Origin: Stigmatella ashevillena
Lineage (GTDB): Bacteria; Myxococcota; Myxococcia; Myxococcales; Myxococcaceae
DNA length: 64,000 bases
Assembly: GCF_028368975.1 (NCBI RefSeq)
Contig: NZ_JAQNDM010000002.1
Coordinates: forward strand, 9,294,425-9,358,424
Reading direction: 5' to 3'
This document shows, in pieces, positions 1 through 64,000 of the stretch (within the stretch, counting starts at the first letter, position 1; every line of letters begins with the position of its first letter). A model generated the notes under the pieces. The model was given only the letters and a program-made list of their open reading frames with translations, did not search any database and had not been told where the DNA came from. The position numbers and the translations under genes are program-made.

Positions 1-130
1 GCACTTCGTGGATCTCGTGGATGCGGCCCGTGTAGAAGAGGATGCGCTCGGACAGCGTCGTCTTGCCCGAGTCGATGTGGGCGGAGATACCGATGTTGCG
101 AATATTTTCGATGGGTACGTTGGAGGCCAC
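1..130 (-). CDS. fusA: Translation elongation factor G, N-terminal part (runs off the left edge)
   Basis: This is the first 43 codons of a GTPase that drives ribosomal translocation; the rest lies outside the window. The readable N-terminus contains [17 protein letters not shown], the P-loop of EF-G-type translational GTPases, followed by [17 protein letters not shown], typical of EF-G. A GTG start ending at position 130 is chosen because AAGAAGGA lies a few bases upstream of it and no in-frame ATG is present nearby. The His-Ile-Asp-Ser P-loop, rather than His-Ile-Asp-Ala, is the form seen in the EF-G1 subfamily. That subfamily assignment is inference from a short fragment. Confidence 0.9.
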
Positions 131-343
131 GATCTGGTCCTTCTTCTTTTGAAATGCCTGAGGGAACAGGGCAGGCGGGGCCTCTACTTCCCACAAGTTC
201 AAGTTTCCAGCCAAATCCGCATGTCGGTGGGGCTCTGACTGCTCCCACCTCCGCCTACCAGCCTGGCTTGCATCATTATATAGGAGAGGCGCTGGAGCCC
301 TGCGAAGGGGCCTGCGGGACGCCTTTCCGAGGGTTCCTAACAC

Positions 344-706
344 ATGAGTGCCTCCGAAAACTTCTCCCTCGCGCGTCAGTGGCTGAGCGCCTTCAACGCC
401 CACGACGTGGACGCCCTGGTGGCCCTGTACGCCGAGGACGCGACACATACCTCTCCGAAAATCCGGGTTTTGCACCCGGAGACGGGGGGCAAGCTGGTGG
501 GCAAGACAGCCCTGTCCCGGTGGTGGAAAGAGGCCAACGCTCGGTTGCCGGGGCTGCGCTACGAGGAGACGGCGCTCACGGCCAGCGAGGAGCGCGTCTT
601 CATGGAGTACCTGCGCCATGCGCCCGGGGAGCCGCCCCTGCCGGTGGCCGAGGTGCTGGACGTTCGGGACGGGAAGATCGTCGCCTCGCGCGTCTACCAC
701 GGTTGA
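344..706 (+). CDS. SnoaL/NTF2-like fold protein
   Basis: This 120-residue soluble protein matches the SnoaL-like (NTF2 superfamily) pattern. The N-terminus reads [24 protein letters not shown], the usual opening helix pair. A middle segment [19 protein letters not shown] follows, and the C-terminal strands end [17 protein letters not shown]. Members include small cyclases, isomerases and ligand-binding proteins, so the substrate cannot be named. The ATG has a GAGGG about ten bases upstream. It stands alone, divergent from fusA and convergent with the ATP-grasp gene, so context gives no functional clue. Confidence 0.75.
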
Positions 707-740
707 GTGGAGGCTCAGGGCGCCCGGGCAGGGCGCCGTC

Positions 741-1844
741 TTACTCCGGGGTGTAGCACCAGTCCTCCACGCCCAGGGTGTGCCCATGGCGGGCCCTCCA
801 GGCCTGGTGCTCCTCCGAGGCGCGGTATCGCTGGAGGGAAATCTCGGGAGAGGGCTCGAGTGAGTAGTGGGGGCGGCCCTGCGCAAGCAGGGCGCACATC
901 GCCTTCAACAGGGGCAAGGTGTCCACCAGCTCTTCGAGGAAGAGGAACTGGCCGCCTTGATTGACCTCCAGGAAGTGGATGCCTCCCTCGGGGTCCACCA
1001 CGAGGTCCACGCAGCCGAAGACCAGGCCCAGCCTGTTCATCATGTCTCGCAGTTGGTGCTGGAATGTCTCGGAGAGCGAGCAGGCGTCGGCCGCCAGCTC
1101 CGAGTGGTAGATGTGGGCCCGCCAGTCGACGAAGGCCTTGCCCTGGGTGGAGCGGAGGCGCACGGGAAACATCCGGTCGCCCACGAGGGTGACCCGGAGG
1201 TCACAGACCTTCTCCACATAGCGTTGGTAGATGCCAGGGCACATGGACACGGACGCGTCGTCGAAGGAGGACGCCGTGTCCAGCAGGGTGGCGTTCACGT
1301 TGTAGAACTGGTGGGTCTGACGGTCCCGCCACGTGTGCGGCATGAAGGTCTTGTAGATGACCCGGCCGTGCCGGGCGATGAACGCCCGGATGGCGCGCGC
1401 GTCGTTGGACATCAGGGTGTCGGGAACCTGGAGCCCCGCGCTGCGAGCCGCCCGGAGTTGGAGCAGCTTGTTCTCGGCCGCCAGGGCGGCACCGGGAGGG
1501 TTGACCCACAAGGCGCCGGTCAGCTCACCGGCCAGGGCAAAGAGGTTGCTCTGAAACAGCGACCACTCGCCCCGGACAAAGGGCAGGTCGCTCTCCAGAA
1601 CCTCCGCGGAGGGGGGAGGGGCTCTGGGCCGCCGGTACCAGACGGCCCCCACGTCCGGCGTCTGGGCCGAGCCCAGCTCCAGCCGGTCCTCCAGGGCGCT
1701 GTCATGGATCGAAAGGGTCCCCAGGGAGCCGCTGAAGAGGGAAGGGCTCCAGAGTGGCTCGATGCCGGACTGCTTCAGTCCCCAGCACACCGCGGCCGCG
1801 TTGAGATCCTCATGGGGCGATAGGATGACGGGAGCGCGGGGCAT
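741..1844 (-). CDS. ATP-grasp peptide ligase of the graspetide (MvdD-like) type
   Basis: This 367-residue cytosolic enzyme has the layout of MvdC/MvdD-type ligases, which join Ser/Thr or Lys side chains of a precursor peptide to Asp/Glu carboxylates using ATP. Visible marks are the pre-ATP-grasp AVWYRRP, then [19 protein letters not shown] and VPDTLMSND. These are followed by VIYKTF (nucleotide-binding Lys), [17 protein letters not shown], a DWR motif (FVDWRAH), and the metal-binding CVDLVV...[10 protein letters not shown]. It starts 17 bases downstream of a 60-codon precursor gene on the same strand, so the two form a minimal RiPP operon. No dedicated transporter or protease is adjacent. The family call is strong; the chemistry on this precursor is inference. 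Confidence 0.8.
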
Positions 1845-1861
1845 GGACAGCTCGCAGGGGC

Positions 1862-2044
1862 TTAGTTCTGCAAGTCTCGATCACCCCAGCCGCCGGCATT
1901 GCTGATGCCCGAACTCCAGCCACCAGAAACCTTGGCGAGATCCTCGGGGGACAGTTCCTGAGCCGTGAGACGGGCAAGGGGACGGATTTCCCGCACGTTC
2001 TTGGCAAGTTCCACCGGCTGGCTGTCATGGTTGATGCGCTTCAT
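1862..2044 (-). CDS. RiPP precursor peptide with double-glycine leader (putative graspetide precursor)
   Basis: This 60-residue peptide has a helical leader with RPLARLTAQELSPEDLAKVSGG at its end. The ELSxEDLxxVSGG pattern is the double-glycine leader known from bacteriocin-type precursors. The 18 residues after GG are WSSGISNAGGWGDRDLQN, rich in Gly, Ser and Asn with two Asp. Ser3, Ser4 or Ser8 and the two Asp are the only obvious ester donors and acceptors. The core has no Thr, Lys or Glu, unlike microviridin-type cores. The ATG has a strong GAGGAAG upstream. It directly precedes the ATP-grasp ligase. Reading it as a longer protein from farther upstream is less likely because that stretch looks non-coding. 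Confidence 0.72.
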   Translation of the reverse strand: MKRINHDSQPVELAKNVREIRPLARLTAQELSPEDLAKVSGGWSSGISNAGGWGDRDLQN

Positions 2045-2480
2045 GGTGTCTTCCTCGCGGTATGGGCACTTCGGAGAGACAGAGTGACAACCACGCGGAT
2101 GTGACGGCTGCGACACTGTCCAGAAGCCTATGCCAGCCTCACGCCATCGATGCGCTCTCTCGCAAGCTCCTCGACCCTTCACCAACCGGTTGTTGCTCCT
2201 GCTGCTTGCGGCGCTGGCCCTCCTCTCCTGTTGGGAAAAATCCAAGTCCGGTGGAGCTGCTGTGCAAGTTCGTTCCGGACCCAGAGCACGCGCTGCCGCA
2301 GATCGTTGTTACCTCGCGGGGTACCCGCAGCCTCGGGTTTCACCGTCCCCTACTTCAGTCGTACTTTCCGACTCGGCTCCTGTCTGATGGCACCGCTCAG
2401 CGTGTTGCTATGACGTGCGTGTTTCACGAACCTGTTCACACGCTGAATCGGAGACACCCATGCTTGCTACGGGAGCAAAG
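2045..2480. other. Intergenic region between divergent RiPP operon and Cys-rich protein gene
   Basis: This 436-base stretch separates two divergent genes and must hold both promoters. I see no clear promoter boxes. One weak possibility is a lipoprotein-like reading frame on the plus strand from about 2130, where a run NRLLLLLLAALALLSC looks like a signal peptide with a lipobox. It has no convincing ribosome-binding site, and the rest of the frame (to 2387) resembles no protein I know. I do not call it a gene. Confidence 0.4.
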
Positions 2481-2843
2481 ATGAAGTCACGGCTTTCCCT
2501 GTCCTTGATTCTTCCGCTGGTTGTTGCCCTTTCCGTCCAGGTGGCATGCGGCGGTGTTGAGGAGGATGTGGCGCTCAACGAGGAGGACACGGTGCACTCC
2601 AGCGCACTCTCGTGCCCATCAGGAACGTCCCTGGGGTGTGACCTGAATCCAAACGATTCCAGCACGGAGTGGATGACGCTCAAGGAGTACGGCGGTTGTT
2701 GCGGCATCGGCAACATCTGGAAGTGGTACAACACAAAGACCTGCCGCCGTTACTGTGGCTTCAACTCAGCAGGCAGGGCCATTCAGTGGTGGTCCGAGAC
2801 CGGTACAGGCGGCTATTGTAGCCTTGAAACGGGATGTTATTAG
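2481..2843 (+). CDS. Small Cys-rich exported protein
   Basis: This 120-residue protein has an N-terminal signal segment (MKSRLSLSLILPLVVALSVQ) ending in VACGG, which may be a lipobox, although Gln at -3 is unusual. The mature part holds eight Cys after the signal, including a CC pair, and many Trp and Gly (EYGGCCGIGNIWKWYN, QWWSETGTGGYCS). That suggests a small disulfide-bonded secreted domain. An in-frame ATG seven codons upstream (2460) is an alternative start; the chosen one places the charged n-region directly before the hydrophobic run. It sits divergently beside the RiPP locus. I do not recognise the family, and function is unknown. Confidence 0.6.
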   Translation: MKSRLSLSLILPLVVALSVQVACGGVEEDVALNEEDTVHSSALSCPSGTSLGCDLNPNDSSTEWMTLKEYGGCCGIGNIWKWYNTKTCRRYCGFNSAGRAIQWWSETGTGGYCSLETGCY

Positions 2844-2876
2844 AAATGAGGGGATGCTTCAGCCTCGAGGGCCTGA

Positions 2877-3575
2877 TCAGGCCAGTGTCCGGACGGAATA
2901 CTCGGTGCCGAATTTGAACGGGATCAGCATCGACGTGAAGCCATTTCGCGGGTCGCGCATGAAGTCGATGTAGTCGCGGTAGTCGCCCTTCATGAAACCG
3001 ACGTTGTCGGCGATGACTACCGCGCCGTGGCGCAGCCGTGGCTGGAGGAGCTTCACGACGTCGACGGACTTCAGCGGAAATCCGTCGATGAGCGCCATGT
3101 CCACTTCTCCAGGCAGTGTGCGGAGTGTCTCGAGCGCGTCGCCGACGCGGATCTCGACGATGTCCGCAAGGCCGGCCTCTTCGATGTGCGCTTGCGCGCG
3201 TGCAGCCTTTTCAGGGACAAACTCGGTGCCGATGACCTGACCGCCACCGTTTGCACGCACGGCGGCCGCCAGCCAGATCGTCGAGACGCCGAACGACGTA
3301 CCAAACTCGACGACGAGCTTGGCCTGAAGCGCCCGCACCGTCTGATAACAGAAGGCCCCTTGAGGGCGTTCAAGCGCGATGAATTTGTCGGCCATGGAGC
3401 GGAGGGCAGTGGCATCGTCGAGAGCGACCTTCCGACCGAGAAGCAAGGCCGGCAGCTTCGGGAGAAAGTGAAGCGCGTGGCCAAACGACTGCTTGTCCGC
3501 TTCTTCATGAAGGCGGCGCAGGACGCGCGCCGCGCGTGCGTCGGTGAGCACGGAAAAAGGGTCTGGCCTCGTCAT
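2877..3575 (-). CDS. Class I SAM-dependent O-methyltransferase
   Basis: This 232-residue cytosolic protein has the motifs of catechol-O-methyltransferase-like enzymes. VVEFGTSFGVSTIWLAAA is the SAM-binding glycine loop, QVIGTEFVPEKAARAQAHI carries the acidic residue that binds the ribose, and EIRVGDALETL and VDMALIDGFP are motifs II and III. VVIADNVGF lies near the metal site. It lies head to head with a LysR regulator and is probably controlled by it. The substrate is unknown. Base composition is somewhat less GC-biased than the core genes nearby, as is that of the regulator, so the pair may have been acquired together. Confidence 0.82.
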   Translation of the reverse strand: MTRPDPFSVLTDARAARVLRRLHEEADKQSFGHALHFLPKLPALLLGRKVALDDATALRSMADKFIALERPQGAFCYQTVRALQAKLVVEFGTSFGVSTIWLAAAVRANGGGQVIGTEFVPEKAARAQAHIEEAGLADIVEIRVGDALETLRTLPGEVDMALIDGFPLKSVDVVKLLQPRLRHGAVVIADNVGFMKGDYRDYIDFMRDPRNGFTSMLIPFKFGTEYSVRTLA

Positions 3576-3674
3576 CGTTTCTCCTCTGGCATTCGAATGT
3601 TCCGTTCGGCGGCTCTGTGGGTCATGCGCTCACGAAGAAGAATCTGCCCGCGCGCCTATCGAGTTGTCCAAGAC

Positions 3675-3689
3675 ATTGATTCGATTAAT
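3675..3689. promoter_or_regulatory. Putative LysR-type operator in the divergent O-methyltransferase/LysR promoter
   Basis: The imperfect dyad ATTGATTCGATTAAT lies in the 138-base gap between the two divergent genes. It is in the most AT-rich part of this gap and has the T-N11-A spacing expected of LysR-type boxes. It is 25 bases before the LysR start, where autoregulation and control of the neighbour would both be possible. This is a pattern match only. Confidence 0.45.
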
Positions 3690-3713
3690 ATGATGATTCA
3701 GGAGCATCATTCG

Positions 3714-4661
3714 ATGGAACTACGACACCTGCGCTACTTCGTGGCGGTCGCCGAGGAGGAGAACTTCCACCGAGCAGCCTCCCGACTGCACGTGTCGCAG
3801 TCGGCGCTCAGCCGGCAGGTGCAGGATCTCGCGAAGGAGATAGGGGTCGAGTTGCTCGAACCTTCGGGTCGCGGGGTCAAGCTGACCGCCGTCGGCCGAT
3901 TCTTTGCGGACAAGGCGAGGTCCATCTTGGCGGGGGTCGAGACGGCCGTCGAAGAAACTCAGGGAGTTGCTCATGGCCAGCTTGGCACCGTTGCGATCGG
4001 CTTCGAGACCGGCGCGATCCTGACGGGGGGGGCGTTTGCGTCCATCGTCACGGCATTCCGTAAACGCGCTCCTCGGATCGCGCTGGACCTCCTCCCGATG
4101 AGCAGCGTCGAGCAGTGGGAAGCGCTTCGTACGGGGAAGATCGCATTCGGATATGGCTTCTACGCGCCCAGCGACGACTCACTCGAACACATGGAAATCG
4201 CAAGAGATCACCTCGGCGTCCTGCTGTCTGGCGAGCACCGGCTCGCGAAGCGCTCGCAGCTCAAGGTCAAGGACCTCGCGAACGAGCCCGTGCTGCTTCA
4301 GCCTCGGCGGCTCTACCCTCGGCTCCACGATGACATCATCGCCGCCGCCAGGTCCCACGGTGTCGTGCTCAACGTGAAGTCGGGGGCCGTCGACGGCGAA
4401 GCGCTGCTGATGCAGGTGGTTGTCGGCGACGCCGTGTCGTTCCTCGGCGAGAGATCGAGCACGGTGCTCCGGTTGACATCCGTGGTCTGGCGGCCGGTCG
4501 TGGATCTCCGGGTGAGCGAAACGCACGTGGTGCTGTGGCGCGCGGACGACGCTCTGTCGCCCGTCGTGCGGTCACTCATCGAGAGCGCCCGCGAGGCCAA
4601 GACGGTTCTCCGAGCCGAGCGCGCAGTTCGTCCGGCTGGGCGATCCAAACGAACCCGATAG
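3714..4661 (+). CDS. LysR-family transcriptional regulator
   Basis: This 315-residue DNA-binding regulator opens with the canonical LysR helix-turn-helix: MELRHLRYFVAVAEEENFHR, then AASRLHVSQSALSRQVQDL and ELLEPSGRGVKLTAVG. The effector-binding domain follows (from about residue 90, LGTVAIGFETGAILTGG). The ATG at 3714 has CAGGAG nine bases upstream and fits family N-termini exactly; longer upstream readings are spurious. It is transcribed away from the O-methyltransferase, the usual arrangement for a LysR regulator and its target. The C-terminus carries a short basic tail. The effector cannot be told. Confidence 0.9.
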   Translation: MELRHLRYFVAVAEEENFHRAASRLHVSQSALSRQVQDLAKEIGVELLEPSGRGVKLTAVGRFFADKARSILAGVETAVEETQGVAHGQLGTVAIGFETGAILTGGAFASIVTAFRKRAPRIALDLLPMSSVEQWEALRTGKIAFGYGFYAPSDDSLEHMEIARDHLGVLLSGEHRLAKRSQLKVKDLANEPVLLQPRRLYPRLHDDIIAAARSHGVVLNVKSGAVDGEALLMQVVVGDAVSFLGERSSTVLRLTSVVWRPVVDLRVSETHVVLWRADDALSPVVRSLIESAREAKTVLRAERAVRPAGRSKRTR

Positions 4662-4776
4662 CGCGCGCTCGCGTTTTGCCGTGGAACTCCTGGCCATCTA
4701 TCTCGACACGCCGGGCAACATGATCGTGACCGAGGCGTTCCGGTCACGATTCAGAACGGATGGGCATGTCGACCGA

Positions 4777-5049
4777 CTACTCGTACGCCGGGGAGCAGCG
4801 GCTGTAGGACCAGAGACACGTGGGAGAAGCCGTGCGACACGAGACCTCCGTCTTGAATGACTTGCAGAAACACTCCACGGGGGCCCCGAGGCAAATCGCC
4901 TCCGAGCTCACCTGCTCCGCGCCCGGCGCCGCAACCTGCGCGGGCATGGCCTCCTCCGTGGACATGGGCGCCTGGCTCTCCTCGGGAAGCAGTTCCCCAC
5001 CACATGCAGTCAGGCCCAACAACGCGGCAACAAGGATGAAACGATGCAT
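4777..5049 (-). CDS. Small Cys-rich lipoprotein
   Basis: This 90-residue lipoprotein starts MHRFILVAALLGLTACGG, with a clear LTAC lipobox (Cys16), so it should be lipidated and anchored in the envelope. The mature part starts with an acidic, Pro/Ala-rich linker and ends in a compact segment with six Cys (ICLGAPVECFCKSF...SCRT...TCLW...RCSPAYE) that could form three disulfides. GGAGG lies seven bases before the ATG. The gene lies 80 bases downstream of the kinase-like gene on the same strand, so they may be co-transcribed. The family is not recognised. Confidence 0.7.
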   Translation of the reverse strand: MHRFILVAALLGLTACGGELLPEESQAPMSTEEAMPAQVAAPGAEQVSSEAICLGAPVECFCKSFKTEVSCRTASPTCLWSYSRCSPAYE

Positions 5050-5129
5050 GAACGCCTCCAGCGGCAGGTGATACTTGAGATTAGCACACCTGGACGATTT
5101 ATCCCCGGCATCGTAGCCCCTACCCACTG

Positions 5130-6074
5130 TTACGGCGGCAGGTTGGGGCTCTGAGTGGAAGTAGGCTGGCGGCGGGGAGGAAAAGCAGGGACGTAGCACC
5201 GTCCTTGATAGACGTAACTGGTGTCGGCGTTCTCCTTGCATGCTTCAGCATCCAGTGTGAACTGCTCTATCCAGCAGCTACCCCGAATGGCTACTTGCCC
5301 TCGCCGGGGGCATCGGCCGTTGGCATCGGGTTTGTTCTGTCCAGGGAGGGGCTCAGGGGGGAGATCCAAGGCAACGGTTTCTGAGGAGGAAGAGGCTGAA
5401 GGGGAGGCACTGGGCGCTGTCAGTGCCGAGTCTCCCACGGCCACGCTGCCCGCATCGCGAGCGCCCACGTCCACGGCTGCTCTCCTTTGCTGAGAGGAGG
5501 CGCGCTCACGCTCGGAGAGGGATTGCCCAAACCACAAGCTCAGCAGAAGTCCCACGGCGAGGGCAGTGCCGCTCGGAATCCACGTGGAGAGGGGTGCACG
5601 GACAGCCTTTCGCTCCAGAGACTTTGGGTGAGCAGGGGACTTGGCCATCTCCGGCAGGGCAAGAGGCGCGTCGAAGAGGGGACGATCGGCCGTTGTGTCC
5701 GAGCGAGCTGCGGCGAGTTCCAGGGACTCGGCCAACTCCTGCGCCGTGCCGCGTGACTCGGGTTGGAGGGAGAGCATGCACAGGACGAGGGCGTTGAGCT
5801 GTGAAGTCACCCAGTGCCCGTGGTCGATGAGGCGGGGAACGCAGGGATGACGGATGCGAGAGAGCAGCTCCACCTCGCGAGCGAAGCGAGGATCCCCCGG
5901 GAAGAGTGCCAGCTTGAGCGCGACGACAGGCTGTCTTGGCGACTTTGCGAGGACGGCTTGGTAGACGGCGCCATAGGCCCCCCGGTGGTGCCAACCCATC
6001 ACGCGCCACGGACCGATTCGGGTGCCCACTGGAAGGGGGGCCAGTAACCACTCGGGCTTGAGGGTGTTCTGCAT
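5130..6074 (-). CDS. Truncated Ser/Thr protein kinase-like membrane protein (catalytic core missing)
   Basis: This 314-residue protein begins like myxobacterial Hanks-type kinases: LPVGTRIGPWRV, a Gly-rich loop RGAYGAVYQA, the VALKLAL lysine, EVELLSRIRHPCVPRLIDHG. It then jumps directly to NALVLCMLSLQPESRGTAQEL, which belongs to the last helices of the domain. About 170-200 residues that should hold HRD, DFG and APE are absent, so it cannot phosphorylate. The rest has one membrane segment (around STWIPSGTALAVGLLLSLWFG), a Ser-rich linker and a Cys-containing C-terminal domain (RCPRRGQVAIRGSCW...CKEN...GRCYVP). ATG at 6074 is preferred over an upstream TTG. It may be a deletion derivative or a pseudokinase. 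Confidence 0.7.
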   Translation of the reverse strand: MQNTLKPEWLLAPLPVGTRIGPWRVMGWHHRGAYGAVYQAVLAKSPRQPVVALKLALFPGDPRFAREVELLSRIRHPCVPRLIDHGHWVTSQLNALVLCMLSLQPESRGTAQELAESLELAAARSDTTADRPLFDAPLALPEMAKSPAHPKSLERKAVRAPLSTWIPSGTALAVGLLLSLWFGQSLSERERASSQQRRAAVDVGARDAGSVAVGDSALTAPSASPSASSSSETVALDLPPEPLPGQNKPDANGRCPRRGQVAIRGSCWIEQFTLDAEACKENADTSYVYQGRCYVPAFPPRRQPTSTQSPNLPP

Positions 6075-6304
6075 GAAGGGTATTTTTCGGAGTAGTAGAG
6101 GAGCACCTTGCTTCAATGGTCTGTAGCCTGCGTCAGGAATAGGCAGGCCGTCGCGTGCTCTCTCAGGAAAGACTGGGAATCGAGATTGGTTGAGTTAGCC
6201 TGTCTAGCCAGGAGTGCTACACGTCGAGCCTCTATGTGAAGTTCTTCAAGCTTGATCAATCCTTCTTTCCGGATAGACTCTTCGTCTTCAAGAGGGGGCG
6301 AGAA

Positions 6305-8113
6305 GTGACGAAGAGCCATCAGTTTCAAAGATTGACCGCCAATGTGAGTGGCAATCCTAAGCTGCGCGACCCGCAGCGCGAGGGGTTCGAGCACATTTCT
6401 CGGTATTACCCAGGGGGAAATAATCGAGAAATTTCTCTCGTTCTCCCGGTCGGCTGTGGAAAATCAGGGCTCATCGCAATTGCCCCTTTTGCTTTGAGAG
6501 CCAAACGAGTTCTTGTCATTGCTCCTGGCACCCGTATCGCAGCCCAACTGCTTCGGGACGCGGACCCATCCGAGCCGAAGATGTTCTCTCGAATTACCGG
6601 CGTTTTGGCTGGCGACAGCTTCCCAGAGCCTGCCGAGATCCGGGGCAAGGAGACGAACCTCGGCGACCTTGAGGTAGCCGACGTTGTAATCACCAATATC
6701 CAGCAACTACAAGGGGAGGAAAATCGCACGCTGACGGCGCTGTCTTCCAATTTCTTTGACCTCATTCTCGTGGACGAGGGGCACCACAATGTGGCTGCTA
6801 GTTGGGAGCTAATCAGAACGAAATTCTCCCAGGCTAAGATCATCAACTTCAGTGCAACACCCTGCCGGGCTGATGGCCAACCAATGGCAGGAGAAGTAAT
6901 CTACTCCTACCCAATATTCAAAGCCATCGAGAAGGGCTACGTCAAAAGACTGAAGGCTGTCGTTCTCAACCCAAGTACCTTGAAGTACGTGCGCAGAGAA
7001 GACGGCGAGGAAATTGAAGTTGGCCTTGAAGAGGTTCGGCGCCTCGGCGAGACAGAGGCTGATTTCCGTAGAAGCGTTGTCAGCTCGGCGGAGACACTTA
7101 AGACCATCGTCGATGCCTCGATTAACCGGCTTTACGAGCTTCGTGAGAAGACAAAGGACCCACGCCATAAGATTATTGCGTCCGCACTCAACTACGAGCA
7201 CTGCATACAGATTACGAAGGCATATCGGGAGCGCAACCTCCGTGCGGAGTTTGTTCACTCGAGGGAGAGTGCGAAAAGCGTGGGCACGCTCAAGAAGTTG
7301 GAAGCCCACGAACTTGACGTCATCGTTCAGGTGAGAATGTTGGGAGAGGGATTCGATCATCGGTATCTGAGCGTGGCTGCCGTATGCAGCGTGTTCGCTA
7401 ACCTCAGCCCCTTTGTGCAGTTTGTCGGCCGCATTATGAGGGCAATCGAACAGGACTCTCCCAATAGTTCTCTGAATGAGGGAGTCGTCGTGTTCCATGC
7501 CGGTTCTAATATTGCAAAAAGGTGGGCGGACTTTCAGCAGTTCAGCCAAGCTGACAAGGAGTACTTCGAACAGCTTCTTCCAATGGAAGAACTGGACTTC
7601 ACCAGTGCCAACGAACTTGTGCGGGAGCCCCAGCCATTAACTTCCGCTAAGTCCTCAATGGAAGTTCGTACCCAGCAGCATGTGACGTTAGAGGAGATTC
7701 CACTTATAGAGCGAGACAACCGCGCCAAGGAGGCGCTGAACTATCTCGTCAGCCAGGGATTCACCCCAGAGGACTTTGCGCATGCGTCCCGGCACGTTGC
7801 AATTCATGTAACGAAGCAGAGCCAGCGACAAGCGGGACGTATTGCCCTTGATGAGCGCTCTAAACTTGCCGCAGGACGGGTACTCAAGGAGCGGGGCATT
7901 AATCCCATGGGTCGAGAACTCGACCGTCAACGGCTAGGCAGAGAAAACCTAGTCGTGCTCAAAGCTGCCATTGACAGGCTTTCTAACGAGCTGGTTCAAA
8001 AGAGCACGAAGGAGCGCGACTCTTTCACCCAGCTCGATCTTGACAGGATTGAGGCCTCGTTCGATTCGATTGTGACAGCCGCTGAAGCGGAGGTTTTCGA
8101 TGGCGCGAGCTAG
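6305..8113 (+). CDS. Superfamily 2 DEAD/DEAH-type helicase
   Basis: This roughly 600-residue cytosolic ATPase has SF2 motifs in order: Q-like LRDPQREGFEHI, motif I PVGCGKSG, motif Ia VIAPGTRIAAQ, motif II VDEGHH, motif III FSATP, motif V VRMLGEGFDH and motif VI QFVGRIMRA. A C-terminal region of about 200 residues (including KEALNYLVSQGFTPEDFAHA) is not recognised and may bind nucleic acid or a partner. GTG at 6305 has a strong AGAGGGGG upstream; an in-frame GTG at 6236 is the alternative start. Codon use is visibly more AT-rich than the surroundings, which suggests transfer. It overlaps a small Cys/His protein gene, and an HNH-like gene lies beyond IS remnants. Confidence 0.85.
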   Translation: MTKSHQFQRLTANVSGNPKLRDPQREGFEHISRYYPGGNNREISLVLPVGCGKSGLIAIAPFALRAKRVLVIAPGTRIAAQLLRDADPSEPKMFSRITGVLAGDSFPEPAEIRGKETNLGDLEVADVVITNIQQLQGEENRTLTALSSNFFDLILVDEGHHNVAASWELIRTKFSQAKIINFSATPCRADGQPMAGEVIYSYPIFKAIEKGYVKRLKAVVLNPSTLKYVRREDGEEIEVGLEEVRRLGETEADFRRSVVSSAETLKTIVDASINRLYELREKTKDPRHKIIASALNYEHCIQITKAYRERNLRAEFVHSRESAKSVGTLKKLEAHELDVIVQVRMLGEGFDHRYLSVAAVCSVFANLSPFVQFVGRIMRAIEQDSPNSSLNEGVVVFHAGSNIAKRWADFQQFSQADKEYFEQLLPMEELDFTSANELVREPQPLTSAKSSMEVRTQQHVTLEEIPLIERDNRAKEALNYLVSQGFTPEDFAHASRHVAIHVTKQSQRQAGRIALDERSKLAAGRVLKERGINPMGRELDRQRLGRENLVVLKAAIDRLSNELVQKSTKERDSFTQLDLDRIEASFDSIVTAAEAEVFDGAS

Positions 8114-8372
8114 ATCCTTCGTTACACGGATGGAGATCGACATGGCAAAGAAAGCGCACAATTGTCAACACAGCGCTTCGCATCGAATTGAACAGGGACA
8201 GTCTCGGTTGAAGGCAACCGAAGGACGTTCTGTCGAGCATTACTGCATTCCCTGCGCGGTTCATTTTCTTGAGGCCGACATTGATCGGCTCCAGACTTTG
8301 GTGAGTTCGCTGAGGAAAAGCTTGCCTCTAGGTGAGCAGGCCCCTCCAGGAAAGCCAACGTCCACGAGATGA
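8100..8372 (+). CDS. Small putative zinc-binding protein coupled to the helicase
   Basis: This 90-residue protein has the start ATG inside the last codons of the helicase gene (14-base overlap). A GGAGG sits six bases before it, so translation is probably coupled. The sequence has NCQHSASH and, about 26 residues later, HYCIPCAVHF, a Cx2H...Cx2C arrangement compatible with one zinc site. A predicted helix follows (EADIDRLQTLVSSLRKSL). The tail after about residue 75 may be altered by the adjoining transposon debris. Internal ATGs at 8130 and 8142 are alternatives. No known family is recognised. The tight coupling argues that it works with the helicase. Confidence 0.6.
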   Translation: MARARSFVTRMEIDMAKKAHNCQHSASHRIEQGQSRLKATEGRSVEHYCIPCAVHFLEADIDRLQTLVSSLRKSLPLGEQAPPGKPTSTR

Positions 8373-8389
8373 AGCCTGCCTGACAGCGG

Positions 8390-8600
8390 TGATCAGTCGC
8401 ATGGAGCCGCATAGCCGCAATGCAGGAAGCAGCTCTCAGCATTGCGCAGCGTGACTGCTCCTGTGTGAGCCTGAATGCCCGAGGTGAGAGCGGCCATCGT
8501 CCTTGCGCCTGGATCCCCATCACCTTGCTGCGGGCCAACTCGATGGGGTTAAAGTCCGGCCTTGACGTGCCTTTCGTCTCCAGGCAGGCGCGGATGCAAG
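8390..8600 (-). mobile_element. Decayed IS630-type transposase C-terminal fragment
   Basis: Read on the minus strand, 8521-8559 encodes PDFNPIELARSKV, the segment around the last catalytic Asp/Glu region of IS630-family transposases. Positions 8402-8428 encode FLHCGYAAP in another frame, matching the family's C-terminal HCGY signature. The two pieces are in different frames and nothing upstream is intact, so this is a frameshifted remnant. No terminal repeats were identified. Confidence 0.6.
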
Positions 8601-8618
8601 TCCTCGGTGGGGACAGAC

Positions 8619-8760
8619 AAACTCAGCTGGGGTTAGGCCATCGAGCGAGCTGTGGGGCCGGGCGAGGAGGCTCGCCGCCGCCAGGGACTCGCGCTGGTGG
8701 GCTTCAGCAGCCCGGAGCATGGGAGGGCCACGACGCGCGAGCGGCACAGAGGCCCTCAAT
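8619..8760 (-). mobile_element. Decayed IS3-type transposase (OrfB) C-terminal fragment
   Basis: On the minus strand 8619-8660 encodes RPHSSLDGLTPAEF, which matches the near-invariant C-terminal signature of IS3-family integrase-type transposases (RPHSSLGYxTPxEF). Only this tail and some upstream residues (AAEAHQRESLAAASLLA) are left, with no DDE core. Together with the IS630 fragment it fills the gap between the helicase module and the HNH-like gene. That gap holds no intact gene. Confidence 0.6.
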
Positions 8761-8918
8761 TTAGCCTATGCTCATGATCAGCTCACTGTCTCATGTACCG
8801 GCTGCGGTACAGGACGGGTTTGCGCTGGTGAGTGGGCGGATGCGGACATAAGCTGAAACTCGAAGCTCAACTTGATGTGAAACAATTGCCGGGTATTGCG
8901 TCTCGATCGGAGGCGATC

Positions 8919-9503
8919 ATGGATGTTCCGCAACTTCTCTCGGCGTCACCGTTACGGGTCTTTGAGTGGGCAACAGGTAAAACGGACGCAGAGGTCGTGC
9001 GGATCGTCCTGAACGCCTCGCTCTTCATCCATCCGAGCGTGGTGCGTCGGACGCCCCTCATGCTTCCCGACTGTGTGCGTGAATCGAATGCGCATCATTC
9101 GAGCAAGAAGAGGGGCGACGTGTCCGTCTGGAAGGGGCGGCAGGTCAAGGTTTGCGACAACACGACCGCGAGGCTCGCCTTCGGCCGCTACATCGGCCGT
9201 TCGATGAATGGGAAGAATCGCGAGGTGGCGGTGGGCTGGGAGGTGGCGCACATTTGGGCCTCCGTCCACGACCCTGACTACTTCACCGCCGGATGGAATA
9301 TGTACCTAATTCCGGGTTTTCTCCGAGCCCTCACGGAAGAGCAGGTCCAGATCCCCCTATTTGCGAAATGCCTTCAGTTCGTCGCCTGGAACCTGTTCTT
9401 TAAGGATCCGGTGGCTGTGTCTGCGACACAGCCGATGCGGCCGTCGGATGATGTTCCCGAGTGGCTAATCACCTTTGAACCGAGGTTCGCGAGCGCGATG
9501 TAA
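8919..9503 (+). CDS. HNH-like nuclease candidate
   Basis: This 194-residue soluble protein of unknown family starts at an ATG with CGGAGG five bases upstream. The C-terminal half has EVAHIWASVHDPDYFTAGWN and then MYLIPGFLRALTEEQ. The His in HIW and the Asn in GWN are 16 residues apart, the spacing of the His and Asn in many HNH nucleases, and a Leu/Pro-rich helix follows. A third His is not obvious at the usual place, so activity is uncertain. The N-terminal half holds a Lys/Arg-rich patch (SSKKRGDVSVWKGRQVKV). It lies beside IS remnants and downstream of the helicase module. The nuclease call is inference from one motif. Confidence 0.5.
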   Translation: MDVPQLLSASPLRVFEWATGKTDAEVVRIVLNASLFIHPSVVRRTPLMLPDCVRESNAHHSSKKRGDVSVWKGRQVKVCDNTTARLAFGRYIGRSMNGKNREVAVGWEVAHIWASVHDPDYFTAGWNMYLIPGFLRALTEEQVQIPLFAKCLQFVAWNLFFKDPVAVSATQPMRPSDDVPEWLITFEPRFASAM

Positions 9504-9578
9504 GGGAAAAGCTGAGGCATCTCCCTCATCGAGCCGCGCCCGCGAGCGCTCCCCAACCCGTTCTGATGCGGGCGCGGC

Positions 9579-9941
9579 TCACCGGACCTGAGGCGGCTGC
9601 CGCAACGTCTGAGCATGACGGTAGGCGACGAACTGGAAGACGTTCTGGTTGGCGATCAGCTCGGTGGTGGGATTCTGGGCCGGGCACTCGCGGCGGGCCG
9701 CCATGAGCTGCCGCGTCATGCCCAGCAACTCCCGGGAATTGCCCGCCCGTTGGACGAAGCCCCAGAGCCTGTTGAGCCCGGAGCGGCTGAGCAAGTGGGT
9801 GGCGGGGCCGAGACACCGGTTGGCGAACCCCGAGAACGCGCTTAGGAATTTGCCCGCGCCCCGCAGATGTCCCAGTTGCCCCAGCCCCCGGCTCAGGGTG
9901 GTGCCCAGGGTGCCTGTCACCCGGGACAGCCCGGCCCACAA
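9579..9941 (-). CDS. Hypothetical protein
   Basis: This 120-residue reading frame has strong G/C third-position bias and an open N-terminus. The TTG start given here follows AGAAGG by a few bases; a GTG at 10012 is an in-frame alternative that adds about 24 residues. The sequence is Leu/Gly/Arg-rich with amphipathic stretches (LGTTLSRGLGQLGHLRGAGK, RECPAQNPTTELIANQNV) and three Cys. No family is recognised. It is divergent from the lectin-like gene. The codon pattern is the main reason to accept it; an overlapping frame on the same strand is less protein-like. Confidence 0.4.
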   Translation of the reverse strand: MWAGLSRVTGTLGTTLSRGLGQLGHLRGAGKFLSAFSGFANRCLGPATHLLSRSGLNRLWGFVQRAGNSRELLGMTRQLMAARRECPAQNPTTELIANQNVFQFVAYRHAQTLRQPPQVR

Positions 9942-10083
9942 CGCCTTCTTACCTGGAGGCGATTGGGCATATTGGGCAATGCCCTGGGAGGCCTGAAGGG
10001 GCGAGCGTTCACGGCTTTACGGGAGAGCCCTGTTCCTGGGGCGCCCTTTTCAAGTACATGTGCGCTTCCAAGAGGAGCGAGAC

Positions 10084-11445
10084 ATGCGTTTGAACCGTCG
10101 TCGAGGGTACTTCGAAGGGCTGGCCATTCTGGGGGCGTGGGTGTTCGCGCTGACCGCGGGAGGTGCCTGGGCTCAAGAGACGCAGGAGGCGCAGGAGGCG
10201 CCGTCGCTGCAAGCCGTGAGAATCCCCGGGGGCCAGGCCTGGGGCGGCGGGAACTCCGGCTGGGAGGCGGCCCTCCGGGACACGCCGGCCTTCCGCTTCC
10301 AGGAAGCGGCCCGCTTCACCTTCCTGACCACCCGCAACACCGGTTACCCGCGCGTGGAGGGCGATCGCCTCGTCCTCATTCCCGAGAACCGTGCCAACGC
10401 CGCGGGGGCGGTCTTCTTGAATGAGCCGGTGCGGCCTCCCTTCGCGGTGCAGTTCCAGTTCTCCACGTTCAACCGCGGCGGGGGAGGCCCCTGGGCGGTG
10501 GGCGATGGGGTGGTGCTGATGTTTGGCCGCCGTGCTCCTGCCCGCAGGGAATCCCTGCCGGTAGGCGGGACGCGGGGCTTCAACCCCGATGGGGTCGGCT
10601 TTGGAGTGCACCTGCCGCTGTATGGCAACGAGCGGGGGGTGCTGCTCACCGATGGCTCGGGGCGCTCGCTGGCCTCGCGTCCCAACCCCGCCGCCTACAC
10701 TGGCGGCGAGTGGGCCACCCTGCGGGTCGAGGTGGAGCGGGATGGCATCCGCGTCTTCTTGAATGGCGAGCCGCAGATTGACTGGCGCGGCCAGGTGCAG
10801 CTCTCCTCGGATCGGCTGGCTCTGTCCGCCGCCACGGGCGCCGCGGGCGCCCTGCATGCCGTGCGCGACGTGCGCCTGACCTTCCAGCCGCGGCAGGCGC
10901 CCCCTCCACCGCCGCACGGTCCTCCGCCGGGCCCGCCGTCCGGCCCGCCACAGCGCGGGGAATTGCTCACCAATGGTGGATTCGAGCAACCCTCTCTGCC
11001 GCGGGGCAACTACCGCTCCATGCCTTCCGTGCCCGGGTGGAACCGGTCGGTGGGCCGCTCCATCGAACTGCAGAACCGCGTCGCGGGGAGCCCCGCCTCG
11101 GGGGACCAGTACATCGAGCTGGATGGGGACGACAACACGGGCATCTACCAGGAGGTCTCCACGCGGCCGGGGGCGGAGTACGAGCTGCGGCTGGCCTTCT
11201 CGGCGCGTCCTGGCACCGATGTGTCGGACAATGCGCTGGATGTGGTGTGGAACGGCCGCGTCCTGACCCGGTTGCAGGCCAGTGGTCAGGGCCTCTCCGA
11301 GACGGCGTGGACCTACGCGATCTTCCGGGTCCGGGCCGAGGGCCCCAGCTCTCGCGTGGAGCTGCGCGATGTGGGCGCCTCCAATGGCTCGGGCACCTAT
11401 GTGGATGACGTCTCCTTGCGCCAGGTGACGGACTCGCGCCGCTGA
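10084..11445 (+). CDS. Secreted protein with concanavalin-like lectin and DUF642-like carbohydrate-binding domains
   Basis: This 453-residue exported protein has a signal peptide ending GGAWAQ. Residues about 45-270 resemble an L-type lectin/glucanase sandwich: RFTFLTTRNTGYPRVEGDRL, PFAVQFQFSTFNRGGGGPWA, VGDGVVLMFG, GVGFGVHLPLYGNERGVLL, WATLRVEVERDGIRVFLNG. A Pro-rich linker follows. The C-terminal about 150 residues start LLTNGGFEQP and contain GDQYIELDGDDNTGIYQEVS and VDDVSLRQV, the pattern of DUF642/CBM-type modules. It should bind glycans outside the cell. GAGGAG before the ATG fixes the start; a longer start is not needed. The sugar specificity is unknown. Confidence 0.75.
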   Translation: MRLNRRRGYFEGLAILGAWVFALTAGGAWAQETQEAQEAPSLQAVRIPGGQAWGGGNSGWEAALRDTPAFRFQEAARFTFLTTRNTGYPRVEGDRLVLIPENRANAAGAVFLNEPVRPPFAVQFQFSTFNRGGGGPWAVGDGVVLMFGRRAPARRESLPVGGTRGFNPDGVGFGVHLPLYGNERGVLLTDGSGRSLASRPNPAAYTGGEWATLRVEVERDGIRVFLNGEPQIDWRGQVQLSSDRLALSAATGAAGALHAVRDVRLTFQPRQAPPPPPHGPPPGPPSGPPQRGELLTNGGFEQPSLPRGNYRSMPSVPGWNRSVGRSIELQNRVAGSPASGDQYIELDGDDNTGIYQEVSTRPGAEYELRLAFSARPGTDVSDNALDVVWNGRVLTRLQASGQGLSETAWTYAIFRVRAEGPSSRVELRDVGASNGSGTYVDDVSLRQVTDSRR

Positions 11446-11454
11446 GCCGCGCAG

Positions 11455-11483
11455 GGACCGCTCCCGGACACAGGGGGCGGTCC
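11455..11483. terminator. Hairpin terminator downstream of the lectin-like gene
   Basis: The arms GGACCGC and GCGGTCC (with further C/G pairs inward) form a stable hairpin ten bases after the stop codon. No long T-run follows, which is common in GC-rich genomes. Confidence 0.55.
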
Positions 11484-11556
11484 TGCCCGCTTGTCCCTTG
11501 CGTGGCCTGGAGGCGGGTGGGGTAGCGTGGGGGGCGCATTCCTCCGGAGGGCTCTC

Positions 11557-11868
11557 GTGGCCAACCCCAACGCGTTCGATAGAGATTTTGGCTACCTCCT
11601 GCCGTTCCTCGACAAGATCGCGGCCGCGGCGGGGGGGCTGGAGAATCCCGCGGCGCGTGAGGAGCTGGTCCGCCTCGTGGGGGATGAGAAGGTGCGCTGG
11701 CAGCGAATCCGCGAGCTGCTCCAGGGCGCGCCCGGCCGAAGCACCCCGGTCTCGGCGGCGTCGGCCACCGTCACCCCGCCGCTGGCCCGCGCGTCCGCGG
11801 ATGGCGTCAACCGCGTGGCGCCCCTCGTCGCGGGGCTCACGGTGGGCAGTCTGAAGCCCTCCCGCTGA
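11557..11868 (+). CDS. Small hypothetical protein
   Basis: This 103-residue soluble protein starts at a GTG placed five bases after GGAGGG. The first 65 residues are helical and charged (NPNAFDRDFGYLLPFLDKIA, REELVRLVGDEKVRWQRIRELL); the rest is Pro/Ala/Ser-rich and probably disordered. I do not recognise a family. It is convergent with sthA, with only 12 bases between the two stops. Confidence 0.6.
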   Translation: MANPNAFDRDFGYLLPFLDKIAAAAGGLENPAAREELVRLVGDEKVRWQRIRELLQGAPGRSTPVSAASATVTPPLARASADGVNRVAPLVAGLTVGSLKPSR

Positions 11869-11880
11869 ACCCCGTGGCCG

Positions 11881-13281
11881 CTACGGCGCTCCGGACGCCC
11901 GCTGAAGAAGCGCGTTGTGGGTGGCCGTCTTGTAGGCCTCCGACAGCGTGGGGTAGTTGAAGCACGTTTCCATGAAGAGCTGCGCCCCCGCGCCCATCAC
12001 CAGCGCGGTGAGGCCCACGTGCACCAGCTCCGAGGCCAGCTCGCCCAGCACGTGGACGCCCAGCAGCTTCAAGCTCTCCCGGTGGAACAGCAGCTTGAGC
12101 AGCCCATGCTGCTCTCCGATGATCTGCCCCCGGGGGTTGGTGGCGAACGGGGCTCGGCCCGCCACGTAGGGGATGCCCTTGGCGCGCAGGGACTCCTCGG
12201 TCTCCCCCGCCATGGAGACTTCCGGGATGGTGTAGATGCCGTAGGGCAGGATGGGCGAGAGCGTTTGAGGGGCCCCGAAGGCGTGCAGCACCGCCACGCG
12301 CGCCTGCTCCATGGAGGTGGAGGCCAGGGCGGGAAAGCCGATGACGTCGCCCACGGCATACAGGTGGGGGACCGCCGTCTGGTACGTGGCGCCCACCTCC
12401 ACGTGGCCGCGGGTGCCCAGTTGGACCCCCACCGCTTCCAGCCCGAGCCCCCCGGTGTTGGCTGTGCGGCCCGAGGCCACCAGCACCTGGTGTGCCTCCA
12501 GCACCTCGCCTCCCGAGAGCGTCAGCTGGAGCAGGGCCGAGGGTGTCTCGGGCATGTGGAGGGACTCCACCGTGTGGCCGAAGCGCAGTTGGATGCCGAG
12601 GGTGTTCATCCGCTGGCCCAGCAGGGCGGAGAACTCGTCGTCGAGGAAGGGCAGCAGCTCCTTCTTTGCGTCCACCAGCGTCACGGGGATGCCGAGGGCG
12701 GCGAACATGCACGCGTACTCGCAGCCGATGACCCCGCCGCCCACCACCACGATGGAGTGGGGAAGCTCGGCCAGCTCGAGCACTTCGTCCGAGTCGTGCA
12801 CCCGATCATCCCCGAAGGGGTAGAGCGGGGGGCGGTAGGGGGAGGAGCCGGTGGCCACCAGGATGTAGGAGGCCGTGAGGCGGTGCTCGGGCTGGCCCTC
12901 CCGGCGCACCACCACCGTGTGCGCATCCTCGAGCGTGCCGACTCCTTGGAGGACCTCCACTCCGTGGCGCTGGAGGTTCTGCCCGATGCGCAGGCGCTCC
13001 ATGTCCTTCACCCGCCGCTCGCGGTAGAGGAAGTCGGACACGGTGGCTTGGTGGCGCAGCGTGGTCTCCACGCCATAGAGGCCCCGCGCCCGGTAGCCCG
13101 AGAGGTAGAGTGCCGTCTCGCGCAGCGTCTTGGAGGGCAGGGTGCCCGTGTTGGCGGCGGTGCCTCCCAGCACGGGCTCCTTCTCCACCACCACCACCCG
13201 CTTGCCCATGCGCGCGGCCTGCACGGCGCCGCTCTCGCCCGCGGGGCCCGAGCCGATGACCACCAGATCCCAATCAGCCAT
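11881..13281 (-). CDS. sthA: Soluble pyridine nucleotide transhydrogenase
   Basis: This 466-residue FAD flavoprotein transfers hydride between NADPH and NAD+ in the cytosol and balances the two pools. The dinucleotide fold VVIGSGPAGESGAVQAARMG is followed by GGTAANTGTLPSKTLRE, where the redox-active Cys pair of dihydrolipoamide dehydrogenases is replaced, as in SthA. The second fold is VVVGGGVIGCEYACMFA, and the FAD-contacting LYAVGDVIGFPALASTSMEQAR and the interface segment are present. Length fits the family (about 465). The ATG overlaps the end of the upstream pseudouridine synthase gene by eight bases, so the two are probably translationally coupled. Confidence 0.92.
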   Translation of the reverse strand: MADWDLVVIGSGPAGESGAVQAARMGKRVVVVEKEPVLGGTAANTGTLPSKTLRETALYLSGYRARGLYGVETTLRHQATVSDFLYRERRVKDMERLRIGQNLQRHGVEVLQGVGTLEDAHTVVVRREGQPEHRLTASYILVATGSSPYRPPLYPFGDDRVHDSDEVLELAELPHSIVVVGGGVIGCEYACMFAALGIPVTLVDAKKELLPFLDDEFSALLGQRMNTLGIQLRFGHTVESLHMPETPSALLQLTLSGGEVLEAHQVLVASGRTANTGGLGLEAVGVQLGTRGHVEVGATYQTAVPHLYAVGDVIGFPALASTSMEQARVAVLHAFGAPQTLSPILPYGIYTIPEVSMAGETEESLRAKGIPYVAGRAPFATNPRGQIIGEQHGLLKLLFHRESLKLLGVHVLGELASELVHVGLTALVMGAGAQLFMETCFNYPTLSEAYKTATHNALLQRASGAP

Positions 13282-14086
13282 GGTGTCTTCCCGCGTAGCC
13301 CAGTCCCTCGGTGACTTCCTCGGGCGTGAGCAAGCGGAACGTGCCCACGGGCACATCCAGCACCACGCCCCCAATGGCTTCCCGGTGCAGCGCGCGCACG
13401 GGAAGCCCTACCGCTCCGAGCATCCGCTTCACCTGGTGGTTGCGGCCCTCGGTGACAATGACTTCCACGGTGTGCGCGTCCCGGACCTGGACCTGGGCGG
13501 GCCGGGTGGGGCCGTCCTCCAACTGCACGCCCCGGCGCAGGGGCTCCACGCGGGCCTCGTCCGCGGTGCCTTGCACGGTGGCCACGTAGCGTTTGGCCAG
13601 GTGCGTCTCCGGGGAGGTGGCGTGGGCCACCAACTGCTCGTCATTGGTGAAGAGGAGCAGGCCCGTGGTGCCCCGGTCCAACCGGCCCACGGCGTGCCAG
13701 GTGTAGCGGGCGAGTTCGCCGGGGAGCTGGGGCAGGAGCACCTCGTACACGGTGCCCGTGCGGTGCTGACTCACGGTGGAGGTGAGCAGATCCTCCGGCT
13801 TGTGGAAGGCCAGCACCCGGGTCTCCACCTCGCGGCGGACCTCGGTGCCATCGACGCGGAGCACGGCCCCCTCGGGCACCGGGGCGAGCGGCTGGCGCAC
13901 CACGCGTCCATTGACGGTGACCCGCCCCTCTTGGATGGCGTCTTCGGCTTCCTTGAGGGGCAGGGCACCTGCCCGGGCGAGGGCCCGGGACAGCCAGTCG
14001 GGCTTCGTCTTGCCCTCCCAGCGGGCCGGGCGGGACGTCTTGTCTTGGAGGGCGGGCGCGCGGCGGGGCGGGGGTTTTCGGGGCAT
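13274..14086 (-). CDS. RsuA/RluB-family pseudouridine synthase
   Basis: This 270-residue rRNA-modifying enzyme has an N-terminal S4 RNA-binding domain (WLSRALARAGALPLKEAEDA, GRVTVNGRVV). The catalytic domain has VGRLDRGTTGLLLFTND, in which the Asp is the nucleophile. Other family marks are KRYVATVQG and GRNHQVKRMLGAVG near the C-terminus, and a Lys/Arg/Pro-rich start. These fit the RluB/RluE/RluF/RsuA group, which acts on 23S or 16S rRNA; the target position cannot be read from sequence. The stop codon overlaps the sthA start. ATG at 14086 is used; a start four codons earlier is possible. Confidence 0.87.
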   Translation of the reverse strand: MPRKPPPRRAPALQDKTSRPARWEGKTKPDWLSRALARAGALPLKEAEDAIQEGRVTVNGRVVRQPLAPVPEGAVLRVDGTEVRREVETRVLAFHKPEDLLTSTVSQHRTGTVYEVLLPQLPGELARYTWHAVGRLDRGTTGLLLFTNDEQLVAHATSPETHLAKRYVATVQGTADEARVEPLRRGVQLEDGPTRPAQVQVRDAHTVEVIVTEGRNHQVKRMLGAVGLPVRALHREAIGGVVLDVPVGTFRLLTPEEVTEGLGYAGRHHG

Positions 14087-14127
14087 GGGCGGAAGCACTG
14101 TAGCGGGTCGCCGTGCCCGGCGGAGAC

Positions 14128-14343
14128 TCAGTAGGGCGGCTGCGAGGGGCGGCGCGAAGGCTCATCTTCCCCCTCGGCCGAGCCGGGGGTCTTTCCGGGC
14201 TCTCCGCCCGGCATCCTGCGCTCCTCGTCCTTTCCTTCGGCGGAGTTGGGCGTGCGCCCGGGGGCCTCTTGCGGGGCCGCGTTTCTCGAAGGCCCGTCCT
14301 CGTGAATGCCAAGCTTCGTGTCTTCGTAGGGCATGTGGGTCAT
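14128..14343 (-). CDS. Small hydrophilic hypothetical protein with an internal repeat
   Basis: This 71-residue polar protein is rich in Gly, Glu, Pro and Ser and is probably disordered. A segment is repeated with changes: PGRTPNSAEGKDEERR and PGKTPGSAEGEDEPSR. The ATG follows GGGAGGGCGCG, a good ribosome-binding site, which is the main support for it. It lies between trmJ and the pseudouridine synthase on the same strand. No function is visible. Confidence 0.5.
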   Translation of the reverse strand: MTHMPYEDTKLGIHEDGPSRNAAPQEAPGRTPNSAEGKDEERRMPGGEPGKTPGSAEGEDEPSRRPSQPPY

Positions 14344-14448
14344 CGCGCCCTCCCAGGCAAAGGGTGTTTCCTGGAAGGTAGGTCCTCCTGGCTTCGTTGG
14401 CCGCAGGGGACTCCCTGCCTGCTGGGCAGGCAGAAGCCGAGGGGGCGT

Positions 14449-15171
14449 TCAACCCGCTGTCAGGCGCTTGCGCAGGGTGTGGAGTGCGGCCAGCCACAGC
14501 CGGGCTTCGTGGTGGGTCAGCCGGGAGCGCCGCAGTGGGGCGAATACGTCCCTCAACCCCGTGCGCCCCGCGTGGGGATCCACCAGGAACCCTCCGGTCT
14601 TGAGAAGCGTCTCCAAGGTCTCTTCCACCCGGGCCAGCTCCGCGTCCGACGCGGCCACGGGCAACGGGGCGGGAGGGGGAGGGGCCGCCGCGAGGGAGGC
14701 CATGCGGACTTCATAGGCATACAGCAGCACGGCCTGCGCCAGGTTGATGGAGGGCTGGGAGGGGTCCGTGGGGACAGCGGAGAGATCATGGCAGCGTTCC
14801 ACCTCGGCGTTCGTCAGCCCGCTGCGCTCGTCTCCGAAGACGATGGCCACGGGCCCCTGCACCGCCCGGGCCACCAGCTCTTCCCCCACGGCGCGGGGCA
14901 ACATCCTCCGTTTGCCCTCCACCTTTCGGGAGCTTGTCCCCACCACCCAGACGCAGTCGGCCACCGCGGCCTCCAGCGTGTCCTCCCGGCGCACGCCGTC
15001 CAGCAGCTCCTCGGCGTGGACGGCCAGGCGGCGCGCGGGCCCCAGGTCCTCCGCCTCGGGGCGGATCCAGGTCCACTCGGACAGGCCGCAGTTCTTCATC
15101 GCCCGCGCGGCGGCACCGAGGTTCTCCGCGTTGCGCGGACGCATGAGGACAAAGCGGATGGGCAGCACCAT
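14449..15171 (-). CDS. trmJ: tRNA 2'-O-methyltransferase, TrmJ type (SPOUT)
   Basis: This 240-residue SPOUT-fold enzyme methylates the ribose at position 32 of tRNA in the best-studied members. The N-terminus reads VLMRPRNAENLGAAARAMKNCGL, the RNA/SAM-binding opening of the TrmH/TrmJ family. The knot region has VAIVFGDERSGLTNAEVERC and PSQPSINLAQAVLLYAYEV, which hold the conserved Glu, Arg and Asn residues. A C-terminal extension of about 90 residues (ELARVEETLETLLKTGGF...LRDVFAPLRRSRLTHHEARL) matches TrmJ rather than TrmL. It is transcribed as part of a minus-strand RNA/redox gene group. Confidence 0.87.
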   Translation of the reverse strand: MVLPIRFVLMRPRNAENLGAAARAMKNCGLSEWTWIRPEAEDLGPARRLAVHAEELLDGVRREDTLEAAVADCVWVVGTSSRKVEGKRRMLPRAVGEELVARAVQGPVAIVFGDERSGLTNAEVERCHDLSAVPTDPSQPSINLAQAVLLYAYEVRMASLAAAPPPPAPLPVAASDAELARVEETLETLLKTGGFLVDPHAGRTGLRDVFAPLRRSRLTHHEARLWLAALHTLRKRLTAG

Positions 15172-15458
15172 GGGCGCGGGCCTTCTACTCCTGAAGTATC
15201 AAACATCGAAACATCTCCGGCCAGCCCGGGGGAAATGTCCCGGCCCGTTGACCGGCGGGAGAGGGGCGCCTAGCGTCCGCCGCGATCATTCCCAGCGCGG
15301 AGCCGGGGCCTTGCGTGGCTCCCTGGACACCGTGTGGGCCCCAAGACGCGCGGGGGGCGCCGTCGAGCCGTGGGTCCACAACCACACTTCCCCCAGAACC
15401 TGGCGCCGGTCCCTCCGGCATGCCGTGTGAATTGTCGAAGCCGTCCTTCGGAGAAAAC

Positions 15459-18400
15459 ATGAAGCCTCAGTCCCTCAAGACACCGAGTCTGCTCCGCCCC
15501 GCCCGTGCGCGGTGGCTGGTCGCGGCCCTGCTGGTGGGCACCGCGCTCGCAGGCTGCAAGAAGGAGGAAGGTTCGTCCCCCGCGTCGCCGGGAGCCACCC
15601 CCTCCACTCCCTCCACCCCCTCGGGTGCGCCCGTCTCGGGAATGCCCACTCCGGCCACCCCGGCGGGCGTGGAGCCGCCCAAGCCCGAGGCGTACACGCC
15701 CAACATCCGGGAGGTGGGGCCCGCCGAAGGGGTGGTGCCCAGCCAGCTGGTGTTCGAGTTCCCCCGCAGCGTCCAGTACTCGAGCGGGGATGGGACGGAA
15801 GGCACGGTCATTCGGGTCAACCCGGTGGTGGCGGGCAACCTCGAGTACTACCGCAACAGCTCCGCGCTCTCCCTGACGCCGGGCAACGGGTTCGAGCTGG
15901 GGACGACCTACACCGTCACCGTCGAGGCCGTGGAGACGCAGGTCGGCGTGGTGAAGCCTCCCCAGCCGGGCCAGTGGTCCTACACCTTCACCACGCCTGC
16001 GTTCGCCTTTCTCCGGATGGCGCCGCGGCAGGTGGACACGGAGAAGGGCCAGGCGACCGTGGACCTCGTCTTCTCGGGGCCCGTGGATGCGGCGAAGGCC
16101 CGCCGGTACAGCACCTTCCAGTTGGACGGCAAGCCCCTCACGTCCTTCAAGCTGAGCGCGGACCCAGAGCACCGCCACATCCTTACGGCCCAGTTGAGCA
16201 GCCCGCTGCTCAAGCCCGGCGCCCGGGTGGAGTATGGCCTCAAGACAGGGCTGACCTCGCTGCGGGGGGGAGGGACCGCGCCCGTGGGGCAGGCGTCCTT
16301 CGAGCTCCTGGGCGGCAAGCGCCTGGACATCACCCAGGTCTCCGTGGAGGAGGGCAACACCGGGTTCTACCTGGAGGTGCAGTGCCGGGACGTGGAGATG
16401 AACGCGCCTCCCAGCCGGGAGTATGACGACTGGTATTACAGCAACAAGCCCGGGTGTGTGTTCGACGAGGATGTGGCCGCCGAGGCCATCCGCTTCTCGC
16501 CCCCGGTGAAGTTCTCCCTGGCGCCGGCTCGCCGGGGCTTCCGCATCTTCGGGGACTTCAAGCGCGGCAAGTACACGATGAAGATCGCCGCGGGCGCCGT
16601 CTCCGAGGGCCATGGCCGGTTGCTGGCCGCGTTCGAGAACACCTATTCCATCAGCGCGCGCAAGCCGCAGCTGGTCTTCACCTCGGCGGGCCGGTACCTG
16701 CCGCGCAGCGCCTGGCGCAACCTGCCCCTGAGCCACCTCAACGTGGACGAGGCGGAGTTCGTGGTGCGGCAGGTGCCCCCCGAGAACCTCATCTTCTGGA
16801 TGAGCAATGACGCCCAGGAGACCGCCGATGAGCGGACCTCCAATGTCCTGCTGAGCCAGAAGCTTCCCCTCAAAGGGGCGCAGGACGTGCTCTCCACCAC
16901 CTACCTGGATGTCGGCAGCCTGGTGCCCGCCAACACCCGGGGGCTGGTGGAGGTCTCCGTCTCGGTCGACACCACGCGGACCGCCACGCGCATCCTGCTC
17001 ACCGATCTGAGCCTCGTGGCCAAGCGGGGGGGCGTCTCCCAGGGGCCCCAGGGCCAGGAGGAAGTCCTGGTGTGGGTGCTCGGCATGGAGTCCACCGAGC
17101 CCCTGACGGGCGTGGAGGTGTCCCTGGTGAAGAAGAGTGGCCAGGCGGTGGCCCGCTGCACCACCCAGGGCGCGGAGGGGTGCAAGCTCCAGGTGCCCGC
17201 GCAGACGGTGGATCCCAGCGCGCCCTTCGCCCTGGTGGCGCGCAAGGACGGCGAGCTGACGTACCTGAAGTACAGCGAGCTGAAGACGGAGATCGCCAAC
17301 TCGGACGTGCACGGCGAGCCGTACCGGGCCCAGGCCGCCTACCGCGCGTCGATCTACTCGGACCGGGGCGTGTACCGGCCGGGGGACACCGCGCACGTGG
17401 CGGCGGTGCTGCGAGGGCAGGAGGATGTGGCGCCCCCGGTGGATCTGCCGGTGGAGCTGCGCGTCATCGACCCGCGCGAGCGCGAGTTCAAGAAGGTGTC
17501 GCTCAAGACGAACGAGGCGGGGTTGGTGTCGTTGGATCTGCCGTTCGCCTCCTTCCAGGACACGGGCCGCTACCGGGTGGTGCTGCGCGTGGCGGACCGG
17601 GAGGTGGCCCAGTACTCCCTGAGCGTGGAGGAGTTCGTCCCCGAGCGCATGAAGGTGACGGCCAGCACGGACAAGCCGGGCTATGCGCAGGGAGCGCCGG
17701 TGCCGGTGAAGGTGGAGGCGGCGTACCTCTTCGGGGGCTCGGCCGAGGGCAGTCCCTTGGAGCTGACGTGCCGGCTGGAGCCGTCCGCCTTCACGCCGAA
17801 GGAGAATGCCCAGTTCGCCTACGGCGTGTGGCGGCAGGGGGGCACCGAGGCGAAGGCCGTCACCCTGGGACAGGTGACGGGTTCGCTCAATGAGAAGGGA
17901 CAGGCGCTCCTCGACTGCCCGGCGCAGGCGGTGGCCGGCGGCTTCAAGGGGCCCGCGAAGCTGGTGGCCCGGGCCAGTGTCTTCGAGGCGGGCAGTGGCC
18001 GCTCCACGCAGGGAGAAGTCACGGCCCCCATGCACCCGGAGACGTACTACGTGGGGCTCCAGACGGGGACCCAGAAGGTGGAGGCGAACAAGGCCTTCAC
18101 CGTGACGGGCGTGGTGGTGGATTGGGAGGGGCGGCTCATCACCGATGCCCGGAGCCTCAAGCCCCTGGAGGTGGAGTACCTCCGGCTGGAGGAGGAGTAC
18201 GGGTCCTTCTACGACGAGTCCGAGGGATACGAGCGTTACCAGCGCTACCTGCGCCCGGTGCGCGAGGGCAAGGCCATCGCCAAGGTGGAGGGCGGGAAGT
18301 TCCAGCTCCAGGTCACCCCCGCTCAGGATGCCGCCGGCTTCATCGTCCGTGTGAGCTCCGGGGGCGCACAGACGGACCTGCAGCTCGAGGGCCGGGGCCA

Positions 18401-21200
18401 GTATTATTGGTGGGGGGATGGGGAGGAGCGCGTGGACCAGACGCCCCGCCCGATGAAGCCCACCTCCCTTGCCCTGGAGCTGCCGCGCTCGGGCAAGGTG
18501 GGCGAGCCCGTCACGGTGAAGCTCAAGGCGCCGTACCGGGGCCGGGTGCTGTTCACCGCGGAGACCGACCAGGTCATCGCCTCCGAATGGAAGGCCGTGG
18601 AGCCGGGCGAGGTGTCCTGGACCTTCACGCCGAAGGGCTTCGCGCCCAACGTCTACCTCAGCGCGTTCATGGTGAAGGATCCGCACCTGGAGTCCGCGCA
18701 GGCCTTCATGCCGGACCGGGCCTTTGGCGTCGGCAGCGTTACCCTGGAGCCCACGGACTTCACGCAGACGGTGAAGCTGGGGGTGCCGGAGGAGGTGCGC
18801 TCCAACAGCACCCTCACGGTGAACCTGGAGCTGGGCGCGATGGAGGGGCCCACCTACGCCACGGTGGCCGTGGTGGATGAAGGCATCCTCTCCCTGACGC
18901 GCTTCCAGAGCCCGGATCCCATCAAGGAGCTGTTCGCCAAGCGCGCCCTGGGCGTGGAGACATACGAGACCATCGGTTGGACGTTGCTGGTGCCCCCGGC
19001 GGGCAACTCGCGGAGCACCGGCGGTGACGAGGGCGGGGATGCGTCCGGCCGCGTGCAGCCGGTGAAGCCCGTGGCGCTGTGGAGTGGCGTGGTGCCGGTG
19101 CCGGCCAATGGAAAACTGAGCCTGCCCTTCCAGCTCCCGCAGTACCGCGGCGCGGTGAGGGTGATGGCCGTCACCACGGGCGCCAAGCGCGTGGGACGGG
19201 CCAGCGCCCAGGTGCTGGTGAGGGATCCGCTGGTGCTGCAGGCGACGCTGCCGCGCTTCCTCACGCAGAATGACGAGATTCAGATCCCCGTCTTCCTCAC
19301 CAACCTCTCGGGTGGCACGCAGGAGGTGAAGGTGTCCCTCACGGCCGAGAACCTGCCGGTGCCAGGCATGGCGATGCCGGCGGCCTCGATGGGCTCTCCC
19401 TTGCAGTTGCTGGGCAAGAGCGAGGGGCGCATGAAGTTGGAAAATGGCAAGGCGGCCACGCTCGTCTTCCAGGCGAAGGCCCTCCTGGCGGTGGGCGCCG
19501 CCCGGTTGAAGGTGACGGCGGAGGGCGGGGGCCACACTGCTTTCGAGCAGCTCGACGTGCCGCTGCTGCCCGCAGGCCCCCGCGAGCGCAAGGTGCAGCG
19601 GCTGGAGCTGGCCGCAGGGCACACGGACCTGGCGCCCTATCTCCAGGGCTGGGTGCCCACCACCGAGCGCAGCACGTTCTGGGTGACCACCAACCCGTAT
19701 GCCGAGTCGCTCCAGCACCTGAGCTACCTGGTCCGCTACCCCTATGGCTGCATCGAGCAGACGACGTCCTCCACGCGGCCGCTGCTCTTCGTGTCGCAGC
19801 TCATCGACAACGTGGACCCCTCGCTCACCGGGGACAAGAAGGTGGAGGACATGGTGATGGCGGGCATCAACCGCGTCATCTCCATGCAGACGCCCTCGGG
19901 CGGCTTCGGCTACTGGCCGGGCAGCACCGAGCCGGTGGCCTGGGGCACGGCCTACGCCACGCACATGCTGCTGGATGCGCAGAAGCTGAAGTACCCCGTG
20001 CCGCAGGACCGGGTGGACGATGCCCTGGCGTGGATGGGCCAGGAGCTCAACCGCAAGGAGGGAAGCACCGTCCGGGACAATCACTATGGTCAGGAGGCGG
20101 AGCCCTACATGCACTACGTGCTGGCCATGGCGGGCAAGGGCCGCAAGGCGCGCGTGCAGAAGCTGGTGGAGACGCTGGCCTCCCAGAAGGCCCTCTCCGG
20201 CGAGGAGCGCGAGCAGGAGTACATGCTCAAGGCCGCGCTCTACCTGTCCGGAGACCGGCGCTACGAGAAGGAGCTGCGCAGCCCTGTGCTCGAGCCCGTC
20301 ACGGACGAGCGGCGCAACTCCTGGTCCTTCTACTCGGACCGCCGCCGCCGTGGGTTCATGCTCAGCACCTTCCAGGACCTGTTCGGCAACGACGCCACGG
20401 GCGAGCCGCTGGCGCAGCAGGTGGCCCAGGCGCTCCAGGGACACTCCAGCGCCTGGTACACCACGCAGGAGTTGGTGTGGGGCATCACCGGCTTGGGCAA
20501 GCGCGTCTCTGGTGCGGCCTCGGACTTCACCCCGCCCACGCTGGTGGCGGATGGCAAGGAGGTGGCCCCCCAGGCCAGTGGCGGCGCGAAGACGGCCCGC
20601 TCCTCGGACAAGACGTGGGCGCTGGTGCGCGCCAGCGAGCGCAAGGGCGTGGCGCTCGATCTGAAGGAGAAGGGCTCGGGCAAGCTCTACCTCATCCTCA
20701 ACAGCGATGGCGTGCGCACCGGGGGCCAGGCCAAGGTGGGTGGGGAGGGGCTGTCGATCAGCCGCACCTACCGCAAACTGGACGGCACCGTCATCGATCC
20801 GGGCCAGGGGGTGAACCTGGCGGACCTCGTCTATGTCGAGGTGGAGCTCTCCAACACCTCCGGGGAGCGCATCCAGAACATCGCCCTGGTGGACCGGCTG
20901 CCCGCGGGCTGGGAGATCGAAAACGCCCGGCTCGGGCGCGGTGGCAGCGTGGAGTGGGTGGAGGCCGAGAGCCTCTGGACGGCGGACTACGTGAACATCC
21001 GGGATGACCGCATGGAAGTGTTCGGCAGCCTGGAGGCCCGCGAGTCGAAGAAGGTGGTCTACGCGGTGCGCGCGGTGACTTCGGGCAAGTTCACCCTGCC
21101 GCCCGTGGAGGCGGAGGCGATGTACGATCCGCGCATCTGGGCGCGCGGCGCGGGAGAGCAGGTGCAGGTGTCCGGTCCCTGGAAGGACTTCCTGCTGTAG
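15459..21200 (+). CDS. Alpha-2-macroglobulin-family lipoprotein with intact thioester motif
   Basis: This 1913-residue periplasmic protease trap is anchored by lipid (signal peptide ending LAGC). A Ser/Pro/Ala linker is followed by stacked MG domains and a bait-region area. The thioester motif YGCIEQTT (Cys about residue 1430) sits in the alpha-helical thioester domain, with SMQTPSGGFGYWPG following. A receptor-like C-terminal domain (LVYVEVELSNTSGERIQN) closes the protein. In bacteria such proteins bind incoming proteases and protect the cell. The gene for PBP1C begins eight bases downstream, the standard pairing, so both act in envelope repair and defence. The ATG is chosen for its GGAGA box and signal peptide. 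Confidence 0.92.
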   Translation: MKPQSLKTPSLLRPARARWLVAALLVGTALAGCKKEEGSSPASPGATPSTPSTPSGAPVSGMPTPATPAGVEPPKPEAYTPNIREVGPAEGVVPSQLVFEFPRSVQYSSGDGTEGTVIRVNPVVAGNLEYYRNSSALSLTPGNGFELGTTYTVTVEAVETQVGVVKPPQPGQWSYTFTTPAFAFLRMAPRQVDTEKGQATVDLVFSGPVDAAKARRYSTFQLDGKPLTSFKLSADPEHRHILTAQLSSPLLKPGARVEYGLKTGLTSLRGGGTAPVGQASFELLGGKRLDITQVSVEEGNTGFYLEVQCRDVEMNAPPSREYDDWYYSNKPGCVFDEDVAAEAIRFSPPVKFSLAPARRGFRIFGDFKRGKYTMKIAAGAVSEGHGRLLAAFENTYSISARKPQLVFTSAGRYLPRSAWRNLPLSHLNVDEAEFVVRQVPPENLIFWMSNDAQETADERTSNVLLSQKLPLKGAQDVLSTTYLDVGSLVPANTRGLVEVSVSVDTTRTATRILLTDLSLVAKRGGVSQGPQGQEEVLVWVLGMESTEPLTGVEVSLVKKSGQAVARCTTQGAEGCKLQVPAQTVDPSAPFALVARKDGELTYLKYSELKTEIANSDVHGEPYRAQAAYRASIYSDRGVYRPGDTAHVAAVLRGQEDVAPPVDLPVELRVIDPREREFKKVSLKTNEAGLVSLDLPFASFQDTGRYRVVLRVADREVAQYSLSVEEFVPERMKVTASTDKPGYAQGAPVPVKVEAAYLFGGSAEGSPLELTCRLEPSAFTPKENAQFAYGVWRQGGTEAKAVTLGQVTGSLNEKGQALLDCPAQAVAGGFKGPAKLVARASVFEAGSGRSTQGEVTAPMHPETYYVGLQTGTQKVEANKAFTVTGVVVDWEGRLITDARSLKPLEVEYLRLEEEYGSFYDESEGYERYQRYLRPVREGKAIAKVEGGKFQLQVTPAQDAAGFIVRVSSGGAQTDLQLEGRGQYYWWGDGEERVDQTPRPMKPTSLALELPRSGKVGEPVTVKLKAPYRGRVLFTAETDQVIASEWKAVEPGEVSWTFTPKGFAPNVYLSAFMVKDPHLESAQAFMPDRAFGVGSVTLEPTDFTQTVKLGVPEEVRSNSTLTVNLELGAMEGPTYATVAVVDEGILSLTRFQSPDPIKELFAKRALGVETYETIGWTLLVPPAGNSRSTGGDEGGDASGRVQPVKPVALWSGVVPVPANGKLSLPFQLPQYRGAVRVMAVTTGAKRVGRASAQVLVRDPLVLQATLPRFLTQNDEIQIPVFLTNLSGGTQEVKVSLTAENLPVPGMAMPAASMGSPLQLLGKSEGRMKLENGKAATLVFQAKALLAVGAARLKVTAEGGGHTAFEQLDVPLLPAGPRERKVQRLELAAGHTDLAPYLQGWVPTTERSTFWVTTNPYAESLQHLSYLVRYPYGCIEQTTSSTRPLLFVSQLIDNVDPSLTGDKKVEDMVMAGINRVISMQTPSGGFGYWPGSTEPVAWGTAYATHMLLDAQKLKYPVPQDRVDDALAWMGQELNRKEGSTVRDNHYGQEAEPYMHYVLAMAGKGRKARVQKLVETLASQKALSGEEREQEYMLKAALYLSGDRRYEKELRSPVLEPVTDERRNSWSFYSDRRRRGFMLSTFQDLFGNDATGEPLAQQVAQALQGHSSAWYTTQELVWGITGLGKRVSGAASDFTPPTLVADGKEVAPQASGGAKTARSSDKTWALVRASERKGVALDLKEKGSGKLYLILNSDGVRTGGQAKVGGEGLSISRTYRKLDGTVIDPGQGVNLADLVYVEVELSNTSGERIQNIALVDRLPAGWEIENARLGRGGSVEWVEAESLWTADYVNIRDDRMEVFGSLEARESKKVVYAVRAVTSGKFTLPPVEAEAMYDPRIWARGAGEQVQVSGPWKDFLL

Positions 21201-21208
21201 GCCCCGCC

Positions 21209-23581
21209 ATGCCCTTGCCCCGCATCACCCAGAGACGGCTCGTTCGGGGGTTGCTGCTCCTCCTCTCCCTGCTGGGAGCAGGAGGGGCGGCGGCCTGGCT
21301 CGTGCCGCTGCCGGAGCGTCTGGCGTCGCCGCACTCGGCGGTCATCGAGTACCGGGATGGGACGCCCGCGCACGTCTTTCTCGCCCCGGATGAGCGGTGG
21401 CGCGTGCTGACCCGGGTCGAGGACGTAGATCCGGCGTACGTGCGGGCCCTGCTCGCCCTGGAGGACAGGCGCTTCCCCTGGCATCCCGGGGTGGATCCGC
21501 TGGCGGTGGTGCGGGCGGGCGTCTCCAACGTGGTGCGGGGGCGCCGGGTGTCCGGGGCTTCGACCCTCACCATGCAACTGGTGCGCGTGCTGGAGCCCCG
21601 GCCTCGCACCCTGTTCTCGAAGATCATCGAGTCCTTCCGGGCGGTGCAACTCGAGCTGAGGATGTCCAAGGAGGCCCTGTTGGCCTCCTACCTCCAGTTC
21701 GTGCCTTACGGACGCAACGTGGAGGGCGTGGAGGCGGCGTCGCTGGCGTACTTCGGACACCGCGCCACGCACTTGAGCGCGGCGGAGATCGCCACGCTGC
21801 TGGCGGTGCCTCAGAACCCGAACCGGCGGTTTCCCACCCCTGAGAACGCGGGCCGGTTGAAGGTGGCCCGGGATGACATCGCGCGCAGGCTGTTGGCGGA
21901 GGGCGCGTTGCCGTTGGGGCCTCTGAGCGGCCAGGTGACGCCGGGCGAAGCCCAGGCCGAGGTGCTGGCGACGCCCGTGCCGCGGACCTTGATGCCGTTT
22001 CCCCGCGAGGCGCCCCATGCGGCGGTGTGGTTGAGGGCCCAGCGGCCGGACGTGTCCCGGGTGCGCACCACGCTGGAGGCGGGAACGCAGCGGTTGGCCG
22101 AGCGGCTCATGCGCGATGCGGCGGGGGAGCTGCGCCCCCGGGGCATCTACAACGGGGTGGCGGTGGTGGTGGACCACACGAGCGCGGAGGTGCTCGCGCT
22201 GGTGGGCAACTTTGACTTCTTCGACAAGCGCCACGGTGGGCAGATTGCTGGCTTCGCCACGCCGCGCTCGCCCGGCTCGGCGCTCAAGCCGCTCCTGTAT
22301 GCGATGGGCATCGACCGGGGGTTGATGCTGCCGGAGCACCTCGTGGCGGACACGCCCGAGTCCTATGGCGGCTATGCGCCGCGCAACTTCGATGGACGCT
22401 TCATGGGGCTGGTGCGGATGGAGTACGCGCTGTCCCAGTCGCTCAACATCCCCTTCGTGCGGCTGCTGAAGGGCCTCGGCGTGGAGCGCTTCCTGGGCAC
22501 GCTGCGCCAGGCAGGGGTGGACAGCCTGGCCTCCGAGCCCGGCCACTATGGCCTGTCCGCGGCGGTGGGCGGCCTGGAGGTGACACCGCTGGAGCTGGCG
22601 GGGGTGTACGTGGCGCTCGCGCGGGATGGCCGCGCCTCCGTGCTGAAGGTGCTGGAGGAGGGTGTGCCTGCCTCCACGCCCCAGGAGCTGTTCTCACCCG
22701 GGGCTGCCTGGCTCACCCGGCGGGCGCTGTCGCTGAAGGACCGGCCCGACTTTCCTGCCCGGCGCAAGCTGACAGGCATTCCCGCGCAGGTGCATTGGAA
22801 GACGGGGACGAGCTTTGGCCACCGCGATGCGTGGGCGGCGGGCTCGGGCCCCCGGCACACGGCGGTGGTCTGGCTGGGCAACTTCGACAGCTCGCCCAGC
22901 GTGCACCTCGTGGGCGCGGACGCGGCGGGCCCCTTGCTCTTCGACATGCTGGAGGCCATCGGGCCCCGCGGGCTGGCCACGGAGGCGGACGTGGCGGTGC
23001 CCCCCTCGGACCTGACGCGCGTGGAGGTCTGCGCTTATTCGGGACACCTGCCGACGGAGGCTTGCGTGCAGCGCCGCGAGGTGTACGCGCGGCGCGAGTC
23101 GGTGCCCACCCAGCGATGCCCCTACCACCAGAAGGTGGAGGTGGATGCGAGCACCGGGCTGTCGGTGAGCCCGCTGTGCCGGGCGGGCCGCGAGGTGGAG
23201 TCCCGCGTGTACCTCTCGTGGCCGGCCAGCATCCGCCGCTGGCTGACGGAGCAGCACCGCAGCCTGCCCACGCCGCCCGCGTACGCGCCCGGCTGCGAGC
23301 CGGGGGGGGCCGAACACCCGCCGGAGATCCTCTCGCCTTCCGAGGGCCAGGTGGCGCTCCTGATTCCAGGCGTGGCCCCCGAGCAGCAGGAAGTGCCGCT
23401 GGAAGCGGAGGCCGCGAACGATCGCGAGCTGACGTGGTTCGTGAATGGGAAGTTCCTGGGCCGGGCCCGGGCGGCCGAGCGGCTCTGGTGGACGCCTGCC
23501 CAAGGAACGCACGAGATTCTCGTCACCGACGATCGGGGGCTCACCTCCCGGCGCCTGCTCGTCGTGCGCGAGCGGCACTGA
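21209..23581 (+). CDS. pbpC: Penicillin-binding protein 1C
   Basis: This 790-residue bifunctional peptidoglycan synthase has one N-terminal membrane helix. The glycosyltransferase domain has LALEDRRFPWHPGVDPLAVV (catalytic Glu near residue 83) and SGASTLTMQLVR. The transpeptidase domain has SPGSALKPLLY (active Ser and Lys near residue 355), SLN in LSQSLNIPF and KTGTS near residue 530. A C-terminal BiPBP-type domain follows (PEILSPSEG...WFVNGKFLGRA...LVTDDRGL), which marks PBP1C. It forms an operon with the alpha-2-macroglobulin gene. Known pairs are thought to mend peptidoglycan after protease or prey damage. Confidence 0.93.
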   Translation: MPLPRITQRRLVRGLLLLLSLLGAGGAAAWLVPLPERLASPHSAVIEYRDGTPAHVFLAPDERWRVLTRVEDVDPAYVRALLALEDRRFPWHPGVDPLAVVRAGVSNVVRGRRVSGASTLTMQLVRVLEPRPRTLFSKIIESFRAVQLELRMSKEALLASYLQFVPYGRNVEGVEAASLAYFGHRATHLSAAEIATLLAVPQNPNRRFPTPENAGRLKVARDDIARRLLAEGALPLGPLSGQVTPGEAQAEVLATPVPRTLMPFPREAPHAAVWLRAQRPDVSRVRTTLEAGTQRLAERLMRDAAGELRPRGIYNGVAVVVDHTSAEVLALVGNFDFFDKRHGGQIAGFATPRSPGSALKPLLYAMGIDRGLMLPEHLVADTPESYGGYAPRNFDGRFMGLVRMEYALSQSLNIPFVRLLKGLGVERFLGTLRQAGVDSLASEPGHYGLSAAVGGLEVTPLELAGVYVALARDGRASVLKVLEEGVPASTPQELFSPGAAWLTRRALSLKDRPDFPARRKLTGIPAQVHWKTGTSFGHRDAWAAGSGPRHTAVVWLGNFDSSPSVHLVGADAAGPLLFDMLEAIGPRGLATEADVAVPPSDLTRVEVCAYSGHLPTEACVQRREVYARRESVPTQRCPYHQKVEVDASTGLSVSPLCRAGREVESRVYLSWPASIRRWLTEQHRSLPTPPAYAPGCEPGGAEHPPEILSPSEGQVALLIPGVAPEQQEVPLEAEAANDRELTWFVNGKFLGRARAAERLWWTPAQGTHEILVTDDRGLTSRRLLVVRERH

Positions 23582-23809
23582 CCGCCGCCCCTCCGGAAGG
23601 AAGGTCTGCCGCTGGGCAAGCAGGCGGGGCATGGCCGCTCCGTGGCGCCGGTGACGCACGACGTCACGAATGGCGGGGCAGGGCCCAGTCGGCATTCACG
23701 GAAGTAAGCGGTATCGTGGGGAGACCGGACGGACGGGCGTTGTGGATGAGATGGGCCTGCCCTTGGACCGTCCTGAGCGCTCCCTCTTCGCGACGTTAGG
23801 GTCACCTGG

Positions 23810-24916
23810 ATGAGGTGGTTGGAGACCGTGATTCGGTTGGGGCGGGTGCTCACCTTCCTCCTGGTGGCGAGCCCGGCGGGCGGATCAGCGGAGCCCTGGC
23901 GTGCCGTGGTCCGAGTGTCCTCGGAAGAGGATCAGCTCCTGCTCGAGCGAGTCCGTGGACAGAGCAGCGATCTGCCAGTGCGCCTCGTCGTGGACCCGGG
24001 CCCGCCGCTGGAGGAGCAGGAGCCGGCGCGGTGGCTGGGCGCGGTGCAACTCGCCGAGGCGCACCAGGGGAGGGCGGTGCTTTGGTTCCTGCGCACGGGG
24101 GCCACGCTGCGGATTCACTTGGCCGAGCCGGGCAGCCGCCACCTCTTCGTGCGCACGGCCCGGGTCCAGGGGCGCCCGGGAAGCCTGGAGTGGTCCGCCG
24201 GTGCCGAGGCCGTGGCCCTGGTGGTGCGCTCCGCACTGCGGGCCGTGGAGGTGGGCGAGCCCTTGGGCGAGGAGGTGACCGTGGCGCCGCCGCCGCCTCC
24301 GCCCGCGCCGGTGCCGCCCCCCGCGCCCGTGAGCGAGGCCCCGGCGGATCCGCCCGTGGATCCCCTCCCTCCCAGCCCCAGCCCCTTGCCAGGCCCGTGG
24401 CAGCTCGCGGTGGGGGGCATGGCCTCGCTCGATGGCTATGGCACGGGGGGATTCCAGGGCGTGGTGTTGGGGGCAGGGAGGGAGGCCGGCCGCTTGCGCC
24501 TGCGGCTCCTGCTCTCCGCGGGGCTCCCCGCAACATTGGAGGATGGGCGGACCCGGGTGGCGCTGAGCCAATGGGGAGGGGCCTTGTGGGCGGATGCCGC
24601 ACTGGTCGCATCCGGGCGCTGGCGGTGGGCACTGGGCGGTGGGGTAGGTGGGACGGGCTTCGCGCGGCGGACAGAGTCCCTGGTCCCGGAGGTGGAAGCC
24701 ACCCCGTCGCGGAGGGTGTGGGCGCTGGTCACGGCTCTCGAGTCTTCCGTGCGCTGGCAACTGGCGCATCGCTTCGCGCTGGAGGGGGCCGTGGCGGCCG
24801 AGGGGGTCTGGGGCCGGCCGATCCTGGGTTACATCCAGGAAGGAGAATTCGTGAAACACAGTGACGGATGGGCTGTGCGGCCTCGCCTCAGTGTGACGGG
24901 GGTATTTTTTCCGTGA
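23810..24916 (+). CDS. Exported protein with Pro-rich linker and barrel-like C-terminal domain
   Basis: This 368-residue protein has a signal peptide (LTFLLVASPAGGSA). An N-terminal domain of about 120 residues is followed by a long Pro/Ala linker (about residues 160-195). The C-terminal domain has alternating amphipathic strands rich in Gly, Arg and Trp (LRLRLLLSAGLPATL, WRWALGGGVGGTGFARR) and ends in a Phe-Phe-Pro, so it may form a small outer-membrane beta-barrel. No family is recognised. Its stop overlaps the GTG start of a sigma factor gene, making it first in a four-gene coupled operon. Confidence 0.65.
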   Translation: MRWLETVIRLGRVLTFLLVASPAGGSAEPWRAVVRVSSEEDQLLLERVRGQSSDLPVRLVVDPGPPLEEQEPARWLGAVQLAEAHQGRAVLWFLRTGATLRIHLAEPGSRHLFVRTARVQGRPGSLEWSAGAEAVALVVRSALRAVEVGEPLGEEVTVAPPPPPPAPVPPPAPVSEAPADPPVDPLPPSPSPLPGPWQLAVGGMASLDGYGTGGFQGVVLGAGREAGRLRLRLLLSAGLPATLEDGRTRVALSQWGGALWADAALVASGRWRWALGGGVGGTGFARRTESLVPEVEATPSRRVWALVTALESSVRWQLAHRFALEGAVAAEGVWGRPILGYIQEGEFVKHSDGWAVRPRLSVTGVFFP

Positions 24917-25551
24917 ACCCGACTGACCCGAAGTCACCCCCACCGCTCTCCATCCCGGAAATAAGAAGGGGGAACCTGGATGCGGCAAAGCGGAAAGAAG
25001 ATCCCCGGATCCAGGCAGTCCTCCAAGGACACCGCGAGGCGGCTGAGTCCTTGCTGGAGGAGATGTTGCCCCGGGTGCGCAACCTGGTTCGTTATCTCGT
25101 GAAAGGAGACTCAGAAGCTGAGGATCTGGCCCAGGAAGCGCTGCTCGCCGTGTTGCGAGGGTTGCCCTCGTACCGGGGCGAGGGAACGTTCCGGTCGTGG
25201 ACGGATCGGGTGGTTGCCCGGACGGTCTTCTCAGGCCTCAAGCGGGAGCGGAACGAGAACCCGCGACGGAGCGAGGAGGCGGTGGAACTGGTGGCGGTTC
25301 CCTCGGCGGACGCGCCCTTGGATGAGTACGTTCACCGGCGTCACATGGTGACGCTGTTGGACCGCATCCCCGCCGAGCAGCGTCACGCGTTGGTGCTCCA
25401 CCACGTGATGGAGTTGAGCGTGCCGGAGATTGCCTCGGAGCTGGGTGTCCCTTTCGAGACTGTGAGGAGCCGGCTCCGGCTGGGGCGTACGGCCCTGCGG
25501 ACCCTGGCGGAGAAAAAGGCAGTGAAGGAAGCGGAGGAGAAGGAGTCCTGA
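24913..25551 (+). CDS. ECF-type RNA polymerase sigma factor
   Basis: This 212-residue sigma-70 family factor has region 2 running from EEMLPRVRNLVRYLVKGDSE through EDLAQEALLAVLRGLPSYRG to TFRSWTDRVVARTVFSGLKR. Region 4 is VTLLDRIPAEQRHALVLHHV, then PEIASELGVPFETVRSRLRL, with a helix-turn-helix that reads the -35 element. There is no region 3, as in ECF factors. The GTG at 24913 overlaps the previous stop (GTGA), so translation is coupled. The next gene encodes a membrane protein that starts at the stop codon of this gene and may act as its anti-sigma factor. The basic, Pro-rich N-terminal 30 residues are unusual. Confidence 0.85.
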   Translation: MNPTDPKSPPPLSIPEIRRGNLDAAKRKEDPRIQAVLQGHREAAESLLEEMLPRVRNLVRYLVKGDSEAEDLAQEALLAVLRGLPSYRGEGTFRSWTDRVVARTVFSGLKRERNENPRRSEEAVELVAVPSADAPLDEYVHRRHMVTLLDRIPAEQRHALVLHHVMELSVPEIASELGVPFETVRSRLRLGRTALRTLAEKKAVKEAEEKES

Positions 25552-26369
25552 TGAGTCACTTCAAGCAGGACGACGAAGAGCCATGGGATCTTCTCACCCC
25601 GCTGGATGACCGGTCTGGACCGGCGCGGCGGATCTCCCGCCAGAAGGCCGCGGACATGGTGCGCGCGGCGCTGGACGCGGCGGAGCAGACGCCCCCACCT
25701 TCCCGGCCCGCGAGCCGGCGCTGGCCCCGGGCCGCGTGGGTGGGAGGCTCGATCCTGGTGGCGGCGGCGGCGGTGGCGGGCCTCGGCCAGCTCGTGGGGG
25801 AGACGCCTCCCACGCCCTCATCCGCCGTGAAGCCCCCCGTGCCGCCAGTGGTGGGACCGCCCGCTGCCTCGGAAGCGCCTCCCAAGGAACGCGTGGAGTC
25901 CCCTCCGGTGGAAGCGCGGGTGGAAACCCAGGAGGTGCCCCCTCCGCCGGAGCTGCCTCGGAACGAGCCGCGGCCCACGAAGATCCTGGCACCCGAGGAT
26001 CTGCTGCGCATGGCCAACGCGCATCGGATCGCGGGCCGGTGGAAGGACGCGGAGGCGCTCTACCAGCGGGTCATCCGGGCGCACCCCCGGGGAATGTCCG
26101 CCTACGTCGCGCGGGTGGCCTCGGGCTCGCTCCGGTTGGAGCACCTGGGCGATGCGCGGGGCGCCTTGCGCCAGTTTCAGGAGGCGCTGCGGCAGCAGCC
26201 CGAGGGCGTGCTGAGCCATGAGGCGAGCCATGGGGTGGCGGAGGCCTGGAGGGCCCTGGGAGACAGGGCGCAGGAAGCACGGGCGCTCGAGCGCTTTCTG
26301 GCGCACCACCCGGACTCCCCCCTGGAGGCGGCGTCCCGCAAGCGGCTGAAGGAGATCTCTGCCCCATGA
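25551..26369 (+). CDS. Membrane-anchored TPR protein, possible anti-sigma factor
   Basis: This 272-residue protein has a short cytosolic N-terminus (about 60 residues with DMVRAALDAAEQ). One membrane helix follows (AAWVGGSILVAAAAVAGLGQ), then a long Pro/Glu-rich periplasmic linker and C-terminal tetratricopeptide-like helices (DLLRMANAHRIAGRWKDAEA, LGDARGALRQFQEALRQQPE). It lacks a recognisable zinc anti-sigma motif (HxxxCxxC). Its place directly after the sigma gene (TGATG overlap) and its topology suggest control of that factor. This is inference from position. Confidence 0.65.
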   Translation: MSHFKQDDEEPWDLLTPLDDRSGPARRISRQKAADMVRAALDAAEQTPPPSRPASRRWPRAAWVGGSILVAAAAVAGLGQLVGETPPTPSSAVKPPVPPVVGPPAASEAPPKERVESPPVEARVETQEVPPPPELPRNEPRPTKILAPEDLLRMANAHRIAGRWKDAEALYQRVIRAHPRGMSAYVARVASGSLRLEHLGDARGALRQFQEALRQQPEGVLSHEASHGVAEAWRALGDRAQEARALERFLAHHPDSPLEAASRKRLKEISAP

Positions 26370-27619
26370 GCAAAGGGTTGCCACGCAGGGCGCACGGAGT
26401 CCTCTGGGTGGGGGTGTTGATCAGCGCCTGGGCGGGCGGGTGCACCGTGAGGGATCCGGTGGCGCGTGTGCGGGAAGAAGAGGATGCCGGACCCGGCCCG
26501 GGGGAGGAGGATGGCGGCCCGCCCCTTCCCGAGGACTGGGTGACGTACTGCCAGGGCAGCGGTCCTCCGGTGCTGGTGGGCAGCGGTGGGGCGGGGACGA
26601 CCGTGTGCAGCGCGCAGGTGGCTCAGCAAGCGTTTCCCTATGCCCTGTGCACCTGTGAAACGCTCGCGCTGAGTGCCCCGTTGCGGGTGGACGCGTTCCA
26701 TGGCTCTCAGGGGCCCTACACGGTGGGGGAACGCGGCGGGGCGCTGGGGGTGAACGGCAACCTGACGTCCGACAACGTGGTGGATGTGGGAGGGGCGCTG
26801 AGCGCCGAGGGGCTCATCCGGATGGGCTTCTCGCTCTCGGTGGGAGGAGACCTGCACGGCAGCGGCTCGCTCATGGGCAATGGCACCTTCTCCATGGCGC
26901 AGAACGCCCGGGTCCGGGGCAACGTGGAGGTGGGCTCCTTGACGGTGGGAGGCCGCCTCACCGTGCCCTCCGAGTCCATCCTCACCGGCCCCATCCAGGC
27001 CGCCGAGGTGTTGCGGCAACCGGTGGAGGCCCTCTCTCCCTGTGGCTGTGCGCCGGCGGCTCAGGTGGACATCGCGGCCTTCGTCGCGAACCACGAACGT
27101 GTGAACCACAACGCGGACATCGGCTTGGAGCCGTCGGCGCTGGAGGGTTTTACCGGCTCCCGGACGCTGGAGCTTCCCTGTGGCCGGTTCTATTTGAACC
27201 GCATCGCGGGACAAGGCGGCCTGACGATCGTGGCCCAAGGCCGGACAGCGCTCTTCGTGGGAGAAGGGGTCAGCCTGGGCGAGCACCTCGCGGTGCAGGT
27301 GCAAGGCCCCGAGGCCGAGTTGGATCTCTTCATCGGAGGCGATGTGGCGGTGACGGGATCGCTGCTCCTCGGAGGGGGCGCCAAGACGCCCCGGATGCGC
27401 GTCTACATCGCGGGGGCGGGCATCCTCACCCTCCCGGTGGACAGCGCCATCGAAGGCCATTTGTATGCGCCCCAAGTGCTTCTGCGCCTGAGCGGCAATG
27501 CGGAAGTCTTTGGCTCGGTGTTTGTGCGCCGCGTCGAGGCGTCGAACACGGCCCTGCTCCACCATGATCTCGACGTGCTCAACGCGGCGGGCGCGTGTGT
27601 GTCGTCTTCGACCCGTTGA
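26366..27619 (+). CDS. Lipoprotein with repeated polymer-forming-like beta-helix region
   Basis: This 417-residue exported protein has a signal peptide ending AWAGGC, a likely lipobox. After an acidic linker (EEEDAGPGPGEEDGG) comes a long run of short Gly-rich strands: ALGVNGNLTSDNVVDVGGAL, GDLHGSGSLMGNGTFSMAQN, VRGNVEVGSLTVGGRL. This resembles the beta-helix of bactofilin or DUF7305-type surface proteins. Two CxC-type clusters (LCTCETL, SPCGCAP) lie on either side. It ends the four-gene sigma operon with an ATGA overlap. A surface or cell-envelope structural role is plausible but unproven. Confidence 0.65.
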   Translation: MSKGLPRRAHGVLWVGVLISAWAGGCTVRDPVARVREEEDAGPGPGEEDGGPPLPEDWVTYCQGSGPPVLVGSGGAGTTVCSAQVAQQAFPYALCTCETLALSAPLRVDAFHGSQGPYTVGERGGALGVNGNLTSDNVVDVGGALSAEGLIRMGFSLSVGGDLHGSGSLMGNGTFSMAQNARVRGNVEVGSLTVGGRLTVPSESILTGPIQAAEVLRQPVEALSPCGCAPAAQVDIAAFVANHERVNHNADIGLEPSALEGFTGSRTLELPCGRFYLNRIAGQGGLTIVAQGRTALFVGEGVSLGEHLAVQVQGPEAELDLFIGGDVAVTGSLLLGGGAKTPRMRVYIAGAGILTLPVDSAIEGHLYAPQVLLRLSGNAEVFGSVFVRRVEASNTALLHHDLDVLNAAGACVSSSTR

Positions 27620-27730
27620 CGGGATCGGGTTCCAGTGTGTGAATAAAACAGAAGCAGGAGCGTCCTGGCGGGAGCGGCAACACGCGATCCGTGAGACGCC
27701 GCTGAGCTTTCCCACCCCCCGAGGAACCCC

Positions 27731-28375
27731 GTGAAACACATTCTGCGTGCCGCCCTGGTGTCTTCCCTGTTCGCCTCATCGGCTGTCCTGGCTCAGGACA
27801 TGAACATGGAGATGAAAGTCCATGTCGATGAGAACGGCATGCCCTCCACGCAGATCAACATGCAGGTGCCTGACGAAGAGGGCAACCCGCAGGGCATGCG
27901 GATGAACAGCTCCAGCACGCACATGGAAGTGAAGGTGAAGGGAGACCGGGGCGCGGGCAGGCGGGAGCGGGTGGAAGTCGAGGAGGAGCACCAGGAGTCG
28001 CGCCGCCGTCCCCCCGCGCCGGAGCCCGTGTACCGCGATTGCGGCACGCAGCGGGACCCGGGCTGTAGCATGTCACGCGATGGCCAGTACGCGATGGATG
28101 GAGAGACCTTCCGGGGCTTCATGAAGGCGCTCAAGTCGCAGGCCAATGAGATCTCCCGCCAGGAGATGACGGAGAAGATGCTCAAGCGCCAGTACCTCAC
28201 GGCGATTCAGTTCGGCCAGGTGCTGGACCTGTTCGCCAATGAAATTTCCCGCCTGGAGGTGGCGAAGTTCGCGGCGCCCCACGTGGTCAACCCGCAGCAC
28301 GCGCTGGGCTTCTCCTCGAAGTGGCGCAATTCGATCTCCGCCGAGGAGTACACGGAGATGATCTCGGAGCAGTAG
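27731..28375 (+). CDS. Exported DUF4476-domain protein
   Basis: This 214-residue secreted protein has a signal peptide ending SAVLAQD. The middle is Met/Glu/Arg-rich and probably disordered. The C-terminal 95 residues (FRGFMKALKSQANEISRQEM...QFGQVLDLFANEISRLEVAK...ALGFSSKW) have the helical pattern of DUF4476, common in myxobacteria and of unknown role. A GAGGAAC box precedes the GTG start. It converges on the CotH-like gene with 27 bases between the stops. Confidence 0.8.
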   Translation: MKHILRAALVSSLFASSAVLAQDMNMEMKVHVDENGMPSTQINMQVPDEEGNPQGMRMNSSSTHMEVKVKGDRGAGRRERVEVEEEHQESRRRPPAPEPVYRDCGTQRDPGCSMSRDGQYAMDGETFRGFMKALKSQANEISRQEMTEKMLKRQYLTAIQFGQVLDLFANEISRLEVAKFAAPHVVNPQHALGFSSKWRNSISAEEYTEMISEQ

Positions 28376-28402
28376 CCGGTCATCTCCGGGCTTCCCCGGG
28401 GC

Positions 28403-30175
28403 TCAGTGGGCTTCCCACCCCGTCGCGCCGCGCGTGTAGCGCTGGCCGTAGGGCAGGGGCCCATAGAAGAGCAGGTCGAACACGCCCACCACGCGGGTGC
28501 CATCGAACAGGCCGATCTCCCCCTTCTCGGGGAAGCTCAGCCCCAACTCGGCGGCGGTGAAGCGCCGGGTCTCCCCAGGGGCCAGTGTGCTGCTGGGGAG
28601 GATCGTGCCCGTGGGGGGACTCACCAGGCCCGGGAGGCTCCGGCGCAACTGGGTGGTCAGCAGCTTGCCCTCCAGGGAGATGCTCTGGGAGCCCCGGTTG
28701 CCGAGGACGATGACACCCGCGCGGGGGTCAAACTCCTCGATGACGAGGGTGGGCTTCAGGGCGCTGTAGCGCGCCAGCTCGGCGAGGATGAACTGCCGGC
28801 GCTGGGCGACGAAGGTGTGCATGAAGGTGCGCCCCTCGGCGAACTTCGCGTAGTCCATGAACGGATCCTCCTTCATGGCGGCATTCACCAGCGCGTGGAG
28901 CGAGTCGATGTAGGGGTTCATCACCTCCGAGGTGAAGACTTCGTCCAGCGCCTTGCGGAGGCGGGCGGTGAGCCGCGCGTTCAGCTCGGGGTTCGTCACC
29001 ACGCGGGTGCCCAGGTTGGAGAAGACCGGCAGGTAGCCGGGGTAGCTCGGCTCGTTCTTGCGCCGGTCGTACATCTTCTGCGTCCACGCATCCGTGAGGG
29101 TGAACGGGAAGAGGGGGTGGTTGACCAGCGGCCGGTTGCCGAGCGTGCTCTCGTGCCACCAGCGCGCGTCCACGTTGTTCAAGTCCCAGGGAACATAGAC
29201 CCAGCGCTTCGTCACCCGGTCATGGATGAAGTAGCTCTCTGAGTCCTCCACGTAGTTGTTGGACATCAGGGCATCCAGCACCATGGAGCGCAGGAACCCC
29301 TCCACCTCCAGGTTCTGCTCCAGCGTGGAGACGAACTGGGGCTCGGGCGTGTGGTTGATGAGGTCCAGGACGGTGGGGAGCGCGTTGTCGGTTTCCTTCT
29401 CGTTCGTCTTCTTCACCCAGTTGCCCTGGTAGGGAACCTTGACGGTCTTGAACTCGCAGTCCTTCCAGCCGCAGCGGTAGATGGAGGCGTCGTCGTCGCT
29501 GAAGTCATGCGCCGCGAGGAAGCCCTTGTTCACCTGTTCGATGTCGAGGAAGGGCCCCTGGTACACACCGTTCACCTTGACGCGGACGAAGGTGGCTTTC
29601 GGGGCGGGTACGCGCAGGGCGGCCAGCAAGTCGTAGCTCATCTTCTCCGCGAGCAGGGTGGCATCGGCATACTCGGCCACGAGGTTGAGCGAGGTGCGTC
29701 CCTGGAACGGGAGGTTCTTCTCGAAGCTCACGTTCCAGCTCTTCTTGACGAAGAAGCGGGCAGAGGCCCCCCTCAGGCGGACCTTCACGGGGTACGTCTT
29801 CCCTCCGCTCACGAAGAGCGCATCCTGCTCGGGTGTCCACGGGTCGGCCTCGAACTTCTGCATCGCCTCGGGCGGGATGAGCAGCTCGTACTCCGGCAGG
29901 GCCGTTTGCACCGGCGGCAACTCGAAGCGGCGCTGAAGCTCTGGCGGTGGCGGCGGTGGTGGCTCGGGAGGAGGAGGCGGCGGCTCGGGAGGAGGCGGCG
30001 GCGCCACGGGGCCCATGGGATCCGGAAGCACGGGCGGTGTGACCGGCGTCACCGGCGCTGGGTTCTCTACGAGAGGCGGCTCGTTCGTATAGGGCGGGCG
30101 GCTTCCGGAGTCACTGCCATCACAGCCATAGAGGAGCGCCAGAAGAGGGAGTAGAGAAAGTCGCAGGTGTCTCAT
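28403..30175 (-). CDS. CotH kinase-family lipoprotein
   Basis: This 590-residue lipoprotein has a signal peptide with lipobox LYGC. A 60-residue Pro-rich linker is followed by a CotH domain: KVRLRGASARFFVKKSWNVS, FERTSLNLV-like NLVAEYADATLLAEKMSYDL, VRVKVNGVYQGPFLDIEQVN, and VYVPWDLNNVDARWW with the metal-binding Asp. The spore coat CotH kinases phosphorylate proteins, and the exported bacterial relatives have unclear substrates. A C-terminal beta domain (IEEFDPRAGVIVLGNRGSQS, LFDGTRVVGVFDLLFYGPLP) resembles a lamin-tail-like module. The ATG at 30175 begins the signal peptide; the ribosome-binding site is weak. Confidence 0.85.
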   Translation of the reverse strand: MRHLRLSLLPLLALLYGCDGSDSGSRPPYTNEPPLVENPAPVTPVTPPVLPDPMGPVAPPPPPEPPPPPPEPPPPPPPELQRRFELPPVQTALPEYELLIPPEAMQKFEADPWTPEQDALFVSGGKTYPVKVRLRGASARFFVKKSWNVSFEKNLPFQGRTSLNLVAEYADATLLAEKMSYDLLAALRVPAPKATFVRVKVNGVYQGPFLDIEQVNKGFLAAHDFSDDDASIYRCGWKDCEFKTVKVPYQGNWVKKTNEKETDNALPTVLDLINHTPEPQFVSTLEQNLEVEGFLRSMVLDALMSNNYVEDSESYFIHDRVTKRWVYVPWDLNNVDARWWHESTLGNRPLVNHPLFPFTLTDAWTQKMYDRRKNEPSYPGYLPVFSNLGTRVVTNPELNARLTARLRKALDEVFTSEVMNPYIDSLHALVNAAMKEDPFMDYAKFAEGRTFMHTFVAQRRQFILAELARYSALKPTLVIEEFDPRAGVIVLGNRGSQSISLEGKLLTTQLRRSLPGLVSPPTGTILPSSTLAPGETRRFTAAELGLSFPEKGEIGLFDGTRVVGVFDLLFYGPLPYGQRYTRGATGWEAH

Positions 30176-30496
30176 GGGCACACGCTTCAGCAAGGTGTGT
30201 GCCTTACGGTCTGGGATGACGGCCGCCCCGCTCATGCCATGGCGAGGCCTCCCCGGGAGGGACACCTGCCTTCTCGGTCGAGGAGGGCCTGTTCTTGGAA
30301 GGGAAAAGCGGGCGCGTGGGCCGCGAAATATTTTCTCACGCAAGGCGGCTCGCCTCCCAGGTCCTTCGCCTGCCTGCCCCCTTGCTCTCCGGTGGAGTGA
30401 ACGGGGCGCCAAGGGGGCAGGGGATCATGGAGAGAAGGGCACCCCTACCCTTTACCCGTGAGAGGTGGCTCTGCCTGCGACAGCAAGGGAGTGACG
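30176..30496. other. Divergent promoter region
   Basis: These 321 bases lie between the CotH-like gene and a membrane protein gene, which are read in opposite directions. They must hold both promoters. I found no clear promoter boxes, no RNA gene and no credible small protein. Confidence 0.4.
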
Positions 30497-30970
30497 ATGG
30501 AGTCCTGGAACCAGACGTCGGCCGACGTGGTGCGCTCGCATGCGGCTTCGGGCGTGAACAAGCGCATTGATGAGCGCGTGGAGCGCTGCGTGCGCTACAT
30601 GGCACAGCAAGACCGGAAGGAGATCTCTCCTTACCTGAACAAGCTCGAACGCGAGTGGGACGTGGGCCGTGCGGCCATGGTGGTGGGCTCCGTGGCCACC
30701 GTCGTGGGGTTGTGGTGGGGTCGGCGGCCGGGGAGCCGCTGGAGGGTGCTCAGCGGCGTGGCCGCGGGGTTGATGCTCCAGCAAGGCGTGTTCGGCTTTG
30801 GTCCGCTGGCCGAGCTGGTGCGGGCCGTGGGCGGGGTGCGGACCCGACGGGAGATTGATCTGGAGAAGTTTGCGCTCAAGGCCCTCCGGGGAGACTTCGA
30901 GCGCATTCCCAAGAACGACGGAGGCCCGCTGGCACGGGCCAACGCGGCGCTCGTGGCCGCGCAGTCCTGA
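30497..30970 (+). CDS. Small inner-membrane protein with DUF2892-like segment
   Basis: This 157-residue protein has an N-terminal polar helix (SAASGVNKRIDERVERCVRY-like segment, residues about 15-55). Two close membrane spans follow (AAMVVGSVATVVGLWWG and WRVLSGVAAGLMLQQGVFGF), and then a cytosolic tail. The pair of hydrophobic segments with Gly-rich turns resembles DUF2892 (YgaP-like) membrane modules. AAGGGAG precedes the ATG. Its role is unknown; it is monocistronic, upstream of the hybrid kinase gene with 238 bases between. Confidence 0.6.
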   Translation: MESWNQTSADVVRSHAASGVNKRIDERVERCVRYMAQQDRKEISPYLNKLEREWDVGRAAMVVGSVATVVGLWWGRRPGSRWRVLSGVAAGLMLQQGVFGFGPLAELVRAVGGVRTRREIDLEKFALKALRGDFERIPKNDGGPLARANAALVAAQS

Positions 30971-31208
30971 GCGCGGGCGCAGGGTGGCCGCGCATTAATC
31001 AACATTTCGCTGGAGGCGGTTTCATGGCGCAAGCCGCCTGTGTGCTAGTCGGGCCTCTACGGGCCCGCTCACACGGCGGGTAGTGCTCCATCATGACAGT
31101 GGTTCTCCTGGGCGGTGACCGCGGACTTCTCCCCCGCGGATGGCAGTGTCGAAGCATGGGCGTCCTGGGCGGCCCTGAGCTTGCCGGGCCGGAAGGGCGG
31201 CAAGGCCC

Positions 31209-34745
<3,537 letters not shown>

Positions 34746-34762
34746 GAACGCCTGGACCTGCC

Positions 34763-35581
34763 ATGGCCGTGAAGGACATCGATATCGAGCTGCGGCTCCT
34801 GCTCGACGCCATCTACCTGAAGTACCACTACGACTTTCGTGGCTACGCCATGGCTTCGTTGAAGCGCCGCCTGGTGCAGGCCGCGGAGCGCTTCGAGTGC
34901 CGCACCCTCTCGCAGCTCCAAGATCGGCTGCTCCACGAGCCTTCGACCTTCCCCATGCTTCTCGACTTCCTCACCGTGCAGGTGAGCGAGATGTTTCGGG
35001 ATCCCTCCTATTTTCGGTCTCTGCGCGAGCGGGTCATCCCGTTCCTGAGCACCTATCCCTCCCTGAAAGTGTGGGTGGCGGGGTGCAGCACCGGTGAGGA
35101 GGTATATTCGCTCGCCATCCTGTTGCAGGAGGAAGGCCTGCTGGAGCGCACGTTGATCTACGCGACGGACATCAACACGAACGCCCTTCAGAAGGCCGAG
35201 GCGGGGGTGTACGCCGTGGATCGCATCGCCACCTTCACCCAGAACCACCACAAGTCGGGCGCGCGCAGCTCGCTGTCGGACTACTACACGGCGGCCTACG
35301 GGAACGCGGTCTTCGACAAGTCCTTGAAGGCGCACATCGTCTTCTCGGACCACAGCCTCGCCACCGACAGCGTGTTCGCGGAGGTTCAGCTGCTCTCCTG
35401 CCGCAATGTCCTCATCTACTTCAACCGAGAGTTGCAGGAGCGCGCCATCGGGCTGTTCCGGGAGGCGCTCTGCCGCAAGGGGTTCTTGGGGTTGGGCTCC
35501 AAGGAGTTCCTGCGCTTCTCCGCGCACGAGGATGCCTTCTCGGAAGTGGTTCGAGATGACCGCATCTTTCAGAAAAGGTAG
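34763..35581 (+). CDS. cheR: CheR-type protein-glutamate methyltransferase
   Basis: This 272-residue SAM-dependent enzyme methylates glutamates on receptors in chemosensory systems. The N-terminal helical domain has LDAIYLKYHYDFRGYAMASL and RRLVQAAERF. The SAM fold has VWVAGCSTGEEVYSLAILLQ, YATDINTNALQKAEAGVY and LSCRNVLIYFN, all CheR signatures, and FLGLGSKEFL near the end. There is no TPR extension. It starts 17 bases after the hybrid kinase and is followed by cheB at eight bases. No receptor gene lies nearby, so the methylated partner is unclear; it might be the kinase itself. Confidence 0.9.
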   Translation: MAVKDIDIELRLLLDAIYLKYHYDFRGYAMASLKRRLVQAAERFECRTLSQLQDRLLHEPSTFPMLLDFLTVQVSEMFRDPSYFRSLRERVIPFLSTYPSLKVWVAGCSTGEEVYSLAILLQEEGLLERTLIYATDINTNALQKAEAGVYAVDRIATFTQNHHKSGARSSLSDYYTAAYGNAVFDKSLKAHIVFSDHSLATDSVFAEVQLLSCRNVLIYFNRELQERAIGLFREALCRKGFLGLGSKEFLRFSAHEDAFSEVVRDDRIFQKR

Positions 35582-35589
35582 GGCTCGGC

Positions 35590-36219
35590 GTGGACTCCTT
35601 GGACATCATCAGCCGCACCGGAGTCAAAGCCCAGGCGCTTCACGGCCGCATCGAGGCCGTCGTCCTGGGCGTGTCCGCGGGTGGCGTGGATGCCCTGTCG
35701 ATCCTGCTTCCTGCCCTTCCGAAGGACTTCCGTCCCGCCCTGCTCATCGTCATGCACCTGCCGCGTGATCGGCCCAGCCTCCTCATCGAGATCTTCGAGC
35801 GCAAATGCGTCCTGCCGGTCCGGGAGGCGCAGGACAAGGAGCCGGTGCAGCCCGGGACGGTCTACTTCGCTCCTCCGGACTATCACCTGCTCGTGGATGA
35901 GGGGCCTTGCCTGTCGCTCTCGGCGGATGATCCCGTCTATTTCTCCCGCCCGTCCATCGACGTGCTGTTCGAGTCGGCCGCGGACATCTACGGGTCCCAC
36001 CTGGCGGCCGTCATCCTCACGGGAGCCAACGCCGACGGGGCGCGCGGCACCGCGGCGGTCCGTGAGGCCGGAGGCATCACCGTGGCGCAGACACCCGAAA
36101 CCGCCCTGGCCGCGGCGATGCCCTTGGCAGCCATTGCCCGGGGGCCCATTGACTTCATTCTCCCGCTGGAACAGGTGGCCCGCTTGCTGCGCGTCATGGG
36201 TTCGGCCTCTGGGAGCTGA
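35590..36219 (+). CDS. cheB: CheB-type methylesterase lacking a receiver domain
   Basis: This 209-residue enzyme has only the CheB esterase domain. The catalytic Ser is in LGVSAGGVDALSILLPALP, the His in VMHLPRDRPSLLIEIFE, and the Asp in LTGANADGARGTAAVREAGG. APPDYHLLVD and RPSIDVLFESAA are further family marks. The receiver that normally controls CheB is missing, so regulation must come from a partner, perhaps one of the receivers of the neighbouring hybrid kinase. GTG start, eight bases after cheR. Confidence 0.9.
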   Translation: MDSLDIISRTGVKAQALHGRIEAVVLGVSAGGVDALSILLPALPKDFRPALLIVMHLPRDRPSLLIEIFERKCVLPVREAQDKEPVQPGTVYFAPPDYHLLVDEGPCLSLSADDPVYFSRPSIDVLFESAADIYGSHLAAVILTGANADGARGTAAVREAGGITVAQTPETALAAAMPLAAIARGPIDFILPLEQVARLLRVMGSASGS

Positions 36220-36249
36220 CGCGAACTTTTCAGGAGGAATGCAGTTCTC

Positions 36250-37383
36250 ATGTCCACGTCTACGTCCACGTTCACACGGGTGAAATGCCTGCTCGTCGAT
36301 GACCTCGAGGAGAACCTCCTCGCGCTCGGGGTTTTGTTGCGCCGGGATGACGTGGAGGTGCTCCAAGCCCGCTCAGGCGGAGAGGCCCTGGAGTTGCTGC
36401 TCCTGCATGACGTGGCCCTGGCATTCATCGACGTGCAGATGCCGGAAATGGACGGCTTCGAGCTGGCCGAACTCATGCGCGGCATGGAGCGCACCCGCCA
36501 TGTCCCCATCATCTTCGTCACCGCGGGGGTGAGGGATCAGCACCGGCTCTTCAAGGGCTACGAGGCAGGGGCGGTGGACTTTCTCTACAAGCCCCTGGAG
36601 CCCCACGTCCTGCGCAACAAGGCGGAGGTCTTCTTCCAGCTCTACCGCCAGAAGCAGCAACTGGCGCAGCAGCTTCACGAGCTCACCGAGACGCTGCGCC
36701 TCAACGAGATGTTCACGGCCGTGCTGGGGCATGATCTGCGCAACCCCTTGAGCGCCATCCTGACGTCGGCGGACCTGCTCCATCGCCGCACGGCGGACGA
36801 GGCCGTCCGCAAGACGGCGGGCCGCATGCTGTCCAGTGGCAAGCGCATGGGGCGGATGATCGAAGATGTGTTGGATCTGGCGCGGGCGCGGCTCGCGGGA
36901 GGAATCAGCCTCAAGCGGGGCGAGACGGACTTCGGGCAGCTGGTCCATCGCATGGTGCAGGAGCACCAGGCGGCGTTTCCCCAGTACCGCATCGAGGTGC
37001 TGCAAGAGGGCAACTTGGTGGGCGATTGGGACTCGGACCGCCTCGCTCAGGTGGCCTCCAACCTCATCGGCAATGCCCTCCAGCACGGGGACGCCGGTGA
37101 GCCCGTGCAGATCCGACTCGATGGCACGCACGGGGAGTTCGTCCTCTTCTCCGTGGCGAACCTGGGGGCCATTCCGCCCGAGCTGAAGTCCTCCCTGTTC
37201 GATCCCTTCCGGGGCGGCCAGCGGCAGCGGGGACGCAGCGAGGGGCTGGGGCTGGGGCTCTACATCGTCCAGCAGATCATCCTCGCGCATCAGGGCAACG
37301 TGAACATCCAGGCGGACTCCGGGCGCCACACGGTGTTCCAGGTGGAGATCCCGCGCCAGGGGCGCGATGTCATCAAGTTGTAG
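36250..37383 (+). CDS. Receiver-histidine kinase (REC-HisKA-HATPase)
   Basis: This 377-residue soluble protein has an N-terminal receiver (KCLLVDDLEENLLAL, phospho-Asp in AFIDVQMPEMDGFELAELM, YKPLEP with the conserved Lys). It is fused to a kinase with H-box VLGHDLRNPLSAIL (His near 160) and ATPase motifs NLIGNALQHG and GLGLGLYIVQQI. The VTAGVRDQHRLFKGYEAGAV segment is typical of receiver-kinases placed beside CheB/CheR genes. It lies 30 bases after cheB in the same operon. It may pass or receive phosphate from the upstream hybrid kinase. AGGAGG lies upstream of the ATG. Confidence 0.9.
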   Translation: MSTSTSTFTRVKCLLVDDLEENLLALGVLLRRDDVEVLQARSGGEALELLLLHDVALAFIDVQMPEMDGFELAELMRGMERTRHVPIIFVTAGVRDQHRLFKGYEAGAVDFLYKPLEPHVLRNKAEVFFQLYRQKQQLAQQLHELTETLRLNEMFTAVLGHDLRNPLSAILTSADLLHRRTADEAVRKTAGRMLSSGKRMGRMIEDVLDLARARLAGGISLKRGETDFGQLVHRMVQEHQAAFPQYRIEVLQEGNLVGDWDSDRLAQVASNLIGNALQHGDAGEPVQIRLDGTHGEFVLFSVANLGAIPPELKSSLFDPFRGGQRQRGRSEGLGLGLYIVQQIILAHQGNVNIQADSGRHTVFQVEIPRQGRDVIKL

Positions 37384-37393
37384 GCGTGGACGG

Positions 37394-37422
37394 CCCGTGA
37401 CCGGGGGAGGCCCGGTCACGGG
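37394..37422. terminator. Perfect 12-base inverted repeat, bidirectional terminator
   Basis: The arms CCCGTGACCGGG and CCCGGTCACGGG are exact complements around a five-base loop. They lie between the convergent receiver-kinase and subtilase genes, so the hairpin can end transcription from both sides. Confidence 0.75.
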
Positions 37423-37447
37423 GAGGAGCCCGTTCAGGGCCCCCGTG

Positions 37448-38986
37448 CTACCGGCAGCGGGTGTTGCTGGCCCACAGCGGGGTGTTGTTGGGGCTGTACA
37501 CGACGAGATTGCAGTCCTCCTGCATCCGCGCGTGAGCCCCCGGATTCCCCTGGGTGCCGGAGTACCAGAGGGCCACGCCCGTGCTCGAGTACAGCACGAG
37601 GTTGCCATCCGTCTGCATGACGAAGCTGGACGTGGCGCGGCCAGAGGTGTTCGAGGCCCAGCTCGCGCCCAGCCGGTCGTAGACCACCACGTTTCCATCC
37701 CCCTGGTGGGCGACGAGAGAGTTGCCGGAGCAGGAGGTGAGCACCTGAGCTGGCGCGAGCGCCTGGCCGCTGGCGAGCACGCCACAGGTGGGCGGCGTGG
37801 ACGAGGAACGGCTGTAGAGCAGGAGGTTGGGGGAACCCGCGCCTGGGTTGGCGACCTTGTTGGCGCTGGCGTTGCCGAGCAGCGCGGAGGTCACGGCGCT
37901 GGGGATGGCGCCCGGGTTGCTCTCCAGGTACAGCGCCGCCGCGCCCGCCACGTGGGGAGACGCCATCGACGTGCCGCTCAGCACCGCGGTGCCCCCTGAG
38001 TTGTAAGCCGAGGTGATGTTCACGCCCGGGGCGAAGATGTCCAGGCAGGTGCCCGAGTTGGACCAGGTCGCCCGGGTGTCCGTGCTGTCGGTGGCGCCCA
38101 CGGTGATGGCCTCGGGCGTGCGCGCCGGGGAGCGCGTGCACGCATCGGTGGTCTCATTGCCCGCGGCCACCGCATAGACAACGCCTGCGGCGATGGAGCG
38201 GCGCACCGCATCATCCACTGCCTGATTGGCGCCACCGCCCAGGCTCATGTTGGCCACCGCCGGCTTGACGTGATTGCCCGCCACCCAGTCGATGCCCGCG
38301 ATGACGCCGGACCAGGAGCCGGAGCCGCCACAGTCGAGCACGCGGACCGCGTGCAGGCGGACGTTCTTGGCCACGCCCCAGGTGGCGCCGCCCACGGTGC
38401 CGGCCACGTGCGTGCCGTGCCCGTTACAGTCGCTGGCGCCCCGGCCGTCGCTGATGGAGGTGTAGTCTCCGGTGGCCCGTCCTCCAAAGTCCGAGTGGGT
38501 CGTCAGGATGCCGGTGTCGATGATGTAGGCATGCACGCCGCTGCCGGACGTGTCGTAGGTGTAGTTGCCATCCAGCGGGCGGTCCCGCTGATCGATTCGG
38601 TCCAGGCCCCAGGTGGCGCCGGGCTGGGTGGCAATGGCCTGCGCCTTGCCGTCCTCCACCACGTAGTCGACCTCGGGCTCGTTGGCGAGCGCCCGGGCAC
38701 TCACCTCATCCGTGCGGACCACGAAGCCCCGCAGCGCGTGGGAGTAGGTGCGGGTGAGGGACGCGCCGTGCCGGGTGGCCAGCGCCTGGGCCCGTTGGGG
38801 CACGCGGGCGGTGCTGACCTCGGTGTCCTTCAGCACGACGATGTACTGCCCGGCGATGGCGTCGGGAGCGCTCAGGAATTTGCTGGAGGTGAGCGGAGCG
38901 GCGGTCTCGTTCGCGGAGGCCTCTTGGGCGCAAGCCGTCAGGACGAGGCAAGTGACTGCCAGCGCGGGCTTCTTCGGGATTCGCAT
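37448..38986 (-). CDS. Subtilisin-like serine protease with C-terminal bulb-type lectin domain
   Basis: This 512-residue exported protease begins [19 protein letters not shown], giving a lipobox. A peptidase inhibitor I9 propeptide follows ([20 protein letters not shown]...[20 protein letters not shown]). The S8 domain is of the proteinase K type, with Asp (HAYIIDTGI, about 156), His ([12 protein letters not shown], about 193) and Ser ([17 protein letters not shown], about 339). The last about 110 residues have repeated [20 protein letters not shown] and [11 protein letters not shown] motifs, which are B-lectin (mannose-binding) repeats. The lectin could tether the protease to glycans of prey or matrix. 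Start chosen at the signal peptide. Confidence 0.9.
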
Positions 38987-39128
38987 GGGGGATGTCTCTG
39001 GGGAATGGAAACCGGCCCATCCAGTGGGACCAGGGCACACCCCTGGTTGCGCTCACGATGGACCGAAAGATGAGCGCAACCCGCTTTATAGGTCATCCCA
39101 GTGAGAGACGTAATCCTCGTGGATGCGG

Positions 39129-42100
39129 TTAGAGCCCGGTCCGGGAGCCCCCGATGAAGCCAGGCGGTGGCGAGAGGGAAGGCTTGCGGCGGGTCTCGCC
39201 CCGCTGGTCGAAGAAGCCGTTGAGCCCAGCGATGCCAATCGAGAAGTTGGTCACCCAGTTGGGATCGGGCTTGCCGAAGTCCGAGCCGATGTCCACGGGC
39301 CGGGCGAAGTGCAGCCTCAACAGCAGGGGCCCCAGGGCGATGTTGGCTCCCAGGACGAAGTCCAGGACGCGCCGGTCCCACATCTGGCGAGAAGAGTTGC
39401 CCACGCCTCCCACGTCCACGGCCGCGACAGCCTCCAGGTCGCTGAGGAAGGCGATGCGGATGAGATCATTGAGGGGCACCTGTAGCTCGACGGTGGAGTA
39501 GGCGAAGTTCCGGCCGAGCAGCCAATCCTCATCGCGGAAATTCACCCCGCGCAGCGTGTCGAAGCTGGAGAGGTAATAGGAGCGGGCGTAGCGGCCTCCG
39601 AACGTGGTTCCCCCCGCGGCGCGGAGGAGGATGTTGCTGCGGCCGTAGACGGAGAAGTAGCGCTCGAGGTCCAACCGCACGTTGCTGTAGGTCTGCTCGT
39701 CGAAGGGTTGGGCGCCCGCGGTGAGCTCCAGCAACGCCGAGGTGCCGGTGAGGGGACCGGTGGCGTAGTGGTAGCGGATGCTGTTGTAGCCAATCTGGCC
39801 GGTCAGCTCCGTCTGGAAGCGCATCTGGTCGTTGGCGGCGATCCACGGGGTGTACAGGTCCTGGCCCGCGTTGTTGAACGACGGGTTGTTCAGACGGAAG
39901 GCGGTGTACGAGTCGATGAAGTACGAGGCGCCACCGGTGGTCAGCTCTCCTTGCAGGAAGAGGAAGGTGCTGAGCGGGTAGCGCAGGCTGCCGGTCGCAC
40001 CGAAGAAGCGCTCGCCCGAGAAGAAGGTGACGTTCTGGCCCGCGTAGCTCTCATCGAGCCGGAAGCGCAGGGACTGGAAGAGGCCCACCGCCCACGTCGA
40101 ACGCTTCTCCTGGTTCACGTAGAGCAGCACCCCGTCGGCCAGCTCGAAGGAGCCGTACACCGCGAGGTTGAGCAGCATCGCGTGGTCGCTCAGGCGGTCT
40201 GTCGCCATGGCGAAGATCTGTCCGAAGAACCCTCCGCTGCCGGCGCCCGCGAAGCCGAGGAAGGGGCCGAACTCGATGTTCTCCCAGGCCAGGGGCTTGT
40301 AGTCCTGAGCGTTGGTCAACGGCCGGGAGGCCAGCGGCTGGGGAGGCTCGGCGGGCTCATTCGTGGCCGTCATGGCCAGGTTCAGCATCTTGGGCGCGCG
40401 CAGCAACGCGGGCCGCCGCTCCCCGGACTGGTGGAACAACATCCACAGGCTCCCCTCGGGGCCAGGGCCGGGCTCGAAGACGCCCGTGGTGAGGTCCGTG
40501 CGCCGGACGATGGCACCCCCAGGCATGAGCTCGTGGAGATCCGAGCTGCTGTTGCGGTAGGCCACGAAGAAGATGCGTCCGTCCGGCAGGGCCACGGGAT
40601 CCACTTCGTCGCGGTCCTCGGTGGTGAGCCGCTCGATGGCGCCGGGCGCGCCGGGCTGCACCCGGAAGAGGTTGAAGTGGCGGTGGGACGTCGCGTCCGA
40701 GGTGTAGACGATGCCGCTGGGCCCCCAGGTGATCTGCCGCTCGGTGTACTGGTCGTCCGTGAGCTTCACGGGCTTCGCGTTTTTGCCCTCGGCCAGCGAG
40801 AGCACATACACATCGCGGAAGCCCGTGTCGTTGATCCCGATGAAGGCCAGGGACTGGCCGTCCGGTGAGAAGGCCACCGAGGACACGCCGAGCAGCCCAT
40901 GCTGGCCGACGCGGTAGGCGGTCTTGTCTCCCAGGTCGATGTCCACCGACACGTTCGTTTCGCGCTCGATGCCGGTCCGGATGGCGCTGCGGCGGACCAG
41001 CGCATCGATGGTCTTCTGCTGGGAGACGTACGTGTAGCGCTGCACGTAGATGACGTCCCGTCCGTTCACCTCCGCCACGTAGGCCAGGCTGTCCTTGGAC
41101 AAGGAGAAGTTGCGCCCGAAGATGGGATGGAGGGACTCGGCGCCCGGCTGCCCGTCGGACACCACCTTCTCCGCGCTGTCGGGGGCCTTCGGATCCACCA
41201 GGTACAGCCGGCTCTCGCCCGTCTCCGGGATGATGGTGCGGTAGGCGATGAGCTTGCCGTCCGGTGAGCTGTTCAGCGCGGTGACAATGCCCGAGCGCTC
41301 CTCCAGGAGATCCAACGCGGGCGCGGACTGTTCGGAGCTCAGGTACGACTTGAAGGCGCGCCGCTTCATCCAGTTCTCGAAGCGGGAGGAGATCCGCTTC
41401 GGATTGTCGCCGGTGAGCTTCTCCAGCAACTCCTCGAACTTCAGCGCCTGCGAGCCCTTGCCCGAGGAGATGAGCCGGGGCGACTCGTTGAGCACCCGCT
41501 GGGTGAAGCCCTTGCCGTACTCATCCTCCAGGAAGGCGACGCGGGTCTGGCCGACCTTGTAGATCCACAGGTAGCCGTAGGGCCCGGGCGAGAAGAAGTC
41601 CAGGAAGGCGTAGCCCTTCATCAGATCGGGGTTCACCATGAGATCCCTCACGAGCATCTCCGCCTCGGGATCCAGGCCGCGCTTGGCGTAGAACTCGGCC
41701 AACCCCTCGATGAACCAGAGCGGGATGGACTGGAGCGGATCTCCGAACGTCTTCTTGGTGTCCGCCAGGGTGCGGACCTTCTGGATGGTGAACTGGTGCG
41801 CCAACTCGTGGGTGCTGATCTCCTCGAAGAGCTGGTGATCTCCCAGGTACGGCAGCGAGAGCTTGAGATCCTCGGTGCTGGTGACGCCGAGCGTGCCTTC
41901 CTGGACGAAGAAGACGTTGGTCTGGAGGAACTCCTGGTAGGAGTTGTAGAGGATGTAAGGGAACGTCTTCGTGGGCACGTACTGGAACTGCTCCACGAGG
42001 TACCGGTAGGCCTCTTCGATGAGGGGGGTGGCGCGCTCGGCGACCGTGCGCTCCCGCTCGTAGAAGTAGAAGCGCACGCCGCCGGTGGCCGCCCCCAGCG

Positions 42101-42614
42101 AGGTGGCGTACGTGGGGCCTCCGTCCGGGCTGCCCCCGTCCGTGAGTTCGATCGTGAGCGTGGTTCCCCCGTCCGCGCCCGCGTCCACCGATGCTTGCAG
42201 GGGGCCCTCCGGGACCGTGGCCACCACGGGCCCCCCATCGGAACCGGGCGTCCCTCCATCTGGTGCGCCTGCCTGGGTCGTATCGACCCCCCCGTTGGGG
42301 GGCTCCGAGACGGTTTCCCGGGTTTCCATGGGGGGAGGCGGGGAGGCGGCCGGGCCTGCGGGGGTCTCCGTGGTGGGGGCGTTGGTGACGGGGCCTGCGG
42401 GGGCGCCGGGAGGCTGGGGGAAGGCCGTGCGCTCTGGGGCGTCGGCAACGCCTTGGGCGGCCGGGCCCACGAGGATGTCGACGTGCCGCCACTCGAAATC
42501 GAAGGTGTTGACGGCGCTGCGCTCCGCGCGGCGGGGAACGACGAAGACCTGAGCGAGCGCGGCGCTGGGCAGCAGCACCAGGAGCGCAGCGGCGACGAGG
42601 GGGCGACGGTTCAC
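39129..42614 (-). CDS. Peptidase MA/TolB-like propeller/outer-membrane barrel fusion protein
   Basis: This 1161-residue exported protein has a signal peptide ending PSAALAQ. A Pro/Asp/Gly-rich linker of about 110 residues is followed by a gluzincin-type zinc peptidase domain with STHELAHQF (HExxH near residue 270) and IPLWFIEGLAEFYAKRG. Next come PD40/TolB-type repeats (SSPDGKLIAYRT, VAFSPDGQSLAFIG, WGPSGIVYTSD). The C-terminal about 380 residues alternate aromatic and Gly-rich strands (GFAGAGSGGFFGQIFAM, RYFSVYGRSNILLRAAGG, ALGPLLLRLHFARPVDIG), the pattern of a BamA/D15-type barrel. The GTG at 42614 has AAAGG eight bases upstream; the next GTG at 42620 is possible. Substrate unknown. Confidence 0.8.
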   Translation of the reverse strand: MNRRPLVAAALLVLLPSAALAQVFVVPRRAERSAVNTFDFEWRHVDILVGPAAQGVADAPERTAFPQPPGAPAGPVTNAPTTETPAGPAASPPPPMETRETVSEPPNGGVDTTQAGAPDGGTPGSDGGPVVATVPEGPLQASVDAGADGGTTLTIELTDGGSPDGGPTYATSLGAATGGVRFYFYERERTVAERATPLIEEAYRYLVEQFQYVPTKTFPYILYNSYQEFLQTNVFFVQEGTLGVTSTEDLKLSLPYLGDHQLFEEISTHELAHQFTIQKVRTLADTKKTFGDPLQSIPLWFIEGLAEFYAKRGLDPEAEMLVRDLMVNPDLMKGYAFLDFFSPGPYGYLWIYKVGQTRVAFLEDEYGKGFTQRVLNESPRLISSGKGSQALKFEELLEKLTGDNPKRISSRFENWMKRRAFKSYLSSEQSAPALDLLEERSGIVTALNSSPDGKLIAYRTIIPETGESRLYLVDPKAPDSAEKVVSDGQPGAESLHPIFGRNFSLSKDSLAYVAEVNGRDVIYVQRYTYVSQQKTIDALVRRSAIRTGIERETNVSVDIDLGDKTAYRVGQHGLLGVSSVAFSPDGQSLAFIGINDTGFRDVYVLSLAEGKNAKPVKLTDDQYTERQITWGPSGIVYTSDATSHRHFNLFRVQPGAPGAIERLTTEDRDEVDPVALPDGRIFFVAYRNSSSDLHELMPGGAIVRRTDLTTGVFEPGPGPEGSLWMLFHQSGERRPALLRAPKMLNLAMTATNEPAEPPQPLASRPLTNAQDYKPLAWENIEFGPFLGFAGAGSGGFFGQIFAMATDRLSDHAMLLNLAVYGSFELADGVLLYVNQEKRSTWAVGLFQSLRFRLDESYAGQNVTFFSGERFFGATGSLRYPLSTFLFLQGELTTGGASYFIDSYTAFRLNNPSFNNAGQDLYTPWIAANDQMRFQTELTGQIGYNSIRYHYATGPLTGTSALLELTAGAQPFDEQTYSNVRLDLERYFSVYGRSNILLRAAGGTTFGGRYARSYYLSSFDTLRGVNFRDEDWLLGRNFAYSTVELQVPLNDLIRIAFLSDLEAVAAVDVGGVGNSSRQMWDRRVLDFVLGANIALGPLLLRLHFARPVDIGSDFGKPDPNWVTNFSIGIAGLNGFFDQRGETRRKPSLSPPPGFIGGSRTGL

Positions 42615-42795
42615 AAGCACGACCTTTGGGACGGGGGACGGGCGGAGGAGCGTCCTGACGGGCAGAGGCTCTCTCCCGGGCAAGGCGGGCACAAGCCCCG
42701 CGTGAGGTTTTGCTCAGCTCTGCACTTCCGGGCAGAGGGGCTTTGTTGCACGGGTAGGGCTTTCGTCCTGGCGAGACGCCCGGTATGGAAGAACC

Positions 42796-44262
42796 ATGAA
42801 TCGTTTCCTGGCGCTGTCCCTCGGTGCGCTGCTCCCCCTTGTGGGATGCGGGAAGAATGAAACCCCCCTTCGGCAGGACTGTGAGCTCGAGGAGCTGGAT
42901 CTGTCCGCGTGTGACGCCTCGAGCCTCGCCACGGTCCAATCCGAAGGCATCTGGAACATGGATTTTGACTTCGGGGATGGGGAACATTCTCCGGGAGTCA
43001 TCCAGTTTCAGGGAAGCAGTCCTCACGTCGCGGGGCTCCCCATGAGTCAGAAGCGGGTGGAGCCGGGGTTGCTCCTGCTGGCCAGCGACGTGACGAACGC
43101 CAACGGCGTTCCGCTGCGTTACCTGTTCGCGGGGTGCCGCTCTTCCCGGCCGACGCAGTTGTCGGGGGTGTTCCGCCGGTGTTCCTACGGCACGGCGGAT
43201 CTGAACGGAACCTTCCAGGCGGTGCGGGTCGCCCGCCGCACGGGGGAGGACGAGGCGTCCAAGGTGGAACTGGTGCTGGAGGTGCCGCTGCCGAGCGGCT
43301 CCGCCCGGGATGTGTTCGTGGCGGGCGGGCATGCCTATGTCTCGGCGTACGATGGCGGACTGCACATCTTCGATGTCTCGACGCCCGATGTGCCGCGAGA
43401 GCCGGGCCGCACGCGCTTGGTGGCGTCGCTGAAGCCCAGCTCGGGCGACGTGTGGAACGAGGTCTGGGTGCAAGGTCAGACGCTGTACGTGGCCTCCTCC
43501 ACGAAGGGCGTCCTCATCTACGACGTGACGAAGCCCTCGGAGCCGCTCTACAAGCGGACGGTGCCAGGCTCCGCGGTGGATGCCCGGGCGCTGTCCTTGG
43601 AGGGGAACTGGCTGTACGTGGCCTCGCCCTATCCCAACGCGGAAGTGCTCATCTTCGACGTGACGAAGCCTCAGGAGCCTGCGCTGACCAAGCGCTATTT
43701 CGTCGAGGATGCCCAGCCCGCCCTGGGGGCCCGGCCTTATGGTGTTCAGGCCCGGAACGGCAGGCTGTACGTGAGCAACTGGTCGTACGGGCTGGCGGTG
43801 ACCGATGTGACGGATCCGTCCAAGCCCAAGCGCATGGGGTCCTTCTCCTACACGGGGGCGACGTCGCGCACGGCGGCGGTGGGCACGTTCGGCAGCCGAA
43901 CGCTGGCCTTCGAGGCGGGACAGGCCTGGGATTCACACCTGCGCGTGCTGGACGTGACGTCTCCGGAGAACATCACCCAAGCGGGAGAGTTCAAGCTGCG
44001 CCCCGAGGTGTCGGTCCAGGCCCTGGCGCTGTCGGGCGAGCGGCTCTACGTGGCCCACTACCAGGACGGGCTTCGGGTGCTTCAGGTCTCGCCTTCCGGA
44101 GCGCTGGAGCAGGTGGGCTACTACAACACGTGGCGTGAGGCGGACAGCGGACGTGGTGCGTCCTTTTATGAAGGCCTCAGTGGCATCAAGGTTCCGGGAG
44201 ACGGATTCATCTACGCCTCCGAGACCTCCCGGGGTCTCCTTGTCTTCCGCGAACAGCCCTGA
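42796..44262 (+). CDS. LVIVD-repeat lipoprotein
   Basis: This 488-residue surface or periplasmic lipoprotein has a signal peptide ending LVGC. It folds as a beta-propeller-like array: repeats read AYVSAYDGGLHIFDVSTPDV, LYVASSTKGVLIYDVTKPSE, LYVASPYPNAEVLIFDVTKP, LYVSNWSYGLAVTDVTDPSK and LYVAHYQDGLRVLQVS. These are LVIVD repeats of unknown function, widespread in secreted proteins of Gram-negative predators. The N-terminal 120 residues carry several Cys. The EAL gene follows after 11 bases, which suggests co-transcription. Confidence 0.85.
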   Translation: MNRFLALSLGALLPLVGCGKNETPLRQDCELEELDLSACDASSLATVQSEGIWNMDFDFGDGEHSPGVIQFQGSSPHVAGLPMSQKRVEPGLLLLASDVTNANGVPLRYLFAGCRSSRPTQLSGVFRRCSYGTADLNGTFQAVRVARRTGEDEASKVELVLEVPLPSGSARDVFVAGGHAYVSAYDGGLHIFDVSTPDVPREPGRTRLVASLKPSSGDVWNEVWVQGQTLYVASSTKGVLIYDVTKPSEPLYKRTVPGSAVDARALSLEGNWLYVASPYPNAEVLIFDVTKPQEPALTKRYFVEDAQPALGARPYGVQARNGRLYVSNWSYGLAVTDVTDPSKPKRMGSFSYTGATSRTAAVGTFGSRTLAFEAGQAWDSHLRVLDVTSPENITQAGEFKLRPEVSVQALALSGERLYVAHYQDGLRVLQVSPSGALEQVGYYNTWREADSGRGASFYEGLSGIKVPGDGFIYASETSRGLLVFREQP

Positions 44263-44273
44263 GACCGGTCCTC

Positions 44274-45368
44274 ATGAGTGACACCCCCCTCGCGCAGTGT
44301 GGCCGGTGCCAGACGCTTCCTTCCAAGGTGGAAGAGACAGGGCAATTGTTCCTCTGGCCACCGTTGGGGCACAGCCTGGGCAAGCTGGTGGCCTTCCTGC
44401 GCGAGTCGGGTCTGGAGCATCAGATCCGGCCGGAGGCGCAATGCGTGGTGGTCCGGCTGGAAGAGGGGGCCGCGGGGGCGTTGGCGCTCCGGTTGGGAGA
44501 CATCCTCACCCGTGAGGAGCTCCGTGGAACGCGGGCATTGTTCAAGCAGGGAGTGGTCGAGCCGGACCTGACGGACTTTCCCAAGGTGGGGCCGCTCCAG
44601 CAGTTTCTGACCCTCAGCCGGGCAGGATGGCTGGTGGACATGCTGGCCGAGCAGCGCATCACCTCGCATTTCCAGCCCATCGTCCACGCGAATGACACGC
44701 GCCGCATCTTCGCCCACGAGGCGCTCATGCGGGGCGTCGAGCAGGACGGCTCGTTCGTGCCGCCCTCGAAGATGATGGAGACGGCCCGGGGGGCGGACAT
44801 GCTCTTTCAGTTGGATCTCGCGGCGCGCTCGGCGGCCATCCGTGAGGCCGTGCGCCACGGGTTGGATGGCTCGTTGTTCATCAACTTCACCCCCACGGCC
44901 ATCTATGATCCGGCGTACTGCCTGCGCTCCACGGTCTCGGTCATCAAGGACGCGGGCTTGGATCCTCGCAAGGTCGTCTTCGAGGTCATCGAGTCCGACC
45001 ACGCGCAGGACACCCGCCACCTGCGCGCCATCATCGACTTCTACCGGAAGGCAGGCTTCCTGGTGGCGTTGGATGACCTGGGGGCGGGGCACTCCTCATT
45101 GAACCTCATCCACCAGTTGCGGCCCGACATCATGAAGCTGGACATGGAGCTCATCCGCAACATCCACGAGGATGAGTACAAGGCCTCCATCACGCAGAAG
45201 CTGCTGGAGATTGCCCAGAAGCTGAACATCCTCACGGTGGCGGAGGGCATCGAGACTCTGGAGGAGCTGCGCTGGGTCCGGGCGCACGGGGTGGATTACC
45301 TCCAGGGATACCTCATCGCCCGGCCGCAGAATCCGCCCGTGCTGAGCACCCCGGACTTCACGGGTTGA
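44274..45368 (+). CDS. EAL-domain cyclic di-GMP phosphodiesterase
   Basis: This 364-residue cytosolic enzyme hydrolyses cyclic di-GMP. The EAL domain keeps the whole catalytic set: AHEALMRG (EAL, near residue 148), FINFTPTAIYD (Asn), FEVIESD, ALDDLGAGHSS (Asp pair), IMKLDMELIRNI (Lys), TVAEGIET and YLQGYLIARP. The N-terminal about 115 residues contain a CxxC-type CGRC and a segment of unknown fold (FKQGVVEPDLTDFPKVGPLQ) that may sense a signal. All metal and substrate residues are present, so it is probably active. The 3' end overlaps the convergent coiled-coil gene by 11 bases. Confidence 0.9.
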   Translation: MSDTPLAQCGRCQTLPSKVEETGQLFLWPPLGHSLGKLVAFLRESGLEHQIRPEAQCVVVRLEEGAAGALALRLGDILTREELRGTRALFKQGVVEPDLTDFPKVGPLQQFLTLSRAGWLVDMLAEQRITSHFQPIVHANDTRRIFAHEALMRGVEQDGSFVPPSKMMETARGADMLFQLDLAARSAAIREAVRHGLDGSLFINFTPTAIYDPAYCLRSTVSVIKDAGLDPRKVVFEVIESDHAQDTRHLRAIIDFYRKAGFLVALDDLGAGHSSLNLIHQLRPDIMKLDMELIRNIHEDEYKASITQKLLEIAQKLNILTVAEGIETLEELRWVRAHGVDYLQGYLIARPQNPPVLSTPDFTG

Positions 45369-46185
45369 GGACGGAGGAGTCCTGCCGGTCGAGGGTGTTG
45401 CTGCTGGCCGCGCGCAGTTGGACCACCGCATCGAGCAGGGCCCAGCGGGCGTAGTAGATGTCGCGGCGCCCCGTGGCGTCGAGCGCCTGGGCAATGGCAC
45501 TGCGAGCGGCCTCGACCTGGAGGGCGGCATTTCCGCGGCCGGAGGCGGAGGCATTCTGGAGGGCAGCTGCGAGCGTGGTATCCGCCTCCTCCAAGACGCT
45601 GTCCACGGCCAGCTCTCCGGTACTGAGGGCCTGATCGGCGGCGGCCAGAAAGGTCGCGGCACGCTCCAACAAGGCCAGGTTCTCGGTGCGCAGGCGCTCC
45701 AACTCCAGGGCGCGTTCGCGCATGCCCGACAGTTCCTGTTCCATCCCTTGCGCCACCGAGGCGCTCTCCTGTTGCTGGGTCTGGAGTTGGGTCTGAAGTG
45801 ACTGGACCTGGGCCTGCAGGCGCTGCACCTCTTCCCCCATCTGCTCGAGGGTCGCAGGAGGCGCCTCGGGGGCCGTAGTGGCAGGGGCTGCGGTCTGGGT
45901 GTCAGCGCCTTCCTCGGAGGTGCCCAGGCCCGCCCCGCCAGTGCCTTCGTTGCTCACGGGGGCAGTCTGGGGAGGCGCATCGGCGGGTGACGTCAGTGTC
46001 ACGGGAGGGGAGAGGGCGATCTCGGTCGTCAGCGACGCCTCCTCCAGGGCTTGTTCCCACGCTTCCCGCAGGGCGATGGCGGCGGGATCCTGGATGTCCG
46101 CGTCAGAAGGCAGGGCAGGGGTGGCCTGGGGCGTTTGCCCGAGCAACAAGCCAAAGGAGAGTGCGAGCAAGGGCTTCATCGCCAT
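45358..46185 (-). CDS. Exported coiled-coil protein of unknown function
   Basis: This 275-residue protein has a signal peptide (PLLALSFGLLLGQ) and a Thr/Ala/Pro-rich linker. A coiled coil follows (LEQMGEEVQRLQAQVQSLQT, MEQELSGMRERALELERLRT), then helices rich in Ala and Asp (LAAADQALSTGELAVDSVLE, AARSAIAQALDATGRRDIYY). It is probably periplasmic. No family is recognised; similar proteins seem specific to myxobacteria, but this is only an impression. It converges on the EAL gene. Confidence 0.7.
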   Translation of the reverse strand: MAMKPLLALSFGLLLGQTPQATPALPSDADIQDPAAIALREAWEQALEEASLTTEIALSPPVTLTSPADAPPQTAPVSNEGTGGAGLGTSEEGADTQTAAPATTAPEAPPATLEQMGEEVQRLQAQVQSLQTQLQTQQQESASVAQGMEQELSGMRERALELERLRTENLALLERAATFLAAADQALSTGELAVDSVLEEADTTLAAALQNASASGRGNAALQVEAARSAIAQALDATGRRDIYYARWALLDAVVQLRAASSNTLDRQDSSVLNP

Positions 46186-46277
46186 TGAAGGTGTTCACCC
46201 GCCGACGGAATGAACACCAGGAAGGAGGGTGTGGCTCGGCTGCCTTCCTGCTCACCTGGAGCGCGGGGCGAGTGGCG

Positions 46278-46826
46278 TCAGTCCTGGGGCTCATCGCGAA
46301 GCAGCTGCTCGGCCCAGCGCAGTTCCCCCTGCCAGACCTCCACGAGGTGGCCAAAGAGGGAGGCGAAGCGCTGCCCTTGCGCCAGGGAGTGCCCATCGCT
46401 GGGTCCATGCTCCGAGAGATCGCGTGCTTGGGCCATCAGGTGCTCGATGTGAGCGCGGCAGAAGCCAGCGTAGTGGCGGATGAGGGCCAGTCGGTCACCG
46501 GCTTCGATTTGATCGAACGCGGCGACCTTGAAGGCGAAGAGCTCACGGTACTCGCGAGGGCTGGAGGAGGTGTCCCGCATCAGCTCGAGGAAGCGTGCCC
46601 GGCCGGGCACGGTGATGGCGAAGGACCGTGAGAGCCGGCCTCCATCGCTGGCCCATTCTTCCTGCACGGAGATCATCCCGGATTCCACCAGCTTCGTGAG
46701 CAGCGGGTACAGCCGTCCATTGCTGGCGCGCGCGAAGGGGCCAATGACGTCATGGATGACCTGCGCGATGAGGTAGCCATGGGTGGGGGCGCGCATCAGG
46801 AGCGTCAGGATGATCAGCTCGTACAC
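46278..46826 (-). CDS. PadR-family transcriptional regulator
   Basis: This 182-residue DNA-binding regulator has the PadR winged helix: LLMRAPTHGYLIAQVIHDVI, NGRLYPLLTKLVESGMISVQ, and RLSRSFAITVPGRARFLELM. The C-terminal helices (RLALIRHYAGFCRAHIEHLM, VWQGELRWAEQLLRD) form the dimerisation Vir_act_alpha_C-like region. GTG start. A 52-codon gene lies seven bases upstream on the same strand, and a strong palindrome lies upstream of both, so autoregulation is likely. The target and ligand are unknown. Confidence 0.88.
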   Translation of the reverse strand: MYELIILTLLMRAPTHGYLIAQVIHDVIGPFARASNGRLYPLLTKLVESGMISVQEEWASDGGRLSRSFAITVPGRARFLELMRDTSSSPREYRELFAFKVAAFDQIEAGDRLALIRHYAGFCRAHIEHLMAQARDLSEHGPSDGHSLAQGQRFASLFGHLVEVWQGELRWAEQLLRDEPQD

Positions 46827-46833
46827 GGTGGTC

Positions 46834-46992
46834 TCAGGCCTTCCTCAGACCTTCCATGGCCCGGTCGGGGCGGAAGCGCAGGAATGTTTCGGCATCGAAA
46901 CGCTCCAGGAACTCCGCGCCGAGGAACTCCAGATAGAAGCGCTCGGCAAGTTCGCCGTGAAGGAGGCCACTGCGGGGAGCATGCAAGGACAT
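46834..46992 (-). CDS. Small protein encoded upstream of padR
   Basis: This 52-residue protein has strong codon bias and a GAGG box before the ATG; an in-frame stop directly upstream sets its N-terminus. The sequence is helical with aromatic repeats: LAERFYLEFLGAEFLERFDA, then ETFLRFRPDRAMEGLRKA. It ends seven bases before the PadR start, so the two form an operon. No known family is recognised. It might be a regulator partner or a short leader product. Confidence 0.55.
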   Translation of the reverse strand: MSLHAPRSGLLHGELAERFYLEFLGAEFLERFDAETFLRFRPDRAMEGLRKA

Positions 46993-47005
46993 GAGGCCTC
47001 AAACA

Positions 47006-47031
47006 GGTCATGAAGACCGGTCTTCACGACC
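47006..47031. promoter_or_regulatory. Palindromic PadR-type operator
   Basis: The arms GGTCATGAAGACC and GGTCTTCACGACC are inverted repeats of 13 bases with one mismatch, directly adjacent. They lie 14 bases upstream of the small ORF that precedes padR. Size, symmetry and position fit an autoregulatory PadR site. Confidence 0.6.
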
Positions 47032-47105
47032 TATAACACAAACAAGACGCGGGTGCACGAGGCGCAGGCCTCGGACAGGTGTTTGGCTCGAGGAAGAGGG
47101 GGGCC

Positions 47106-47402
47106 TCAGAACTTGAGGAGGCGGTGCGGATCGATGCGGCGGTGGGTCCACATGCGCCGCAGGGGCATGGGGGACCAGGCGATGCAGGCGTTTTCGCGAT
47201 GGGGGAATTCGGCGCGTTGAGGGGGGAGCAGCGGGCTCATGCCACTGTTGAGAGGCATGCGCGCCCCACTGGCGTCCTGAAAGCGGCGATTCGGGTTATC
47301 GGGCCCACCTGCATCCATTGAAAAGTCCTGAGGGAGGGAGGTGCCATGGGCACCTCCCCAGATAAGCAGAGCATCTATCTCCTTTTCGACGGATCGCGTC
47401 AA
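47106..47402 (-). pseudogene. Remnant of an FAD-linked oxidase C-terminus (berberine-bridge-like)
   Basis: The frame has no good start (only TTG). Its last 40 residues read RAEFPHRENACIAWSP, MWTHRRIDPHRLLKF. In berberine-bridge-type FAD oxidases a TAFPHR motif and a final DPxxLF segment occur at the C-terminus, so this looks like the tail of such an enzyme with the FAD-binding part lost. The upstream part resembles nothing. It sits in a 400-base stretch with no other gene. A chance resemblance cannot be excluded. Confidence 0.3.
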
Positions 47403-47430
47403 CGCACAGGAGACCGGCTGGACAGCGGCC

Positions 47431-48036
47431 TTAGTAGTTGCCGTTGCGGCTGCCCTGATTGACGCCGATGTCCGTGCCGAGGTCAGAGCCCGTGCCCTGC
47501 TGGCTGACGTCCGGAGGCGTCAAGGGGTTGCCACCGGTGCCATCATCGAGCGGAGCGGGAGGCAGTGCATTCGTGTCTTGCGCAGGGAACTGCACCTCCC
47601 CGCTGCCGCCCGTGCCGGTGTTGGCCATCCCGATGCTCGTGGCGACGTTGTCGGTGTTCTTCACCTCGAAGCTGGCGCGGATCTCATCGCCTTGCTTGAA
47701 GTCCTTGGCCCGCTTGAGGCTCGTGTCGGTGAACTGCGTGCTCTTGTCGATCTTCAGCGGGACGATGGCGCCGGCGTGCTCGACCCAGACGGTCTTGCTG
47801 TCGCTCTTCACCACGCGCCCTGTCAGTTGTTGGCCGGTGCCGCTCTGCCCCGAACCTCCGATGGCATCCAGCGCCTTGTCCTTGGACAGCGAGGTGTCCT
47901 GATCCCGCCCCACGGCGCCGATGCTGTCCTGCGATTTGCCTGCCGGGTCGCCCTTCTTCCAGGTGTCACCCGCCATGGCCACGCTTGAGCCCATCAGCGC
48001 CACGGATGCAACCAGTCCAATCAGTTTCCGAGTCAT
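47431..48036 (-). CDS. Exported hypothetical protein with an OB-like middle domain
   Basis: This 201-residue secreted protein has a signal peptide (LIGLVASVALMGSSVAMAGD). A Gly/Ser/Asp-rich linker is followed by a beta-rich middle domain (LTGRVVKSDSKTVWVEHAGA, VPLKIDKSTQFTDTSLKRAK, KQGDEIRASFEVKNTDNVAT), like small OB or DUF5666-type modules. The tail is disordered and Pro/Gly-rich and ends NQGSRNGNY. GAGGAAG precedes the ATG. Function is unknown. Confidence 0.65.
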   Translation of the reverse strand: MTRKLIGLVASVALMGSSVAMAGDTWKKGDPAGKSQDSIGAVGRDQDTSLSKDKALDAIGGSGQSGTGQQLTGRVVKSDSKTVWVEHAGAIVPLKIDKSTQFTDTSLKRAKDFKQGDEIRASFEVKNTDNVATSIGMANTGTGGSGEVQFPAQDTNALPPAPLDDGTGGNPLTPPDVSQQGTGSDLGTDIGVNQGSRNGNY

Positions 48037-48296
48037 GGCCGTCTTCCTCATTGGTTGATGGTGAGTTGGGCGGGGGCGGCGAAGGTCCCCGCTGGGAAAA
48101 ACGTAGGTGCGATGGTGCAAGGAAGCAGGCCTCTTCGACGCACCGCGCGAGCATGCTCGCTGGACGGCCGTCGCTCGGAGCCCCCGGTGCCAAGAACGCC
48201 CGATGGCTTGAGTCCAGGGGGGGTTTTCCCCTAGCGTGCCGGTGTCCTTTCGCGCCATCCGCCAGGCCGGCGCCCCGTCAGGAGACCCTTCCCACG

Positions 48297-48578
48297 ATGC
48301 CTCCTCCTTCCAAGCAGCAGACCGCCCCCGAGCCCGAGCCGCTTCCCACGCCCTCCTATCCCGCCATCGAGGGGTTCATCGAGCGGGCGTCCTCCGAGGA
48401 GATCCAGTCGTTTTTCTCCCCCATCAAGGAGGAGCTCGGCGCGCTCAAGGGCCCCAAGGCGGAGCAGGGAAAGAAGGTCCAGGCGGCCCTGGCCAGTGCC
48501 GAGGAACTGCTCGGCCTGCTGCTGGAGACACGCGAGCGGCTGGTCGCGGAGTCTCAGGGCAGCAAAGGGCGTCGTTAA
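48297..48578 (+). CDS. Small helical hypothetical protein at the edge of the type III secretion locus
   Basis: This 93-residue protein has a Pro-rich start, then helices (YPAIEGFIERASSEEIQSFF, IKEELGALKGPKAEQGKKVQ, AALASAEELLGLLLETRERL). GGAGA lies upstream of the ATG. It may be a component or substrate of the secretion system encoded downstream or an unrelated gene. The direction matches the locus, and a 155-base gap with a possible sigma-28-type promoter separates it from the next gene. No family recognised. Confidence 0.55.
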   Translation: MPPPSKQQTAPEPEPLPTPSYPAIEGFIERASSEEIQSFFSPIKEELGALKGPKAEQGKKVQAALASAEELLGLLLETRERLVAESQGSKGRR

Positions 48579-48659
48579 TTTCTGAGAAGCCTGGAATTTC
48601 TGGGATTTCCGTGCGAAGGTGACAAACCACCCGATGCTAGGCAACCCAGGAACGTGATC

Positions 48660-48667
48660 GCCGATAA
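48660..48667 (+). promoter_or_regulatory. Possible sigma-28 (FliA)-type -10 element
   Basis: GCCGATAA is an exact match to the FliA -10 consensus, 66 bases before the next gene. The usual TAAA at -35 is not obvious, so the match is partial. The locus encodes its own FliA-type sigma factor, which makes the match more meaningful. A related GCCGCTAA lies upstream of sctJ (about 51632-51639). Confidence 0.4.
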
Positions 48668-48733
48668 TCCTTTGTGAGAGCGTCGGAACGGCCGGGCTCT
48701 AACTCTTTATTTGATTCGCATGCTGGAGGAAAA

Positions 48734-49303
48734 ATGAAGATCGACGGAAACATGATGGGCCCCCGGATGTCCACCAACCTGACGGTGAACAAGCAGACTC
48801 CGAACAACGAGTTTGGTCACCGGGTGCAGGCGGGTCTGAACGCCGCCGCGGGTGCCGTGTCCAGCGGCGTGGGAATGGCCACCAGCATGATCCCGGGCGG
48901 GGGCATCGTGTCCGCCGCGGTCTCCTCGGTGAACACCTTTGCCTCGGGCGCGACGGGCTCGGCGAGCACCCCGTATACGGGCGGCGTCACCGGCGGTGTG
49001 ACGGGCGGCGTGACCGGTGGCGTCACCGGCGGCGTTCCCTCGGTGAACACCACCGTGGGCACCGGCGGCGGCGTGGGCATCCCGGGCACGGGGACCCCGG
49101 GCGGCCCGAACTACCTGGGCGGTTCGACCGGCAGCGTGGGCAGCGAGTTCAACGGTGAGCTGTCCAGCATGTTCACCCAGCAGAAGGAACTGCTGAAGCT
49201 CCAGACCCAGATGCAGAACGAGCAGCAGCGCTACCAGGCCATCTCCAACGTTCTGAAGTCGCGCCACGAGTCGGCCAAGAACTCGATCGGCAACATCCGC
49301 TAG
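48734..49303 (+). CDS. Putative exported substrate with GGVT repeats and rod/filament-like C-terminal helix
   Basis: This 189-residue protein has no classical signal peptide. The middle is a Gly/Thr/Val-rich low-complexity region with four GGVT repeats. The C-terminal 50 residues are a long helix (GELSSMFTQQKELLKLQTQM, QRYQAISNVLKSRHESAKNS, ending IGNIR). That helix resembles the conserved ends of type III needle, rod or filament subunits. GGAGGAAAA precedes the ATG. Leading the locus under a possible sigma-28 promoter suggests an exported protein. The structural assignment is inference. Confidence 0.55.
   Translation: MKIDGNMMGPRMSTNLTVNKQTPNNEFGHRVQAGLNAAAGAVSSGVGMATSMIPGGGIVSAAVSSVNTFASGATGSASTPYTGGVTGGVTGGVTGGVTGGVPSVNTTVGTGGGVGIPGTGTPGGPNYLGGSTGSVGSEFNGELSSMFTQQKELLKLQTQMQNEQQRYQAISNVLKSRHESAKNSIGNIR
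48980..49036 (+). repeat. Tandem GGVT-coding repeat
   Basis: Four 12-base units with varying third positions encode GGVT-GGVT-GGVT-GGVT followed by GGV. Codons differ between units (GTC, GTG, ACC, ACG), so selection on the protein is likely. Confidence 0.85.
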
Positions 49304-49332
49304 ACTCTGGCGGAAAGATCGAGTCGGATCCA

Positions 49333-49358
49333 AGGGGGCGGCCATCGTGCCGCCCTCT
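49333..49358 (+). terminator. Hairpin after the GGVT-repeat gene
   Basis: The arms AGGGGGCGGC and GCCGCCCTCT pair around a six-base loop, 30 bases after the stop and 35 bases before the next start. It may terminate or attenuate transcription, letting the first gene be expressed to a higher level than the next. Confidence 0.5.
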
Positions 49359-49392
49359 TGCCTTCTGGGCCTGACCAAGGAGAAGGACGTTC

Positions 49393-49827
49393 ATGGCGGA
49401 GTCTGCGTCGGAGATCGCTGGCAGTCTGGTTCCCCTCGCCAAGCAGCAGGCGATGGTCTTGCTGGAGTCCGGCTATGTCTGGATGGACATGGGCAAGTTC
49501 GACAAGGCCAAGGACGTCTTCGCGGGCGCCGCCACGCTGATGCCCAAGAGCGAGGTGCCCCAACTGGCGCTCGGGGCGCTGGAGTTCGCCCAGGGGCGCC
49601 ACGACAAGGCCTTGCAGGCCTACCGTGCTGCCCAGCGGCTGGCGCCTCAGTCCTCCCTGCCGCGCGCGCACGCCGGAGAAGCGCTACTCTTCATGGGCAA
49701 GGTGCCAGAGGCGGTGAAGGAGCTGAAGGCGGCGATCGATCTGGAGCCGGACAGTGACGGGGCTCGGCTCGCGCAGGCCCTGATGGATGCCAAGGAGGCG
49801 GGGATTCTCCCGCCCTCGAAGAAGTAG
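49393..49827 (+). CDS. Tetratricopeptide-repeat protein, probable type III secretion chaperone or scaffold
   Basis: This 144-residue soluble protein consists of TPR units: LESGYVWMDMGKFDKAKDVF, ALGALEFAQGRHDKALQAYR, AGEALLFMGKVPEAVKELKA. Type III class II chaperones and SctG-type proteins have this fold and bind secreted subunits. AAGGAGAAGG precedes the ATG. It follows the GGVT-repeat protein and may bind it. A second TPR protein ends the window. Confidence 0.7.
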   Translation: MAESASEIAGSLVPLAKQQAMVLLESGYVWMDMGKFDKAKDVFAGAATLMPKSEVPQLALGALEFAQGRHDKALQAYRAAQRLAPQSSLPRAHAGEALLFMGKVPEAVKELKAAIDLEPDSDGARLAQALMDAKEAGILPPSKK

Positions 49828-49851
49828 CCAAGGATACGAGGAGGACGGGCG

Positions 49852-50247
49852 ATGTCTGTCGGTGGAGTCGGACGAGGGGGCGGTAAGGGCCGGGCCGGTG
49901 GGGCGAAGGGTGCCTCTGGCAAGGCGCCGGCGGGCGGAGCCAGCTTTGGGGGCAAGGTCGACAAGACCGAGTCGCTCGTGGGGCCGTCGGGTCTGGTAGG
50001 CTCTTCCAATGTGCAGGGAGCCCAGGCTGCGGATCCCATCGCCTCCCAGGCAATGGCCATCGCCAAGCAGCTCAAGAATGGGGGCTTCAAGAACAAGGAT
50101 GAGGCGACACGGCAGCTCGTCGCCGAGGTTCTCAAGGAGAAGCTCCACATGAAGTCCTCCACGCTATCGACCAAGATCGCAGACGCGCTCCAGGAGGATC
50201 CTCGGCTGAACCAGGTTCTTGAGCGGCTGTGGTCAAAGGCCGAGTGA
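49852..50247 (+). CDS. FlgM-like candidate anti-sigma protein next to the FliA-type sigma factor
   Basis: This 131-residue protein has a Gly/Ala/Lys-rich disordered N-terminal half. The C-terminal helices (QAMAIAKQLKNGGFKNKDEA, TRQLVAEVLKEKLHMKSSTL, then DALQEDPRLNQVLERLWSK) recall the FlgM pattern I-K-x2-I-x2-G-x-Y/F-x3-D-x4-A-x2-LL. It lies directly upstream of the sigma gene with almost no gap. Disorder plus short helices suit an exported anti-sigma factor. It could also be an unrelated secreted protein; homology is inferred by eye. Confidence 0.45.
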   Translation: MSVGGVGRGGGKGRAGGAKGASGKAPAGGASFGGKVDKTESLVGPSGLVGSSNVQGAQAADPIASQAMAIAKQLKNGGFKNKDEATRQLVAEVLKEKLHMKSSTLSTKIADALQEDPRLNQVLERLWSKAE

Positions 50248-50254
50248 GCGGCGC

Positions 50255-51088
50255 TTGGGGTTCGGCGACGACAAGAAGGCGATCCTCGAAAAGTACGGCC
50301 CTTATGTGAGGTCGCTGGCGGCCACCGTCCGCAAGCAGTTCAACGCCCAGCTGGAGCTCGACGAGCTGGTGTCTTACGGCCAGATCGGACTCCTCGAGGC
50401 CGCAGACCGGTTTGATCCCAAGGTAGGGGCCAATTTCCTTACCTTTGCCCACTATCGCATCAAAGGTGCCATCTTTGATGGGTTGAGGAAAATGGGCATC
50501 TTGCGCGGCGGAGATGCCCGGTCCGCGTTCGTGGGAGAGCGCGCGGCGGCGTATCTGGGAAATCTTTCGGATCGCGAGCAGGGTGGAGGCAACCGCGGGG
50601 GGTCATTCGACGATGATGTCAGTGACATCTCCAGCGCTGTCGCAGGGCTGGCCATGGTCTTTGCCACCAGCCTCGATGGAGCGGACAGCGCCGGGTATTC
50701 CGACGAGTCCCTGCCGGCGGATCAGCGGCTGGAGATGGAGCAGTTGAAGCGGCGGGTGAGGGCGGCGATCGAAAAGCTCCCGGACAAGGAGCGCCAGCTG
50801 TTGCAGGGGTATTACTTCCAGGGGCGGACCCTGGAAGAGGCGGGCTCGGAGATCGGGCAATCGAAGAGCTGGGCCTCGCGGCTGCACGCACGGGCCATTG
50901 AACGGCTCAAAGAATTTTTAGATGAGGAGGAAGCCCCCGCTTCTTCCGACGAAACAAGGAGGCAGTCACATGGCGGGTCCAATGGCGGGCGTCTCGGCCG
51001 CGCAGATCGCTCAGCAGAAGCTGCAGGATCAGGGCGCGCAGCAGGTGAACAAGCAGGGAGCCTCGAAGTTCGACGGGGTTCTCGCTAA
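50255..51088 (+). CDS. FliA/WhiG-type (sigma-28-like) RNA polymerase sigma factor
   Basis: This protein of about 277 residues has region 2 reading ILEKYGPYVRSLAATVRKQF, LELDELVSYGQIGLLEAADR, FDPKVGANFLTFAHYRIKGA and IFDGLRKMGILRG, the FliA family pattern. Region 4 is AIEKLPDKERQLLQGYYFQG, RTLEEAGSEIGQSKSWASRL and HARAIERLKEFL. The part between is low in similarity and Gly/Ser/Asp-rich, so region 3 is degenerate. The start is uncertain: TTG at 50255, or TTG at 50219. The last 40 codons overlap the next gene by 119 bases in another frame, where they are Gly/Arg/Ser-rich. It probably directs transcription of this locus. Confidence 0.82.
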   Translation: MGFGDDKKAILEKYGPYVRSLAATVRKQFNAQLELDELVSYGQIGLLEAADRFDPKVGANFLTFAHYRIKGAIFDGLRKMGILRGGDARSAFVGERAAAYLGNLSDREQGGGNRGGSFDDDVSDISSAVAGLAMVFATSLDGADSAGYSDESLPADQRLEMEQLKRRVRAAIEKLPDKERQLLQGYYFQGRTLEEAGSEIGQSKSWASRLHARAIERLKEFLDEEEAPASSDETRRQSHGGSNGGRLGRADRSAEAAGSGRAAGEQAGSLEVRRGSR

Positions 51089-51530
51089 CAAGAGCCAGGC
51101 GGCGGGCGGGGCCGAGCAGGTCCAGGGCGCGCAGGCGGCTCAGAAGGCTCAAGCGGCCCAGGCTGCCCAGCGCGTCGACCAGGTGCGTCAGGTGGAGACC
51201 GTCAACAAGACGGAGAAGGCGGCCCTGAACAAGGTCAACGCTTCGGGCAGCGAGCAGCTCACCTCGCGTGCCGCCGAGCCTGTCACCGCCAAGGCGGAGA
51301 CCTCGAAGGCCGGCAACATGATGTCCAGCGTGGTCAGCTCGCTGGAGAAGGGCCAGCTCAACCTCGAGAAGCTCATTCAGCAGGGCTCCTCGGGCAAGCA
51401 GTTCTCCAACGGAGAGCTGCTGTCGCTCCAGGCCTCCATGTACAAGTACACCCAGGAGCTGGACCTGACGAGCAAGGTGGTTGAGAAGGCCACCAGCGGC
51501 CTCAAGGACGTCGTCAAGACCCAGGTGTAG
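50970..51530 (+). CDS. sctI: SctI-like (YscI/PrgJ) inner-rod component
   Basis: This 186-residue protein has an Ala/Gln/Lys-rich N-terminal half with repeats (QAAQKAQAAQAAQRVDQV). The C-terminal region reads MMSSVVSSLEKGQLNLEKLI, FSNGELLSLQASMYKYTQEL and DLTSKVVEKATSGLKDVVKTQ. This matches the SctI pattern of a Leu-rich helix followed by ELxSKxxxKAxSGLxxxxKTQ. The ATG follows AAGGAGG, a very strong site. It is followed by a terminator, so it ends the first transcription unit of the locus. Inner-rod proteins form the export-gate adaptor inside the basal body. Confidence 0.75.
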   Translation: MAGPMAGVSAAQIAQQKLQDQGAQQVNKQGASKFDGVLANKSQAAGGAEQVQGAQAAQKAQAAQAAQRVDQVRQVETVNKTEKAALNKVNASGSEQLTSRAAEPVTAKAETSKAGNMMSSVVSSLEKGQLNLEKLIQQGSSGKQFSNGELLSLQASMYKYTQELDLTSKVVEKATSGLKDVVKTQV

Positions 51531-51565
51531 CTCTCCTGTCTGCTGGCCATGCCAGCGCTTCGCAC

Positions 51566-51601
51566 GAAGGGCGATTCCTCCTCACGGAGGGGTCGCCCTT
51601 C
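51566..51601 (+). terminator. Intrinsic terminator after the sctI-like gene
   Basis: The arms GAAGGGCGA and TCGCCCTTC pair fully, with an inner CCTCC/GGAGG stem, and CTGTTTTCC follows. It separates the regulator/substrate gene group from the apparatus operon that begins with sctJ. Confidence 0.8.
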
Positions 51602-51658
51602 CTGTTTTCCGGGCCCTGTTGGAACAGGACGTCCGCGCCGCTAAGCTAGGAGCCGCAC

Positions 51659-52468
51659 ATGACTCACCGATCGCACGCGCGCGTCATTCCCCTTCTGGCC
51701 CTGATCTTCATCACGGGCTGTTCCATTGATCTTCAGCATGGCCTGACGGAGCAGGATGCCAACGAGATCTACGTCCTGCTCAGCAAGAATGGAATCAACG
51801 CCGTCAAGCTGAAGGAGGGCGAAGGCCAGGACGTCCAGTTCGCCATCCAAGTGCCCAAGGCGGATGCCGCCCAGGCGGCGGAACTGCTGCGGGCCAACTC
51901 GTTGCCCCGCCCGATGGAGAAAGGCTTCAACCACTTCGCCAAGGGCAGCATGGTGCCCACCGCCGCCGAAGAGCGCGCGATGATGCTCAAGGCGATCGCG
52001 GGCGAGGTCTCCAACGCGCTCAACAAGATCGATGGCGTGCTGGAGTCCAACGTCATCGTCAACATCCCCGAGAACAATGATCTCACCCAACCGGAGAACA
52101 AGCCGATGCCCTCCGCCTCGGTGATGATCCGCTACCGCCCCTCGATGGAGGGCAAGGCGCCCGTCGAGGAGCCCCAGGTCAAGCAGTTCGTTGCCTCCGC
52201 GGTTCAGGAACTCAAGCCCGAGGCGGTCACCGTGCTGCTGACGCCGGCCATCGTGTCCGCGGCGGAGACCAGTCCCGAGAGTCGGCTCCAGGATGTATTC
52301 GGCATGCGGATGACGGCGGCCAGCGCCAGCCAGTTCCGGGTCCTGGTCGGGGTTGTCTCCCTCATCGTGCTGGCCATGATCGGGTTGTCGGCCTGGGTCT
52401 TCATGAGGGGAGGCTCTTCGAGTGGCGCATCGGTGAGGACCGCCCGTCCGCGTCCTCCCCAGGCTTGA
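51659..52468 (+). CDS. sctJ: SctJ (YscJ/EscJ) inner-membrane ring lipoprotein
   Basis: This 269-residue lipoprotein has a signal peptide with lipobox FITGC. The ring-building motif fold follows: DLQHGLTEQDANEIYVLLSK, NGINAVKLKEGEGQDVQFAI, AQAAELLRANSLPRPMEKGF, VSNALNKIDGVLESNVIVNI. A C-terminal membrane helix (FRVLVGVVSLIVLAMIGLSA) and a short basic tail complete it. It has the length of injectisome SctJ (about 250-270), not of flagellar FliF (about 550). It would form the periplasmic-face inner-membrane ring. It starts the apparatus operon, and a GCCGCTAA-type element lies about 20 bases before its ATG. Confidence 0.92.
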   Translation: MTHRSHARVIPLLALIFITGCSIDLQHGLTEQDANEIYVLLSKNGINAVKLKEGEGQDVQFAIQVPKADAAQAAELLRANSLPRPMEKGFNHFAKGSMVPTAAEERAMMLKAIAGEVSNALNKIDGVLESNVIVNIPENNDLTQPENKPMPSASVMIRYRPSMEGKAPVEEPQVKQFVASAVQELKPEAVTVLLTPAIVSAAETSPESRLQDVFGMRMTAASASQFRVLVGVVSLIVLAMIGLSAWVFMRGGSSSGASVRTARPRPPQA

Positions 52469-52521
52469 GCCCCCCTCTGGCGCACACCCTCGCCCCGAGC
52501 CCGCGGCTCGCCAGGTGACCG

Positions 52522-54213
52522 TTGGATCAATTCTTCACCTCGCTCAACAAGCGCCAGACCATGCTGCTGCTGACCGCCATCACCTTCGGCGGTCAGGAGG
52601 GTGTGTCCTCGCTCGAGCACCTTTCCCAGGAGCAGGCGGAACTGCTCGGGCATCGCGCGCAGGGAATCATGCAGATTCCCCGCGAGAAGCGGATCCCCTT
52701 GTTGGTCCAGGAGCTCAAGAAGCTGGTGAAGGACCGGCGGGGCCAACTGTGGAGCGCCGATCCGGAACGGCTGGCCTTGCTGCTGAGGCGGGAGCGAGGG
52801 GCCCTGGTGGAGGTGGTGCTGCGAGCGCTGCCTGCGGGGCTCGCGGACGCGATGCGCTCCCATGTTCCGCAGCGGCCGGTGAAGTTGGCGCGCGAGGTCC
52901 GGCCGCAGATTCTGGACATCGTGCGGTGGAAGCTCGAGGAGGGGCTGACGCGCAGCGCGGGCCCTCAGGCGAGCCTCAAGTTCACCGATGTGTTGCTGTT
53001 GCAGCCTCGTGAACTGCTCACCGTGTGCGATCGGCTGGGCGCGCGGGTGCTGGGCCCGGCGCTGGCGGGGCTGCCCGAAACACTCCGGGAGGGGCTCGTC
53101 GCCGTGTTGCCACCGGATCAAAAACAGCTGGCCATCAAGTCCATCACCGCCAACGCCCCACGCAAGCTGTCCGAGGAAGAAGCGCAGGAGCAGCTTGCCT
53201 CGCATGATGGGTTGAAGAACCTCTCAAGTGCCATCCGCAGCGCGGGCGTCCAGCGGCTGGCCCGTGCGTGCGTGTCTCAGTCGGCGGAGTTCGCCGCGCG
53301 CATGCTGGAGCGTCATCGGGGGGATTTTGGCAGCTTGCTGGCGAAGTGGGTCCGCGATGAGCGCTCCAAGCCGAGCGCTCGCACCGCAGATGGTGGCCGC
53401 GCGGACATCCTGGCGGACATGGAGCGGTTGGCGGTCCGGGGTCTCATCGAGCGTCCAATGCGGCTCACCCCGCAGCGCCCGGTGCTGAATCCGCCCCCAG
53501 GCCGTCCGGCTTCGCCCCCAGCGGGCCGTGAGCCTGCCCGGGCGCCCGCGGGCCGCCCGGCTGCTGCGGCGCCGCCCCCCGTGAGAAGGGACCCCATGGC
53601 CGAGCGCGAGGCGCGGCGCGCGGGTGCCGTGTCCTCCAGTGCCGCGGATGCTTCGGTGCGCAGGGGCGACCCCATGGCCGAGCGGGCCGCCCGGCGGGCG
53701 GGAGCCCTCTCGGCCCGCGAGCCTTCCCGGGTGTCTCCGAGTGCCCAGGATGCGGGGGGACCCCGCCGCGAGTCCTTGGCCTCCATGCCCGCTGCATCGC
53801 GAGATGCGGAGCGAGGCGGGGGCCGGGGCAGTCCTGCGGGGCCCGTGGATGCCTCGCGCGCCAGTTCGCGGGTTCCCTCGCCCAGGCCAGGGGCCCGGCG
53901 GGAAGGAGGGAAGCCAGAAGTGGCGCCCGCGCGCATCCCTCCGCGCATCGCGGAGCGGTCCGGCGGCGCTTCGGATCCCGAAGGGTCGCGTGTCATCAGC
54001 TCACCCGGAGTCCGCAGCGTCAGCAGGACCGGACTCCGGGCGGCCCTGCCTGAGGAGCCGGAGCGTCCTCCCCGGGTTCTTTCTGGCAAACCCTCGGCGT
54101 CTTCGCGGCCGGTTGATTCCTCGCAGGGCGAGGGGAAGAGCGTGCAGCGCCGTCCCCCGTCTTCCCCGCCTCCTGGGAATTCCGGGCGTGGACCTCGTGG
54201 CGGATCGCGCTAG
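52522..54213 (+). CDS. FliG-like switch protein with a long disordered tail
   Basis: This 563-residue cytosolic protein has N-, middle and C-terminal FliG-type domains in order. First comes LNKRQTMLLLTAITFGGQEG with LEHLSQEQAELLGHRAQGIM; next DPERLALLLRRERGALVEVV with LRALPAGLADAMRSHVP; last KFTDVLLLQPRELLTVCDRL, ALAGLPETLREGLVAVLPPD and APRKLSEEEAQEQLASHDGL. These match the flagellar FliG pattern by eye. From about residue 320 the tail is Pro/Ala/Arg/Ser-rich and repeats RRDPMAEREARRAGAVSS and RRGDPMAERAARRAGALS. It lies between SctJ and SctL, where fliG stands in flagellar operons. TTG start after AGGTG. Injectisomes normally have SctK here. Confidence 0.65.
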   Translation: MDQFFTSLNKRQTMLLLTAITFGGQEGVSSLEHLSQEQAELLGHRAQGIMQIPREKRIPLLVQELKKLVKDRRGQLWSADPERLALLLRRERGALVEVVLRALPAGLADAMRSHVPQRPVKLAREVRPQILDIVRWKLEEGLTRSAGPQASLKFTDVLLLQPRELLTVCDRLGARVLGPALAGLPETLREGLVAVLPPDQKQLAIKSITANAPRKLSEEEAQEQLASHDGLKNLSSAIRSAGVQRLARACVSQSAEFAARMLERHRGDFGSLLAKWVRDERSKPSARTADGGRADILADMERLAVRGLIERPMRLTPQRPVLNPPPGRPASPPAGREPARAPAGRPAAAAPPPVRRDPMAEREARRAGAVSSSAADASVRRGDPMAERAARRAGALSAREPSRVSPSAQDAGGPRRESLASMPAASRDAERGGGRGSPAGPVDASRASSRVPSPRPGARREGGKPEVAPARIPPRIAERSGGASDPEGSRVISSPGVRSVSRTGLRAALPEEPERPPRVLSGKPSASSRPVDSSQGEGKSVQRRPPSSPPPGNSGRGPRGGSR

Positions 54214-54237
54214 CATCCAGGCGACAAGGAGCAGTTC

Positions 54238-54903
54238 ATGGCGATCGGCAAGGTAATCAAAGGTGACGTGGCTCCGGAAGCCGTCCCCGAGCGGTCCGCG
54301 CCGCGTCCTGCTCGCGCGGGCGTGATGAACGCCGATATCTTCGAGGCGCGTCAGTCTGCCCAGGGCATCATCGAGGAGGCCCAGCGGGAGAAGGAACGCA
54401 TCCTCGCGGAGGCCCACCGGGAGAAAGAGGACGTCCTGGCCAAGGCACGGGAGCAGGGGCGCCAGGAAGGAATGGCCCAGGCCACGGAGCTGCTGCTGCG
54501 CGCCAAGATGCAGGCGGGGGAGATGCTCGCTGGCCAGGAGAAGGACGTCATTGCCCTGGCCTGCCGGATCGCCGAGAAGATCATCGGCCGTGACATCGAG
54601 CGTCAGCCGGAGCTGCTGGTGGACATGTGTGCCGCGGCCATCGAGCAGCTGCGCAATGCCCGCGCGATGGTGCTCCGCGTGCACCCGAAGACGGCGCAGG
54701 TGCTGCGCTCGCGCAAGCCCGAGTTGATGGAGCTCATCGGCCGCGCGGTGGACCTCGCCATCCGCGAGGACCAAGACGTGGCGCCCGTGGGGTGCATTGT
54801 CCAGACGGAGTTCGGCACGGTGGACGCGCAACTGCCGACCCAGTTCGAGATGCTCCAGAACGTGCTGCTGCCCGACCTCAGCAAGACGGAAGGACCGGCC
54901 TAG
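54238..54903 (+). CDS. sctL: SctL (FliH/YscL) ATPase stator
   Basis: This 221-residue cytosolic protein holds the ATPase and the sorting platform together. A coiled coil (ARQSAQGIIEEAQREKERIL, AEAHREKEDVLAKAREQGRQ) leads to the C-terminal domain with LACRIAEKIIGRDIERQPEL, NARAMVLRVHPKTAQVLRSR and GCIVQTEFGTVDAQLPTQFE, the last being the conserved C-terminal Cys/Thr-Asp-Ala segment of FliH/SctL. AAGGAGC precedes the ATG. It lies three bases before the sctN gene, the standard order. Confidence 0.9.
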   Translation: MAIGKVIKGDVAPEAVPERSAPRPARAGVMNADIFEARQSAQGIIEEAQREKERILAEAHREKEDVLAKAREQGRQEGMAQATELLLRAKMQAGEMLAGQEKDVIALACRIAEKIIGRDIERQPELLVDMCAAAIEQLRNARAMVLRVHPKTAQVLRSRKPELMELIGRAVDLAIREDQDVAPVGCIVQTEFGTVDAQLPTQFEMLQNVLLPDLSKTEGPA

Positions 54904-54906
54904 TCC

Positions 54907-56217
54907 ATGGCGATTGACCTATCGCGTTACTACGCGCTGCTGAAGGACGCATCGCTGGTCCGCGTGCGAGGGCGCGTCACCGAGCTCACCGGTCTGGTCA
55001 TCAAGGCCAGCGTGCCCAACGTGCGTGTGGGCGAGGTCGTCTACATCAACAGCCGCATCCGCGGGAAGGTGAAGGCGGAGGTGGTGGGCTTCCAAGGCGA
55101 TGAGGTGATGCTCATGCCGCTGGGCGAGCTGTACGGCATCGGTCCGGACAGCGAGGTGATTCCCACCGGCAAGCCGCTCACCATCAAGTGTGGGGAAGGG
55201 TTGCTGGGCCGCGTGCTCGGCGGCACGGGCGAGCCCCTCGACGGGAAGCCCCTGCCGGATGACCTCATTGACTGGTCGGTGGATCGGGACTGCCCGGACC
55301 CCTTCACGCGCATGCGCATCGAGCACCCGCTGCCCCTGGGGGTGCGCTGCATCGACGGGCTGCTGACCGTGGGCGAGGGGCAGCGCGTGGGGCTCTTCGC
55401 AGGCTCCGGTGTCGGTAAGTCCACACTCATGGGGCAGATCGCCCGGAACACCAAGGCGGAGCTGAACGTCATCGCGCTGATCGGCGAGCGTGGCCGCGAG
55501 GTGCGTGAGTTCATCGAGGACGCACTCGGCGAGGAGGGGCTCAAGCGCTCCGTGCTGGTGTGCGCTACCTCGGACCAGCCCAGCCTGGTGCGTTTGAAGG
55601 CCGCCTACGTGGCCACCGCCATCGCGGAGTACTTCCGGGAGCGGGGCGGCAACGTGATGTTCATGCTGGACACGGTGACGCGTCTGGCGCGTGCCCAGCG
55701 TGAAATCGGCCTGGCCGTCGGCGAGCCCCCGGCCCGTCAGGGCTATCCGCCCAGCGTCTTCTCCATGCTGCCGCGCATCCTTGAGCGCACCGGCAACTCG
55801 GCCAAGGGCAAGTGCACCGCCATCTACACGTGCTTGGTGGCCGGTGGTGACATGGAAGAGCCCATCGCCGACGAGGTCCGCGGTATTCTCGACGGCCACT
55901 TCATCCTCAACCGCGCCCTGGGCGAGCGCAACCAGTGGCCCGCCATGGACGTGCTGGCCAGCCTCTCCCGTGTGATGAGCGGCATCGTCGCCAAGGAGCA
56001 CAAGAAGGCGGCCGGCAAGCTGCGCGAGACGCTCGCGACCTACGAGAAACAGCGCGACCTGATCCTCCTGGGGGCCTACCAGTACGGCACGGACCCCCGG
56101 ACGGACTACGCCATCGACAAATACGACGCCATCATCGACTACCTCAAGCAGGACACCCACTCGAACTCGACCTACGAGGAGACTGTCAACGGGCTCCTGG
56201 CCCTCTTCGAGGACTGA
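54907..56217 (+). CDS. sctN: SctN (FliI/YscN) export ATPase
   Basis: This 436-residue hexameric ATPase unfolds and releases substrates from chaperones. It has Walker A GSGVGKST (about residues 166-173), Walker B region VMFMLDTVTRLARAQREIGL, the catalytic GERGREVREF, and the family signature PPSVFSMLPRILERTGNSAK. AGGDMEEPIADEVRGILDGH is the conserved C-terminal ATPase part, and the last 60 residues form the helical SctO-binding end. Length fits SctN. It is in the operon between SctL and SctO. Confidence 0.96.
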   Translation: MAIDLSRYYALLKDASLVRVRGRVTELTGLVIKASVPNVRVGEVVYINSRIRGKVKAEVVGFQGDEVMLMPLGELYGIGPDSEVIPTGKPLTIKCGEGLLGRVLGGTGEPLDGKPLPDDLIDWSVDRDCPDPFTRMRIEHPLPLGVRCIDGLLTVGEGQRVGLFAGSGVGKSTLMGQIARNTKAELNVIALIGERGREVREFIEDALGEEGLKRSVLVCATSDQPSLVRLKAAYVATAIAEYFRERGGNVMFMLDTVTRLARAQREIGLAVGEPPARQGYPPSVFSMLPRILERTGNSAKGKCTAIYTCLVAGGDMEEPIADEVRGILDGHFILNRALGERNQWPAMDVLASLSRVMSGIVAKEHKKAAGKLRETLATYEKQRDLILLGAYQYGTDPRTDYAIDKYDAIIDYLKQDTHSNSTYEETVNGLLALFED

Positions 56218-56253
56218 CGCGGGCGGGGTTTTCCGGGTTAGGATGGAGCACCC

Positions 56254-56742
56254 ATGCCCCCGTACCGGTTAGAGACCCTCCTGGAGATGCGCGCCCGCGC
56301 CAAGGAGGAGGCGGAGCAGGCCTTCTCCGCGGCCATCAAGGCGCTGGAGAAGGAGAAGGCGGAGCTCAAGCGTCTGGAGGACGAACTCACGCGGCGCAAG
56401 GCCGAGCGCAAGGCGAAGGTCATGGCCTACCTCAACGAGGTGATGGCCAAGGGTGCCGGCATCAACGGCATGAACATGATGGGCCGCTTCGAGCAGCGCC
56501 TGAAGGATGAGGAGGCGCAGGTGGCGCTCGACATCGAGCGCCAGCGCGAGGTGGTGAAGGTGGCCGAGCGGACCGTCGAGCAGAAGCGCCAGCAAATGGC
56601 GGAGGCCGCCAAGGAGCTCAAGGCCATCGAGAAGCACAAGGAGACCTGGCAGAAGCAGATCAAACACGAGCGGCAGCAGCGCGAGGAGCTGACCCAGGAA
56701 GAGATTGGCAGTGCCTTGTTCCTCGCCCGCCAGCGCAAGTAA
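56254..56742 (+). CDS. sctO: SctO (FliJ/YscO) coiled-coil stalk
   Basis: This 162-residue protein is almost entirely an antiparallel coiled coil, as FliJ/SctO are: YRLETLLEMRARAKEEAEQA, LKRLEDELTRRKAERKAKVM, RQREVVKVAERTVEQKRQQM, AKELKAIEKHKETWQKQIKH. The family is poorly conserved in sequence, so the call rests on length, fold and the position after sctN. It would act as a stalk inside the ATPase hexamer and couple it to the export gate. A middle Met/Gly segment (GINGMNMMGR) breaks the helix. Confidence 0.8.
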   Translation: MPPYRLETLLEMRARAKEEAEQAFSAAIKALEKEKAELKRLEDELTRRKAERKAKVMAYLNEVMAKGAGINGMNMMGRFEQRLKDEEAQVALDIERQREVVKVAERTVEQKRQQMAEAAKELKAIEKHKETWQKQIKHERQQREELTQEEIGSALFLARQRK

Positions 56743-56772
56743 TCTTTCCTCCTTCTTTCCAGGTGTGAAGAG

Positions 56773-57783
56773 ATGAGCCGAGTCGAAGACGATCGCGACG
56801 CAGAGCGGATTGCCCAGCGCCTCATCCAGGAGCGGCAGCTCGCCGAGGCCAAGGGCAAGCAGCGCAAGGACGGGGAGACGGCCTTCTCGAAGCTGGTCCA
56901 GCAGTCCCAGACGGAGAAGGGACATACCCAGCAGAAGCAGGAGACCAAGCAGACCTTCGCCCAGGCCACGCTCGCCCGGCTGATGAAGGAGGCGGGGACG
57001 AAGGAGGCCGGGGCAGAGACGCGCCAGCAGGAGGGGACCCACGCCAAGCAGTCCGGGCTGCGTCAGGACACCACCCGCGCCCAGGGGCGCCAGGAGGCGA
57101 AGTCCCTCGACGAGCGTGTGCTCCTGGGCCACTCCGACGAGGCCCGGCAGACAGCCGAGGGCCGGCAGACGGAGTCGTCCCAAAGTGGGGCGGCCAGTGC
57201 TGGCCGCAAGCACGACGAGGGGGTCTCCGAGACGCGCACCGAGGCCCGCCACACGGAAGGCAAGGCGGAGAGCGACTCGGAGGCGGACGAGAAAAGCTCG
57301 TTGTCCCGGAGCGAGGGGCGCGCGGGCCAGAAGGGCTCGCTCAAGGCGGACGCGGACTCGGGGGGCGGCCAGGGCGGTGGGGGCAAGGACAAGAAGGAAG
57401 GCGGGGGCGATGCGGCGGCGGCGGCGGGCTTCCGTTTCAACCCCGCGCTGATGGCCCCGGTTCCGGTGGCCAAGCCCAAGCCCAACACGGGCTCGGAGCG
57501 GATGCGTGCCGTCGCCAACGAGATTGCTCAGAAGATCGTCGAGCGGGCGCGCGTGGGAACCAATGGCGCCGGGCAGGCGGAGTTCCAGATTGATTTGCGC
57601 AGCAATGTGCTCAACGGACTGTCCATCAAGATCTCCGCCAAGAACGGGAAGATCCAGGCCGTCTTCAGCGGCAGTGACCGTGACGTGCTCAAGATGATCG
57701 AAGAGCAGAAAGAGGGGCTCAAGAGCGCGCTGACGGGCCGTGGCCTGAAGCTCGAGGATCTGCGCTTCGAGGTTCGCGCATGA
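56773..57783 (+). CDS. sctP: SctP (FliK/YscP)-like length-control protein
   Basis: This 336-residue hydrophilic protein has a long Gln/Lys/Glu/Gly-rich disordered region (about residues 1-215), as in FliK/SctP rulers. The C-terminal folded domain follows: RMRAVANEIAQKIVERARVG, QAEFQIDLRSNVLNGLSIKI, KNGKIQAVFSGSDRDVLKMI, LKSALTGRGLKLEDLRFEVR. That last part resembles the substrate-specificity-switch domain of FliK. Its stop overlaps the sctQ start by four bases (ATGA). Placement between SctO and SctQ supports the call; the sequence family is weakly conserved. Confidence 0.8.
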   Translation: MSRVEDDRDAERIAQRLIQERQLAEAKGKQRKDGETAFSKLVQQSQTEKGHTQQKQETKQTFAQATLARLMKEAGTKEAGAETRQQEGTHAKQSGLRQDTTRAQGRQEAKSLDERVLLGHSDEARQTAEGRQTESSQSGAASAGRKHDEGVSETRTEARHTEGKAESDSEADEKSSLSRSEGRAGQKGSLKADADSGGGQGGGGKDKKEGGGDAAAAAGFRFNPALMAPVPVAKPKPNTGSERMRAVANEIAQKIVERARVGTNGAGQAEFQIDLRSNVLNGLSIKISAKNGKIQAVFSGSDRDVLKMIEEQKEGLKSALTGRGLKLEDLRFEVRA

Positions 57784-59105
57784 GCCTCAGCCGGGATGAT
57801 GGGCCCGGAACCTATGATCGGACGATGCTGGTGGACTTGCGCCAGATTCGTCCGACCCGGCCCTGGAAGCCGTTCTATTTTCAGAACCTGGAGCGGGTGA
57901 GCCGCGATCAGGTGGGGCTCTCGCTGCAAGTGCAGCGCTTGTTGCCGCCCGCGAGCGCGGCCGAGCCTCTGTACGCCCGGCTCAAGGCGCTCTTCGACGC
58001 GGAATCCCGCGTGAATCTGGTGTCCGTGCAGATCCGCCCCTTCCAGGAGCTGCAGCGCTACCTGGGGGATCCCTCCTTCCTGGCGGTGCTCGCCCCGGGC
58101 GCGCTCAAGGAGCGGGTGGTGCTGGAGGTGGAACTGCCCCTGGCCCACAACCTGGTGGACATGCTGCTGGGTGGGGTGGGGGAGACCGTGGGCTTGCGGC
58201 CCTTGACCGACATCGAGGAGGGTGTGATGAGCTTCGTCGTCCTCGAGGCCCTCAAGGCCCTCTCGCCCGCGTTGGACCCTGGGTTGCCCAAGCTCCGTTT
58301 GGAGACGGTGGCCCGTGGCGCGGAGGAAGTGGCGGCCCGGTTGGGAGACGATGATCGGGTGGTGGTGATCCACCTGAACGCCTCGCTGGGCCCCCATACC
58401 GGACTGGTGCGTCTGGTCATCCCCACCGGGGTGGTGGGCGCGGCCGAGCTGGCGCAGGCCGCTGGGGAGCGGCGGTCCCGGGTGAACACGGATCTCCAGA
58501 TGAACCGGTGGATGCTGTCCACGGTGCGCACCTGGCTGCGGGCGGAGATCGGTCAGGCGGAGATCGCCGGCCAGGACCTGGCCTACATCCGCGTCAAGGA
58601 CGTGGTGTTGCTGGATGCGCTGACGGCCCGGCCGGACCGGGGCGAGGACGGCAACGCGGTGCTCCGCGTGGGCGTGGGCAGCTCCCGGGTGGAGGCGGAG
58701 GTCTTCCTCGAGGATGGCCAGTACAAGGCGCGCGTCACGTCCATCGTCATTGGCGAGCCGGCCTTTCAGCGTGCCATTCCCCCAACGCCCGAGGGAGAAG
58801 AGGCTTTTACCCAGCCGGAGACCGACGGGTCTTCGGAGTCGGAAGGACAGTCCTTGGACACGATGAACAAGTCGGAGGGCAGCGACCTGCTGGCCGACAT
58901 CCCGCTGCAGATCGCCGTGGAGCTTGCCCGGGTGCCCGTCACCGCGGACGAAGTGGTGTCGCTGAGGGTCGGCCACGTCCTCGAGTTGCACCGCTCCCCC
59001 GGCGAGCCGGTGGAGCTGTCGGTCAATGGCAAGGTGGTGGCCCGGGGCGAGCTGGTGGAGGTGGAAGGCCAGCTCGGCGTGCGGGTGCTCTCCCTGGCCG
59101 GGTAG
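57780..59105 (+). CDS. sctQ: SctQ (FliM/FliN-like) sorting-platform protein with SpoA domains
   Basis: This 441-residue cytosolic protein has a long N-terminal region (RPWKPFYFQNLERVSRDQVG). A first SpoA-like part follows (DVVLLDALTARPDRGEDGNA, AEVFLEDGQYKARVTSIVIG), then an acidic Ser-rich linker. The C-terminal SpoA/FliN domain is LADIPLQIAVELARVPVTAD, VVSLRVGHVLELHRSPGEPV and ELSVNGKVVARGELVEVEGQ. It would build the cytosolic C-ring or pods and receive substrates. The C-terminal domain is the clearest. ATGA overlap with the previous gene indicates coupling. Confidence 0.9.
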   Translation: MSLSRDDGPGTYDRTMLVDLRQIRPTRPWKPFYFQNLERVSRDQVGLSLQVQRLLPPASAAEPLYARLKALFDAESRVNLVSVQIRPFQELQRYLGDPSFLAVLAPGALKERVVLEVELPLAHNLVDMLLGGVGETVGLRPLTDIEEGVMSFVVLEALKALSPALDPGLPKLRLETVARGAEEVAARLGDDDRVVVIHLNASLGPHTGLVRLVIPTGVVGAAELAQAAGERRSRVNTDLQMNRWMLSTVRTWLRAEIGQAEIAGQDLAYIRVKDVVLLDALTARPDRGEDGNAVLRVGVGSSRVEAEVFLEDGQYKARVTSIVIGEPAFQRAIPPTPEGEEAFTQPETDGSSESEGQSLDTMNKSEGSDLLADIPLQIAVELARVPVTADEVVSLRVGHVLELHRSPGEPVELSVNGKVVARGELVEVEGQLGVRVLSLAG

Positions 59106-59155
59106 CCCTGGCGGGGGGGCGGGCAAGGGGGCACCCCCCGAATCCAAGGGCAGCC

Positions 59156-59848
59156 ATGGCGGTCCCGCCTCCGAATGGACTAGCCTTCGTCCCATTCATG
59201 GCGGTTTTCCCTGTTTCGAACGTGCGCCCCCTCGTGGCCTGTGGCTGGTTGTTGATCGCGCCGTCGCTCGCCGCGGCGCAGGCGGTCTCCTCTCCGCCCG
59301 CGGTCCCGGGGGCGTCTGTCCCTGCCGCGTCCGCGGAATCCTCGCAGGCACCGGCTGTCCTCTCGCCCACGCCCGTGGCCCCGGCCGCATCCCCTCAGGC
59401 CGCTTCTCCTCAGGCCGCTGCCGGAGAGGAGCTTCCGGATCCGTTTGCCACCGATGTGAGCCCGGAGGAGCCCGAGAGCATGGGGTGGACCCTGGTGCGC
59501 ACTTTGCTGCTGCTGGCCGCGGTGGTGGCCTCCATCTACCTGACGCTCAACGTGGGGCTGCGCCGGTTGATGGGGCTCCAGGGGGTGCCGGTGGGGCGCC
59601 CCTCCGTCGTCGCGGTCCTGGAGCGCTTGCCGCTGGACCAGCGCCGGACGCTCTTCGTGTTGAAGGCGGCGGACGAGTACCTGCTGGTGGGGGGCGGGGA
59701 GGGGGGCCTTCAGCTCCTGTCCAAGCTCGACACCGAGGCCGTGGAGCGCATCCGCGCCGAGCGCCCTCAGACGGCTCCCATCGCCTTGAGTCCCTTCCTT
59801 CAAAAGCTTCTCTCCCGCCGCACCGGCTCCACGCCGCCGCGTTCCTGA
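59156..59848 (+). CDS. FliO-like export-gate assembly protein
   Basis: This 230-residue membrane protein has a signal-like N-terminus (PLVACGWLLIAPSLAAAQA) and an Ala/Pro/Ser-rich linker. One membrane helix (LVRTLLLLAAVVASIYLTLN) is followed by a cytosolic domain: RPSVVAVLERLPLDQRRTLF, VLKAADEYLLVGGGEGGLQL and LLSKLDTEAVERI. The TM-then-VxVLExxxL...LLVG pattern is that of FliO, which helps FliP assemble in flagella. It sits before the FliP-type gene exactly as in flagellar operons. AAGGG precedes the ATG at 59156; an ATG at 59198 is possible. Confidence 0.7.
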   Translation: MAVPPPNGLAFVPFMAVFPVSNVRPLVACGWLLIAPSLAAAQAVSSPPAVPGASVPAASAESSQAPAVLSPTPVAPAASPQAASPQAAAGEELPDPFATDVSPEEPESMGWTLVRTLLLLAAVVASIYLTLNVGLRRLMGLQGVPVGRPSVVAVLERLPLDQRRTLFVLKAADEYLLVGGGEGGLQLLSKLDTEAVERIRAERPQTAPIALSPFLQKLLSRRTGSTPPRS

Positions 59849-59858
59849 AGACTGCCCC

Positions 59859-60692
59859 GTGAGACCTTCGTCCGTCCGACCGCTCCTGTCGTCTCGAATC
59901 ATCCCCTGGCTCTTCGCCACCACGGTCGCGCTTCAGCCCGCGGTGGCGCTGGCGCAGCGCCGCCGGGGGGGAGGGGACGATTCCATTCCCGACAGCGTCG
60001 TCCAGGCCGCCACCAGCAACGAGTCCTTTGCCTCGCGGCCGCTCATCCTCATTCTGGCGCTGGCGGCCCTGTCGCTCGTGCCCTTCATGTTGATGATGGT
60101 GACGAGCTTCGTGAAGATCTCGGTGGTGCTCTCCATCGTCCGCTCGGCGCTGGGCACCCAGCAGATTCCGCCCACGCAGGTCATCACCGGCCTGGCCGTC
60201 ATTCTCACCGTCTACATCATGGCCCCCGTGGGGCAGGAGATGTACAAGGCGGCGAAGGTGGACATCTGGGCCAAGGGCCCCAGCTTGTTGTCCTCGGAGA
60301 CAGTGGGCACGCTGCTGGAAGCCGCCGACCGTTCGAAGGAACCCCTGCGCGACTTCCTGGTGAAGAAGGTGAAGAACAAGGACCGTGCCTTGTTCTTCCA
60401 CCTCGCCAAGAAGATGCGCAAGGCGGAGGACCGCAAGGACATCGGGGACCGGGACTTCATGATCATCATCCCGGCCTTCGTGGTGTCCGAGCTGAAGGAG
60501 GCCTTCCAGATCGGCTTCCTGCTCTTCGTGCCCTTCATCGTCATCGACATGGTGGTGGCCAACATCCTGCTTGCCCTCGGCATGCACATGTTGTCGCCGA
60601 CCACCATCTCCATGCCGTTCAAGCTCTTGCTCTTCGTGCTCGTGGACGGCTGGTATCTCATCGCCAAGGGCCTGGTCGTCGGCTACCTGTAG
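59859..60692 (+). CDS. sctR: SctR (FliP/YscR) export-gate protein
   Basis: This 277-residue inner-membrane protein belongs to the FliP family. It has a signal-like N-terminus, then SRPLILILALAALSLVPFML, MMVTSFVKISVVLSIVRSAL and GTQQIPPTQVITGLAVILTV. The C-terminal helices are FMIIIPAFVVSELKEAFQIG, FLLFVPFIVIDMVVANILLA and LGMHMLSPTTISMPFKLLLF. SctR subunits form the core of the export gate. GTG start. The N-terminal 50 residues with a cleavable-looking signal are more FliP-like than typical injectisome SctR. Confidence 0.95.
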   Translation: MRPSSVRPLLSSRIIPWLFATTVALQPAVALAQRRRGGGDDSIPDSVVQAATSNESFASRPLILILALAALSLVPFMLMMVTSFVKISVVLSIVRSALGTQQIPPTQVITGLAVILTVYIMAPVGQEMYKAAKVDIWAKGPSLLSSETVGTLLEAADRSKEPLRDFLVKKVKNKDRALFFHLAKKMRKAEDRKDIGDRDFMIIIPAFVVSELKEAFQIGFLLFVPFIVIDMVVANILLALGMHMLSPTTISMPFKLLLFVLVDGWYLIAKGLVVGYL

Positions 60693-60702
60693 GAGACGCT
60701 CC

Positions 60703-60969
60703 ATGCACCAACTGTCCGTCATTACCCAGCAGGCGTTGTTCCTGGTGCTCATCGTCTCCGCGCCGCCGGTGCTCATCAGCTTGGTGGTGGGCTTCATCAT
60801 CGCCCTGTTCCAGGCCACCACGCAGATTCAGGAGCAGACGCTGACGTTTGCTCCCAAGGTCGTCATCGTCTTCATCGTGCTGGCCATGGCGGGGCCGTGG
60901 ATTGGCCACCAGCTCTTGCGCTTTACCTTCCACGTCTTCGACCGGTTCCCGGCCCTCATCAACGGATGA
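60703..60969 (+). CDS. sctS: SctS (FliQ/YscS) export-gate protein
   Basis: This 88-residue protein has two membrane helices: QALFLVLIVSAPPVLISLVV, GFIIALFQATTQIQEQTLTF and APKVVIVFIVLAMAGPWIGH. The signature FQATTQIQEQTLTFAPK is that of FliQ/SctS. Its length is typical. AGGAGACG precedes the ATG, which comes ten bases after sctR. Its stop overlaps the sctT start (ATGA). Confidence 0.96.
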   Translation: MHQLSVITQQALFLVLIVSAPPVLISLVVGFIIALFQATTQIQEQTLTFAPKVVIVFIVLAMAGPWIGHQLLRFTFHVFDRFPALING

Positions 60970-61787
60970 ACAACGTCCAGGAAGCCTTCGCCCGGCTGAT
61001 CGATCAGTCGAACCTATCGCTGATGATCTTCACGATAGGGCTGCTGATGTGCCGGATCATGCCCGTGCTCATCTTCTCCCCGTTCCTCGGGGGCGAGGTG
61101 GTTCCCCCCGAGGTGCGCATGGGGGTGGGCGTTACCCTGTCGCTGGTGCTCTTCCCTTCGGTGGCGGACCGGATGGGGGCACTGCCCACCAGCGCGCTGC
61201 CCTACATCGCGCTGCTGCTCAAGGAGGTCTTCATCGGCGTCTCGCTGGCGTTCATCGTCAACATCATCTTCGATGCGGCGCGTGTGGCGGGCACCTTGGT
61301 CGACACCATGGCGGGCAGTAACAACGCCCAGCTCTACGTGCCCCAGTTGGGGCAGCAGGTCTCGCTCTTCTCCAGCCTCAAGGTGCAGATGTCCGTGGTG
61401 CTGTTCCTCACGCTGGATGGCCACCACATCGTCATCTCGGCCTTGGCGGACAGCTTCGCCATCGTCCCGCTCGACAGCTTTCCCAAGTTCAGCAAGGGGA
61501 CATGGGCCTTCTTCGATGTGATGAGCCGCGCCTTCGCCAACCTGCTGGCGATCAGCCTCTCGCTGGCCGCGCCGCAGATGCTGGCCGCCTTCCTCACAGA
61601 CCTGGCCATGGGCGCCGTCAACCGCGTTGCGCCCAACCTCCAGGTCTTCTTCATCGCCATGGCCATCAAGCCCATGGTGTCGGTGCTCATCGCGGCGTTG
61701 GCGCTGCACATGCTCATCGGACGGTTTCAGGCGGAGTTCGTCCACATGCTCGAGATTCTCAATCGCGCCGTGCACCTGCTGGCCTGA
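60966..61787 (+). CDS. sctT: SctT (FliR/YscT) export-gate protein
   Basis: This 273-residue inner-membrane protein of the FliR family has several helices: LMIFTIGLLMCRIMPVLIFS, EVVPPEVRMGVGVTLSLVLF, LLLKEVFIGVSLAFIVNIIF. The GxxxDxxxG region reads AARVAGTLVDTMAGSNNAQL. Further helices follow (VSVLIAALALHMLIGRFQAE). One copy joins five SctR and four SctS in known gates. It overlaps sctS by four bases and is followed by sctU after 12 bases. Confidence 0.95.
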   Translation: MNNVQEAFARLIDQSNLSLMIFTIGLLMCRIMPVLIFSPFLGGEVVPPEVRMGVGVTLSLVLFPSVADRMGALPTSALPYIALLLKEVFIGVSLAFIVNIIFDAARVAGTLVDTMAGSNNAQLYVPQLGQQVSLFSSLKVQMSVVLFLTLDGHHIVISALADSFAIVPLDSFPKFSKGTWAFFDVMSRAFANLLAISLSLAAPQMLAAFLTDLAMGAVNRVAPNLQVFFIAMAIKPMVSVLIAALALHMLIGRFQAEFVHMLEILNRAVHLLA

Positions 61788-61799
61788 CCCTGAGCCGTC

Positions 61800-62861
61800 A
61801 TGTCCGACGAGAAAACAGAGGAACCGAGTCAAAAGAAGCTCGATGACGCCCGGAAGAAGGGGCAGGTCTGGAAGAGCAAGGACCTGACAGGCGTCTTCGT
61901 CTTCCTCGTGGGACTGGGCGCCGTGAAGGGCATGTGGGACACGATCGTCGAGGAGCTGAAGACGCTCTTCCTCTTCACGTTCCAGTACATCGCGCAGCCA
62001 GAGGAGCTGTCGCGGGCCACCGCCAACGCGATGTCGATGGCGGTGCGCACGGTGCTGTTTCTCACGGCCCCCATCGTCGCCGGTGGGGCGGTCATCGCGG
62101 GGCTGGTGGAGTTCCTCCAGGTGGGGGCGCTCTTCACCATGGATCCGTTGATTCCGAAGCTCGAGAAGCTCAACCCCATCCAGGGCATCAAGAACATCTT
62201 CTCCAAGAAGACCGTGGTGGAGATGATCAAGAACCTGGTGAAAATCAGTGTCGCGGCCTACGTCGTTTTCGGCGTGGTGCGGGACATGATCGACATGCTG
62301 GTCCAGACGGTGCGCATGGACACCTCGGGCCTGCTGGCGGTGATGGGAGAGATGGTCTACCGCGTCTGCACCCGCGTGGCGCTCGTCTTCCTGCTGTTCT
62401 CCATTTTCGACATCTGGTGGCAGCGCAAGGCCTTCATGAAGGAAATGATGATGTCGAAGGACGACGTCAAGAAGGAGTACAAGGAGAGCGAAGGCGACCC
62501 GCACCACAAGGCGCACCGCAAGCAGATGCACCAGGAGATCATGGAGGGGGCGCAGATGGAGGCCGTCAAGGACGCCGACGTCATCGTCACCAACCCCGAC
62601 CACGTGGCGGTGGCCCTCCAGTACGATCGCAACAAGGACGCCGCGCCCCGGGTGCTGGCCAAAGGCATCGACTTCAAGGCCGAGCGCATCAAGGCGATTG
62701 CCCGCGAGTCGGACGTGCCCACGCTGCGCAACGTGCCGCTGGCGCACGCGCTCCTGCGGGTGGAAGTGGGCCAGGACATTCCCGAGGAGCTGTACGACGC
62801 GGTGGCCGAGGTCCTCAACTTTGTCTACGGGCTGAAGTCCGGGGCCGGGGCGCACCCGTGA
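61800..62861 (+). CDS. sctU: SctU (FlhB/YscU) autocleavage switch protein with NPDH motif
   Basis: This 353-residue protein has the FlhB start MSDEKTEEPSQKKLDDARKK, four membrane helices and a cytosolic domain. The self-cleaving site reads NPDH (residues 265-268) where nearly all family members have NPTH; cleavage normally occurs between Asn and Pro. After it come VAVALQYDRNKDAAPRVLAK, GIDFKAERIKAIARESDVPT and [20 protein letters not shown], the usual FlhB C-terminal part. It controls the switch in substrate class. A stand-alone copy of this C-terminal part follows in the next gene. Confidence 0.95.
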   Translation: MSDEKTEEPSQKKLDDARKKGQVWKSKDLTGVFVFLVGLGAVKGMWDTIVEELKTLFLFTFQYIAQPEELSRATANAMSMAVRTVLFLTAPIVAGGAVIAGLVEFLQVGALFTMDPLIPKLEKLNPIQGIKNIFSKKTVVEMIKNLVKISVAAYVVFGVVRDMIDMLVQTVRMDTSGLLAVMGEMVYRVCTRVALVFLLFSIFDIWWQRKAFMKEMMMSKDDVKKEYKESEGDPHHKAHRKQMHQEIMEGAQMEAVKDADVIVTNPDHVAVALQYDRNKDAAPRVLAKGIDFKAERIKAIARESDVPTLRNVPLAHALLRVEVGQDIPEELYDAVAEVLNFVYGLKSGAGAHP

Positions 62862-62894
62862 ACCCCCTGAAATCCGCTATCATCCGGAGCGACC

Positions 62895-63176
62895 ATGAGT
62901 GACGAGGCGGAGATCGCGATCGCGCTGAAGTACAATCAGAACAATGACTCCGCGCCGCGCGTGGTGGCCAAGGGCATGCGCCTGAAGGCGGAGAAAATCC
63001 GGGAGATCGCCAAGCAATACAACATTCCCATCATGAAGAACCTCCCTCTGGCCAGCGCGCTGTACCGCGTCGACGTGGGCCAGGAAGTCCCCGAGGAGCT
63101 GTATGACGCGGTGGCCGAGGTCCTCAATTTCGTCTACGCGCTGCAGCAGGAACAGCAGGCGAGCGGGAAGCGTTGA
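62895..63176 (+). CDS. Stand-alone FlhB/SctU C-terminal-domain protein
   Basis: This 93-residue cytosolic protein corresponds only to the part of SctU after the cleavage site. It reads [60 protein letters not shown] and [20 protein letters not shown], close to the end of SctU just upstream. The NPTH site is absent. Similar small proteins (FhlX/YlqH-type) occur with flagella and can substitute for the cleaved FlhB part. It probably arose by partial duplication of sctU. It may modulate substrate choice. Confidence 0.88.
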
Positions 63177-63226
63177 GCGGGGACTGGACGGCAAGTCCCT
63201 TTCTGGAGTGAGGTGGGGTTCGCACC

Positions 63227-63706
63227 ATGGCTAAAATCAACAATCAACCCCCCAAAGCACCCCTCTGGCCCTGGGGAGGACCTCGCTCCGTTCGCGAGCG
63301 GCTCGTTGATACCTCTCAGGTTGACCGGAGAAAGCTGAAAAAGGCGGGCAACCCGAAAAACCCGGCATTGGCCTCGGCGGCCCTGCTGGATTTCATCGGG
63401 CCAGCGCACTCCTCGGAGGAGATGCGGTTGCCGACGCCGCCCAGCCCCCGGGGCAATGACGCGCCGCTCGAGGGCTTTACGGATCGCCCCCACCTGGAGA
63501 CGGTGTCCGAGCGCGGGGAGACGGACCAGCGTCGGCTGCTTGAGCGGGGGCTCAGCCGCATCAACGCGCCGCCGGACCGGATGGAGCGGCTCAAGGCATT
63601 GCTCCAGCGCGAGGCGCAGATGCTGACCCTGGTGGGACAGGTCCACTCGGAGGTGGAGGAGATCTACCGCCGCATGCGCGAGGAACAGAAGGACGAGGGG
63701 TATTAG
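63227..63706 (+). CDS. Hypothetical protein in the type III secretion operon
   Basis: This 159-residue soluble protein has a basic, Pro-rich N-terminus (NNQPPKAPLWPWGGPRSVRE) and a charged, probably disordered middle. A C-terminal helix of about 45 residues follows (MERLKALLQREAQMLTLVGQ, VHSEVEEIYRRMREEQKDE). Position between the FlhB-like gene and a TPR chaperone suggests an apparatus component, substrate or gatekeeper part. A small exported protein with a partner chaperone, like SctX, is one option; no family is recognised. Confidence 0.65.
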   Translation: MAKINNQPPKAPLWPWGGPRSVRERLVDTSQVDRRKLKKAGNPKNPALASAALLDFIGPAHSSEEMRLPTPPSPRGNDAPLEGFTDRPHLETVSERGETDQRRLLERGLSRINAPPDRMERLKALLQREAQMLTLVGQVHSEVEEIYRRMREEQKDEGY

Positions 63707-63710
63707 CCGC

Positions 63711-64000
63711 ATGGCCGCACCGGACTCCAACAGCCCTCAGGAAGAGGCGAAGCTCGTCGCGGCGCTGCAACGCTGGGCAGACGGCAAGGCCACCCTGCGC
63801 GATGTGCGGGGCTACTCGGACGAAGAGCTCTATGCCATCGCCAAGACGGCCTACTTCTTCTTCTATCAGGGGCGTCTGAACGAGGCGCGCACGCTCTTCC
63901 AAGGGCTGTACGCCATCAATCCGGCGGACTCCTACTTCGCCAAGGCCCTGGGGGTGGTGGAGCTGGCGTCCGGCAATGCCCAGGGCGCCCTGGCCGCCTA
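63711..64000 (+). CDS. SycD/LcrH-type TPR chaperone (runs off the right edge)
   Basis: The first 96 codons read GYSDEELYAIAKTAYFFFYQ, GRLNEARTLFQGLYAINPAD and SYFAKALGVVELASGNAQGA. This matches the class II chaperone layout, in which an N-terminal helix and TPR units bind translocator-type substrates. Aromatic residues in the first helix are typical. The ATG is four bases after the stop of the upstream gene, so the two are probably coupled. The C-terminus lies outside the window. Confidence 0.85.
   Translation, partial: MAAPDSNSPQEEAKLVAALQRWADGKATLRDVRGYSDEELYAIAKTAYFFFYQGRLNEARTLFQGLYAINPADSYFAKALGVVELASGNAQGALAA

Follow-up and report, generated by a model that had tools for sequence, protein, structure and literature searches.

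A FliG homologue in a non-flagellar type III secretion operon of Stigmatella ashevillena, probably an adaptor that has lost its motor function

The type III secretion systems (T3SSs) of myxobacteria are placed at the base of the non-flagellar systems (NF-T3SSs) in a 2012 study, the consulted portion of which states that they are without FliEG and that the Myxo NF-T3SS has no secretin and no needle (PMC3459982). In M. xanthus, the components given for the system known as T3SS* are SctD, J, I, Q, RSTUV, N, and L in the consulted sections of PMC10433427, and this system is needed for prey lysis according to those of PMC12075869; neither "FliG" nor "SctK" occurs in the main texts of these two papers. 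FliO is present in both M. xanthus T3SSs, and FliG is not mentioned in the same sections of PMC12248157. A FliG in a myxobacterial T3SS is also absent from PMC9380563 (part 1) and from the excerpts used of PMC4295842, PMC5073101, PMC4443714, PMC4832279, PMC4045390, and PMC6627406; within this incomplete coverage of the literature, the only mention found is the statement in PMC3459982 that it is lacking. On the flagellar side, the cytosolic C-terminus of FliF binds FliG (PMC5073101, in part), and the flagellar counterpart of SctK is given as "FliG (?)" (PMC4045390, in part).

The window analyzed here is a stretch of 64,000 nucleotides from Stigmatella ashevillena (GCF_028368975.1, NZ_JAQNDM010000002.1, positions 9,294,425-9,358,424, forward strand), and all coordinates below refer to it. 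It contains the SctI-J-L-N-O-P-Q-R-S-T-U operon of the Myxo NF-T3SS, with an ATPase and a SctQ of the non-flagellar type and an order that is the same in related loci; its gene content suggests a cluster of the T3SS* type. The operon runs along the + strand in the order SctI, SctJ, X, SctL, SctN, SctO, SctP, SctQ, FliO, SctR, SctS, SctT, and SctU, where X denotes the protein that is the subject of this work:

50922..51530, +: SctI-like inner rod protein (weak Pfam match, 8.2e-4, below the cut-off)
51659..52468, +: SctJ, inner-membrane ring lipoprotein, with a basic 23-residue tail behind the membrane helix
52522..54213, +: X, FliG-derived protein of 563 aa (TTG start; Pfam FliG_C)
54238..54903, +: SctL/FliH, ATPase stator (Pfam FliH, 3.3e-16)
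54907..56217, +: SctN ATPase (TIGR02546, 631.6 bits, above the cut-off)
56254..56742, +: SctO/FliJ-like (Pfam YscO-like, 1.9e-48)
56773..57783, +: SctP/FliK-like (Pfam Flg_hook, 1.7e-6, slightly under the cut-off)
57780..59105, +: SctQ, with a FliM middle domain, a GGxG loop, and a FliN-type C-terminus (Pfam FliM 1.2e-16, FliMN_C 9.2e-22; TIGR02551 above the cut-off)
59216..59848, +: FliO homologue (Pfam FliO, 2.3e-9)
59859..60692, +: SctR/FliP (Pfam, 3.4e-72)
60703..60969, +: SctS/FliQ-like, by likeness and position (start set by eye; tblastn match in locus L065)
60966..61787, +: SctT/FliR-like, by likeness and position (start set by eye; tblastn matches in loci L050, L051, and L065)
61800..62861, +: SctU/FlhB (Pfam, 1e-115)

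A SctV-like gene, named by eye, lies directly downstream of the operon, and the cluster also contains TPR genes; a possible needle-related protein was noted as well. The corresponding order in E. coli K-12 is fliF-G-H-I-J-K-L-M-N-O-P; because the operon order parallels fliF-G-H, X, located between SctJ and SctL, stands in the place of FliG. The first-pass annotation of this DNA had noted this position, together with a short basic SctJ tail (23 residues) and a lack of motor genes nearby, and the first two observations stand; for the third, no stator gene was found among the neighbors scanned.

In 15 of 15 orthologous loci, the start codon (read as L or V) is shared and the frame stays open for just 1-4 codons 5' of it, so the N-terminus of X is probably right. 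The protein consists of approximately 315 folded residues followed by a tail of approximately 245 residues, with the following parts:

52522..52737, +: N-domain, residues 1-72, weakly FliG_N-like (hhalign E 0.0015)
52738..52950, +: M-domain, residues 73-143, FliG_M/ARM_M (hhalign 9.5e-12; VIA Z 8.1)
52972..53196, +: R1, first FliG_C unit, residues 151-225, with an F-x-F motif (Pfam FliG_C; hhalign 1.6e-9)
53203..53370, +: R2, extra helical unit, residues ~228-283, an apparent R1 duplication (hhalign, R2 against R1)
53398..53436, +: last helix, residues 293-305, resembling the helix that closes FliG_C (VIA; hhalign 0.0012)
53464..54210, +: tail, residues 315-563, rich in Pro/Arg/Ala/Ser and predicted to be mostly disordered (AlphaFold pLDDT; composition)
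53584..53628, +: tail motif copy 1, RRDPMAEREARRAGA, residues 355-369 (family motif)
53662..53706, +: tail motif copy 2, RGDPMAERAARRAGA, residues 381-395, predicted short helix (AlphaFold pLDDT)

Sequence comparison makes it near certain that X is a FliG homologue. Alone, it matches Pfam FliG_C at 2.2e-6 (28.3 bits; cut-off 23.3). Among 26 family members, comprising nine Myxococcales and 17 tail-less members of deep families, Pfam matches at E <=1 were obtained to FliG_C in 25, to FliG_M in 19, and to FliG_N in six (best value 2.2e-4), yet FliG_M does not match the window protein itself. Profile-profile comparison (hhalign) with 12 canonical FliGs gave 4.2e-7 and a probability of 92.7 for a 16-row Myxococcales set, and 4.7e-12 and 97.6 for the 17 tail-less members. 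When the segments were compared separately, the M-domains matched at 9.5e-12, the C-domains at 1.6e-9, and the last helix matched the end of FliG_C at 0.0012. The match of the N-domain to FliG_N was weak (0.0015), with the next best other FliG domain at 0.037 and the reversed profile at 0.094. None of 60 column shuffles reached the observed score in any of the six profile pairs, a control lenient enough that the unproven pair of HrpB4 and the M-domain passes it too. The proposal of a FliG homologue is thus borne out by the Pfam FliG_C match and the profile matches of M and C. Of the three FliG-type domains originally read in X, M and C are clear and N is weak; ARM_C is absent, and the C part carries an extra unit. 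A PDB sequence search with X reached FliG at an E-value of just 0.0099. In this genome, six-frame searches with FliG_C or FliG_M returned nothing at E 0.001, neither a canonical FliG nor X, so the FliG likeness of X is easily missed.

The AlphaFold model of residues 1-320 has a mean pLDDT of 78.8 and a pTM of 0.52. The best values (84-94) lie in residues 151-280; the M-domain has 54-76, and lower still in a second, full-length model. FliG structures occupy ranks 1-12 of the Foldseek search against the PDB for both models, with best E-values of 2.2e-3 (residues 1-320) and 2.4e-2 (full-length), none <=0.001, and TM-scores of about 0.2 or less. FliG also fills rows 1-13 in VIA, with Z-scores of 5.6-8.9, a range that helical proteins may often reach. 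The superposed stretch is residues 73-143 for H. pylori FliG (Z 8.1, rmsd 2.8, 71 residues) and residues 151-311 for FliG 3ajc (235-325) (Z 6.5, rmsd 3.1, 90 residues); the remaining FliG rows have an rmsd of 9-18 Å because the domain positions differ. Row 14, tied with row 13, is a terpene synthase on residues 1-72, and for these residues alone unrelated helical proteins occupy that row and many later ones, with no FliG_N row; structure thus leaves the N-domain unidentified. No SctK chain stands among the Foldseek and VIA rows listed, which excludes nothing. Structure prediction, as suggested in the first-pass annotation, thus placed FliG first in both comparisons, with weak scores, and a fold without FliG likeness did not emerge. 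The structure scores by themselves are insufficient for homology; it is the sequence evidence that proves it.

X probably descends from FliG, no longer acts in a motor, and works as a fixed cytoplasmic adaptor between the ring and SctQ of the myxobacterial NF-T3SS. An adaptor appears to be the best-supported function, and the anatomy makes a static role likely. The GGxG loop of FliM meets the FliG middle domain, and a similar loop is found in 15 of 18 SctQ rows (of the others, L008 was read in the wrong frame, and the fragment L059 and L065 are without the loop); by its sequence, SctQ is likely to be the partner of X. On the membrane side, the SctJ tail behind the membrane helix measures 13-28 residues in Myxococcales and 22-48 in the deep families, where it appears, by eye, helix-like and basic. 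The N-domain of X would dock on the inner-membrane ring, via the SctJ tail and/or an FHA/YscD-type protein, and the M and C parts would hold SctQ as FliG holds FliM. X would thereby place the SctQ-SctL-SctN sorting platform beneath the export gate.

The tail could add a further contact to this adaptor. Its pLDDT is <50 almost throughout residues 315-563, the main exception being residues ~382-393, with a helix at 384-392 within motif copy 2, and its net charge is +22 over residues 319-563. The long disordered tail reported earlier is therefore upheld as a prediction, at approximately 245 residues; the repeated RRxDPMAERxARRAGA units reported with it are present in two copies in X and in one copy in most orthologues, which makes them a conserved motif and not an array. 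Of the 48 Myxococcales loci, 42 carry this motif, D-[PIFV]-[MIL]-AER-x-AR-x-AG-[AV], and 38 a GRGPRGGTR-like C-end (six loci are cut short and some are redundant), and the motif occurred in none of 20000 shuffled tails. Such conservation suggests a binding motif, and the basic tail, in which the DPMAERAARRAGA motif is conserved, may be a tether for another partner, e.g., one at the prey-contact site. The tail is 141-476 aa long in complete Myxococcales rows. Together with the conserved motif and C-end, this length would suit a rather unlikely reading in which the tail does most of the work, X acts as a hub linking the T3SS with the Kil/Tad pilus or an FHA protein, and the FliG part serves just as an anchor; Kil recruits M. 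xanthus T3SS* to prey contacts according to the consulted part of PMC12075869. The 17 deep-family members argue against it, since they possess the FliG part without the long tail, which is confined to the order Myxococcales among the members read.

As an adaptor, X would do the injectisome job of SctK from the same gene slot. Elsewhere, the SctJ-SctL slot holds HrpB4 in Mycetohabitans and, in Mesorhizobium, a weakly YscK-like protein (0.015, below the cut-off), and X and SctK probably share the same role between the ring and SctQ. X was also considered as a recognizable SctK and rejected, with nothing significant in Pfam, genome, or hhalign searches. YscK, OrgA_MxiK, and HrpB4 have no Pfam match to X at E <=10, and YscK is not among the 25 Pfam families listed for the 26 members. 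None of the three was found in this genome, a weak negative with no control genome above the cut-off, and YscK was above the cut-off in 0 of 195 genomes, with three sub-threshold matches. The best of 18 SctK comparisons by hhalign, HrpB4 against the M-domain of X (0.0023; reversed 0.062; shuffled 0/60), is a lead and not significant. The clearly better match to SctK, named at the outset as evidence against a FliG, did not occur, as no SctK profile matches X. It is improbable that X is orthologous to SctK and came to look like FliG in its helical repeats through convergence: the J-L slot shared with HrpB4 and the YscK-like protein and the HrpB4 value of 0.0023 would fit, but the E-value of the M-domain against FliG is lower by about eight orders of magnitude, HrpB4 has no match to canonical FliG_M (0.24), and the SctK families are missing from both X and its genome as described above.

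X departs from a canonical FliG at several points. ARM_C is missing, leaving an alignment gap of ~50 residues in which E. coli positions 195-196 are gaps in 26 of 26 members; the best X segment against ARM_C is C1 (8.8e-5), which matches FliG_C far better in hhalign. Between R1 and the last helix, the ~55 residues of R2 are apparently, by sequence, a duplication of R1, with hhalign values of 2.5e-6 for the 17 sequences without a tail (0.32 in the reversed control) and 1.5e-4 over 26 rows. In one alignment of the tail-less set, R2 took the place of FliG_C, an assignment that was rejected because the segment test and the R1-R2 test favor R1 as FliG_C and R2 as the copy. The FliM-binding motif EHPQ reads ERGA in the window protein; across the family, E is kept in 26/26, P in 16/26 (14 of 17 tail-less members and two of nine Myxococcales), and Q in 0/26, and in most Myxococcales rows E alone remains. 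The stator-facing torque residues of E. coli FliG, K264, R281, D288, D289, and R297, are kept in 0, 0, 1, 1, and 10 of the 26 members, respectively, where residues 281-289 adjoin alignment gaps and single counts could shift. All five are kept in 12 of 12 canonical FliGs, with D/E and R/K exchange allowed, and also in five further FliGs, with R281 as K in one. The search for torque-helix charges advised in the first-pass annotation thus found four of the five lost across the 26 members, and a rotation-free role fits this loss of stator-facing charges. It is very improbable that X is a working rotor in a T3SS turned by a MotAB-like stator encoded elsewhere. Myxobacteria do have Agl-type stators, X has the homology and the slot of FliG, and the R297 position is R in nine of nine Myxococcales rows; against this, K264, R281, D288, and D289 are lost in at least 25 of 26 members, whereas all 17 FliGs examined retain them, X has no ARM_C, and the scanned neighbors hold no stator gene.

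The distribution of X bears on its maintenance. Profile searches found homologues in 111 of 195 Myxococcota genomes, 92 within the order at E <1e-100, with the other 19 from the rest of the phylum and at E-values of 9e-28 to 5e-11. The 17 deep-family proteins that were read span 329-389 aa (one ended by its contig), all without the long tail. SctJ lies directly upstream of X in 60 of 63 loci; the synteny count covers 65 loci, some genomes twice, of which two do not reach far enough upstream to be scored, and SctJ was missed at L054, L061 (gap 429 bp; limit 400), and L064. SctL lies directly downstream in 20 of 29 loci, and the nine loci without it all come from deep families. The loss of flagellar motifs would suit a decaying flagellar relic without function, but this is scarcely credible given 111 of 195 genomes without a stop codon in the listed matches, an identity of 56-81% and a mean column identity of 84% over 16 sequences, and a conserved gene order.

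X is also distinct from the flagellar FliGs of the phylum. By hand count, 48 genomes have a strong match to FliG_M (E <=1.1e-10); 28 of these also hold X, corresponding to 28 of the 111 genomes with X; because the two coexist, X is not simply the flagellar FliG of those genomes. A tree built on 164 columns from 26 X proteins and 17 FliGs of four phyla splits the two groups with 100% support, the branch between them measuring 1.06 substitutions per site. X does not fall within the Myxococcota FliGs, a placement that calls for the usual caution over long branches. No homologue was found at 0.1 in a tblastn search of a deep member against plasmids.

The same genome carries a second, "short" T3SS with a 183-aa protein, here called S, between its SctJ and SctQ; S is found in 86 of 195 genomes. 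In an alignment of 12 rows from 30 loci (the rest filtered or duplicates; row L112 dropped for the column-shuffle test), S matches the N-domain of X at 2.1e-5 (reversed 0.51) and FliG_N at 8.3e-5 (reversed 0.33), and against the M or C domains it gave nothing better than 0.0034. The SctQ of the short T3SS has no Pfam FliM domain at E <=0.01. The loss of the FliM-binding part in S thus goes with a faded FliM domain in its SctQ, a single comparison in one genome. Tentatively, X and S may be surviving steps from FliG to SctK, a path on which FliG would have kept its slot as the flagellum turned into a machine for secretion: loss of the motor surface and of ARM_C would have come first (X), then that of the FliM-binding domains as the FliM domain of the partner faded (S), leaving finally the small SctK adaptor of injectisomes. 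A descent of SctK from the line of X can now be tested; if true, it would settle the "FliG (?)" entry for SctK, for whose flagellar counterpart X is a concrete candidate.

A FliG-derived protein in Myxo systems, at the root of the NF-T3SSs, suggests that their ancestor kept FliG after motility was lost, and hence that the C-ring was converted rather than dropped. In X, a natural protein, the structural role of FliG is uncoupled from torque generation, and X may show how flagella turned into injection machines. It also adds a new gene for testing to the type of system on which prey lysis by M. xanthus depends.

There are both likenesses and differences between X and the known systems. The M. 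xanthus T3SS* (MXAN_2434-2464) shares SctI, J, L, N, Q, and R-U, a SctV-like gene, FliO, and TPR genes with the Myxo NF-T3SS of the window, but its descriptions (PMC10433427 and PMC12075869, in the parts consulted) name no FliG or SctK, unlike the window cluster with X. In the case of FliG, X has in common FliG_M, FliG_C, a weak likeness to FliG_N, the F-x-F motif, the E of EHPQ, the slot between the ring and FliH/SctL, and a neighbor with a FliM domain; in contrast, X is without ARM_C, contains an extra C-terminal unit, has four of the five torque charges gone, and bears a long tail in Myxococcales. SctK (YscK, HrpB4, OrgA/MxiK) shares the gene slot J-K-L with X, but the SctK proteins compared are 207-240 aa long, against 320 aa plus the tail in X, and show no significant sequence match. 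Compared with X, the S protein of the short Myxo T3SS has the N-domain in common, whereas at 183 aa its M and C domains are not detectable.

The following genes were located in and around the T3SS cluster of the window and in the locus of the second, short T3SS of the same genome (L103, with positions counted within the locus).

window 48674-49303, + strand: encoded 5' of SctI, a protein of unknown family
window 50219-51088, + strand: sigma factor of the FliA/WhiG type, encoded within the T3SS cluster
window 59216-59848, + strand: FliO homologue, within the T3SS operon (2.3e-9)
window 62895-63176, + strand: separate 93-aa FlhB/SctU C-terminal domain, directly 3' of full-length SctU
L103:11325-11873, - strand: S, the slot protein between SctJ and SctQ, with the FliG N-domain only

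S constitutes a family in its own right, which is present in 86 of the 195 genomes, and the short locus also contains a relative of the protein of unknown family. A FliA/WhiG-type sigma factor also adjoins several clusters of the deep families, the Myxococcota outside the order Myxococcales that carry the FliG-derived protein X without its long tail. FliO is already known from the T3SSs of M. xanthus, according to PMC12248157.

Three further genes of this genome lie downstream of the window (L134).

L134:4694-4909, + strand: 72-aa helical protein, adjoining the T3SS cluster
L134:8089-9669, + strand: 526-aa repeat protein, near SctV
L134:13562-14617, - strand: double-FHA protein, ~13 kb beyond the window end

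By eye, the 526-aa protein consists of about five near-identical tandem repeats of ~75 residues each. The double-FHA protein matches the YscD cytoplasmic domain (1e-26) and is a candidate SctD-like protein; by eye, a hydrophobic stretch is located at its C-terminal end, and a periplasmic domain is not evident.

The 72-aa protein exists in about four copies, the others near 1454, 3797, and 4246 (by eye). The Pfam scan of this protein found no T3SS needle family. It matches the 43-residue PDB chain 7y6c_F (E 0.0067), which is named as a T3SS needle-protein co-chaperone and could be either partner of that complex. The 72-aa protein is possibly needle-related, in a system that has been described as needleless (PMC3459982).
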